Assembly (NCBI GenBank): GCA_003218375.1
Contig: QHNH01000018.1
Coordinates: forward strand, 66,169 to 104,243
Direction of reading: 5' to 3'
Length of the DNA stretch: 38,075 nt
DNA from: Verrucomicrobiota bacterium
GTDB lineage: Bacteria > Verrucomicrobiota > Verrucomicrobiia > Chthoniobacterales > UBA10450
Below the pieces are notes generated by a model. It was not told the origin of the DNA. It saw nothing but the letters and a program-made list of their open reading frames with translations, and did no database searches. Positions 1-38,075 of this stretch are shown here, one piece after another (positions within the stretch are counted from its first letter, which is position 1; each line of letters begins with the position of its first letter). Both the position numbers and the translations under genes were made by a program.

Positions 1-514
1 AACTGCCCCCCATACCCGCTGAGTTATACGGCCGGACCCGATAGTAATACTCCGTCCCTGGGCTGAGTCCGCTGACAATTTGACTGGTTACGTTGCCGAT
101 ATCGAGATCGCGATAATTGCTTACATAGGTATCAAAGGATGGGCTGGTTGAAACGTCCAGCCGGTAGCCCGTGGCATTGCTGGCCGCCTCCCACTTCGCC
201 AGGAAGCTGCTCCGCGACGGCCTCATGACGGGCTGTTCGACCTTTCCCGCGAGCGTGTCCGCCGTTTCCCTGGCGATGGCTTGAGTGTCTGCCTGGCCGT
301 CGTCGAGCCTTCCCAGGGAGGAATGGACGCTAACCTGCGGTCCCGGAAGCGCGACTGATGCATCACCGTCTTTCTCAAGGTTTTGTGCAATCCCGAGCTG
401 GCCGGTCAGCAGCATGGCTGCGCAAACCAACCTAGCCGTAATCAGTGCTGTCATGCTTGTTGCACGGCGCGACGGCGCACCGGCAGCAGCCGTAGATATG
501 GAATCCTTCTTCAT
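1..514 (-). CDS. Secreted fibronectin type III-like protein (partial, runs off left edge)
   Basis: The frame opens with ATG at 514 and stays open for 171 codons to the window edge, so the C-terminus is missing. Residues 1-45 read as an export signal: a basic MKK start, then a hydrophobic run from about residue 22 to 43 ending in LGIAQ. Residues 95-171 look like a fibronectin type III domain; FLAKWEAASNATGYRLDVS and LSPGTEYYYRVRPYNSAG match the strand pattern of the fold. FN3 domains usually mediate adhesion or carbohydrate contacts in exported proteins. What enzyme or repeat follows is not visible. A second Met at residue 21 could be the true start, leaving a shorter signal peptide. Confidence 0.72.
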   Translation of the reverse strand, partial: MKKDSISTAAAGAPSRRATSMTALITARLVCAAMLLTGQLGIAQNLEKDGDASVALPGPQVSVHSSLGRLDDGQADTQAIARETADTLAGKVEQPVMRPSRSSFLAKWEAASNATGYRLDVSTSPSFDTYVSNYRDLDIGNVTSQIVSGLSPGTEYYYRVRPYNSAGMGGS

Positions 515-805
515 CTTTTTTGTGGTTCTGGTTGAGCCCGTTTGTTTCGTTCGTTAGCGCAATCATTTTTGGGTGATTGCCTTCGTGATTTACAAACGGA
601 TCCAGGACACGCTGCTGCACGAAATCGTGCTTTGGCGTGCCGCGAGGCACGGACCGCAGTTCGGAGGCCGGAGGTCCCGCTTACGCGACGGGTACGGCGT
701 GGCAGGCAGAGATTTGTAGGGCAAGCGCTCCGCTTGCCGAGGCTAAAAACGTGGTAACCGATGCGGTTGCCCTACAACCGAACGCCGGGGTTCACCGGGC
801 TCCCC
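515..805. other. Intergenic stretch without a supported gene
   Basis: No convincing coding frame was found on either strand between the two divergent-to-left genes. The stretch holds the 64-bp inverted repeat at 714-777 (listed separately). Short open frames here have no recognisable protein character. The promoter of the FN3 gene should lie in the part near 515-600, but no clear -35/-10 pair could be picked. Confidence 0.5.
714..777. repeat. 64-bp inverted repeat with internal palindrome
   Basis: The outer arms TTGTAGGGCAA (714-724) and TTGCCCTACAA (767-777) are exact reverse complements. A second palindrome overlaps the left arm: GGCAAGCG, CTC, CGCTTGCC (720-738). The layout resembles a small non-autonomous palindromic element. 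No coding capacity is seen. Confidence 0.7.
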
Positions 806-1180
806 CTAACGGGAAGGAGACGTCTTAAGCTCGACGAGGATCAGGTGCATCGTCGTGTCGCCGATGTTTTCCGCGGCATGGGTCAAAGGCTCGCGATAGA
901 GCACTTCGCCGGTTTTCAGCTCACCTTCCGTGGTCTTGCCATCCGCGGCGTAGTTGCGGTACTTACCGCCGGCCAGAACATAAATCACATAGGACGGATG
1001 CGAGTGGACCTGCTCTTTGGTGCCGGGCGGAAGTTCCGCTTCGAGAACGCGCACCCGATCGTTCTCGAACTTAATCTTTATCGTCTTGGCATTGACGACC
1101 GCCGGATCTTGCGCCGCGACGGAGGTGGTCCAGACGACGAAGGTAAACGCCGCGATAACTGCAGAAATAATGAATCGCAT
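806..1180 (-). CDS. Secreted cupin-domain protein
   Basis: This is a 124-residue protein. It opens with a classic signal peptide (MRFIISAVIAAFTFVVW, ending TSVAAQ), so the mature part is outside the cytoplasm. The rest is a single small cupin barrel. PPGTKEQVHSHPSYVIYVLAGG carries the HxH of motif 1, and HAAENIGDTTMHLILVEL supplies the second motif, whose His follows a long gap. Cupins of this size often bind a metal; the substrate cannot be told. I chose ATG at 1180 because the longer open frame upstream (to 1402) is translated REP palindrome DNA, whereas 1180 puts the signal peptide at the N-terminus. Confidence 0.75.
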   Translation of the reverse strand: MRFIISAVIAAFTFVVWTTSVAAQDPAVVNAKTIKIKFENDRVRVLEAELPPGTKEQVHSHPSYVIYVLAGGKYRNYAADGKTTEGELKTGEVLYREPLTHAAENIGDTTMHLILVELKTSPSR

Positions 1181-1233
1181 GGCTACGAGAAAGGCTTTCT
1201 CGCGCGTCAATTGCAAGCCGTTATTGATAATAT

Positions 1234-1335
1234 CCCAGCGCTTCAGCGCTGGGAATCTCTGAATGTCGCCGAAAATAGCCCAGCGCTTTAGCGCTGGGAA
1301 TCCGGTTCCGAAAATGGCAGAGTCCCGACCGGGAC
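1234..1335. repeat. REP-like palindrome cluster upstream of the RAYT gene
   Basis: There are two 20-bp palindromes, CCCAGCGCT-TC-AGCGCTGGG at 1234-1253 and CCCAGCGCT-TT-AGCGCTGGG at 1279-1298. A different one follows, GTCCCG-AC-CGGGAC at 1322-1335, ending 6 bp before the transposase start. The same two palindrome types recur downstream of the gene at 1797-1855 in mirrored order. This is the layout expected of REP sequences mobilised by their own RAYT. Confidence 0.85.
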
Positions 1336-1341
1336 GGCAGA

Positions 1342-1788
1342 ATGCATTCCTTCTCCAGTTCTCTCCATCATTGCGTGTTCGCGACCAAAGGCCGCGAGTC
1401 ATTGCTGACCTGGGAGATTCGCGAACGCCTCTGGCCGTACCTGGGTGGCATCGCGCGCGAGAATGGTATGAAAGCCCTCGCCATCGGCGGAGTGGCCGAT
1501 CACGTCCACATCCTTCTCAGTTTACCGGCCACGATGTCGGTCTCGAAGTCCATGCAGCTCTTGAAAGGGAATTCTTCCAAGTGGATTCATGAAACCTTCC
1601 CCGCTCTGAAGCGTTTTGCTTGGCAGGAAGGATATGGCGGGTTCAGCATCGGAATTTCTGGAATCGACGAAACATGCGCTTATATCCGTGCGCAGGAAGA
1701 GCATCATCGCACGCGAACTTTTCGCGAAGAGGTAATCATGTTTCTTCAACGGCACGGTTTAGCGTTCGATAGCGCCATGCTCGACTGA
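1342..1788 (+). mobile_element. REP-associated tyrosine transposase (RAYT, Y1/IS200-like)
   Basis: This 148-residue protein is of the Y1 (HUH) transposase family. It shows the HUH metal motif as HVHILLSLP (about residues 54-62). Near the C-terminus it has the YIRAQEEHHRTRTFREE block (about 113-129), whose Tyr is the expected nucleophile forming the 5'-phosphotyrosine link to DNA. Length is at the lower end for the family, but start, motifs and C-terminus are all present, so it looks intact. No TnpB partner follows. Two classes of palindrome flank the gene on both sides, which favours a domesticated RAYT acting on REP sequences over a free IS200 element. No strong ribosome binding site is visible. 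Confidence 0.85.
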
Positions 1789-1796
1789 GGTCTTTC

Positions 1797-1855
1797 GTCC
1801 CTGACGGGACTTTCAACGCTTGTGGCAACCGCTCTCCCAGCGCTGAAGCGCTGGG
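1797..1855. repeat. REP-like palindrome cluster downstream of the RAYT gene
   Basis: GTCCC-TGAC-GGGAC lies at 1797-1810, and CCCAGCGCT-GA-AGCGCTGGG lies at 1836-1855. The second is the exact reverse complement of the copy at 1234-1253, so the RAYT gene sits inside an inverted pair of REP-like units. Confidence 0.8.
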
Positions 1856-2245
1856 CTATTGTCAGGGGCAAGACACAGATTCCCGGCTCCCGGAAAGGAT
1901 GCCCGACAACGCCGGCGGCTTTTCGCCGCTCCGCGCGAACGCGCCCGACAAGCCGGGGGGCTTTTCCGTACGGTGGAAAAAGGAGGGGAACATGGGGGTG
2001 TCTCTAGTTTTTGGGTGGTTCAGCCTAAAATTGACGGGGAGGTACTTTTTCCCCACCCCTACTACGGGATCTGGCCGGCGAAGTTCGTGAAAATCTTCAG
2101 AAAATGCCGAGATTCACAGACTGACACCTTTTTGCCCCCTACTCCGGACTGACTACCATAGCTCCACTCAGCAGAAACCGCTAGCTCTTAGTTGCACATT
2201 AAGTAGACATTAATTTCCCCTTTAAAAACAGCTAAGATCGATTAA
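1856..2245. other. Non-coding stretch with a 24-bp imperfect direct repeat
   Basis: No supported gene is seen. Two related blocks start GCCCGACAA.GCCGG and end GGCTTTT (1901-1924 and 1943-1966). The second contains AAGCC-GGGG-GGCTT followed by TT, a weak terminator-like hairpin. The promoter of the small-HTH operon should lie close to 2190-2245, where the DNA becomes AT-rich. TTGCAC at about 2192 is a possible -35 box, but no convincing -10 box follows at the right distance. Confidence 0.4.
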
Positions 2246-2491
2246 ATGGAAGGTATGGAGAGAGAAATGTTAACGGAGATTGACGCTAAGCTTCGCGCGC
2301 TTTTGGCGCTGTCGGCGCTTCAGCTAACTGAGGACAAAATGAAACCACGTAAAATCGAGGAGATTTTGTCCGCGTGCGGTATCAAGCCCGATGAAATCGG
2401 CTCTATCACGGGTAAAAACGAGGGGGCAGTACGAAAATCACTGCAGCGGGCAGGAATTCACCTGCGCGCGCCGGAGGTTCGCCGGAAATGA
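2246..2491 (+). CDS. Small HTH protein 1 of a five-gene array (sigma-70 region 4-like)
   Basis: Up to 81 residues. A leading helix (TEIDAKLRALLALSALQL) is followed by a helix-turn-helix read as IEEILSACGIKPDEIGSITG with KNEGAVRKSLQRAG as recognition helix, in the style of sigma-70 region 4. There is no metal site, membrane segment or enzymatic motif. The start could instead be ATG at 2267, because GGAGAG sits 5 bp before it; that would give MLTEIDAKL, which matches the short N-termini of the sister genes. The stop overlaps the next start (ATGA), so the two genes are translationally coupled. It probably binds DNA or RNA polymerase as a small regulator. The target is unknown. Confidence 0.65.
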   Translation: MEGMEREMLTEIDAKLRALLALSALQLTEDKMKPRKIEEILSACGIKPDEIGSITGKNEGAVRKSLQRAGIHLRAPEVRRK

Positions 2492-2703
2492 CCACCGACG
2501 ACATAATGCTGCAACGTCTCGATGAGATGGTCTGCTTTCTGGCTATTATTGCCAAGCGGGGCGCCAGGCAGGCCGACTTGATCGCCGAGCTGGGGGACCA
2601 CGGTCTAACCCCGACGCGGATCGCGCAATTGCTCGGCACCTCCGCGAACGCCGTCAGTGTAACGCTCCATAAGGTGCGGAAAGCTAGAAAGAGCAAAGGA
2701 TAG
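2488..2703 (+). CDS. Small HTH protein 2 of the array (sigma-70 region 4-like)
   Basis: This 71-residue protein has the plan of its neighbours: an N-terminal helix MLQRLDEMVCFLAIIAK, then a clear helix-turn-helix LTPTRIAQLLGTSANAVSVT followed by a basic tail (LHKVRKARKSKG). The HTH closely follows the 'TPxEIAxLLGxxxNAVxxxLxxxRKxR' pattern of sigma-70 region 4-type domains. It starts by ATGA overlap with the preceding gene and is followed 4 bp later by the next one. It is the member with the best HTH match and the most basic C-terminus. A DNA-binding role is inferred from the fold. Confidence 0.7.
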   Translation: MTTDDIMLQRLDEMVCFLAIIAKRGARQADLIAELGDHGLTPTRIAQLLGTSANAVSVTLHKVRKARKSKG

Positions 2704-2707
2704 CGGT

Positions 2708-2887
2708 ATGGACAACGACCAAACAACTCACGCGAAACTAGACACGATAATCGACCTGCTTCGGAAACAGTTGGCGGTCCAATTGGCGGCGCGCGGCGTT
2801 TCGAGGGGAGAGATCGCTAAACGACTTCATGTTGCAAAGGCGACCGCTGTTAAAATGCTGGAAGGAATTAAAACGGAAGAAAAATGA
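2708..2887 (+). CDS. Small HTH protein 3 of the array (59 residues)
   Basis: The ATG at 2708 has AAGGA 7 bp upstream. Its frame gives 59 residues and ends in a TGA that overlaps the ATG of the next gene. An N-terminal helix (LDTIIDLLRKQLAVQLAARG) precedes a helix-turn-helix VSRGEIAKRLHVAKATAVKM. The order and spacing of helix, turn and recognition helix match the sister genes. It lacks the basic tail of protein 2. Its shortness makes it easy to miss in automatic annotation, but the ribosome binding site, the overlap and the shared pattern support it. Confidence 0.68.
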   Translation: MDNDQTTHAKLDTIIDLLRKQLAVQLAARGVSRGEIAKRLHVAKATAVKMLEGIKTEEK

Positions 2888-3117
2888 AACCCAAAACGAG
2901 AGTAATCGAACCGGATGAGCTTACGCCACGTCAGCTAAGAAGTCGGCTGGACGCAATTGTCCTGCTGTTGGCCGCCCTCAAGTACTCCGAGGGTAACGCC
3001 GATTTCGACCGCGGACGTGTAGCAAAGTTACTACATCGCGCAGGATACACCCCGACCGAAATTGCTCATCTTTTCGGAAAGCAAAAGGCAACGGATGTAT
3101 CGAAATACCTGTATTAA
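2884..3117 (+). CDS. Small HTH protein 4 of the array
   Basis: This 77-residue protein starts at an ATG overlapping the stop of gene 3 (ATGA), with GGAAG just upstream. Helix LRSRLDAIVLLLAALKY is followed by a helix-turn-helix GYTPTEIAHLFGKQKATDVS close to the C-terminus. Compared with proteins 2 and 3 it has about 15 extra N-terminal residues and a longer loop (SEGNADFDRGRVAKLLHRA) between the first helix and the HTH. It ends right after the recognition helix (KYLY), with no basic tail. It is probably a DNA-binding paralogue. Confidence 0.66.
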   Translation: MKPKTRVIEPDELTPRQLRSRLDAIVLLLAALKYSEGNADFDRGRVAKLLHRAGYTPTEIAHLFGKQKATDVSKYLY

Positions 3118-3124
3118 GGGCACT

Positions 3125-3318
3125 ATGAAAAAACTAATTCCCATGATCCGGAAGGAGCAACGCTTAAGGAACTTCAACGAATCAGGAATCTCTTGATGGT
3201 GCTCTTAATGAGACAAGGCGCAACGTCTGATGAGCTGGACGTTGCTGTCCGAATGGGAGCCGCCAACATTCGTCGAATTTTGCCCGCGAAAAAACTAAAG
3301 AGAATCGTGAAAGAGTGA
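3125..3318 (+). CDS. Small HTH-like protein 5 of the array, needs a -1 frameshift at an A6 run
   Basis: The ATG at 3125 has AAGGG 5 bp upstream, but its frame closes after 23 codons at 3196. Shifting by -1 within the run of six A (3128-3133) opens a 64-codon frame ending at TGA 3318. Its product contains LKELQRIRNLLMVLLMRQGA and DELDVAVRMGAANIRRILP, the same helix plus HTH plan as proteins 1-4. Either this is a one-base loss that disables the gene, a real -1 frameshift on the A-run, or the second half is translated alone from ATG 3196, which overlaps the TGA of the first frame. The similarity to the sister genes upstream of 3196 speaks for one shifted product. Confidence 0.5.
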
Positions 3319-3328
3319 TATTTCCCCC

Positions 3329-4216
3329 ATGACAACTGAGGTCACAGATAGTCCTTCTCACCGCCAAGAAAAGATCGCGAATGCGGCCCGAGTAATTGGT
3401 CGGTCCCAGCACCGGCGAGAGGTGTTTGCTGCGGTCTGTTACGGCAAAAAGGGCATTAAATCCATCGAACGCATTCAGCAGAAAACCGGCCTGTCGTACA
3501 AACAGGTATTAAATGCGGCCGCTCCGCTTCAACAGGAACGCTTAATTGATGAAGCACCGAAAATTAATGGCCGGATGGCCTACAAGAAGAACGCCTTCTA
3601 CTCAAGGAACTGCAAGAAGGTTCTCACGCTCGCCGGGGACACTGGGAAGCTTAACAGGTTCCCAACAGCTAATACGCCGCGAATCAGCGCAGTGAAGGTG
3701 TCCGTTGTTACAAAACCTCTGGCGAAAAAAGTCGAAGTCCAGCGCATCACCGTGGATGATCTAGACTCATTCTCCAAAGTTCGTAGCGTGCGCGACGGAT
3801 CGCTCCCGGGTCCGCTTGCCGAAAAGAAATTTAAGGACGGCTTACAGAGTGTCTTAGGCGAAAGGGGAACTTTCACTGACTGGGGCGGAGAGACAGATGA
3901 TTTGTTCTCCTCTCGGGTGTCATTTCGGGGAAAGAGGCTGGCTGGTGCCTTCGGACTCAAGGGTAAGGGGACTAAGGGGAAGCTTACGCCCAAAAAAATG
4001 GGGAAAAATGGAGATCAGATCCAGCGTCTGTTTCGAAGTCCGGCCGACGTCTTTATTGTTCAGTATTGGGGAGAAATAGATTCAAGTGTGTATGACCTAA
4101 TGAAATCGCTCGCTATCTCTAAATCATTTGCCGAGGGGCGCCGCATTTATTACGGCGTAATCGACGGCCAAGATTCAGAGCGCTTGATCCGCGCTTATCC
4201 CGGAAAGTTCAGGTAA
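3329..4216 (+). CDS. Winged-helix protein with possible restriction-endonuclease-like C-terminus
   Basis: I do not recognise this 295-residue protein as a named family. Residues 25-95 look like a winged helix-turn-helix (RREVFAAVCYGKKGIKSIER, IQQKTGLSYKQVLNAAAPLQ). Residues 100-150 form a charged linker. Residues 155-295 have the alternating helix/strand order seen in PD-(D/E)xK nucleases: helix with KKFKDGLQSVLGERG, an acidic turn GGETDDLF, strand RLAGAFGLKGKG, a Gln helix GDQIQRLFRSPADVFIVQYW, then strands. The Glu of the ExK motif is not evident, so nuclease activity is a guess. It starts 10 bp after the five small HTH genes on the same strand and is the likely effector of that unit. No strong ribosome binding site. 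Confidence 0.55.
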   Translation: MTTEVTDSPSHRQEKIANAARVIGRSQHRREVFAAVCYGKKGIKSIERIQQKTGLSYKQVLNAAAPLQQERLIDEAPKINGRMAYKKNAFYSRNCKKVLTLAGDTGKLNRFPTANTPRISAVKVSVVTKPLAKKVEVQRITVDDLDSFSKVRSVRDGSLPGPLAEKKFKDGLQSVLGERGTFTDWGGETDDLFSSRVSFRGKRLAGAFGLKGKGTKGKLTPKKMGKNGDQIQRLFRSPADVFIVQYWGEIDSSVYDLMKSLAISKSFAEGRRIYYGVIDGQDSERLIRAYPGKFR

Positions 4217-4277
4217 CCACGTCAGTCCTGCCTCACCCTCGGCAAAAGCGAATCAATTAAGAGGGACGGAAACGGCG

Positions 4278-5624
4278 TTAGTCGCCTTGCCGCACCGCTT
4301 CGGCGAAAGCGATGTCGCCTTCCTTCAGGTCGAATTCGATTTCTGCAGGAGTACCGAAGACGGCGGCTCGCCGGTCGTCGAACTCACCTTCCCACCTGGC
4401 GACGACGACGGTGGCGAGGCAGTTGCCGATGAGGTTTACGCAGGTGCGGCCCATGTCCATTAACTCGTCGACGCCGAAGATGACGGCGACGCCGATGGGG
4501 CCGAGGCCGGCGGGGAGATAGTTGTTCACGGTAGCTAATAAGATAACTAGCGCGGCGCGCGGAACGCCGGCGACACCTTTCGAGGTTAACATGAAGGTAA
4601 CCATCATAGTAAGCTGGGCGCCGAAGGTCATGTGCCAGCCCATCGTGGTCTCGGCGGCTTGGGCGATGAAGACGCTGGCCATGGCGAGATATAAGGTCGA
4701 GCCGACAAGGTTGAAGCTGTAACCCGTCGGCATGACGAACCCGACGATATGCCGGGGGACGCCGAGGCGTTCCATGGCTTGCATGGCTTTCGGTAACGCG
4801 GATTCGCTCGAGGTCGTAGCGAACGCGATCACGGCGGGCTCGCGCACGGCGCGGACAAATTGCCGGAGCGGCACCTTCGCGATAATGATGACCGCGCCGA
4901 AGACGAGGACGATGACAATGACGAGCGCGAGATATAGGGACAGGATCAGGTTGCCGAGATTGACGAGGACGCCGAGGCCCTGGGTGGCGACGGTGTGGGC
5001 CATGGCGGCGCCGACGCCGATGGGGGCGAACATCATGACGTAGTTAGTGAACTTGAACATGACCTGGGAGAGACTTTCCATCGCGCGGACGATGGGCCGG
5101 CCGATGTCGCCGATGGCGGAGAGGGCGAGCGCGAAGAACACGCCGAACACAACGATCTGAAGAACGTCGCCGCGCACCATGGCGTCGATGACGCTGGAGG
5201 GGAAGGCGTGGACGATCGTCTCGACGAGCGTCTTGGGATGAGTCGCGCCGATGGTTTTAATGACGTCGGTGTTACTGGTGGCGAGAGTGACGCCGCTGCC
5301 GGGCTTGGTGAGATTAACGATGGCGAGCCCGATGAAGAGTGCGGCGGTGGTGACGACTTCGAAGTAGATGAGCGCTTTCGCGCCCATGCGTCCGACTTTT
5401 TTTAACGCCCCCCCGCCGGCGATCCCGACGACGATGGTGGAGAAAACGAGCGGCGCGATGATGGATTTGATGAGGTTCAGGAAGATGTCGCGGAGGAAGT
5501 AAACGGCGTTCCCCCAATCGGGCCGGAAATAGCCGACCGCGCCGCCGACGATGAGGCCGATGAAGATCTGGGTGGTGAGGGAAGGACGATACCAGGGGCG
5601 GCGAGGTGGCGTCTGCGCGGTCAT
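4278..5624 (-). CDS. Dicarboxylate/amino acid:cation symporter (GltP/DctA family)
   Basis: This 448-residue membrane protein has the family's eight-helix plan with two re-entrant hairpins. The serine-rich hairpin motif is FATTSSESALPKAMQ (about 265-280). The last helix carries DMGRTCVNLIGN (about 391). By comparison with archaeal GltPh, the Asp that holds the substrate amino group, the Arg for the side-chain carboxylate and the substrate Asn are kept (D..RT..N). This favours glutamate/aspartate over plain dicarboxylates, since DctA proteins lack that Asp. Two acidic residues of GltPh sodium sites are replaced: the NMDGT-type motif reads NLVGST, and the final Asp of helix 8 is Asn. The gene stands alone; a repeat lies immediately upstream. 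Confidence 0.9.
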   Translation of the reverse strand: MTAQTPPRRPWYRPSLTTQIFIGLIVGGAVGYFRPDWGNAVYFLRDIFLNLIKSIIAPLVFSTIVVGIAGGGALKKVGRMGAKALIYFEVVTTAALFIGLAIVNLTKPGSGVTLATSNTDVIKTIGATHPKTLVETIVHAFPSSVIDAMVRGDVLQIVVFGVFFALALSAIGDIGRPIVRAMESLSQVMFKFTNYVMMFAPIGVGAAMAHTVATQGLGVLVNLGNLILSLYLALVIVIVLVFGAVIIIAKVPLRQFVRAVREPAVIAFATTSSESALPKAMQAMERLGVPRHIVGFVMPTGYSFNLVGSTLYLAMASVFIAQAAETTMGWHMTFGAQLTMMVTFMLTSKGVAGVPRAALVILLATVNNYLPAGLGPIGVAVIFGVDELMDMGRTCVNLIGNCLATVVVARWEGEFDDRRAAVFGTPAEIEFDLKEGDIAFAEAVRQGD

Positions 5625-5636
5625 GGTGGAGGAATA

Positions 5637-5728
5637 GACAGGATTAACAGGATTGAACAGGATTCCAGAAGTGAATTTTGCCGGGATCAGGAATTCCTAA
5701 TCCAGTAAATCCTGTTAATCCTGTCCTG
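5637..5728. repeat. Inverted pair of 9-bp-unit (ACAGGATTA-type) repeats
   Basis: The left arm (5637-5666) has three units of the type ACAGGATTR. The right arm (5689-5728) is their reverse complement (AATCCTGTTAATCCTGTCC). The two can pair as one long hairpin between the divergent symporter and threonine synthase genes. The same unit occurs at 21124-21152 and 24875-24942. Confidence 0.75.
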
Positions 5729-5761
5729 TTTTTCTTCGGGAACATGCGCTCCATTGGCTGC

Positions 5762-6928
5762 ATGTTCTTAACGCATCTGAGCTGCACGAACTGTGGGCTG
5801 CGACATGAATGGGGACAGCTCCAAAACTTGTGCACGAATTGCCAGAAGCCGCTGTTTCCGGTTTACGATCTCGCGGCGGTGGGGCGGGCGCTGAAACGCG
5901 AAAATCTCGCGGGGCGGGAGAAATCGTTGTGGCGATATCGCGAAGTGTTGCCGTTGCCGGCAGACGTCGAGCCGGTGTCGTTAGGCGAAGGCGGGACGCC
6001 GTTACTGCGCACAAAAAGATTCGGCGACGCCGTTGGCCTAACGAATCTTTGGGTGAAGGATGAAGCGCAGAACCCGACCCAGAGTTTCAAGGCGCGCGGG
6101 ATGGCGACGGCGGTGTCGATGGCGAAATATCTCGGCGCGACGAAGCTGGCGGTCCCTTCGGCGGGGAACGCGGGTGGCGCGCTGGCGGCCTACGCGGCCC
6201 GCGCCGGAATGGAGGCGCACATCTTCATGCCGAGCGATACGCCGCGGGCGAACATCATCGAGTGCCGGGAGCTGGGCGCACACGTGGTGCTGATCGACGG
6301 GCTGATCACTGAGTGCGGCGCCGAAATTGCGAAGCGCAAAACGGCGGAAGGTTGGTTCGACATGTCGACGTTGAAGGAGCCGTATCGCGTGGAGGGCAAG
6401 AAGACGCTCGGTTACGAGCTGGCGGAACAAATGGAGTGGACGCTGCCGGACGCGATCCTGTATCCGACGGGCGGCGGCACGGGGTTGATCGGGATGTGGA
6501 AGGCGTTCGACGAAATGGAGAAGCTGGAATGGATCGGCGCCGCGCGGCCGCGGATGTTTTCGGTGCAGGCGAGCGGTTGTGCGCCGATCGTGCGCGCGTT
6601 CGAAGCGGGAGAAAAGTTCGCGGCGGAATTTCCCAACGCGCACACGCTCGCTTCCGGGTTACGCGTGCCGAAAGCGGTCGGCGATTTCCTGATGCTCGAT
6701 ATTTTGCGTAACTCGGGTGGCGGCGGGATCACGGTCGAGGACGAAGCGATGATCGGCGCGACGCGCGAAGTGGGCGCGGCGGAAGGACTCTTCGTCGCGC
6801 CAGAAGGGGCCGCGTGTTTCGTTGCGCTGCGGAAGCTTGTAGCGAAGGGCAAAATCGCGGCCGAAGATCGCGTTGTCATATTTAATACCGGGTCGGGGAT
6901 TAAATATCTCGATTGCTACGACGGGTGA
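5762..6928 (+). CDS. thrC: Threonine synthase
   Basis: PLP enzyme converting O-phosphohomoserine to threonine, the last step of threonine synthesis. The 388-residue product starts with a zinc-ribbon-like segment ([20 protein letters not shown], two CxxC pairs), as in the threonine synthase type with an N-terminal metal-binding ribbon. The PLP lysine lies in [10 protein letters not shown] (about 100). The substrate loop is [19 protein letters not shown]. The phosphate-binding glycine run is [16 protein letters not shown], and the end has [11 protein letters not shown]. Start choice: ATG 5762 gives [11 protein letters not shown] directly before the ribbon. ATG 5744 is possible because CGGG precedes it. 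Anything further upstream is translated repeat DNA. Confidence 0.9.
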
Positions 6929-6934
6929 TCGCCT

Positions 6935-6952
6935 GCGGGTGAGAACACCCGC
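6935..6952. terminator. Hairpin after threonine synthase
   Basis: GCGGGTG-AGAA-CACCCGC is a perfect 7-bp stem with a 4-base loop, 7 bp after the stop codon. No T-run follows, so it may be a dispersed hairpin rather than a classical intrinsic terminator. Confidence 0.45.
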
Positions 6953-6987
6953 CGCTACACCGGCAAAAAGATTTTTCTGGCGCTTCG

Positions 6988-9192
6988 GTGGGGCAGCCTG
7001 TTAGCAATACCGCCCCCACCAAATTTATGCAGGGAAAACCGCCGCCGAACCAGGCCGCAAAAGGACCGCCATCGTCACCCTCTGGGATGGCGCCGCAATC
7101 GCCACCGGGACAAGCTCCGCCATCGCCGCCCGGCGGGTTGCTGGGAAAGGCGCCGCCCGCAGGCGCTGACTTGAAACGAAGAGGTCGTGGCGGCGCGGGC
7201 GTGCAGTTGAGCGACGTCGGCTGGGGCAAGATTTTCAAGCTCGGTTGGAAACTGCTGAGCTACTTCAAATTTCTCGCGATCGGCTATTGCCTGATGATGT
7301 TGGTACAGAACTGCGTGAATCTCGGCGGCTCGCAGCTCCTCGGAGAAGTAACCAAGGCGCTCAACAGTACCGTGAGGGCACCTGCGCCCGCGCAGGATAC
7401 AACAGCCACTGCGACGACGACGATCGCCCCATCGAACGCAAACACGCCGTCGAATCCACCCGCACCGCCCGCGGCGCCGAAGAGCCGCCTGATTTTTTTC
7501 GCGGTGTTGTGGGCAATTTTCGCGCTCGCCGCATTGGGCATCGGCCTCCCAATGCGAGCCATCTCGACGAAACTCGATATGGCGCTTTCGAACAAACTGC
7601 GTAGCCAGCTTTTCGCCCGGATGCTGCGCCAATCGCCGGAGTTTTATCACGACCACGAATCGGGTGAGCTGAATGCGGTGGTGAACCAGTTCACCGTCGA
7701 GGCGTCGATGACGCTGCGGCAGGTGAGCGTCGACATGCTGTTGCAGGTGGTAACGCTCGCCATCACAGTCGGCCTCCTCATCTACAACTTCCAGATGGAT
7801 GGACCGCCGCCGACGATATTTGGCGTGGCGATTCCGCCGGCCGCGATCCCGCTCGCGATCGTCCTCTTCGCGTTCATCTCGCCGTGGATAACGGGCAAAC
7901 TTTCGAACAAAGTCCGCGACGTCTCGCGCGATATGCAGGGAAAAATGGTCGCGCTCAACAGCCTGGTCACGGGCGCGATGCAATCGCCGGAGGAAATCCA
8001 GGCGATGGAGGCCGAGCCGATGTTCGTGGCGAAGCACGACAAGCAACTGCTTTCGCTCCTGAAATCGCGGATCAAAAACACGCTGACCATGGAATACATG
8101 GGATTGATCAGCGGTCTGCCGAGCTGGCTCGTGCAGGTGGTGTTGCTCGCGTTCGGGGTGTATACGGCGTATCGCTCCGGCGATGCCGAGGCGGCGGGAA
8201 AAGTCGTCGCGATCTTTCTTCTCGCCCCGCAATTGATGGGGCCCATCCAGGCGCTCTCGGTTTATCTCATCATGGCGGGCAGCGCGTGGCCGCGGATCGA
8301 GACCGTGAACGAGATGATGGAGTCACGGGCGCGGCGCGAAGAAAAATCCGGCACAGTGAAGGTGCCGTCGGTCGAGCCGACGCTCGCTGCGAAGAACCTG
8401 ACGTTTTCGTATTCGCCCAGCGCACGAAAAATTTTCGACAACATTTCGTTTGAGATCCCGCCAGGAAAAATCACAGGGTTCGTGGCGCGGATGGGGCAGG
8501 GAAAGACGACGTTTTTCAAGCTGGCGTTGCGTTTCTACGATCCGCAGGCAGGCGAAGTGGTGCTCGGCGGGCGGCCGGTCGGCGATTATGCGTCCGACAA
8601 TCTTTACAATCACATCGCGATGATGTCGCAGTTCCCGGCCTTCTTTTACGACACGCTCCGCGCCAATATGCAGATGGCGAGAGCGAACGCGACGGACGAA
8701 GAGATCCGCGCGATTTGCGAGAAGACCGGTGTCTGGAAAATTTTGCAGGCGGGCGTCCAGGGGAATCCGCTCGATGAGGAATTCGCAGCGGCCCGGCGGC
8801 TTTCGGGCGGACAAAAGAAGCTGCTCGCGCTGACGCGGTGCCTGCTCCGGAATCCGTCGATCCTGTTCCTCGACGAGCCGACGGTCGGGATGGATAACGT
8901 CGAAAAATTTTCGATGCTCGAGATCATTAAGAACGCGCTCAAAGGCCACACGGTAATGGTGGTCGATCACGATCTGCGATGGCTCATGCCGTTCTGCGAT
9001 TACTTCGTCGTGCTCGACAACGGAAAGATCGCGGAACAAGGCACAGCGCAGGAGTTGCTCCAGCGCGGCGGATTATTTGCCGAACTTTATCACGCAGAGG
9101 ACGCGAAGCCGGCAGGGGACGACGCCCACACCTCGGCGCCGCCGCCGCAAATGGCCGGGGCAGGGCTCTCGGGAAAAGCGCGGCCGGGGTGA
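6988..9192 (+). CDS. ABC exporter, fused membrane and ATPase domains
   Basis: This 734-residue half-transporter. Residues 1-75 are Pro/Gly/Ser-rich and unstructured. Membrane segments follow at about 90-115, 168-190, 250-272, 282-303, 370-395 and 402-425. A second Pro/Ala-rich loop lies at 130-162. The ATPase domain is at about 460-705: Walker A ARMGQGKTTFF (first Gly replaced by Ala), signature RRLSGGQKKL, Walker B ILFLDEPT, D-loop VGMD and switch histidine VVDHDLR. No C39 peptidase domain is present. GTG 6988 is used as start; ATG 7027 is an alternative that keeps all domains. Three small Cys-containing ORFs follow on the same strand, the first coupled to its stop. It may export them. Lipid or drug export is the other option. 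Confidence 0.82.
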   Translation: MGQPVSNTAPTKFMQGKPPPNQAAKGPPSSPSGMAPQSPPGQAPPSPPGGLLGKAPPAGADLKRRGRGGAGVQLSDVGWGKIFKLGWKLLSYFKFLAIGYCLMMLVQNCVNLGGSQLLGEVTKALNSTVRAPAPAQDTTATATTTIAPSNANTPSNPPAPPAAPKSRLIFFAVLWAIFALAALGIGLPMRAISTKLDMALSNKLRSQLFARMLRQSPEFYHDHESGELNAVVNQFTVEASMTLRQVSVDMLLQVVTLAITVGLLIYNFQMDGPPPTIFGVAIPPAAIPLAIVLFAFISPWITGKLSNKVRDVSRDMQGKMVALNSLVTGAMQSPEEIQAMEAEPMFVAKHDKQLLSLLKSRIKNTLTMEYMGLISGLPSWLVQVVLLAFGVYTAYRSGDAEAAGKVVAIFLLAPQLMGPIQALSVYLIMAGSAWPRIETVNEMMESRARREEKSGTVKVPSVEPTLAAKNLTFSYSPSARKIFDNISFEIPPGKITGFVARMGQGKTTFFKLALRFYDPQAGEVVLGGRPVGDYASDNLYNHIAMMSQFPAFFYDTLRANMQMARANATDEEIRAICEKTGVWKILQAGVQGNPLDEEFAAARRLSGGQKKLLALTRCLLRNPSILFLDEPTVGMDNVEKFSMLEIIKNALKGHTVMVVDHDLRWLMPFCDYFVVLDNGKIAEQGTAQELLQRGGLFAELYHAEDAKPAGDDAHTSAPPPQMAGAGLSGKARPG

Positions 9193-9197
9193 TTCGG

Positions 9198-9338
9198 ATG
9201 CAAGCGGAACCAATGCGTGGGAAAAAATTCGCAAGAAGCGGAAGGAAACAAGTCTTATCAAAGTTGGCGAGGCAAGGGGAGAAAAAGGTTCTTGAAGCGC
9301 CACGAGAGAAAATGAAAATTTGCTGCTGCATCGAGTGA
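9198..9338 (+). CDS. Possible 46-residue basic peptide ending in three cysteines
   Basis: The ATG at 9198 lies 5 bp after the ABC exporter stop, and GGGGTGA overlapping that stop can serve as ribosome binding site. The product is strongly basic (KKFARSGRKQVLSKLARQG) and ends in KMKICCCIE. No family is recognised. A basic leader-like part, a Cys-rich tail and coupling to an exporter would fit a secreted or processed peptide. Such a short frame can also arise by chance in this reading frame, which is open further upstream inside the ABC gene. Nothing but context and the ribosome binding site supports it. Confidence 0.35.
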   Translation: MQAEPMRGKKFARSGRKQVLSKLARQGEKKVLEAPREKMKICCCIE

Positions 9339-9386
9339 TGTGACGGCGAGTCAAAAAGAAACAAAGAAACGAAAGGAAAGTTAGTT

Positions 9387-9584
9387 ATGGCTGACGAAAA
9401 AACAGGCAAAAAGCCCTCGGATCAAGGTGGCGGCGGCGCGGAAAAAGGCGCGGATGCCGGAGAAGCGGGCGGTCGTTCGCGACAGCTGCTTTACACATGC
9501 TTCAATGACGGCGCCGGGAACTACATCGACCCAAGTTGGAGATGGTTCACCTGCTGGCGTTGCGGCGCGCTGAACTACACCTAA
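9387..9584 (+). CDS. Small Cys/Trp-rich protein, tandem paralogue A
   Basis: 65 residues, with AAGGA 9 bp before the ATG. The N-terminal half is low-complexity (Gly/Lys/Ala/Asp). The C-terminal 32 residues (LLYTCFNDGAGNYIDPSWRW and then FTCWRCGALNYT) are shared with the second copy at 9686. Three cysteines (C..., CxxC) and four Trp/Tyr positions are kept, so this could be a tiny zinc-binding knuckle missing a fourth ligand, or a disulfide-bonded or modified peptide. There is no signal peptide. It follows the ABC exporter on the same strand. I do not recognise the family. Confidence 0.65.
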   Translation: MADEKTGKKPSDQGGGGAEKGADAGEAGGRSRQLLYTCFNDGAGNYIDPSWRWFTCWRCGALNYT

Positions 9585-9604
9585 GCAAACAGTTACGCGG
9601 AAGA

Positions 9605-9671
9605 GCAGGGTTCCATGCCCTGCGCTTCCTAGCCTGGCCTCGACAACTCCACGCGGAGGACGAGGTCAGGC
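9605..9671 (+). promoter_or_regulatory. Two stem-loops between the tandem small-protein genes
   Basis: The first is GCAGGG (9605-9610) pairing with CCCTGC (9618-9623). The second is GCCTGGCCTCG (9632-9642) pairing with CGAGGTCAGGC (9661-9671), with one G-T mismatch position in 11. The second ends next to the ribosome binding region (AAGGAAG) of the downstream gene. They could control relative expression of the two small proteins. There is no T-run, so they are not obvious terminators. Confidence 0.45.
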
Positions 9672-9685
9672 AAGGAAGAAATAAT

Positions 9686-9889
9686 ATGGCTGGCGAAAAA
9701 TCGGGCACGAAACCGGAGAAACCCGGCGGTCTTGGGATGGAGAAGGACCCGCCCGCCCCAGTCGAAGCCGCGCCGCGCTCGAAGCGGATGGCTTACATCT
9801 GCTGGAACGACGGCGCCTCAAACTTCGTCGAGCCCGGCTGGGAATGGTTCACCTGCTGGCGCTGCGGCTCTCTGGTTTACACCGCGTAA
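9686..9889 (+). CDS. Small Cys/Trp-rich protein, tandem paralogue B
   Basis: 67 residues from ATG 9686, with AAGGAAG 7-9 bp upstream. A longer open frame from 9536 exists but crosses the previous gene and the stem-loops, and the match to paralogue A begins at this ATG (MAGEKSG against MADEKTG). The C-terminal part reads YICWNDGASNFVEPGWEW then FTCWRCGSLVYTA, with Cys, Trp, Asn-Asp-Gly-Ala and CWRCG identical to paralogue A. The middle (EKPGGLGMEKDPPAPVEAA) is not conserved, so selection acts on the C-terminal 30 residues. Function unknown. Confidence 0.68.
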   Translation: MAGEKSGTKPEKPGGLGMEKDPPAPVEAAPRSKRMAYICWNDGASNFVEPGWEWFTCWRCGSLVYTA

Positions 9890-10005
9890 ATACCGGCCCC
9901 CAGAGAGCGATCTTCAGGCTGATTCTTCGTTCTGGCGCTGACGCGCGGAATTCTCGCCTCCGCCGATCGACGACGCGTCCGCGCAGTTGAATTTCCCTCG
10001 ACTTT

Positions 10006-10030
10006 GCGGCGAACCGCCGCATCGTTTTGT
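10006..10030 (+). terminator. Weak terminator-like hairpin
   Basis: GCGGCG-AAC-CGCCGC (10006-10020) is followed by ATCGTTTTGTT. It could end the exporter/small-protein transcript. The stem is only 6 bp and the T-run is interrupted. Confidence 0.35.
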
Positions 10031-10111
10031 TGCCACTAAATTGAAACATTTCGTCCGGATCTGCGTTTACACAGCTGGCACGCCGATCCGCCCCGATTCC
10101 TTATTACCACC

Positions 10112-12169
10112 ATGATCCTTCAAAACCGTTTCGCGCTGATCACCTGTCTTCTGTTTGTTTCCTCCATTGTTTTTCTGCACGCCGGCACTCCAGAGGCCGA
10201 TCTTGGTGTAACAAAGTCGGGCCCGGGGCAGGCGGCGGCGGGCGCTAATATCACTTATACTATCGAGGTCATAAACGGCGGCCCGGACGGCGCGGCCAAC
10301 GCCACCATGAATGATCCGCTGCCTCCGGAAACGACATTCGTCTCCCTCTCTGCGCCCAACGGCTGGCAATGCACTACTCCCGCCGCGGGTTCGAACGGGA
10401 CGGTCAATTGCGTCAACAGCAGTTTCCCGGCAGGAGGCGACGATCTCTTCACGCTCGTGGTCAAAATCGATCCCCAGACGCCGGCGGGCACCTTCATTAC
10501 CAACACGGCGACCGTTAGCACACAGTCCTTGGATCCGAACGACGAAAACAATAGCTCAAGCGCGGCAACTTTTGTTCCCGAGCCGAGCGCAGACCTTGGA
10601 GTAACGAAGACGGTCGATTCCGATCAGACGCTGGCCAATTCGAACGTTACCTTCACGATCCAGGTAACGAACTCCGGCCCGGATCCCGCATCGACGGTGG
10701 CTTTGAATGACACCCTTCCAGGTGACATGACGTTTGTTTCAGAACAACAAACGTCCGGGCCGACCTGGACGTGTTCCACCCCGAATGTTGGGTCGGGCGG
10801 AACCGTCAGTTGTGCCGTGGCCAGTTTGCCGGTCAGCAGCAACAGCACCTTTAGTATCACCGGACATATTCCATCCGGAAAGCCGGCCGGGACCGTTTAC
10901 GCAAATACGGCCTCCGTTACTTCAGCCAATGATCCGAACTCAGAAAATGATAGTTCCGACGCTTCTACTTCCGTCGTCGCCGCGGCGCCAACACTTACCA
11001 CCCAGGCATCGGGCCCGGTCTTGTTAGGCGGATCGATCTCGGATACGGCAACGCTCAGCGGCGGATTTTCCGCGACCGGCACGCTCAACTTTTTTGTCTA
11101 CGGTCCTGATGATTCAACCTGCAGCAGCAGCCCGACGTATATTTCGACCGCCGACGTAGCCGGGGATGGGCAGTACAATTCGGCTCCGTTCGTCCCGAGT
11201 GCACCAGGCACCTACCGTTTCGTAGCCAGCTATAGCGGCGATAATAATAACAAGGCGACGGCCAACGCCTGCGGCGATCCAAGCGAGTCGGTGGTGGTCA
11301 CTGCGCCGACGCCAAGTCCGACTCCGACCGCCACCGCCACGGCTACGGCGACCGCCACGGCTACGGCTACCCCGACTGCTACACCTACGGCCACACCGAC
11401 CGCGACACCTACAGCGACGCCTTCTCAGGCGATAAACCTCTCCACCAGATTGCGGACCGAGATCGGCGATAAAGTCATGATCGGCGGGTTCATCATCACG
11501 GGTAATGTCCCCAAAGCCGTGGTCCTGCGAGGACTCGGGCCCTCCCTGAGCCGTTTTGGACTCACCGATTTGTTACAGGATCCGGTGCTCGAGCTTCGCG
11601 GTAATAGCGGCAACCTCATTTACCGAAACGATAACTGGAAGGACACCCAGCGAAGTCTGATCGAAGGCACGCCGTTCCAGCCTACGGACGATCGCGAGTC
11701 GGTCATTGTTACCACCTTGCCGCCTACGGCCTACACCATGATTTTGACCGGCAAGAACCAGACGACCGGCATCGGGGCCGTCGAAGTCTACGACAATAAT
11801 CAGGCTGTCGATTCGCAACTGGCGAACATGAGCACGCGCGGATTTGTCCAGACCCAGGACAAAGTGATGATTGGAGGTTTCACCCTGGGAGTAAGTAACA
11901 ACCCGACCCGGATTGCGATCCGGGGGCTAGGTCCATCCCTGGCTCAATCGGGCTTAAGCAATGTCCTGGCCGATCCTACCCTGGAGCTGCGTGATGCGAA
12001 CGGCGCTCTCCTGGTAGCGAACGACGACTGGCAAAGCGATCCAGTGTCAGCTGCGCAGCTAACCGCTAACGGGCTGGCCCTTCCGAATCCGAAGGAAGCA
12101 GGCATCTTCACGCTCCTGCCCGGTGGCCAGTTCACCGCCATCCTTGCCGGCAAGAACGGCGGCATATGA
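10112..12169 (+). CDS. Large secreted protein: two DUF11 repeats, Ig-like domain, Thr-rich linker, paired C-terminal modules (ends at a premature TGA)
   Basis: 685 residues. A signal peptide (FALITCLLFVSSIVFLHAG) is followed by two DUF11-type repeats at about 29-150 (ADLGVTKSGPGQ, TYTIEVINGGPDGA) and 157-280 (ADLGVTKTVDSD, TFTIQVTNSGPDPA). An Ig-like domain covers 285-395 and a TATATPT-type linker about 398-437. Two copies of a module of about 125 residues start at 440 (NLSTRLRTEIGDKVMIGGFI) and 566 (NMSTRGFVQTQDKVMIGGFT). The second module stops at NGG-Ile-TGA, while the same frame continues with VGLVEIYNVR to a TAG at 12200-12202. That is the normal end of this module in the neighbouring genes. 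So GGA to TGA is a likely nonsense change removing 11 residues, or a sequencing error. Confidence 0.85.
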   Translation: MILQNRFALITCLLFVSSIVFLHAGTPEADLGVTKSGPGQAAAGANITYTIEVINGGPDGAANATMNDPLPPETTFVSLSAPNGWQCTTPAAGSNGTVNCVNSSFPAGGDDLFTLVVKIDPQTPAGTFITNTATVSTQSLDPNDENNSSSAATFVPEPSADLGVTKTVDSDQTLANSNVTFTIQVTNSGPDPASTVALNDTLPGDMTFVSEQQTSGPTWTCSTPNVGSGGTVSCAVASLPVSSNSTFSITGHIPSGKPAGTVYANTASVTSANDPNSENDSSDASTSVVAAAPTLTTQASGPVLLGGSISDTATLSGGFSATGTLNFFVYGPDDSTCSSSPTYISTADVAGDGQYNSAPFVPSAPGTYRFVASYSGDNNNKATANACGDPSESVVVTAPTPSPTPTATATATATATATATPTATPTATPTATPTATPSQAINLSTRLRTEIGDKVMIGGFIITGNVPKAVVLRGLGPSLSRFGLTDLLQDPVLELRGNSGNLIYRNDNWKDTQRSLIEGTPFQPTDDRESVIVTTLPPTAYTMILTGKNQTTGIGAVEVYDNNQAVDSQLANMSTRGFVQTQDKVMIGGFTLGVSNNPTRIAIRGLGPSLAQSGLSNVLADPTLELRDANGALLVANDDWQSDPVSAAQLTANGLALPNPKEAGIFTLLPGGQFTAILAGKNGGI

Positions 12170-12219
12170 GTCGGTTTGGTGGAGATTTATAACGTAAGGT
12201 AGCCAGACGTCTTTCCACC

Positions 12220-14439
12220 TTAGTGGAGGTTATAAACTTCTACGAGAGCCACGCCAGTGCCACCATTCTGCCCCCTTACCACGGCCGTGTAAGGGCCGGG
12301 AGAAAGCGTGGTCACGATCGCTGATTCCAAATCATTCGCCGGCGGAATCGTGGTAGCTTTCACCGCGCTTTCCTGGGATTGCTGGGTCTGATCGTTGACT
12401 TTCCAATTATCATTGGTCGCGATGGTGCCGCCGTTGCCGTCGTGAAGCTCCAGGGTCGGATCCGGCAACGCGCCTTGGAGCCCAGAGCTGGCGAGTGATG
12501 GGCCCACGGCGCGGATCAGCACGGTAGCTTTTCCATCGGCGTTGTTTCCTCCGACAATCAAGCCGCCGATCATGACATTGTCATTCGTTTCCACAAATCC
12601 TCGGCTACTGATGTTGGCCAGCTCGGAGTTCGCTGCCTGGCCCAGGTCGTACACTTCTACGACCCCGATGCCGGTTCCGCCGTTCTTTCCTGAGAGGATG
12701 GCCGTGTAGCTTCCTGGACTTAACGTAGTGACAATGGCGGATTCCAGATCGTTCGCCGGAGGGATGGTCGTGGCTACTACCTCTGCCTGCTGGCTTGTCC
12801 CGTCGGAACGGGTTTTCCAATCATCGTTCGTGGCCAGGGTTGCGTTGCCCTGATGCAATTCTAAAACAGGATCGGATAGGACGGCGCCGATCCCATTAAG
12901 TGACGGTCCTATCCCCCGGATAATCATCTTTTTCGGTTCAGTCCCGCTAACAATGAAGCCAGCGATGAGAGTTTTGTCGCCGGTCTGGACGCGCATCCGG
13001 GTCGAGATGTTGAGTAAGTGCAAAGGGGGCGGCGCCACCCGAACATAATAGATGTCCTCCTCGCCGTTGAACGTCGCGGAGTAAGCCACGTTACCTCCCG
13101 CTATGTCCGAAACGATGGTGAGATAATCGCCGATCTTGTTCTGGTTAGGATAACCGAGAAAAGGATTGAATGGATCGCTCACGGCAACATTGGGCGACCA
13201 ACTGTTGCCTCCGTCGAGGCTGTAGGAGTAGAAGAGCTGGGAATCGGTGTTGTTCGCGGCATTGCGAGTATCGAGCCAGACTGCGTCGAGCCGTCCGTGG
13301 GGTGCGACCGAGAGAGTGCCAAACCAGTGCCATTTGCTGTGGTTAACAGGATCGTCGTTTATCCGGCGCGGTGAACTAAAGGTGAGTCCGCCGTCGGTGC
13401 TGCGGACAAACATCACGTCGCTTCCGGTAGTAGCTCCTCCAGGCCGAACGCTGGCCAACATGTAGATATTGTTATTCGTAGAGGCCCCCGAGCGGTCCGC
13501 GGCCAGAAAGATCTGGCCTACCAGGCCCTCGGGATTAATGAATTCGCCGCCGATAACCTGTCCTCCGAGACTTACGTTTGCAATTTGATCAAAGCTCGGC
13601 GTGACCGCGCCATTCCTGGCGTTACTCGAGCGCAGGCACCACACCTGGCCGGTATTCAAATTGACTCCGCCAATGAACAGATTGCCGTTCGCATCCACGT
13701 CGGGGGTTCCCCAGGCAGGAGAGTTTGGAAGGAAAATTGGATTCGTCCAGATGGAACCTCCATTGATAGACCGGCTGAACTGCCTACCGCCATAGTTATT
13801 GCCGGCTGTGCTCCAGCATTGGTACTGGAAGCCATGACCGCTGCTGTTGGTGTTATCGATGGTGAACCATTGCTTGTCGCCGCCGGTTGCTTGTCCGAGG
13901 TTAGTCCAGGACTGGCCGCCATCGAGCGAGCGCCACATATTGTCGAAGAATGTCGTCAGAAGACTGAGGTAGAAGAAATTGCCCAGCTCGTTCGACGATA
14001 AGACGGGATCGCTCCGGAAGACATTGTTCTCCAGCACGCCGGGAAAAGTCCAGGAGACACCGCTATTACTGGTGAACCCCCAACCGGCCTGGCGAAAGTT
14101 TGAGCTGACGCTATCGAATTGCCTCCAGCCTATCACCATCTTGTTGCGATCGGTCGGGTCTACCGAGATCGATGGCTCGTTGGCCGCGTCACCCGTGATG
14201 TTCTGGCCGTTGGCGTCGACGTTCACCTGGTAACTCGTGAAAGGACCGTGCTGCGAGATCATGCCAGCCGAGACGCCGGTCCCCCAGATGAACATGGGAG
14301 GGTCGCCGTAGCGTTCAAGCTCCTCGGTGGGGAGAGGCTTGAGGGCGATCGCCTGGCCGAAAGCAATGCTGGCTCCCAGCGAGAGAACCAAGCTAAGAAG
14401 AAGCTTCGCCTTTAACACCCTATGGCACCTTAATCGCAA
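12220..14439 (-). CDS. Secreted sialidase-like beta-propeller (Asp-box) protein with paired C-terminal modules
   Basis: 739 residues with an N-terminal signal (AKLLLSLVLSLGASIAFGQ). Residues 80-475 form a beta-propeller with several Asp-box/BNR repeats: SNSGVSWT (about 123), SLDGGQSWT (170), STDGGLTFS (348) and SLDGGNSWS (408). Asp-box propellers occur in sialidases and many non-enzymatic exported proteins; the Arg triad of sialidases could not be placed, so no enzyme activity is claimed. Two C-terminal modules follow at about 476-600 (ISTRMRVQTGDKTLIAGFIV) and 605-739 (ISSRGFVETNDNVMIGGLIV), each ending in a VEVYDLG/VEVYNLH strand. The gene faces the preceding one; their stops are 18-51 bp apart. 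Confidence 0.83.
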   Translation of the reverse strand: MRLRCHRVLKAKLLLSLVLSLGASIAFGQAIALKPLPTEELERYGDPPMFIWGTGVSAGMISQHGPFTSYQVNVDANGQNITGDAANEPSISVDPTDRNKMVIGWRQFDSVSSNFRQAGWGFTSNSGVSWTFPGVLENNVFRSDPVLSSNELGNFFYLSLLTTFFDNMWRSLDGGQSWTNLGQATGGDKQWFTIDNTNSSGHGFQYQCWSTAGNNYGGRQFSRSINGGSIWTNPIFLPNSPAWGTPDVDANGNLFIGGVNLNTGQVWCLRSSNARNGAVTPSFDQIANVSLGGQVIGGEFINPEGLVGQIFLAADRSGASTNNNIYMLASVRPGGATTGSDVMFVRSTDGGLTFSSPRRINDDPVNHSKWHWFGTLSVAPHGRLDAVWLDTRNAANNTDSQLFYSYSLDGGNSWSPNVAVSDPFNPFLGYPNQNKIGDYLTIVSDIAGGNVAYSATFNGEEDIYYVRVAPPPLHLLNISTRMRVQTGDKTLIAGFIVSGTEPKKMIIRGIGPSLNGIGAVLSDPVLELHQGNATLATNDDWKTRSDGTSQQAEVVATTIPPANDLESAIVTTLSPGSYTAILSGKNGGTGIGVVEVYDLGQAANSELANISSRGFVETNDNVMIGGLIVGGNNADGKATVLIRAVGPSLASSGLQGALPDPTLELHDGNGGTIATNDNWKVNDQTQQSQESAVKATTIPPANDLESAIVTTLSPGPYTAVVRGQNGGTGVALVEVYNLH

Positions 14440-14461
14440 TCACGATTCCGGACAAAGGAAA

Positions 14462-17400
14462 CTATTGGCCGAGATCGTAGACCTCTACCAAACCTATTCC
14501 GGTGCTGTTATTCTCGCCCGCCAGTAAAGCTGTGTAACGGCCTGGCGGCAGGGTGACTGCTATCCCGGATTCCAGTTTATTGGAAGGCGCCAGACCTGCC
14601 GCCATTAACTTCGCGGCCTGGACTGGGTCATCCTGCCAGTCGTTGTTAGTGGCAAGCAGAACTCCGTCGCCATCGCGCAGCTCCAAGGTGGGATTAGGCA
14701 AAGGATTGTTCACACCTGAAGAAGCGAGACTGGGACCGAGACCCCGAATCACGATACGGTCTGCACCGTTCTGGTTTCCAAGGATGAATCCGGCGATCGT
14801 AATATCGGCGCCGGTCTGGACAAAAGCGCGCGTGCTGATATTTGCCAGTTTTCCGGCTGGCTGGTTGAGATCGTAAACCTCTACCAGCGCGACCCCGGTC
14901 CCGCCGTTGTTCCCTCTCACAATTGCCGTGTAATTTCCAGGCGTCAGCGTAGTGTCGATGGCGGATTCCAGGTCGTTCACGGGTGGAATGCCTGTCGCCT
15001 TGATGCTTTCCTCCTGAGTATCTCGCCAGTTGTTGTTCGTAGCGAACGGGAAGGGATTGGAGTGGTAAAGCTCGAGCACAGGATCGGCAAGGGCGTTCGG
15101 CACTCCCGCTTGGGTGAGCGAAGGCCCTATGGCCCGGATGAGGACGTGTTTGGGAGTGACCCCGGTGATGATGAAGCCGCCGATGCCGACATTATCGCCT
15201 TTCTCCACGCGCATCCTGGTGGAGAGATTGATCGGTTGAGCCGGGATAGCTGTCGGGGTAGCAGTTGGAGTAGCAGTAGCGGTCGGCGTGGAAGTAGGAG
15301 TGGCTGTCGCTGTAGGTGTAGATGTAGGTGTCGAGGTGGCTGTCGCCGTGGGACTGGGACTCGGCGTTGGAGTCGGAGTCGGTGCGACCACGCTTTGACT
15401 TGTGGTAGAGCTACTCAAGGCCGACAGGGTATCGGATTGATAGGTGGCGGTGATCGTGTGGCTGCCCAGGCTCAAGTTTGAAGTGCTAAAGGAGGCGCTC
15501 CCGTTACTTAAAGAAATCTGGGCCAGGGGACTCGGTCCTTCCTGGAACGTAACCATGCCGGTGGGGGTGACCGATCCGCCCGTGACCGTGGCCGTAAACG
15601 AGACCGATTGCCCGATGGCCGAGGGATTGGGAGATGAAGTCAGCGTCGTAGTCGTCGCGAAAGCATGGATTTTTTGGAGAAGCGCGGCGTTGCCGGTGGG
15701 GAAGTTCGCGCCGCCGCTGTAACTGGCAGTGATGAGATGGTTGCCGAGGGAGCCGTTTCCCGCCGCAAGGCCCGAAGTCGTAACCGAGGCCTGGCCGTTC
15801 CCGTCCAGCGGAACATTAGTAGCCAGGGTAGTGCTGATAGGTGTGAGGTCCTGGTAAGTGAAATCCACAAACGTGACGGTGCCGGAAGGCGTGGGTGCCG
15901 GTGAGGCTGGGTTTGAAACTGTGGCCGTGAAGGTCACAGGGGCGCCCGTAACAAAGGTGCGAACATCCGGCGCGCTGGTGGCGAGAGTTACGTTAACGCC
16001 CACGAGAGGGCCCAGGGCAAACAGCGTTCCGCCATTAAGCGTGTAAACGGTTCCATCGGGCCCAATCAGACTGGGCACGTAAGGCTCGCCGATACCTGCG
16101 GTGAGCGTCACCGCCTGGGCAAACGAATTCGTCGCGACATTCCAACGATAAAGCCGGCCGTCTTCGTTTGGGACGAAGATGCTATTGGTCGCCGGGTTTA
16201 CCGCGGCGGTGTTGATGCACCACTCCCGCACGGCGTAAGGTAACTGCGGCGAATAGTTCTCATCGTCCGGGGTAGGGCCAATGAGGGTGAGCACTTCACG
16301 CATTTCGACAAAGCCGGGTGCGGAGGAATGCGGATCGATCTGGGTAGCGTTTGGATCGAGCAGCGCGACCCGGTTCACGCCGTCGCCGTCGCTCCCGCTA
16401 AACGCGTAGTTGTTGTATTTACAGAAAAGAAGATAGGAAGAACTGCCCTGGTAAGAAGGCACCATCGAAGCCGGCACGATCGCGGCCGTATAATCCCAGC
16501 CGAATGCGCCGGAAAGTTTCTGAGTAGCTAGATCACTGCTGAAACGGAGAAGGAATCCGCGAAAGCCGTCTCCCGGATTACCCAGGATCCCAAAGTAAAC
16601 ATCGTTATCCGGCGCGACGGTAGGTGAGGCGGTGCTATCGTCCGTAACTGTAGCCGGGTTGTTATTGCGCGGGTCGCTCAACGCGACGCGGTACTTGGTC
16701 GCGAGTGTCGTACTATTCAGGCCGAGGAGATAGGAAGCGGAGGTGGCGCTGGACTTGGCCACCACATAAAGAGTCGCTTCATCATTGCTCAGCGCCGGTG
16801 CGGAATTATGCGAGTCTCGGTTGATGCTGCCATCGTTCGCGGCGGGTCCTGCCAGGACATAGGTCCCGTTGCCGTTGGCATCGATCCGGGCGAATCCACT
16901 TTGGGTCGTGTTTAAAGGCGCCGGCGCCGTGCCTTGAACGCGGAATCCGAAAAAGACGTTGCCGCTGGTGTCCGGCGTCAGCGGCGTGTTAATGAAAATA
17001 GTGGAGTTGTAAGCGGTGGCATTCCCGAGGTAGTTCGCGAGCGTGGTGTAGAACACTTCCTGCACCGGTGGACCGTGGGCGGCGGAATCCGGGTTATCGA
17101 TGTGGTAAACCGTGCCGCCGGCTCCGGCATAGTAGAGACGAGTCCCGAAAGCGCCGGTCGTTAGACAAGGGTTGTAAACCGGGATCCAACTATGGGCCGG
17201 CAGGATGTAGTCGGTGGCCACCGAATACTTCGCCGCGCCGGTGGTCCCATCGAAAGCATCAACCCGGAACGCATCCCCGGCTATCTTCACTGGGGCGAGG
17301 ACAGTGTTGGCCGCAGTCACCAGCGGAGCGCCGTAATGCGCGAGCGAGCCGGTGTTATTAAAATCGATCGTCGCCGACCAGCGAATCCGATTGAGACTTG

Positions 17401-17569
17401 GCACGGCTGGCTGGTAGACCGCCGTGTGTTGGGCGTTGCCGGCAAAGGAAGGAACGCTCCCGGCCGGAATGGAAACACTCGGCGTGCGGCCCCTGTCTCC
17501 GCCTAAGAGCAGGAGCGGCAGGACCGCGATCCCGAACCCAAGCGAAAATTTCCCAAGCCGTATCCTCAT
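14462..17569 (-). CDS. Very large secreted beta-propeller/Ig-like protein with paired C-terminal modules
   Basis: 1035 residues from ATG 17569. An earlier start at 17698 would add 43 residues unlike an export signal and reach almost to the tRNA; 17569 puts the signal peptide (FSLGFGIAVLPLLLLGG) at the N-terminus. Residues 45-520 look like a PQQ-type/WD-like propeller (repeated 'G..YAGAGGTVYHID', 'DGRLYRWNVATNSF', 'GPDGTVYTLNGGTLFALG'). Two bacterial Ig-like domains lie at 525-633 and 636-730 (SGTVTFVDF.., TGMVTFQEG..). A Thr/Pro/Ala/Ser linker follows at 733-775. Two C-terminal modules are at 778-905 and 908-1035 (LSTRMRVEKGDNVGIGGFII, ISTRAFVQTGADITIAGFIL). It is codirectional with the preceding propeller gene, 22 bp apart, so they may be cotranscribed. 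Confidence 0.83.
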   Translation of the reverse strand: MRIRLGKFSLGFGIAVLPLLLLGGDRGRTPSVSIPAGSVPSFAGNAQHTAVYQPAVPSLNRIRWSATIDFNNTGSLAHYGAPLVTAANTVLAPVKIAGDAFRVDAFDGTTGAAKYSVATDYILPAHSWIPVYNPCLTTGAFGTRLYYAGAGGTVYHIDNPDSAAHGPPVQEVFYTTLANYLGNATAYNSTIFINTPLTPDTSGNVFFGFRVQGTAPAPLNTTQSGFARIDANGNGTYVLAGPAANDGSINRDSHNSAPALSNDEATLYVVAKSSATSASYLLGLNSTTLATKYRVALSDPRNNNPATVTDDSTASPTVAPDNDVYFGILGNPGDGFRGFLLRFSSDLATQKLSGAFGWDYTAAIVPASMVPSYQGSSSYLLFCKYNNYAFSGSDGDGVNRVALLDPNATQIDPHSSAPGFVEMREVLTLIGPTPDDENYSPQLPYAVREWCINTAAVNPATNSIFVPNEDGRLYRWNVATNSFAQAVTLTAGIGEPYVPSLIGPDGTVYTLNGGTLFALGPLVGVNVTLATSAPDVRTFVTGAPVTFTATVSNPASPAPTPSGTVTFVDFTYQDLTPISTTLATNVPLDGNGQASVTTSGLAAGNGSLGNHLITASYSGGANFPTGNAALLQKIHAFATTTTLTSSPNPSAIGQSVSFTATVTGGSVTPTGMVTFQEGPSPLAQISLSNGSASFSTSNLSLGSHTITATYQSDTLSALSSSTTSQSVVAPTPTPTPSPSPTATATSTPTSTPTATATPTSTPTATATPTATPTAIPAQPINLSTRMRVEKGDNVGIGGFIITGVTPKHVLIRAIGPSLTQAGVPNALADPVLELYHSNPFPFATNNNWRDTQEESIKATGIPPVNDLESAIDTTLTPGNYTAIVRGNNGGTGVALVEVYDLNQPAGKLANISTRAFVQTGADITIAGFILGNQNGADRIVIRGLGPSLASSGVNNPLPNPTLELRDGDGVLLATNNDWQDDPVQAAKLMAAGLAPSNKLESGIAVTLPPGRYTALLAGENNSTGIGLVEVYDLGQ

Positions 17570-17712
17570 ATTGATTACCAGCCCCTGCGGCCTCGATTTT
17601 GAGACGTGACAACTTAAGGAGGCGTCTCGTCGATTCAAGCCACGCACGCGCGTCTGGTGAAACTGTGTGTTGGACGTCCCGCGTCGCATATTGGACAATC
17701 CGTTCCGGCAAC

Positions 17713-17784
17713 GTCCCCGTAGTTCAACGGATAGAACGAGGGTTTCCTAAACCTTAAATGCGAGTTCGATTCTCGCCGGGGACA
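17713..17784 (+). tRNA. tRNA-Arg (anticodon CCT)
   Basis: A complete cloverleaf can be drawn. Acceptor stem GTCCCCG pairs with CGGGGAC. D arm is GTTC/GAAC. Anticodon stem AGGGT/ACCTT encloses loop TTCCTAA with anticodon CCT at 17746-17748. T arm is GCGAG-TTCGATT-CTCGC, and the discriminator is A. CCA is not encoded (TGG follows). It reads AGG codons. Confidence 0.95.
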
Positions 17785-17914
17785 TGGCAATTGCGGATCG
17801 CGGATTGCGGAAACCGGAAAGGTTACTGGACGGTGGTTTTGCTTGTTTCAGGCCGCCCCGGCGGATAATCCAAGAAAGCGACTCGCGGCGTGACGCGCAG
17901 TGCTTCGCGAAATT

Positions 17915-18598
17915 ATGCACGCACGAATTTTTCTTGTTCGTCATGGAGCCACTGTGCTGACGGCGGAAGATCGTTTCGCTGGCGCGACAGATGTCGAGCT
18001 TTCCGATGAAGGGCGGGAGCAGGTGCGGCGGCTGGCGGATCGCTTGAGCGGCGAAAAGATCACCGCGATCTACGCTTCGCCTTTGGGAAGGACCGTGGAG
18101 ACGGCGCAAATCCTCGCTAAGCCGCACAGCCTGGAAGTGCAAACACGCGACGGCTTGCGTGAGATTTCGCACGGGCGGTGGGAACAGATGACGCGCAAGG
18201 AAGTGGAGAAAGCTTTTCCGGAGGAAGCGGCGGCGTGGGAAAAAGATCCGTACACGTTTGCGCCTGTCGGCGGCGAGAGCGGACTCGCCGTAACGGCGCG
18301 GGCATTGCCGGTTTTGATGGATATTGTGCGCGAGCACGCGGCGGACAATGTCCTTATCGTTTCGCACAAGGCGACGATCCGGCTTCTCCTCAGCTCGCTC
18401 ATCGGATTCGATCCGCGGCGTTACCGCGACACCCTCGATCAAAATCCGGCGGCGCTGAACATCGTCGATTTCAGGGACGCGGTGAGCGCGCGGCTGACGC
18501 TTTTCAACGATACCTCGCACTACGCCGCGGCCGGCCTGGCGATTCCGGCGGTGCCCACCGCCCGTCTCTCGAAGGCCTGGGACGATGAGCGGAAGTAG
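17915..18598 (+). CDS. Histidine phosphatase family protein (phosphoglycerate mutase-like)
   Basis: 227 residues from ATG 17915. FLVRHGATVLTAEDRFAGAT places the catalytic His in the RHG motif at residue about 9. The second-half His is in NVLIVSHKATIRLLLSSLIG, and the acidic residue is in GLREISHGRWEQ. This is the arrangement of the cofactor-independent-histidine branch-1 phosphatases (CobC/GpmB-like). Substrates range from phospho-sugars to alpha-ribazole phosphate and cannot be chosen from sequence. GTG at 17900 is a possible earlier start. It is not obviously in an operon: a tRNA lies upstream and a hairpin repeat downstream. Confidence 0.88.
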   Translation: MHARIFLVRHGATVLTAEDRFAGATDVELSDEGREQVRRLADRLSGEKITAIYASPLGRTVETAQILAKPHSLEVQTRDGLREISHGRWEQMTRKEVEKAFPEEAAAWEKDPYTFAPVGGESGLAVTARALPVLMDIVREHAADNVLIVSHKATIRLLLSSLIGFDPRRYRDTLDQNPAALNIVDFRDAVSARLTLFNDTSHYAAAGLAIPAVPTARLSKAWDDERK

Positions 18599-18610
18599 GG
18601 TGAGAATGGA

Positions 18611-18636
18611 TCCGCCTTCGCCAAGGCTACGGCGGA
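18611..18636. repeat. Hairpin repeat
   Basis: TCCGCC (18611-18616) pairs with GGCGGA (18631-18636). Inside, GCCTT (18614-18618) pairs with AAGGC (18623-18627). It sits 13 bp after the phosphatase stop and may act as a terminator or be a dispersed palindromic element. Confidence 0.5.
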
Positions 18637-18710
18637 CAAGGGATTGAGGATGGCGAGCAGAGGCTCGGCTTGCGCGGGCCCGCGGATTGGCGAGATTCGC
18701 CGCCGCTCGC

Positions 18711-20657
18711 ATGCTCACGATTTCCCAGGTCACCAAAGCTTTTGCCGGTCGCGTCCTTTTTGAAGAGGCGTCGCTCCAGGTAAATCGGGGCGATCGCGTG
18801 GGCCTGGTCGGGCCCAACGGCGCGGGGAAATCGACGCTGTTCGCTCTTATCCTTGGAGAAGCGTCGCCGGATGAAGGTAAAATTTCCCTCGAGAAATCCG
18901 CCACCGTTGGATTCCTGCCGCAGGAACATGCGCCGGCCGGGGACGAGACGGTGCTCGAGCTCGCGTGCGCGGTCTCGCCCGAATTGATCAAGGCGCAACG
19001 CATCCTGAAAACGACGCCGGAAGATTCCGCCGAACATCATGAGGCGCTCCATCTCTTTGATGAGCATGGCGGCTGGCAGCTCGAGCCCAAGGCCAAGCGC
19101 ATTCTTGCGGGCCTCGCCTTTCGCGAATCGGATTTCGATCGGCCGGCGCGAACCCTGAGCGGCGGCTGGGTCATGCGCGCGCATCTGGCGCGGTTGCTCG
19201 TGCAGGAACCGGAGCTTCTCCTTCTCGACGAACCGACCAACCACCTCGATCTCGAATCGCTGGTCTGGTTCCAGGATTACCTAACGAACTATCCCGGCGC
19301 GATCCTGATGATCTCGCACGATCGCGAATTCCTGAATCAACTCGTCGGTTCCATCGTCGAGATCGCGCATCGCCGGTTGAACCGGTATCGCGGAAACTGG
19401 GACAGCTACGTCGAACAAAAGGCGGCTCGCGAAGAACAACAGCTCGCGGCTTACAAGAACCAGCAGCGCGAGATCGCGTCGCTCCAGCAATTTGCCGATC
19501 GCTTTCGCGCCAAGGCGAGCAAGGCTTCGCAAGCCCAGAGCAAACTCAAGCAGATCGACCGGATGGAGAAAATCGAGGCGCCGGTCGCGCGCGAAAAAAC
19601 GGTCCACTTCCGTTTCCCGCAGCCGCCGCGCAGCGGACATCGCGTGATCACTTTGAAAAACGTGGACCACGCTTACGGCGATCTGGTCGTCTATCGCGAT
19701 TTGAATTTCGAAGCGGAAAGGGGCCAGCGCATTGTCCTGGTGGGCCCGAACGGCGCCGGCAAATCGACTTTGTTGAAGCTGCTCGCTGGAGTGTTGCCGG
19801 TGCAGAGCGGAGTTCGCGATCTGGGGCACAACGTCAAGGTCGGCTACTTCTCCCAGTATCGAGTCGACATGCTCGACCCGATGCAGACCGTTCTTGAGAC
19901 CGCGCGCGACATGCCGAATCCGGTTTCGGAACAGGTGGCGCGCACTGTCCTCGGCTCATTCCTTTTTCGCGGCGACGACGTCTTTAAGACCACCGCCGTC
20001 CTGAGTGGCGGCGAGAAGACCCGCCTGGCGCTCGTCCGGCTGCTCCTCGATCCACCGAACCTGCTCTTGATGGATGAACCGACAACGCATCTCGATGTCG
20101 GCAGCATCGACGCCTTGATCGGCGCGCTCGGGCAGTATGAAGGCACGCTCATTTTCATCAGCCACGACGTTTACTTCATCCGGGCCGTGGCGAAAACCGT
20201 CCTCCACATCAGCGCCGGCAAGCTGACGCCTTACGCCGGCGATTACGATTATTACCTGGATAAATCCCGAGCCACTTCAGCCCGGGCCGCACTCACTGTA
20301 GCCGGGACCGGCGATCCCGGCCGAAACGGGAATGCCGCCAAGACCGGGATCGCCGATCCCAGCTCCAACAAACCGGGCTTGCGCGAATCTCGGGAGGAAC
20401 GCCGGGTTGCTTCAGAGCAACGGAAGGCGGAAGCGAAGCTCAAGCGCGACCAGGAAAAGAAGATCCGCGACCTGGAAATGCAAATCCTGAAACTCGAAGG
20501 CCGGCAGAAAGAGCTGACCGAAGAACTGGAAAAGCCCGAGACCTACGAGCGCGGCGGCGCCGCGACGCAATTCAATCGCGAATTGCAGGCCGTCACGGAC
20601 GACTTGGAGCGCGTGACCGCCGACTGGGAAAAACTGGGCGAACATCAAGTAGCGTAG
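18711..20657 (+). CDS. ABC-F family ATPase (Uup/EttA-like ribosome-associated)
   Basis: 648 residues, no membrane segment, two ATPase domains in one chain. Domain 1: Walker A VGPNGAGKSTLF (about 35), signature LSGGWVMRAHLA (150), Walker B LLLLDEPTNHLDLESL. The interdomain linker is rich in Gln/Arg/Lys (about 225-300). Domain 2: VGPNGAGKSTLL (345), LSGGEKTRLALV, LLLMDEPTTHLD. A C-terminal coiled coil rich in Glu/Lys (about 560-648) ends the protein, as in Uup-type members. ABC-F proteins act on the translating ribosome. Start at ATG 18711 (MLTISQVTKAF) is chosen because the upstream extension is not conserved in character. Residues 530-560 are encoded by two copies of a GATCSGCGATCCC-type repeat (20301-20321, 20343-20363). 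Confidence 0.9.
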   Translation: MLTISQVTKAFAGRVLFEEASLQVNRGDRVGLVGPNGAGKSTLFALILGEASPDEGKISLEKSATVGFLPQEHAPAGDETVLELACAVSPELIKAQRILKTTPEDSAEHHEALHLFDEHGGWQLEPKAKRILAGLAFRESDFDRPARTLSGGWVMRAHLARLLVQEPELLLLDEPTNHLDLESLVWFQDYLTNYPGAILMISHDREFLNQLVGSIVEIAHRRLNRYRGNWDSYVEQKAAREEQQLAAYKNQQREIASLQQFADRFRAKASKASQAQSKLKQIDRMEKIEAPVAREKTVHFRFPQPPRSGHRVITLKNVDHAYGDLVVYRDLNFEAERGQRIVLVGPNGAGKSTLLKLLAGVLPVQSGVRDLGHNVKVGYFSQYRVDMLDPMQTVLETARDMPNPVSEQVARTVLGSFLFRGDDVFKTTAVLSGGEKTRLALVRLLLDPPNLLLMDEPTTHLDVGSIDALIGALGQYEGTLIFISHDVYFIRAVAKTVLHISAGKLTPYAGDYDYYLDKSRATSARAALTVAGTGDPGRNGNAAKTGIADPSSNKPGLRESREERRVASEQRKAEAKLKRDQEKKIRDLEMQILKLEGRQKELTEELEKPETYERGGAATQFNRELQAVTDDLERVTADWEKLGEHQVA

Positions 20658-20669
20658 AAGGTATTGCCT

Positions 20670-21125
20670 ATGCCCTTCCGCATCATCGCCGCCGATCACA
20701 CTGGCATCACCGTGTCGAACCTCGAACGCTCGCTCGCCTTCTGGCGTGATGTTCTCGGGTTCGAGCTTTCGCATCGGGCGCATCAGACCGGCGAGCTGGC
20801 GGCGAAGATCACCGGCGTGGCCGGCGCCGAGATTCTGATCGCGGTCGTCAAAGCGCCGGGGCACAAAATCGAGCTGCTCGAATATCGAGCGCCGGCGGAT
20901 CGCAAACATCTCCAGCCGAGACCGTGCGACGTCGGTTCCGTCCATGTCGCGCTGATGGTTGATGATCTCGATGCAGTCCTGGAAACTATCGGCGCCTCGG
21001 GCTGGAAAGCCGCGGGCAAACCGCAAACTCTGACCGTGGGCCCGAACGCTGGCAAACGCGTGATCTACGTCCGCGATCCGGACGGCACCACCATCGAGTT
21101 CATGGAGCCGCCGACGCAGAATTAG
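20670..21125 (+). CDS. VOC family (glyoxalase-type) protein
   Basis: 151 residues. Two beta-alpha-beta-beta-beta repeats of the vicinal-oxygen-chelate fold: DHTGITVSNLERSLAFWRDV (first metal His), KIELLEYRAP (Glu), SVHVALMVDDLDAVLETI (second His) and RVIYVRDPDGTTIEFMEPP (second Glu). All four typical metal positions are present, so it is probably an active metal enzyme such as a lyase, dioxygenase or resistance protein; the substrate is unknown. ATG 20670 follows the ABC-F stop by 12 bp with AGAAGG just upstream, so the two genes may be cotranscribed. Its stop codon TAG abuts a 9-bp-unit repeat. Confidence 0.88.
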   Translation: MPFRIIAADHTGITVSNLERSLAFWRDVLGFELSHRAHQTGELAAKITGVAGAEILIAVVKAPGHKIELLEYRAPADRKHLQPRPCDVGSVHVALMVDDLDAVLETIGASGWKAAGKPQTLTVGPNAGKRVIYVRDPDGTTIEFMEPPTQN

Positions 21126-21152
21126 ACAAGATTAACAGGATTTACCGGATTA
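21124..21152. repeat. Three 9-bp units of the ACAGGATTA type
   Basis: The units read ACAAGATTA, ACAGGATTT, ACCGGATTA. The array starts at the stop codon of the VOC gene and ends 9 bp before the kynureninase start. Confidence 0.7.
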
Positions 21153-21161
21153 AGATCGGTG

Positions 21162-22433
21162 ATGCAGTTTTCTGCCGATGAGAATTTTGCGCTGCGGCTT
21201 GACGGTGAAGATCCGCTCCGATCTTTCCGCGGAAAATTTCATCTGCCCGCCGGCGAGAATGGCCAGCCGCTGATTTATTTCGCCGGCAATTCTCTCGGCC
21301 TGATGCCGAAGTCTGCGCGCAGGATCGTCGAGCAGGAACTGGATGATTGGGCGCAGCTCGGGGTTGATGCGCACTTAGATGCCGAGACGCCCTGGTATTC
21401 CTACCACCAGACGTTGCGCGAACCGATGGCGCGACTGGTCGGCGCGCAACCGGTCGAAGTCATCTGCATGAACAGCCTCACGGTGAACCTGCACCTGATG
21501 ATGGCGACATTCTATCGGCCAACGAAATCGCGTTTCAAAATCCTGATGGAAGATCCCGCGTTTCCTTCCGACACCTACGCGATCAAGACCCAGATCGTTC
21601 ATCACGGGCTCGATCCGAAAGAGGCGTTGCTCCTGGCGCGGTCGCGCGAAGGCGAATTCACTGTCCGGACCGAAGAGATCATCGACCTGATTGAGAAGAA
21701 TGCCGAGACCCTCGCGGTGGTGTTGATCGGCGCCGTGAACTTTTTCACCGGACAATTATTCGACGTTCCGGCGATCGCCGCCGTCGCGCGGAAACACGGC
21801 ATCGCGGTCGGCGTGGATCTCGCGCATGCCGTCGGCAACGTTCCGCTCTCGTTGCACGAATGGAACGTCGATTTCGCCGTCTGGTGTTCCTACAAATATT
21901 TAAACGCCGGTCCGGGAGCGGTGGCCGGCGCTTTCGTGCACGAGCGCCACGCCACCAATAAGAATCTGCCGCGGCTCGCCGGCTGGTTCGGCAACGATCC
22001 GAACACGCGTTTCCGAATGCATCTCGAGCCGGAGTTCATACCGGTCGCGTCCGCGGACGGTTGGCAGATCAGCAACCCACCCATTTTCTCGATGGCGCCG
22101 CTCCGCGCATCGCTCGCCGTTTTCGACGAAGCGGGCGGAATGGAGCGGCTGTGCGAAAAATCGAGGAAGCTGACGGGCTATCTCGAGTTTCTCCTGAAGC
22201 AGGCCGGTTCCGAACGCTTCACGATCATTACGCCTAACGACACCGAGGCGCGGGGTTGCCAGCTCTCGATCCTGGTGCATGAACATCCGAAAGAGCTGCA
22301 CCAGAAACTCGAAGCCGCCGGCGTGAAAGCCGATTTCCGCGAACCGAACGTCATCCGCGCCGCGCCCACGCCGCTCTACAATACCTTTCACGACGTCTGG
22401 CGTTTCGCGCAGATTCTCAGCGCGCATCAGTGA
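21162..22433 (+). CDS. kynU: Kynureninase
   Basis: PLP enzyme cleaving (3-hydroxy)kynurenine to (3-hydroxy)anthranilate and alanine. 423 residues, the usual family length. Landmarks: YFAGNSLGLMPKSARRIVEQ near the N-terminus, TPWYSYHQTLREPMARLVGA, EVICMNSLTVNLHLMMATFY, the Asp of GVDLAHAVGNVPLSLHEW, and the PLP lysine in WCSYKYLNAGPGAVAGAFVH (about 245). The N-terminal motifs distinguish it from cysteine desulfurases. ATG 21162 is preferred over GTG 21159. The stop overlaps the GTG of the next gene (GTGA). Kynurenine monooxygenase is encoded 2.5 kb downstream on the same strand, consistent with de novo NAD synthesis from tryptophan. Confidence 0.93.
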   Translation: MQFSADENFALRLDGEDPLRSFRGKFHLPAGENGQPLIYFAGNSLGLMPKSARRIVEQELDDWAQLGVDAHLDAETPWYSYHQTLREPMARLVGAQPVEVICMNSLTVNLHLMMATFYRPTKSRFKILMEDPAFPSDTYAIKTQIVHHGLDPKEALLLARSREGEFTVRTEEIIDLIEKNAETLAVVLIGAVNFFTGQLFDVPAIAAVARKHGIAVGVDLAHAVGNVPLSLHEWNVDFAVWCSYKYLNAGPGAVAGAFVHERHATNKNLPRLAGWFGNDPNTRFRMHLEPEFIPVASADGWQISNPPIFSMAPLRASLAVFDEAGGMERLCEKSRKLTGYLEFLLKQAGSERFTIITPNDTEARGCQLSILVHEHPKELHQKLEAAGVKADFREPNVIRAAPTPLYNTFHDVWRFAQILSAHQ

Positions 22434-23107
22434 CGAGCGAGACATCGACGGAAGAGCGGATCGCCGCCCAACTGCGCGGCTTCGGTCTGCTCGGGATTCT
22501 GTCGATCCTGATCATTCTCGCCGGGAATTTTCTCTTTCTTCCGCTCAGCGCCATTCTTGTGCTGGGGTGGGCGTCGCTCTCCCGCACGCCGTGGCGCGAG
22601 ATCGGTTATGTGCGACCGCGGAGTTGGACGCGCACTCTCGTCACCGGCATCGTTTTCGGCGGCGCCTTTAAGTTCTTGATGAAGGCGATCGTGATGCCGC
22701 TGCTCGGCGCGCCTCCGATTAATCAAGCCTACCATTGGGTCACCGGAAACGCAGCGGCGCTTCCGTTCATGTTCTATCTCCTGATCGTTGGCGCCGGATT
22801 CGGAGAGGAAACGGTTTATCGGGGCTGGATGTTCGAACGCCTCGGCAAGCTCTTTGGGACGAGTGTATGGGCCCGGACCTCAATCGTCGCGCTCACCTCC
22901 GTCGTTTTTGCTCTGGCCCACTATTTCGACCAGGGAATTCCGGGCGTTGAGCAGGCCTTTGTTTCTGGTCTTGTTTTTGGCACGATCTTCGCCCGCACCG
23001 GCCGAATCTTTGTCTTAATGGTAGCCCATGCCGCCTTCGATCTCACCGCGCTCGCGATGATTTACTGGGACTGCGAAACCGCGGTCGCCCATTTTTTCCT
23101 CAAATGA
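22430..23107 (+). CDS. CPBP family intramembrane metalloprotease
   Basis: 225 residues from GTG 22430, which overlaps the kynureninase stop. Several membrane helices are seen (about 18-42, 67-88, 110-130, 145-165, 175-215). The family motifs are complete: EExxxR as GEETVYRGWMFERL, FxxxH as VFALAHYFDQG and HxxxD as VAHAAFDLTALAM. CPBP (Abi/Rce1-type) proteins are glutamate/histidine-dependent membrane proteases; targets in bacteria are mostly unknown. Translational coupling to kynU is probably a matter of packing rather than shared function. Confidence 0.88.
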   Translation: MTSETSTEERIAAQLRGFGLLGILSILIILAGNFLFLPLSAILVLGWASLSRTPWREIGYVRPRSWTRTLVTGIVFGGAFKFLMKAIVMPLLGAPPINQAYHWVTGNAAALPFMFYLLIVGAGFGEETVYRGWMFERLGKLFGTSVWARTSIVALTSVVFALAHYFDQGIPGVEQAFVSGLVFGTIFARTGRIFVLMVAHAAFDLTALAMIYWDCETAVAHFFLK

Positions 23108-23126
23108 CGACGCGGTCGTGAGGAAA

Positions 23127-23537
23127 TTATTCCTTCGTCTCGATCAGTTCCTTCACGCAGCCGATCAGTTCTTGGATCGGAAAGGGTTTGATCAGGTGTT
23201 TCAGGCGACGCGCGCTGAGGAATTCCCTGATGTTCGAATCCGCCGCAAAGCCGGTGATAAAGATAAAGCGATTCGCGAGGGACGGACGCAGCTTTTTGGC
23301 TTGAACGTAAAATTCATCGCCACGCAAACGCGGCATCATGACGTCGCAAATTACCGCGTCATATTCATGAATCTTCACTTTGAGGAGCGCCTCCTCCCCA
23401 TCGAAGGCCACGTCGACAAGATAGTTTTCGTCCCGCAAAATCCATTGCAAAGCTGAGGTGAGCTGCTTGTCGTCGTCCACCACGAGGACGGCTTTGAGAG
23501 CGAGCGGATGTGATCGGCTTGGGGTTTCTTCGGCCAT
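23127..23537 (-). CDS. Single-domain response regulator (receiver only)
   Basis: 136 residues. The receiver fold is complete: acidic pocket LVVDDDKQL, phosphorylation Asp in VICDVMMPRLRG (about 67), switch Thr in FIFITGFAAD and conserved Lys in HLIKPFPIQELI. No output domain follows, so it acts as a stand-alone regulator, for example by protein contact like CheY or Spo0F types, or passes phosphate on. No histidine kinase lies in the window. It is convergent with the preceding protease gene, with stops 19 bp apart. Confidence 0.9.
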   Translation of the reverse strand: MAEETPSRSHPLALKAVLVVDDDKQLTSALQWILRDENYLVDVAFDGEEALLKVKIHEYDAVICDVMMPRLRGDEFYVQAKKLRPSLANRFIFITGFAADSNIREFLSARRLKHLIKPFPIQELIGCVKELIETKE

Positions 23538-23664
23538 GATAAAAGTGGTTGTGGGTTTAGCAGCAGTAATGCCGCGGGCGCCGCTTTGCGAATGTCAGAT
23601 TCGGCCGCGGCGCAGTTAACCATTCCTTTTCGAGCAGATTTGCGCTAATCACCAACCCATCCTT

Positions 23665-24039
23665 ATGAAATATGTCATCGTCATCACCCGTATTCTTCTC
23701 GGCCTCGTTTTCGTCGTCTTCGGGTCGAATGCTTTCCTGAAATTCATGCCGGTTCCCGAAATGCATGGCCAAGCCGGCGCTTTCATGACCGCCCTGATGA
23801 GCAGCGGCTACATGTATGTGATCGCGGTCCTGCAGATTCTGGGCGGCCTGTGTCTGCTCCTCGGCGCGCGCTTCGTTCCGCTTGGCCTGACTCTCCTGGG
23901 CCCGGTGATCGTAAACATCGTCCTCTATCACGTGTTTCTCGATCCGCAGGGCATCCCGGTTGCCATCGCCGTCTCCGCTCTCGCTCTCTTTCTTCTCTGG
24001 GTTTATCGCTTCAAGTTCCCGGCGATATTTCAGCCGTGA
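23665..24039 (+). CDS. DoxX-like small membrane protein
   Basis: 124 residues with four hydrophobic helices (about 4-24, 48-72, 76-96, 99-118), the DoxX/YphA plan. TRILLGLVFVVFGSNAFLKF at the N-terminus and YVIAVLQILGGLCLLLG in the middle match the family pattern. Functions proposed for DoxX proteins include redox-related membrane complexes; nothing in the sequence narrows it here. It stands alone, convergent with the TPR gene across a hairpin. Confidence 0.8.
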   Translation: MKYVIVITRILLGLVFVVFGSNAFLKFMPVPEMHGQAGAFMTALMSSGYMYVIAVLQILGGLCLLLGARFVPLGLTLLGPVIVNIVLYHVFLDPQGIPVAIAVSALALFLLWVYRFKFPAIFQP

Positions 24040-24058
24040 CATCGTGAGATGAGGTCAC

Positions 24059-24129
24059 GAGTTATTAGTTATCGATTATTGGTGCGCATTCATCCGGCCC
24101 AATAACTAATAACAGATAACCAATAACTC
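24059..24129. terminator. Heptamer-repeat hairpin between convergent genes
   Basis: Right side: four 7-bp units AATAACT, AATAACA, GATAACC, AATAACT (24101-24128). Left side: three units in reverse complement (AGTTATT, AGTTATC, GATTATT, 24060-24080). The two sides can pair into an AT-rich hairpin between the DoxX and TPR genes. It is also a member of the 7-bp tandem repeats seen at 27899 and 28431. Confidence 0.6.
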
Positions 24130-24131
24130 TT

Positions 24132-24872
24132 TCATCTCTTCGCTTTCAGGCCGCGCACGTATTCCAGCTCCGCTGCCGCCTTTGTGTCGTTCGGATTTTC
24201 CTTGAGACACTGCTCATACTTTTTCTCGGCTTCATCCAGCTGGCCGAGCTCGACGAGAACGTAGCCCAGGCCGCGACGCGCGAGGCCCAGTTCGGCAGCC
24301 TTGAGATCATCGGGCGACAACCCCGCATGCTCCTCCGCCGTCTCGAAAGTTTTCTTCGCTTCTCGCCAATTCTTCTCAAGCTTGTAAACGCTGCCCAGTT
24401 CCGAAAGATACAACGAGCTCCAGGGCGAAAGTTCCAGCGCCAGCTTGAGCGTCGATTTCGCCTCCGCAATGCGACCGAGCTCCTGCAGCGCGTAGCCCTT
24501 CAGGAAATACGCGCTCGCCCAGGTGCTCGAGAGAACGATCGCGTTTTTCTTTCCTTTTTCGAACTTGCCCTTGTCCATCTCCGCCGCGGCCTGGAGCAAA
24601 TAGCCGAGCGTCTCGGCCGAGCTTCGGGCGCAATAGACCTTTTCCTTGCTGTTCCCATAATGCGCCTTGAAGAGCGCGATCACTTTTTCGCATTTCTCAA
24701 TGCCAGCTTGCGGCTGTTTCCGATCGATCAGCGCCCGCGCTTCCTCCAACAGCTTCGGTAGCCCCGGATCTTTGTCCGGGTCTGCCGCCGCCGCTCTCGA
24801 ATTGTCGACGATGCCAATCAGCAAAACGAAACCGAGGAGAACTCGAAATCTGGGAGTCACGCGTTGATCCAT
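24132..24872 (-). CDS. Exported TPR-repeat protein
   Basis: 246 residues from ATG 24872 (MDQRVTPRFRVLLGFVLLIG, an N-terminal signal sequence ending near SRAAAA). An open frame continues 24 codons upstream, but that part is a translated 9-bp-unit repeat (DRINRI..) and was dropped. Residues 40-240 contain about four to five tetratricopeptide units. Clear ones are ASAYFLKGYALQELGRIAEA, SLYLSELGSVYKLEKNWREA and GLGYVLVELGQLDEAEKKYE. TPRs are protein-protein contact scaffolds, probably periplasmic here. Partner unknown. Confidence 0.82.
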   Translation of the reverse strand: MDQRVTPRFRVLLGFVLLIGIVDNSRAAAADPDKDPGLPKLLEEARALIDRKQPQAGIEKCEKVIALFKAHYGNSKEKVYCARSSAETLGYLLQAAAEMDKGKFEKGKKNAIVLSSTWASAYFLKGYALQELGRIAEAKSTLKLALELSPWSSLYLSELGSVYKLEKNWREAKKTFETAEEHAGLSPDDLKAAELGLARRGLGYVLVELGQLDEAEKKYEQCLKENPNDTKAAAELEYVRGLKAKR

Positions 24873-24874
24873 TT

Positions 24875-24942
24875 GGACAGAATTTACCAGATTAAGGCCG
24901 ATTAGGTTTAGAAAAATCCAGATAATCCTGTTAATCCTGTCC
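24875..24942. repeat. Inverted pair of 9-bp-unit repeats
   Basis: The left part begins GGACAGAATTTACCAGATTA; the right part (24917-24942) is the reverse complement of ACAGGATTA-type units ending CCTGTCC. It lies between the divergent TPR and kmo genes, the same setting as the copy at 5637-5728. Confidence 0.65.
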
Positions 24943-24952
24943 ACGTTTTCTG

Positions 24953-26290
24953 ATGGCTACGAAGTTTGTGCTAGTCGGCAGTGGGCTCGCGGGCGGATTG
25001 CTCGCGGCGTATTTGGGCCGGCGCGGCCACGAGGTCGAGCTTTACGAGCGCCGGGCCGATCCGCGCGCGGGGAATTTCGTGGGCGGCCGCTCGATCAATC
25101 TTGCGCTCTCGACCCGCGGGATTCATGCGCTCGAGCAGCTCGGCATCGCGGAGGAAGTCCTTCAGCACGCCATTCCCATGCCCGGCCGCATGATTCACGA
25201 CAAGTCGGGCGAGCTCCACTTTTCGCCCTACGATCGCGACCCGCGGAAGCACATTAACTCCATCGGCCGCGCCGCGCTCAACACGACCGTGATCGAAGCC
25301 GCGTTGCGTTATCCAAACGTTTCAGTCCACTTCAATCATCGCTGCACCGAGGTCGATCTCGATTCCGCCACCGCGCGATTCGAATCCTCTCAACCCCTCA
25401 ACCCCTCAACCTCTCAACGCGTCGCCGCCCGCGGCGACGCCATCATCGGCGTCGATGGCGCATTCTCCGTCGTCCGCCAGTCCATGCAACGCCAGCTCCC
25501 GCAATTCCAGTACGACGAGAGTTATCTCGCGCACGGCTACAAGGAGCTGACGATTCCACCCGCGCCCGACGGTTCGTGGCGCATGGAGAAAAACGCCCTC
25601 CACATCTGGCCCCGCAAAAGTTTCATGATGATCGCCCTCCCCAATCCCGACGGCTCGTTCACCTGCACCCTCTTCTGGGAATTCAAAGGACCGCGCAGCT
25701 TCGAGACCGCCACGACCGATGTCGCCGTCCGCCGTTTCTTCGAGGAAGAATTTGCGGATGCCGTGCCGCTGATGCCGACGCTCGTCGAAGATTTCCGGGA
25801 GAACCCGACGGGATCGCTGGTCACGATCCGTTGCGCGCCCTGGTTCTACAAAGACAAGCTCGCGCTCGTCGGCGACGCCGCCCACGCCGTCGTCCCATTC
25901 TATGGGCAGGGAATGAACGCCGCCTTCGAAGATTGCGTCGTGCTCGATGAATGCCTGGCCGCGTTCCCGAATAATCGAGAAAGCGCCTTCGCGGAATATT
26001 TTCAGCGCCGAAAAGAGAACGCCGACGCGCTCGCCGATCTGGCCGTCGCAAATTTCATCGAGATGCGCGACAAGACCGCGTCGAAAACTTTTCGCGCGAA
26101 GAAGAAACTCGACCATTGGCTGGAAGCCGCGCTCCCCGGCATTTACCTGCCGCTTTATACGATGGTCACCTTCACGCGCATGCCCTACTCCGAAGCGGCG
26201 CGCCGCGCGCGTGTCCAAGATGCGATCGTTTATAGCGTACTCAGCATTTTGTTTTTGCTGCTCGCGCTCTTTGCGGCGCGGCTCATCTAG
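24953..26290 (+). CDS. kmo: Kynurenine 3-monooxygenase
   Basis: FAD enzyme hydroxylating L-kynurenine to 3-hydroxykynurenine with NADPH and O2. 445 residues. FAD-binding start is FVLVGSGLAGGLLAAYLGRR (GxGxxG). Kmo-typical segments are NFVGGRSINLALSTRGIHAL, MPGRMIHDKSGELHFSPYDR and HINSIGRAALNTTVIEAALR. The second flavin motif is LALVGDAAHAVVPFYGQGMN. A C-terminal hydrophobic helix (VYSVLSILFLLLALFAARLI) matches the membrane anchor of these enzymes. Residues 146-156 are encoded by four 8-bp repeat units (CTCAACCY, 25389-25420), an in-frame insertion not expected in the family. With kynU it gives two steps of the tryptophan-to-quinolinate route. Confidence 0.93.
   Translation: MATKFVLVGSGLAGGLLAAYLGRRGHEVELYERRADPRAGNFVGGRSINLALSTRGIHALEQLGIAEEVLQHAIPMPGRMIHDKSGELHFSPYDRDPRKHINSIGRAALNTTVIEAALRYPNVSVHFNHRCTEVDLDSATARFESSQPLNPSTSQRVAARGDAIIGVDGAFSVVRQSMQRQLPQFQYDESYLAHGYKELTIPPAPDGSWRMEKNALHIWPRKSFMMIALPNPDGSFTCTLFWEFKGPRSFETATTDVAVRRFFEEEFADAVPLMPTLVEDFRENPTGSLVTIRCAPWFYKDKLALVGDAAHAVVPFYGQGMNAAFEDCVVLDECLAAFPNNRESAFAEYFQRRKENADALADLAVANFIEMRDKTASKTFRAKKKLDHWLEAALPGIYLPLYTMVTFTRMPYSEAARRARVQDAIVYSVLSILFLLLALFAARLI
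25389..25420. repeat. Four 8-bp units (CTCAACCY) inside kmo
   Basis: The units are CTCAACCC, CTCAACCC, CTCAACCT and CTCAACGC. They encode the PLNPSTSQR stretch of Kmo. The flanking protein sequence stays in frame. Confidence 0.75.
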
Positions 26291-26294
26291 GCTC

Positions 26295-26377
26295 GGAGGG
26301 ATGTGCTTCCGCACGTCCCATTCTTTCGTGATTGCCGCATCCACCACAAAGTGGGACGTGCAGAAGCACGTCCCTCC
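26295..26377. repeat. Imperfect inverted repeat (about 34-bp arms) after kmo
   Basis: The left arm starts GGAGGGATGTGCTTCCGCAC and the right arm ends GTGCAGAAGCACGTCCCTCC. They pair with few mismatches over roughly 34 bp around a short loop. It begins 5 bp after the kmo stop and ends 16 bp before the SnoaL-like gene. It may terminate kmo transcription, or be a MITE-like element. Confidence 0.72.
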
Positions 26378-26392
26378 GATACACTGCCGCGC

Positions 26393-26911
26393 ATGAGCAC
26401 TGACGTCGCACAGCTGGCCGCCGACCGTTATGAAATCGCCGACGCTCTCCATCGCTACGCCTTCGGCCTCGACCACGGCGACGCCGATTCGCTCGCGTCG
26501 GCGCTGACCGAAGATTGCGTTTTCGATTTCACGCCTGCCGGCAAAAAGCTGAAGCTCGATTTCTCGAAGCTCAAGGGTCGCCAGGCGATCCTCGATGGTG
26601 TGCTCCCTCTCATCGGCCCGCTCGATACCAGCCACACTGCGAGCAATCTTCAAATCGAGATCAGCGACGATTCCGCCACGCTCTCCGCCTACGTGATGTC
26701 GCAACACTTCATGCCGCGCGAAGGTTCCCGGCGCGCCTCCGAGAACGCGCTCCTGATGAATCGCTACGATTGCGACCTGGTCCGCGACGGTCCGAAATGG
26801 CGCTTCAAACGCATCACCATCGACAACGCCTGGTGCCAGGGCGACCCCGAAATCCTAAACGCCCTCGCTACCTACCGCGCCCTGACGTCAAAACCAAAGC
26901 CCTCGAAATAG
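26393..26911 (+). CDS. SnoaL-like (NTF2-fold) protein
   Basis: 172 residues from ATG 26393; anything upstream is inverted repeat. The pattern is that of the SnoaL_4-type NTF2 fold: DRYEIADALHRYAFGLDHGD, LASALTEDCVFDFTPAG, GRQAILDGVLPLIGPLDTSH (His), NLQIEISDDSATLSAYVMSQ, and the final strand NRYDCDLVRDGPKWRFKRIT. Related proteins are dehydratases, isomerases, ring-hydroxylating subunits or non-catalytic. No safe substrate call. The segment encoding residues 122-140 is duplicated in degraded form at 33658-33717. Confidence 0.8.
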   Translation: MSTDVAQLAADRYEIADALHRYAFGLDHGDADSLASALTEDCVFDFTPAGKKLKLDFSKLKGRQAILDGVLPLIGPLDTSHTASNLQIEISDDSATLSAYVMSQHFMPREGSRRASENALLMNRYDCDLVRDGPKWRFKRITIDNAWCQGDPEILNALATYRALTSKPKPSK

Positions 26912-26939
26912 CCCGATACACGCACGGGAATCATCGCCA

Positions 26940-27239
26940 TTGAAAGCCATCTTGATTTCGCTTGTGCATGTGATCGCTGCCACCGCCGTCTATCGATATC
27001 TCATCACCGGCGGGTGGCTGACAAACCATTACAGGCTCAACGATCCCAACATCGTCAATCTCGCGCTGGCGATCTTCGAGCCGATCGCAGTCATGAGCGT
27101 GATCGCATTCTGGATTTGGCGCACAGCTTCTCTCCGTCGGCTCATCTCGATCCTGTTTGTGATCCAGATCCTGATCGGCGCCGGGTTTTTGCTTTTCTTT
27201 CTATTCTTTGCCCTCACCTGGCATCCGAAAATGATGTGA
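26940..27239 (+). CDS. Small three-helix membrane protein, unknown function
   Basis: 99 residues from TTG 26940 (no ATG fits; LKAILISLVHVIAATAVYRY at the start). Hydrophobic segments lie at about 3-22, 42-60 and 69-92. No motif is recognised. It follows the SnoaL-like gene by 28 bp and precedes carbonic anhydrase by 60 bp. The start is uncertain because no ribosome binding site is clear. Confidence 0.55.
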   Translation: MKAILISLVHVIAATAVYRYLITGGWLTNHYRLNDPNIVNLALAIFEPIAVMSVIAFWIWRTASLRRLISILFVIQILIGAGFLLFFLFFALTWHPKMM

Positions 27240-27299
27240 CCCTCCTTGAAGGTTGGCAACGAAGCGTGGACTGATAGCTTGCGTTGCCCTTCGCTAAAA

Positions 27300-27902
27300 A
27301 TGGAAACGCTCGACCATCTTTTCGATAAAAACCGTGCGTGGTCGGAAGGGATCCGGCAGGTGAAGCCGGAGTTTTTTCTGGAGTTGTCGCGACAGCAGTC
27401 GCCGAAGTATCTCTGGATCGGTTGCTCGGATAGCCGGGTGCCGGCGAACCAGATCGTGGGGCTCGCGCCGGGGGAATTGTTCGTCCATCGCAACCTCGCT
27501 AATCTCGTTGTGCACACGGACCTGAATTGTTTGTCGGTGATGCAGTTCGCCGTCGACATTCTGAAGGTGCGCCACATCATCGTGTGCGGGCATTACGGCT
27601 GCAGCGGCGTGAGCGCGGCGCTCCGGCGCGAACGGCTGGGGCTGAGTGACAATTGGCTGCGCCATGTCCAGGATGTTCGGGAGAAACACAAGAAAGTGCT
27701 GGCGAGTTTTCCGGAGACGGAAGCGGTCGATCGGCTGTGTGAGCTAAACGTTTTGGAGCAGGTGAACAATGTTTGCTGCACAACGATCGCCCAGGACGCG
27801 TGGGAGCGTGGCCAGGAATTGGCCGTGCACGGCTGGGTCTACGGGCTCCATGGTGGTTTGCTGAAGGACCTGAACGTGACGGTGGATGGGGCGGGAAAGT
27901 AG
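27300..27902 (+). CDS. can: Beta-class carbonic anhydrase
   Basis: Zinc enzyme interconverting CO2 and bicarbonate. 200 residues from ATG 27300 (METLDHLFDKNRAWSEGIRQ); a frame open from 27246 would add residues not typical of the family. Zinc and catalytic residues are all present: WIGCSDSRVPANQIVG (Cys, Asp, Arg) and VCGHYGCSGVSAAL (His, Cys). FVHRNLANLVVHTDLNCLSV is the family's dimer segment. The last codon before the stop lies at the start of a heptamer repeat (GTAGRAA)4 that also supplies the TAG. Confidence 0.93.
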   Translation: METLDHLFDKNRAWSEGIRQVKPEFFLELSRQQSPKYLWIGCSDSRVPANQIVGLAPGELFVHRNLANLVVHTDLNCLSVMQFAVDILKVRHIIVCGHYGCSGVSAALRRERLGLSDNWLRHVQDVREKHKKVLASFPETEAVDRLCELNVLEQVNNVCCTTIAQDAWERGQELAVHGWVYGLHGGLLKDLNVTVDGAGK

Positions 27903-27926
27903 GAAGTAGAAAGTAGAAAGTAGGAA
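27899..27926. repeat. Four 7-bp units (GTAGRAA)
   Basis: The units are GTAGGAA, GTAGAAA, GTAGAAA and GTAGGAA without gaps. The first unit contains the TAG stop of the carbonic anhydrase gene. Confidence 0.85.
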
Positions 27927-27988
27927 ACGCGGAGGTCGGGGTAAACGGGATTGTGTTAGGGACGCGGGCTCACTAACGTCGCGACATT

Positions 27989-28435
27989 ATGAGCGAGACA
28001 TATGTTCCACTGATTAGTTCCGGCACGGCGGGGCCACTCGGCGTGCTGCATCTGCCGCGGCTTTGGCAGAAGGTTTCATTGGAAGCAGCGGGCAAACTGG
28101 CCGCCGGCTATCCCGGGATCGGACGGGGGTTCGATGCCATGACGTGCGCGGCCCTCGGGCTCGAAGAGCAGGCGGTGAAGGATTTCATCAAGCAGAACAA
28201 GCCGACGTATCCGCAGTTCGAAGCCTGGGTGAAGAAGAACGCGAAGTCACTCACGCCGGAAGCGGTCGAGAAGCACAACGCGGCGGTGCGCGGTTACATT
28301 CACGATGACGAGACGCGGAAGGAGATCGTCGGTGCGTGCGGGATTCCGGATGACGTCTCAGCGCCCAAGGATGCGGTGAACCTGAATAACCTCGACGATT
28401 GGTATGAGTTTCATCAGGCGGTGTTGAAGAAGTGA
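27989..28435 (+). CDS. DUF5069-like protein
   Basis: 148 residues, soluble, no signal. The opening GPLGVLHLPRLWQKVSLEAA and the helix-rich body with FIKQNKPTYPQFEAWVKKNA and NLDDWYEFHQAVLKK fit the DUF5069 family as I remember it; the assignment is from recall only. The function of that family is not known. The TGA stop lies in the first unit of an (AGTGACN)4 repeat. Confidence 0.65.
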   Translation: MSETYVPLISSGTAGPLGVLHLPRLWQKVSLEAAGKLAAGYPGIGRGFDAMTCAALGLEEQAVKDFIKQNKPTYPQFEAWVKKNAKSLTPEAVEKHNAAVRGYIHDDETRKEIVGACGIPDDVSAPKDAVNLNNLDDWYEFHQAVLKK

Positions 28436-28458
28436 CCAGTGACGAGTGACAAGTGACC
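28431..28458. repeat. Four 7-bp units (AGTGACN)
   Basis: The units are AGTGACC, AGTGACG, AGTGACA and AGTGACC without gaps. The first contains the TGA stop of the DUF5069-like gene. Confidence 0.85.
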
Positions 28459-28477
28459 AGATAGGAGGGGGAAAACG

Positions 28478-28756
28478 ATGCCGAAATATGTAATTGAACG
28501 GGAGATTCCGGAGGCGGGGAAATTGTCGAAGGAGCAATTGCACGCGATCTCGCAGAAATCGTGCGGAGTCCTGAAAGAACTCGGACCGCAAATCCAATGG
28601 ATCCAAAGCTACGTGACGGATGACAAAATTTACTGCGTTTACATCGCGCCGAATGAAGAGCTGGTGCGCGAGCACGCGAAGCAGGGTGGATTCCCGGCCA
28701 ACCGGGTTTCCGAGGTGAAACAGGTCATCGATCCGACAACGGCAGAAGGAACATAG
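28478..28756 (+). CDS. DUF4242-like small protein
   Basis: 92 residues with a strong ribosome binding site (AGGAGGGGG) 7 bp before ATG. MPKYVIEREIPEAGKLSKEQ, then IQWIQSYVTDDKIYCVYIAP and EELVREHAKQGGFPANRVSE match the DUF4242 pattern, a small ferredoxin-like fold sometimes listed as nickel-binding. No cysteine metal cluster is seen. The stop codon TAG lies in the left arm of the inverted repeat that begins at 28748. Confidence 0.75.
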   Translation: MPKYVIEREIPEAGKLSKEQLHAISQKSCGVLKELGPQIQWIQSYVTDDKIYCVYIAPNEELVREHAKQGGFPANRVSEVKQVIDPTTAEGT

Positions 28757-28863
28757 GCTTTCAGCCTGTGGGCCCAGCGGCCTTTTAGTCCGCTGTTGTC
28801 CCGGGCTTAAAAAAAACAGGTGCACCGGACTGCTGGGCGCACAGGCTAGGAAGCCTATGTTCC
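28748..28863. repeat. Inverted repeat (about 30-bp arms), MITE-like
   Basis: The left arm begins GGAACATAGGCTTTCAGCCT and the right arm ends AGGCTAGGAAGCCTATGTTCC. The arms extend into GTGGGCCCAGC and GCTGGGCGCAC. A run of A (28809-28816) lies in the centre. It overlaps the end of the DUF4242-like gene and ends 66 bp before the dynamin-like gene. Confidence 0.72.
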
Positions 28864-28928
28864 GGCGACAACTTGAGAGCGAAATTTGTGGGCAGCGCGA
28901 AACGGGCGCGATATGATCGGCGCCGCGC

Positions 28929-30722
28929 ATGAGCCAGCTCGAGCAATTGCAATCCGAACCCGGGACGGAGAGCCGCGATTTGTCCGCTCGGATTCTCAGC
29001 CCGGAGCTGAAGCAACAGTTCGATACCCTGCGCAATTTGCTCCAGCGGGCGTTGTGGCTGGCGGAACGATGCGCCGATAGTGAAGCGACCCAAATCCTGC
29101 GGGCGCGCCTGACGAATCTCCAGGCGGCCGCGCTCCTGGTCATCGTCGGCGAAGTGAAGGCCGGCAAGAGCAGCTTCATCAATGCGCTGCTGCGCGAGGA
29201 CGTTTGCGAAGTCGCGCCGGGACCGTGCACGGTGCGCATCCAGGAACTGGTTTACGGCGCGGAACGCCGGGTCGAAACGCTCGGTGAATCCTGGCAGCGC
29301 GTCTCGTTGCCGAAGGAAGTGCTGCGCGAAATCACCATGGTCGACACGCCGGGCACGAACTCCATCGTCAAAGATCACCAGACGATCACAGAGAATTACA
29401 TCCCGCAGAGCGATCTCGTCGTCTTCGTTTTCGCGGCGGTGAATCCGCACACGAAATCCGCCTGGGAGCTGCTCACTCTGATCAAGAAAGAATGGCACCG
29501 GAAAGTGGTCTTCGTTCTCCAACAGTCGGACCGCGCCAGCCAGAAAGAGCTGACGACAAATCTCGAGCACGTCCGGCAGTACGCGTTGGAACGTCAGGTG
29601 GAAAATCCTCCGATCTTCATTCTTTCGGCCAAGCGCGAGATGGAAGGAATCCCGGAGAACGCGTTCGTGGAATTTCGCAATTTTCTCCAGAACACGATCG
29701 CCTGCGGCGAAGCCTGGCGGATGAAAGTGGAAGGATCCTACCAGACGATCCGATCCGTGATGACGCGGTTGCTCGCGCATTTGCGGACCGAGAAAACGGC
29801 GGTCGATGACGAGCGCGCGTTTTATCAGAACCTTCTTTGCCAGGTCGATGCGCGCGAGGAAAAGGCGAGGGGATTAAAGCTGCTGATTGTCGATAAGCTC
29901 GCGGCGACCTACGACACGCTCGCTCGGCAATCCGAAGATGAATTCGCCAGGGGGCTGCGGGTGGGAAAACTCTTCCGGCGCGCCGTTCCTTTCTTGCGCG
30001 ACAAGGATACCGACGTCTGGCTCGGGGATTTGAAATCGGGATTCGAGAGATCCGCGCGCCGGGAAATCAAGGCCGAAGCCGCCCAGGTCTCGATGGATTT
30101 GTTCAACGAGATGCGCACGATGATGGAGGACCTGACCCAGAGCATCGCCCGCCGGCAGGAGCGGGTCCGAGCCGACGTGACTTTTCCGAAAGCGGCCGAT
30201 CAAGTCGGAACGCTGCAACGGTTGCAGGCAAAGCTCGATGGCGTGCGCGTGGATGAAAACATTCTCCGCGGCAAAGTCGCCGAAACGACCGATGTCAGGA
30301 AGCTCACTGTCGCGGGCAGCCTCCTGGCGGCACTCGGTGTCATCATCGCGGCGCTCTCGCCGATTCTCTGGCTCGATATCACCGGCGGAATTTTCCTCGG
30401 CACCGGCATCTTTCTCGTGGCCGTCGGATTGTTCTGGCGCCGGACAAGCGTGATGAAGGATTTCAAGCAACGGTTGGGCGATTCCCAGCAGCAGTTCCGC
30501 GACCGGCTCGATACCGAGTTTGGGGAAATTTTCGATCGTTTGTTCTATGAAGTGCGCCAGGCGCTGACCGAATCGCTTTTCCGTCTCGATCTCCAGGCCT
30601 CCTTCAACGCGCCGTTGCTCCAGGAAACCTTCGAGATCGGCGAAGCCGCGTCCGACATGGTCATCGTCTCCCAGCGACTGCGCGTCACCCAATCTCCCGA
30701 GCAGCCCTCCGTGGCGGCGTAG
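28929..30722 (+). CDS. Bacterial dynamin-like GTPase
   Basis: 597 residues. The GTPase domain (about 60-280) has G1 GEVKAGKSSFINALL (about 74), a G2 Thr in PGPCTVRIQEL and G3 MVDTPGTNSI (138). A loosely kept G4 is VFVLQQSDRAS, where N/TKxD is expected. Long helical stalk segments follow (290-455), then two hydrophobic helices (about 460-505: LTVAGSLLAALGVIIAALSP, GGIFLGTGIFLVAVGLFW) that would form the membrane-inserting paddle, and a C-terminal helix bundle. Dynamin-like proteins remodel or protect membranes, and some give phage defence. Only one copy is present, unlike the paired types. Confidence 0.85.
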   Translation: MSQLEQLQSEPGTESRDLSARILSPELKQQFDTLRNLLQRALWLAERCADSEATQILRARLTNLQAAALLVIVGEVKAGKSSFINALLREDVCEVAPGPCTVRIQELVYGAERRVETLGESWQRVSLPKEVLREITMVDTPGTNSIVKDHQTITENYIPQSDLVVFVFAAVNPHTKSAWELLTLIKKEWHRKVVFVLQQSDRASQKELTTNLEHVRQYALERQVENPPIFILSAKREMEGIPENAFVEFRNFLQNTIACGEAWRMKVEGSYQTIRSVMTRLLAHLRTEKTAVDDERAFYQNLLCQVDAREEKARGLKLLIVDKLAATYDTLARQSEDEFARGLRVGKLFRRAVPFLRDKDTDVWLGDLKSGFERSARREIKAEAAQVSMDLFNEMRTMMEDLTQSIARRQERVRADVTFPKAADQVGTLQRLQAKLDGVRVDENILRGKVAETTDVRKLTVAGSLLAALGVIIAALSPILWLDITGGIFLGTGIFLVAVGLFWRRTSVMKDFKQRLGDSQQQFRDRLDTEFGEIFDRLFYEVRQALTESLFRLDLQASFNAPLLQETFEIGEAASDMVIVSQRLRVTQSPEQPSVAA

Positions 30723-30792
30723 GCGGAGAGCTGGCGAGAGCTGGGAAGCGATCACCGGAAAGATCGCTTGTGTTAATCCCAAAGCGGACGAT

Positions 30793-30931
30793 ACTGGCCG
30801 CCTATTGGATACACTCTGTATCGTTCGTTGCTTGGTAGATCGTCAGGTGAGGTTCTCCTCAGTGGTGATTTGAAACCCGATTCCCGGGAACAGCTCTGAA
30901 GCTGGCAGTCTCGCTCCAAAAACAAGTCACT
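30793..30931 (+). promoter_or_regulatory. Probable leader region of the RRM gene with short palindromes
   Basis: The stretch contains GATAC-ACTCT-GTATC (30808-30822), the palindrome TTCCCGGGAA (30881-30890) and CAGCT-CTGA-AGCTG (30891-30904). No Shine-Dalgarno sequence precedes the RRM start. A structured leader is possible; no promoter box can be named with confidence. Confidence 0.25.
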
Positions 30932-31234
30932 ATGAAATTATACGTTGGCAATCTCTCCTTTGAGACCACCGAAAACGATCTCCAGGATCTTTTTGAACAA
31001 CACGGCCAGGTCAGCGAAGTCGCGCTGATGATGGACCGCATGACCGGCAAATCGCGCGGTTTTGCGTTCGTCACCATGAACGACAAAGCGCAGGCAGACG
31101 CCGCCCTCGCGGCGCTCAACGGCAAACAAGTTGGCGGTCGCGCCTTGACCGTTAACGAAGCGCGCCCGCGCGAAGAGCGTGGCGCTCGCCCGTCCGGCGG
31201 CGGCAACCGCAAGTTCGCCCAGGGACGCTGGTAA
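30932..31234 (+). CDS. RRM-domain RNA-binding protein
   Basis: 100 residues. A single RNA recognition motif fills residues 1-78: RNP2 is LYVGNLSF and RNP1 is KSRGFAFVTM, with intact aromatic residues for base stacking. A short Arg/Gly-rich tail (RPREERGARPSGGGNRK) follows, as in the small glycine-rich RNA-binding proteins of bacteria, which are often cold-induced. A strong hairpin directly after the stop separates it from infA. Confidence 0.92.
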   Translation: MKLYVGNLSFETTENDLQDLFEQHGQVSEVALMMDRMTGKSRGFAFVTMNDKAQADAALAALNGKQVGGRALTVNEARPREERGARPSGGGNRKFAQGRW

Positions 31235-31241
31235 CTAATTC

Positions 31242-31286
31242 GATCGCGGAGCCGGTCCGGGAAATTCCGGGCCGGCTCCCGCGATC
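31242..31286 (+). terminator. Strong GC-rich hairpin after the RRM gene
   Basis: The 5' arm (31242-31260, GATCGCGGAGCCGGTCCGG) pairs with 31267-31286 (ending CTCCCGCGATC) around loop GAAATT, with one bulge and one mismatch. It begins 8 bp after the stop. There is only a weak T-rich tail (ACTTATTA), so termination is likely but not certain. Confidence 0.7.
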
Positions 31287-31294
31287 ACTTATTA

Positions 31295-31531
31295 ATGGAT
31301 ACAGCTAAAGCGATCGAAGTAGAAGGCACGATCACTTCCGTCCTTCCGGGCACGATGTTCCGGGTGGAGCTGAACCGCGCGGGTGGCGCCGGCATCAATG
31401 CCCGCCTCGTCCTCGCCCATATTTCCGGAAAAATGCGCAAGCGTTTTATCCGCCTCACCATCGGCGACCGCGTGAAAATGCAGATGTCGCCTTATGACAT
31501 GGACAAAGCCCGAATCGTTTACAGACTCTGA
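31295..31531 (+). CDS. infA: Translation initiation factor IF-1
   Basis: 78 residues, one OB fold. [20 protein letters not shown] and [40 protein letters not shown] are diagnostic. Compared with the usual 72 residues it has about six extra residues in the loop before LAHISGK ([12 protein letters not shown]). It binds the ribosomal A site during initiation with IF-2 and IF-3. The stop overlaps the start of the next gene (TGATG). Confidence 0.93.
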
Positions 31532-31752
31532 TGAGCCAATTTGATCTTACTCGCGCCGTAAAACCGGCCACCGGACCCGTTATCAAGCGCATCCTCGTGC
31601 GCTGCCCTTCCACCGGCAAACTCGCGCCGACCGGAAAGACCGTGGAAGAATCCGCCTGGGACACCACCAAGCTGAATCGCCCGCGCCTGACCTGCCCGCA
31701 TTGTCACCAGGTCCATAACTGGACAAAAAAAGACGTCGTCCTCGCGCGGTAG
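31531..31752 (+). CDS. Small zinc-ribbon-like protein coupled to infA
   Basis: 73 residues, starting in TGATG overlap with infA. It has RILVRCPSTGKLAPTGKTV near the middle and LTCPHCHQVHNWTKKDV at the C-terminus; one Cys plus a CxxC pair and two His could hold a zinc ion. No family name is recognised. Coupling to infA suggests a translation- or RNA-related role, but this is only inferred from position. Confidence 0.7.
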   Translation: MSQFDLTRAVKPATGPVIKRILVRCPSTGKLAPTGKTVEESAWDTTKLNRPRLTCPHCHQVHNWTKKDVVLAR

Positions 31753-31768
31753 AAGCATTTTCAATAGG

Positions 31769-31788
31769 GACGCCTCTCGACAGGCGTC
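31769..31788. repeat. Short hairpin before the desaturase gene
   Basis: GACGCCT-CTCGAC-AGGCGTC is a perfect 7-bp stem 16 bp after the zinc-ribbon gene. It may be a terminator or a dispersed palindrome. Confidence 0.45.
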
Positions 31789-31831
31789 GGAGGTCTCGCC
31801 ATAATTCGGTTTAGGCAAACATAGGTGTGCC

Positions 31832-32725
31832 ATGAAAATTTTTTCTCTTCCATTTGAGCGGATCAATTGGGTCTCCAGTTCGTTCCTCATCGGAACGGCC
31901 CTGCTGACCGTGACCGCGTTGCCTGTCTATCTCTGGTTCTTTGGCTTCGACTGGTTTCACGTGGGGATGTTCTTCGTCATGTTCATCCTGACGGGATTCA
32001 GCATCACGGCTGGTTATCACCGTTTTTTCGCCCACAAAACCTATGAAGCGAAATGGCCGCTGCGCTTGATGGTGCTCATTTTCGGAGCGGCCGCCTTCGA
32101 AAATTCCGTCCTCATGTGGACGAGCGATCATCGCCGGCACCACAAACACACCGACCACGACGACGATCCTTACAACATCACCAAGGGTTTTTTCCATGCC
32201 CACATGGGTTGGATGCTGTTCAAACTGAATCCCGAGCCGCCCCTGGATAATGTCCCCGATCTCGAGGGTGACGCGCTCGTGCGCTGGCAGCATCGCTACG
32301 TTTTTCTCCTCGCCGTCCTTGTCGGTTTTGTCCTGCCGGCCCTTGCCGGATTTCTTTACGACGGCTGGGTCGGCGCGCTGGGTGGCTTCCTGATCGGCGG
32401 GATCGCCCGGGTCGTGGCGACCCAACACACAACCTTCTTCATTAACAGCGCCTGCCACAGCCTGGGCCGGCAACCGTACTCGACGCGTTGCACTGCGCGC
32501 GACTCGTTCTTTCTCGCGCTCTTCACCCTCGGCGAGGGTTACCACAACTATCACCACGAGTTCCAATACGATTACCGCAACGGCGTAAAACCGTGGCAGT
32601 GGGACCCGACCAAGTGGCTCATCTGGGTGCTGTCCAAGTTGGGAGTCACCTCTCATCTCCGCCGCGTCCCCGCGGAGAAAATCGCCGCCGCCCAGCAAGC
32701 GGTGAGTACGCGGTCATCGCGCTGA
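31832..32725 (+). CDS. Acyl-CoA (delta-9 type) fatty acid desaturase
   Basis: 297 residues, di-iron membrane desaturase introducing a double bond into acyl chains. The three histidine boxes are present: HRFFAH (about 63), HRRHH (100) and EGYHNYHHEFQYD (about 233). Hydrophobic helices lie at about 15-35, 42-60, 150-175 and 180-195. The order and box spacing match stearoyl-CoA desaturases. Electron donor domains are absent, so a separate ferredoxin or cytochrome is needed. It could help keep membranes fluid in the cold together with the nearby RRM protein, but nothing shows co-regulation. Confidence 0.9.
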   Translation: MKIFSLPFERINWVSSSFLIGTALLTVTALPVYLWFFGFDWFHVGMFFVMFILTGFSITAGYHRFFAHKTYEAKWPLRLMVLIFGAAAFENSVLMWTSDHRRHHKHTDHDDDPYNITKGFFHAHMGWMLFKLNPEPPLDNVPDLEGDALVRWQHRYVFLLAVLVGFVLPALAGFLYDGWVGALGGFLIGGIARVVATQHTTFFINSACHSLGRQPYSTRCTARDSFFLALFTLGEGYHNYHHEFQYDYRNGVKPWQWDPTKWLIWVLSKLGVTSHLRRVPAEKIAAAQQAVSTRSSR

Positions 32726-32842
32726 CCCGCGCGGGCAAACTGCTTGCCGTCACACTAGTTTTCGCGTCGATCTTAGCCCGTTTCGCGAGCGTCGATTTCG
32801 CGGTTTCGTTTCACCGCGCGATGACTCATCATCGTTGTCGTT

Positions 32843-33109
32843 GTGGACTTCGAGTTCGATCCCCAGAAAAGCGAGATCAACAAAGCCAGGCATGGAATTG
32901 ACTTTGTTGAGGCGCAGAAACTTTGGAAATCCAAGGTGGTCGTCCTGCCCGCTCGAGATCGATTGGAAAAGCGTTATCTGGCACTCGGCGCAATGGATTC
33001 CAGGCATTGGGCCGCAATTATCACCTATCGCGGAGCGACCATTCGGATTATTAGTGTCCGCCGGGCCACGCATTCGGAGATTGAGATCTATGAAAAAATC
33101 GCAACCTGA
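32843..33109 (+). CDS. brnT: BrnT family toxin
   Basis: 88 residues from GTG 32843 (VDFEFDPQKSEINKARHGID). The family pattern is DP.K...N..KHG..F.EA, then RYLALGAMDSRHWAAIITYR and IRIISVRRATHSEIEIYEK. BrnT is a RelE-fold ribonuclease that blocks translation. The conserved Arg and Glu near the end (RRATHSE) are kept, so the toxin may be active. Its last 20 bases overlap the antitoxin start. Confidence 0.88.
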   Translation: MDFEFDPQKSEINKARHGIDFVEAQKLWKSKVVVLPARDRLEKRYLALGAMDSRHWAAIITYRGATIRIISVRRATHSEIEIYEKIAT

Positions 33110-33326
33110 GCCAACGAGAGCGAAGAACCTCGAAGAAAAATTCGATCGTGGCGAGGAGGTGCTCGATTATTTCGATCTGGCAAAGGCGCGGGCGATCAAA
33201 CCGCGTCCCGCATCGTCCGGAACGAAAGCGAAGTTCGCGTATCCACCGAAGAGCAACGTCCGTGGCGCTGTCGTTCGCGAGAAATCGGCAGGTTATCGAA
33301 AAGCCAAGAAAGCATCTCGCCCGTAA
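33090..33326 (+). CDS. brnA: BrnA-type antitoxin
   Basis: 78 residues from ATG 33090, overlapping the toxin gene. NLEEKFDRGEEVLDYFDLAK is the typical BrnA segment that precedes its ribbon-helix-helix. The C-terminal part is basic (VVREKSAGYRKAKKASRP), and a standard DUF4415-type helix pair is not obvious, so the dimer and DNA-binding region may differ. It should neutralise BrnT and repress the pair. A hairpin follows the stop. Confidence 0.75.
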   Translation: MKKSQPEPTRAKNLEEKFDRGEEVLDYFDLAKARAIKPRPASSGTKAKFAYPPKSNVRGAVVREKSAGYRKAKKASRP

Positions 33327-33327
33327 T

Positions 33328-33348
33328 CATCGTAAGCCGGTTACGATG
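33328..33348 (+). terminator. Hairpin after brnA
   Basis: CATCGTAA-GCCGG-TTACGATG is a perfect 8-bp stem beginning 2 bp after the stop. No T-run follows. The 90 bp after it could not be assigned to a gene. Confidence 0.5.
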
Positions 33349-33435
33349 CATGAGTGGTGAGTCCCGCCGATGCTGACGTTCGTGACAACAATGTTGTCGC
33401 GCGATACGTTATTCCGTTGATCACAGTAGCCTGGC

Positions 33436-33480
33436 GTGTTGACCCACGAGAAATACAGCGCGGGCAAATGGAAAAAATGA
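33436..33480 (+). pseudogene. Remnant of a HigB-type toxin (C-terminal tail)
   Basis: The frame reads VLTHEKYSAGKWKK followed by TGA (33478-33480), which is the characteristic C-terminal end of HigB toxins (RelE superfamily). Upstream in this frame there are stop codons (TAG and TGA within 21 bp), and no toxin body is found. The antitoxin remnant starts 1 bp later, the normal higB-higA spacing, so this is what is left of a deleted toxin gene. Confidence 0.6.
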
Positions 33481-33481
33481 T

Positions 33482-33661
33482 ATGTCCGCCACAGAACTGG
33501 CAAAAGTAACCGAGGCCTGGCCGCCGATCGCGCGCGCGGCCCGCGTTCTCCGCACGAAGGGTGAATATGAGAACCTGGTCGAGTTTCTCGATCACCTGAC
33601 CGACGAAGTCGGCGAAGACGAGAATCATCCGCTCGCCTCGCTCATGGACGTGGTTGGATGA
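33482..33661 (+). pseudogene. Truncated HigA-type antitoxin (N-terminal part)
   Basis: ATG 33482 opens 59 residues. LRTKGEYENLVEFLDHLTDE and VGEDENHPLASLMDVVG match the N-terminal part of HigA antitoxins, which in intact genes continue with a helix-turn-helix domain. Here the frame ends in TGA immediately after VVG, where the DNA changes to a SnoaL-gene fragment. The DNA-binding half is therefore lost. Confidence 0.7.
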
Positions 33662-33717
33662 ACCGCTACGATTGCGAGCTGCTGCGCGACGGCCAGAAAT
33701 GGCTATTCAGCCGTGCT
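33658..33717 (+). pseudogene. Fragment of a SnoaL-like gene
   Basis: It encodes NRYDCELLRDGQKWLFSR, against NRYDCDLVRDGPKWRFKR of the intact gene at 26393-26911. By hand, 46 of 57 bases agree with 26756-26812. No other part of the gene is present on either side. It marks a recombination junction between the HigA remnant and the ROCO gene. Confidence 0.65.
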
Positions 33718-36355
33718 TCTTTCGAAGCTCGCGAAATAAATCGTGTAGCTTTTTCTCCACCGCCGCCCAGCCGTTCCGCTGCGGACTATTGTCAAGGACA
33801 GGCTTTCGGTTAGGTAAAATTGCCTGCCATTTGCCTAATGGCGTGTCTTGATAGGAGCATTGTTTTAGGATAACCGCGACGGCTAACGCTTCACTTGCGG
33901 CATGTCTTGCTAGCGCCCGTCGCATCTCTACCTTGCGGATATAATCAGTTGCCAGTGCTTCTGCACTTACTAGCATTAGAATGACGTCGGCGCGATCGAG
34001 TTCCGTCTTGATTCGACTGTCCCAGTCATCGCCTGGATCCAGGGATTGATCTGTCCAAGAGGCCTCAAGCATCCCCTGGGTGCGCAAGATCTTCAGGTGC
34101 ATTTCTAATGTTTTTCGCGACCGATCATCTTTCTGGGAGTAGCAAATGAATACGCGTGGCTTCCAAGAGTCGTCCCGCGCCTCAGGTTTGGTGAATTCAT
34201 TCAACTCCGCCGTTGGGTTAAACATTACTGTAGCGGCATCTTCAACCGAAAGAGCGCCTGAAACACTTTTGGCCTCACTCTTCTCAAGGGACGAAATCGC
34301 AACCCAACCACGGATCGGTCGGCCGTCGGTATCGGCTACAACCACTTCAGTTTCCTCATCAGGATTAAGTCCTTCAATTATCCCGTTAATCGCCCGCAAT
34401 TCTGCCTGGCAGAGTCCCGCCAATTGCTGTCGTGGCTTCGCTGGTCCAGTAACTGTCACTTCAACAATTCTCTCATATGTGTCAGCTCGAACCAAAGCCC
34501 TAGCCCCAGAATGCGACAACACCGCCCCGCTCGCCCACTGCAAACGCGTATCATGCTCATGACGTTCTAGGAATGGGTGGGTTCGAACGATAAACTGCGG
34601 AAGAATATTCGGTGGTAACGCGCGATAAGTAAAGCGTAGCCGCGTAGCATCCTTTGCGGTGCGAAACGCTTCGACCCCCGCCGGCTGATCATCTGCCAGC
34701 GCCTGCGGAACGAGCCAGCGGTCTGGTTCTTCACCTTCTTCGGCGAGCGGATAAGCTAGTTCGAAACGAACCATCATATCGACCAGAAATCGTCGCATTG
34801 CTGCGTTTTTTTCTGCTGTCAGAACTTGACGCAATGCAATCTGCGAGAGGACGCCCGCATGTTTTTCGGCGTGCCGAACCAATGCATACACATTCTCTGT
34901 CAACCAATGGGGTTTCAGAACGCTGGCAAACCTGAGGCGCTTGTCGTCACGATAGTTAAGAGCGACGCCGAGACGGTGAAGATTTTCGGAGAGGCTATCC
35001 TGTTCACTTTCGTCGATGATACCTTCCTCTCGGCAGATTCGGCGATAGACATCGTACCCCAAATGAGACTGCGGGTTAGCCTGCAACCGATGACGAACTC
35101 CTGCCCATTTTGAAGGAAAACCTTCGGTCACCCATTTCAATTTACCTACCGTCCCCAGAATATCGTTGCTCAGCTCATCCAAACCGAGGCGTGTGGCACA
35201 GTCTGTTTCAACGAAAGCGGCAATAGAAGGATATCGCTCTCGAAGTGCGACTCGATCTAGTCGCGCGCGTGCAGATCCCGGGTCATCCCATTTATTTAGA
35301 ACAACAAGCACGGGCGGACCAGTAACGGGTTCATCAATAGTGTCCTGCCGAACAGCGCGCTTGCTGTCGCCTGCACTGCTCCTCCGCTCCGACCCGAAAG
35401 CTGATATTAGGCGTAGCCAGTATTCAGCGTCATCGCGCTCGGCGTTCTCGCGCCCCGTAAGGACAAGCACATAAATCGTCCGGGTAGAGAAGAAGAACTG
35501 GTGCATCGCATGAGTAATAACTTGCCCGGCGAAGTCCCAGACATGCGCAGTGACCGGCTCCCCGCCCGAGCTACGAAGCATCCAATCTGTTATGGCGATT
35601 CCAGGTGTTTCGGGTTCGTTAGGATCAAATGCGTTATGCACAAGGCGATTTACAAGTGATGTCTTTCCAGAACCGCCGCGTCCAACAAAGATCATTTTCA
35701 CCTCGTTAAGCGGTTTAGATCCCTCTAGTCGTGAAAAGTAGTAATCTAGAATCGATTTTGCCAGTGCCGGAGGAGTTGCGTCCGAGTCAGGGCTCGCCCA
35801 TTGTCGACCTAGAACCTCCGGCGGCAAACCTAAGCGATCATTACCGTGAAGGTAAAGTTCCTTGAGTTCAGGCAAGTTACGAAGACTTTGCGGGAGGCTA
35901 GCCAGATTGTTACCACTCAGGTGTAGCTTTTCGAGGTTGCGGAGTTTATCGATGTTCGACGGAAGGTGTGTCAAAGCATTGTTCGCGAGATTCAACGAAT
36001 CCAGTGTGCGACACTTCAACAAGCTAGCCGGAAAGGTGCGGAGACGATTATGGTTGAGCCAAAGAGCACGGAGGCCAGGGAGCGAACTGATCGCTGCTGG
36101 AAGTCTACGAAATCTGTTATAGTCAACGTCCAGCCATCCTAAACTCCGACACTTTGCAATTTCCCTAGGTAGTGTGGAAAGATCGTTTTCCGAAAGCGAC
36201 AGCATATTCAATCGAGTGCATCGTCCGATCTCACGAGGGACAGATTTTAGCCCGAGCGCACTAAGGTCAAGATCATGCAGTCGCACCTTCGCTGCTCGTA
36301 GGATTTTCTGCCGTGCTTTGTTGTAAGCTTTTTTAGGATCGATTGTTTTCGCCAT
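33707..36355 (-). CDS. LRR-Roc-COR-TIR protein (bacterial ROCO protein)
   Basis: 882 residues from ATG 36355 (MAKTIDPKKAYNKARQKILR); an upstream Met at 36397 adds nothing typical. Residues 30-185 are leucine-rich repeats (LKSVPREIGRCTRLNMLSLS, LRNLEKLHLSGNNLASLPQS). Residues 210-400 form the Roc GTPase: P-loop FVGRGGSGKTSLVNRL, G3 VWDFAGQVITHAMHQFFFS and G4 VVLNKWDD. The COR region spans about 410-650 (RRFLVDMMVRFELAYPL). A TIR domain covers about 730-882 (PRVFICYSQKDDRSRKTLEM), with the putative catalytic Glu in YIRKVEMRRALARH. TIR domains of this kind often cleave NAD+ or make signalling nucleotides. Neighbouring toxin-antitoxin genes support a defence role. It is convergent with the fragments at its 3' end. 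Confidence 0.87.
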   Translation of the reverse strand: MAKTIDPKKAYNKARQKILRAAKVRLHDLDLSALGLKSVPREIGRCTRLNMLSLSENDLSTLPREIAKCRSLGWLDVDYNRFRRLPAAISSLPGLRALWLNHNRLRTFPASLLKCRTLDSLNLANNALTHLPSNIDKLRNLEKLHLSGNNLASLPQSLRNLPELKELYLHGNDRLGLPPEVLGRQWASPDSDATPPALAKSILDYYFSRLEGSKPLNEVKMIFVGRGGSGKTSLVNRLVHNAFDPNEPETPGIAITDWMLRSSGGEPVTAHVWDFAGQVITHAMHQFFFSTRTIYVLVLTGRENAERDDAEYWLRLISAFGSERRSSAGDSKRAVRQDTIDEPVTGPPVLVVLNKWDDPGSARARLDRVALRERYPSIAAFVETDCATRLGLDELSNDILGTVGKLKWVTEGFPSKWAGVRHRLQANPQSHLGYDVYRRICREEGIIDESEQDSLSENLHRLGVALNYRDDKRLRFASVLKPHWLTENVYALVRHAEKHAGVLSQIALRQVLTAEKNAAMRRFLVDMMVRFELAYPLAEEGEEPDRWLVPQALADDQPAGVEAFRTAKDATRLRFTYRALPPNILPQFIVRTHPFLERHEHDTRLQWASGAVLSHSGARALVRADTYERIVEVTVTGPAKPRQQLAGLCQAELRAINGIIEGLNPDEETEVVVADTDGRPIRGWVAISSLEKSEAKSVSGALSVEDAATVMFNPTAELNEFTKPEARDDSWKPRVFICYSQKDDRSRKTLEMHLKILRTQGMLEASWTDQSLDPGDDWDSRIKTELDRADVILMLVSAEALATDYIRKVEMRRALARHAASEALAVAVILKQCSYQDTPLGKWQAILPNRKPVLDNSPQRNGWAAVEKKLHDLFRELRKKHG

Positions 36356-36614
36356 ATTATTGTCCGGACCCCTGTAAAAATCTGATCCGTTTTTCAACGC
36401 CGACTGGCATCTCGAGATGGCTCCGGCGCCTCACAACGGAGCTCGTCTGGAGGTATATAATAAATAAAATCACGCACGACCTCCGAATGCGAGAAGAAAG
36501 TTCAAGTTTGGAAAGGTTCCTCTCTCGGTTTTGCTCGTCACTGCGAGGACCGGCTGCGTGCGGCCGGCCGCATAACTGAACCGAGGCGAATAATTCTTGC
36601 GGTCAAATCTCGCC

Positions 36615-36665
36615 TTGACAGTCTAGGGAAAAGATTGAACGGTTCTCTTACCAAGACTGTCTAGG
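36615..36665 (+). promoter_or_regulatory. Probable promoter/operator of the padR-permease operon
   Basis: TTGACA (36615-36620) looks like a -35 box, with no clear -10 box 17 bp on. It overlaps the first of two similar sites: TGACAGTCTAGG (36616-36627) and AGACTGTCTAGG (36654-36665). Both centre on GACNGTC, 38 bp apart. The position just upstream of a PadR gene suggests an autoregulatory operator. Confidence 0.5.
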
Positions 36666-36681
36666 TAGATCAGACAAACTT

Positions 36682-37014
36682 ATGGCGAAAGAAAAACCGG
36701 ATCTCGTTTATGGCACGCTCGACATGTTGATCCTGAGGGCGCTTCAGCATGATCCACGACACGGGCTGGCCATCGCGGATCGGATTCAGCAGATGTCGAA
36801 GGAGATTCTGCACGTCGAACAAGGGTCGCTTTATCCGGCGCTTTATCGGCTCGAGGCCCAGGGGTGGATCAAGGCGGAGTGGGGCGTTTCGGATAACAAT
36901 CGCAGGGCGCGCTATTACGAGTTGACCGCGGCCGGTCGAAAACAGCTTTCGGCGGAAAGGGAACATTGGGCGCGAATCACGAAGGGGATCAATCTCGTGC
37001 TGACGGGGACCTGA
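36682..37014 (+). CDS. PadR family transcriptional regulator
   Basis: 110 residues, short PadR type. The winged helix is typical: [70 protein letters not shown]. PadR proteins repress neighbouring genes and are released by small ligands. The permease gene starts 4 bp after its stop, so the two form an operon. It probably binds the repeated GACNGTC sites upstream. Confidence 0.92.
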
Positions 37015-37018
37015 GCTT

Positions 37019-38075
37019 ATGCCGCAACTCCGTGCCTGGTTTTCTCGGTTCATCGGCCTCTTTGAAAAAAGGAAGCGCGATGAGCAAATGAGGGACGAGA
37101 TGCAGACTCATCTCGAGTTGTTGACGCAGAGGAAGATTGCCGAGGGAATGGAGCCGGGAGCAGCGCGCACCGCGGCGCTCCGGGAATTCGGCGGCCTCGA
37201 ACAAATCAAGGAAGCGGCCCGCGAACAACGCGTCTGGCTTTCGGCCGACCAGTTTTGGCAGGACCTGCGCTTCGGCGCGCGGATGCTTCTGCGCACTCCA
37301 GGGTTCAGCGCGCTGGCGATTCTGTGTCTGACTCTCGGCATCGGGACGAACGCGGCTGTGTTCAGTTGGATCGAAGGAATTTTGATCCGACCCTATCCTT
37401 TGGTTGCGCACCAGGACCGAATGTTCGCGTTGAACGCCACCACCCGCGGCGCACCTGGATATACCGGACTCTCCTATCCCGAGTTCCTCGATTTTGAAAA
37501 AAACTCCACCCTCTTCGAGTCTTTCATCGTCGATCGGATCATGGGCACGACCCTGAGTGTGGGCGATCGCGCCGAACGCGCGACCGGTGGAATTGTCTCA
37601 GCAAACTATTTCGATGCGCTCGGGGTGCAGCCGATTCTCGGCCGCGGGTTCCGACCGGAAGAAGGCACCGGGCGCAACGCGCATCCAGTGACGGTGATCA
37701 GCTATCGGACATGGCAGGATCGTTATGGCGGCGACCCTAACATCATTGGCCGAACTCAGATCCTTAATGGGCTTCAGCACACGATCATTGGCGTCGCGCC
37801 GGAAAAATTTCACGGCACCTTTATTGGCTATTCCTTCAGTTTTTGGGTGCCGACCTCCATGCAGGAGACGTTCGACACGACCGGTTACAAGTTGGAAGAC
37901 CGGGGCGCGCGTTGGATCGAAGGCTACGCCTTTCTCAAACCCGGAGTCACGCGTCAGCAGGGAGATGCTGAGCTTCACGCCATTTCGCAACGTCTGGAGA
38001 AGGATTACCCGGAAACAAATCGCGGCCACGACCTCTCGCTTTCACCCTTGTGGAAAACGCCGTTCAACCAGGCCA
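37019..38075 (+). CDS. ADOP-type ABC permease (MacB-like/FtsX), partial at right edge
   Basis: ATG 37019 opens 352 codons to the window end. Residues 1-75 hold the N-terminal helical segment common in acidobacterial duplicated orphan permeases (EQMRDEMQTHLELLTQRKIA). Then comes FWQDLRFGARMLLRTPGFSA and the first membrane helix (LAILCLTLGIGTNAAVFSWI). The MacB-type periplasmic domain follows (YPEFLDFEKNSTLFES, GGIVSANYFDALGVQPILGR, VISYRTWQDRYGGDPNIIGR). The later membrane helices are cut off. Such genes regularly sit behind a PadR regulator and lack their own ATPase. Substrate unknown. Confidence 0.88.
   Translation, partial: MPQLRAWFSRFIGLFEKRKRDEQMRDEMQTHLELLTQRKIAEGMEPGAARTAALREFGGLEQIKEAAREQRVWLSADQFWQDLRFGARMLLRTPGFSALAILCLTLGIGTNAAVFSWIEGILIRPYPLVAHQDRMFALNATTRGAPGYTGLSYPEFLDFEKNSTLFESFIVDRIMGTTLSVGDRAERATGGIVSANYFDALGVQPILGRGFRPEEGTGRNAHPVTVISYRTWQDRYGGDPNIIGRTQILNGLQHTIIGVAPEKFHGTFIGYSFSFWVPTSMQETFDTTGYKLEDRGARWIEGYAFLKPGVTRQQGDAELHAISQRLEKDYPETNRGHDLSLSPLWKTPFNQA

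What the first reader, a model, noticed from the sequence alone, without database searches (positions are those of the whole stretch)
6988..9889. ABC exporter followed by three small Cys-containing ORFs: possible peptide export cassette
A fused ABC exporter without peptidase domain is followed on the same strand, with coupling or good ribosome binding sites, by a 46-residue ORF ending KICCCIE and two tandem paralogues with a shared 32-residue Cys/Trp-rich end. Small Cys-rich products next to an exporter recall ribosomally made peptides, but the conserved part is the C-terminus rather than a leader, and no modifying enzyme is adjacent.
Basis: partly seen in the sequence, partly recalled or inferred. 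Interest (0 to 1): 0.62.

Follow-up and report, generated by a model that had tools for sequence, protein, structure and literature searches.

The report
Exporter paired with zinc-ribbon mini-proteins
A soil bacterium carries a membrane pump gene followed by two very small, probably zinc-binding proteins; in every genome I searched, the pump and this small-protein family occur together, so they probably form an undescribed system in which the pump exports the small proteins, although export itself has not been shown.

Summary
Confirmed in part and extended. The ABC exporter (6988-9192, likely start 7027) and the two Cys/Trp-rich small proteins (9387-9584, 9686-9889) are real. The 46-residue "KICCCIE" ORF is not a gene: its frame is broken in all three close relatives, and its 3' part overlies a 5' hairpin upstream of small protein 1. 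The small proteins belong to an undescribed family: 59-89 aa, low-complexity N-terminus, an E[V/A]xG[R/H] box, then a C-terminal zinc-ribbon-like core (CxxC/D...CxxCG). The window copies have CxxD in place of the first CxxC. The genus carries 4-9 scattered members per genome but one exporter. Exporter and family co-occur almost perfectly: 16 of 17 exporter genomes among 213 of the order (the 17th has the peptides too, missed by the search), and exactly the same 2 of 387 across the phylum. All 20 exporter loci whose downstream flank is held have 1-4 members directly downstream. No modifying enzyme, C39 peptidase or named family is present. Best reading: a dedicated export cassette in which one peptidase-less ABC transporter exports many zinc-ribbon microproteins recognised by the EVxGR box. 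Co-occurrence, adjacency and purifying selection are shown; export and activity are inferred.

The parts
6988..9192 (+). ABC exporter (TMD-NBD half transporter), 734 aa from GTG 6988; likely true start ATG 7027; P/G-rich N-terminal extension; no C39 peptidase
   Evidence: (intact Walker A GQGKTT, LSGGQ, LFLDEP, VVDHD)
9198..9338 (+). 46-aa ORF ending KICCCIE: judged NOT a gene (frame not conserved)
   Evidence: indels and stops in G001, G005 and G006 orthologous DNA
9318..9351 (+). 5' hairpin ATTTGCTGCTGCATC-GAGT-GATGTGACGGCGAGT upstream of small protein 1; possible mRNA leader structure or operator
   Evidence: z=-2.1 in the window, to -5.7 in relatives; compensatory changes; core found only at this family's genes
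9387..9584 (+). small protein 1 (65 aa), zinc-ribbon-like, CxxD variant
9462..9476 (+). EAGGR box of small protein 1 (family motif E[V/A]xG[R/H])
9498..9563 (+). zinc-ribbon-like core of small protein 1, CFND...CWRC
9599..9671 (+). two strong stem-loops between small proteins 1 and 2 (9599-9629, 9632-9671), kept in position in relatives
   Evidence: z=-6.3
9686..9889 (+). small protein 2 (67 aa), tandem paralogue, box EAAPR, core CWND...CWRC
9764..9778 (+). EAAPR box of small protein 2

Best explanation
A dedicated microprotein export cassette. The ABC half-transporter forms a homodimer in the inner membrane and, using ATP, exports a family of 59-89-residue proteins: the two encoded downstream and several paralogues scattered round the chromosome. 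The exporter recognises the disordered N-terminal half, most likely the E[V/A]xG[R/H] box just before the folded part. The C-terminal part is a zinc-ribbon-like mini-domain that is the functional product outside the cytoplasm, most likely a secreted antagonism or signalling peptide held by zinc (or by disulfides after export). Shown: co-occurrence, adjacency, domain content, conserved box, purifying selection and a shared upstream hairpin. Inferred: export, recognition by the box, zinc binding and extracellular activity.
For: Order level: exporter in 17 of 213 genomes, small family in 20, 16 shared (Fisher p about 2e-19). The 17th exporter genome, G115, has three members beside the exporter (L170/L097). 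The four family-only hits are E about 1e-4 matches inside 178-341 aa ORFs of different layout. Phylum level, even draw of 387 genomes: exporter and family each in the same two genomes, adjacent in both. Every exporter locus whose downstream flank is held (20 of 20) has one to four members downstream, mostly 20-280 nt after the exporter stop, while 27 distant ABC loci (305 kb) have none. In G002 the exporter contig ends inside the hairpin and shares 22 nt with the contig carrying the small genes. One exporter but 4-9 small genes per genome in the genus. All 65 members collected carry a recognisable box of this shape 4-14 residues before the first Cys; in 37 diverse members its E is kept in 92% and its G and R each in 89%. 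The core profile matches zinc ribbons of known structure (RpoM-2 2e-5, L37Ae 1e-3), and 17 of 37 members match Pfam Zn_ribbon_3 weakly.
Against: No export has been measured. No outer-membrane partner, immunity gene or maturation protease is conserved beside it. Zinc ribbons are usually cytosolic. One family ribbon is fused to the C-terminus of a 1758-aa STAND protein that is presumably cytosolic. Unlike most bacteriocins and RiPPs, the core is more conserved than the leader within the genus. AlphaFold models are only moderately confident (core pLDDT about 80, pTM 0.43-0.51), and Foldseek and VIA-align matches are weak.
Confidence: 0.58

Rival explanations
1. The small zinc-ribbon proteins are cytosolic partners or regulators. 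They bind the exporter or other machinery through the ribbon or the EVxGR box, and the exporter transports something else (lipid, drug or another peptide).
For: Zinc ribbons and two-CPxCG microproteins are typically intracellular (e.g. Haloferax HVO_0758, PMC10716476). One family ribbon ends a STAND NTPase. Unlinked paralogues lie beside unrelated genes.
Against: One exporter but 4-9 scattered small genes per genome is the pattern of a carrier with many cargos rather than of a stoichiometric subunit. The fusion is a single case. The long disordered N-terminus with a conserved box close to the fold looks like a targeting segment.
Confidence: 0.28
2. Metal handling: the small proteins are zinc or other metal carriers (metallothionein-like) and the exporter removes the metal-loaded peptide or uses it to sense metal.
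For: Ribbon-type ligand sets; ABCB-type exporter, a fold that includes Atm1-like transporters.
Against: 28 of 65 members have CxxD instead of CxxC, and one G168 copy has lost most ligands, odd for a metal buffer. No metal regulators are conserved nearby. A single site per peptide is a poor sponge.
Confidence: 0.08
3. Ordinary RiPP or bacteriocin cluster whose modifying enzymes are encoded elsewhere, with Cys/Trp residues modified rather than binding zinc.
For: Precursor-like size, leader plus C-terminal core, tandem copies, exporter; Cys/Trp/Tyr-rich cores.
Against: No modifying enzyme conserved beside the exporter loci. The paired CxxC...CxxC spacing and zinc-ribbon profile hits point to metal binding. 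Leader more variable than core.
Confidence: 0.06

Closest known systems
Peptidase-containing ABC transporters (PCATs) with double-glycine leader peptides (class II bacteriocin/microcin export; TIGR01193, TIGR03796)
   Same: One ABC half-transporter encoded beside small precursor-like proteins with a disordered N-terminus and a conserved motif before a compact C-terminus
   Different: No C39 peptidase domain; box is E[V/A]xG[R/H] rather than a double-glycine leader; core is zinc-ribbon-like; scores far below those model cut-offs
Type I secretion ABC transporters (TIGR03375 LssB, HlyB)
   Same: Best NCBIfam resemblance of the exporter (230 bits)
   Different: Below the 693-bit cut-off; no membrane-fusion or outer-membrane partner seen beside it
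Two-CPxCG zinc-finger microproteins (e.g. HVO_0758, HVO_2753 of Haloferax; PMC10716476)
   Same: Under about 90 aa with two CxxC knuckles; profile and Foldseek touch HVO_2753-like proteins
   Different: Here there is an N-terminal EVxGR segment, a strict exporter partner, and frequent loss of one Cys to Asp
LysW amino-group carrier protein
   Same: Small zinc-ribbon protein; top Foldseek hit of the four-Cys member, rmsd 1.4 over 31 residues, not significant (E 1.4)
   Different: No EDWGE C-terminus in these sequences; ribbon C-terminal rather than N-terminal

Membership tests
PCAT / double-glycine bacteriocin export | N-terminal C39 peptidase domain in the ABC transporter | tested here: not met
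   only ABC_membrane and ABC_tran; the N-terminus is a P/G-rich extension
PCAT / double-glycine bacteriocin export | precursors with a GG leader motif | tested here: inconclusive
   EAGGR/EVGGR in 31 of 65, but EVAGR, EVEGR, EVSAH and others also occur; the GG is not invariant
RiPP cluster | modifying enzyme encoded with the precursor | tested here: not met
   no conserved neighbour except the small proteins in the exporter loci examined; unlinked enzymes not excluded
Type I secretion system | exporter passes the family model | tested here: not met
   230 bits against a cut-off of 693
Type I secretion system | membrane-fusion and outer-membrane partners | tested here: inconclusive
   none recognised among neighbours, but partners can be encoded elsewhere and were not searched genome-wide
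Zinc ribbon | two CxxC knuckles 10-20 residues apart in a small beta fold | tested here: met
   37 of 65 members have CxxC...CxxC; profile hit to zinc ribbons E 2e-5; model with 4-5 short strands
Zinc ribbon | zinc bound by all four ligands in the window copies | not testable with these tools
   window copies are CxxD...CxxC; Asp could be a ligand, but binding is not known
ABCB-type exporter | TMD plus NBD with intact Walker A/B, signature and H-loop | tested here: met

The most novel reading that the evidence does not exclude
A previously undescribed class of secreted metallo-microproteins. One peptidase-less ABC exporter serves a dispersed, diversifying repertoire of zinc-ribbon peptides recognised by an EVxGR box, used for competition or communication by uncultured soil Verrucomicrobiota, with expression controlled by a shared 5' hairpin.
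Probability: 0.4. Interest if true: 0.8.

Novelty: new variant of a known kind. Interest (0 to 1): 0.64.

Why it matters
If the exporter secretes these proteins, this would be a new type of exported peptide, built on a folded zinc ribbon rather than disulfides or enzyme-made rings, with a single transporter serving many unlinked cargo genes. It occurs in uncultured soil bacteria (permafrost, Antarctic and grassland Spartobacteria/Chthoniobacterales), whose secreted peptides are almost unknown. The family has no Pfam, NCBIfam or PADLOC model, and two proteins are enough to test it in E. coli.

Tried and rejected
46-aa ORF as a third peptide: rejected, frame not conserved. Lone or housekeeping exporter: rejected by exact co-occurrence. 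Widely spread small protein: rejected; only generic zinc-ribbon hits (E about 1e-4, ribbon segment only) occur outside exporter genomes. Viral origin: one scan of viral contigs found nothing, but it was made with a wrong reading frame and says nothing; it was not repeated. Plasmid spread of the exporter: no match in PLSDB. Known defence protein: the PADLOC match of the exporter is only to the ATPase part of mad3, and the small proteins have none. LysW-like carrier: no EDWGE tail. In the phylum of the 'Acidobacteria' MAG (199 genomes) only that MAG has a full member, so misbinning or lateral transfer cannot be told apart. Literature searches found no description of such a pair. Fold searches gave no significant match; that absence says little.

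Full report
Observation. The window carries an ABC exporter (6988-9192 +), a 46-codon ORF (9198-9338) and two tandem small genes (9387-9584, 9686-9889). Pfam sees only ABC_membrane and ABC_tran in the exporter and nothing above cut-off in the small proteins. Orthologues of the exporter begin at the ATG equivalent to 7027.

The 46-aa ORF is not a gene. Aligned intergenic DNA from three species of the same genus keeps the sequence but not the frame. What is conserved there is a hairpin, ATTTGCTGCTGCATC-GAGT-GATGTGACGGCGAGT (9318-9351), which encodes 'ICCCIE' by accident. Across 16 upstream regions the helix shows changes on both sides at 8 of 15 pairs, more than in any of 500 shuffles, although the sequences are related and the alignment is short. 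Its 13-nt core occurs 11 times in eight genomes of the genus. Ten of these lie about 45 nt upstream of a family member. The eleventh is at the end of the G002 contig just after its exporter, and that contig shares 22 nt with the start of the contig carrying the small genes. The pattern read backwards occurs 0 times.

The small proteins are a family. The window's genome has five members, six with the broader profile. The eight genomes of the genus have 4-9 each. Members share a disordered N-terminus (MADEKxGKKP... in this genus, KxIEVxxGxK... in others), an E[V/A]xG[R/H] box, and a C-terminal C-x2-C/D-G ... C-x2-C-G core that ends within 6-12 residues. Of 65 distinct sequences 37 have four Cys and 28, from this genus, have CxxD...CxxC. 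The family profile finds zinc ribbons in the PDB (RpoM-2 2e-5; L37Ae, S27e about 1e-3), and 17 of 37 members weakly match Zn_ribbon_3. AlphaFold gives an unstructured N-terminus and a small beta core (pLDDT about 80). Fold matches include zinc ribbons (ZitP, LysW, HVO_2753, RNA polymerase I A12 subunit) but are not significant. dN/dS is about 0.04-0.2.

The exporter and the family go together. Among 58 relatives both occur in the same ten genomes. In 213 genomes of the order the exporter occurs in 17 and the family in 20, with 16 shared (p about 2e-19; genomes are related, so this is a guide). The one apparent exception has three undetected members beside its exporter (L170). In an even draw of 387 genomes of the phylum the two occur in exactly the same two genomes and are adjacent in both. 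A named collection gave the exporter in Spartobacteria palsa MAGs, Antarctic and other Chthoniobacterales/Verrucomicrobia MAGs, and single MAGs labelled Acidobacteria and Akkermansia; every orthologue with its downstream flank held is followed by one to four members. Twenty-seven distant ABC loci, 305 kb, have none. No other neighbour is conserved beyond close relatives.

Mechanism. The simplest reading is a carrier with many cargos: one exporter, several unlinked small genes, a conserved box in a flexible N-terminus, and a compact C-terminal product. Export, the role of the box and the activity outside the cell are inferences. The main rival is a cytosolic partner or regulator role for the ribbons; a C-terminal family ribbon on a 1758-aa STAND protein in one genome is its best support.

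Comparison. It works like a PCAT or bacteriocin cassette but fails its defining C39 domain. It fails the T1SS model cut-off. It lacks adjacent RiPP enzymes. The small proteins resemble two-CxxC microproteins of archaea but with a strict exporter partner. No curated family covers exporter or peptides. I rate it a new variant of a known kind, with a fair chance of being a new class of exported metallo-microprotein.

Noticed in passing
L035:4760-10036 (G005): A 1758-aa ORF with an ISSPGDV-type N-terminus, nSTAND1 and WD40 repeats ends with a family zinc ribbon as its last ~35 residues: either a true domain fusion or a recombination.
   Followed up: partly
L047:10577-11980, L052:13541-17116, L069:4089-5900: Some unlinked paralogues lie near conflict-type genes (SIR2-TIR, caspase-NACHT-FGE, TIR-TPR), while others lie near housekeeping genes.
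   Followed up: partly
L051, L052, L055, L056, L057, L162, L163 upstream of the small genes: A second class of paralogues shares a promoter-like TTGCAA...CGTATTA motif ending about 6-9 nt before the ATG, which would give almost leaderless mRNA.
   Followed up: no
window 9599-9671: Two strong consecutive stem-loops lie between small genes 1 and 2 (z = -6.3), kept in position in relatives.
   Followed up: partly
window 10112-12169, 12220-14439, 14462-17698: Three neighbouring large proteins share similarity (often ending in TGxxLVEVYxL) with many proteins near other family members; the first has DUF11 repeats. Probably surface proteins; not tied to the cassette.
   Followed up: no
L149 about 9919-10110 (G168): The first tandem copy after the exporter keeps leader and EVSGR box but has lost most ribbon cysteines.
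   Followed up: no
L168 and L169 exporters (G108, G111): These two exporter genes carry in-frame stops (pseudogenes or assembly errors), yet the downstream small gene is intact.
   Followed up: no
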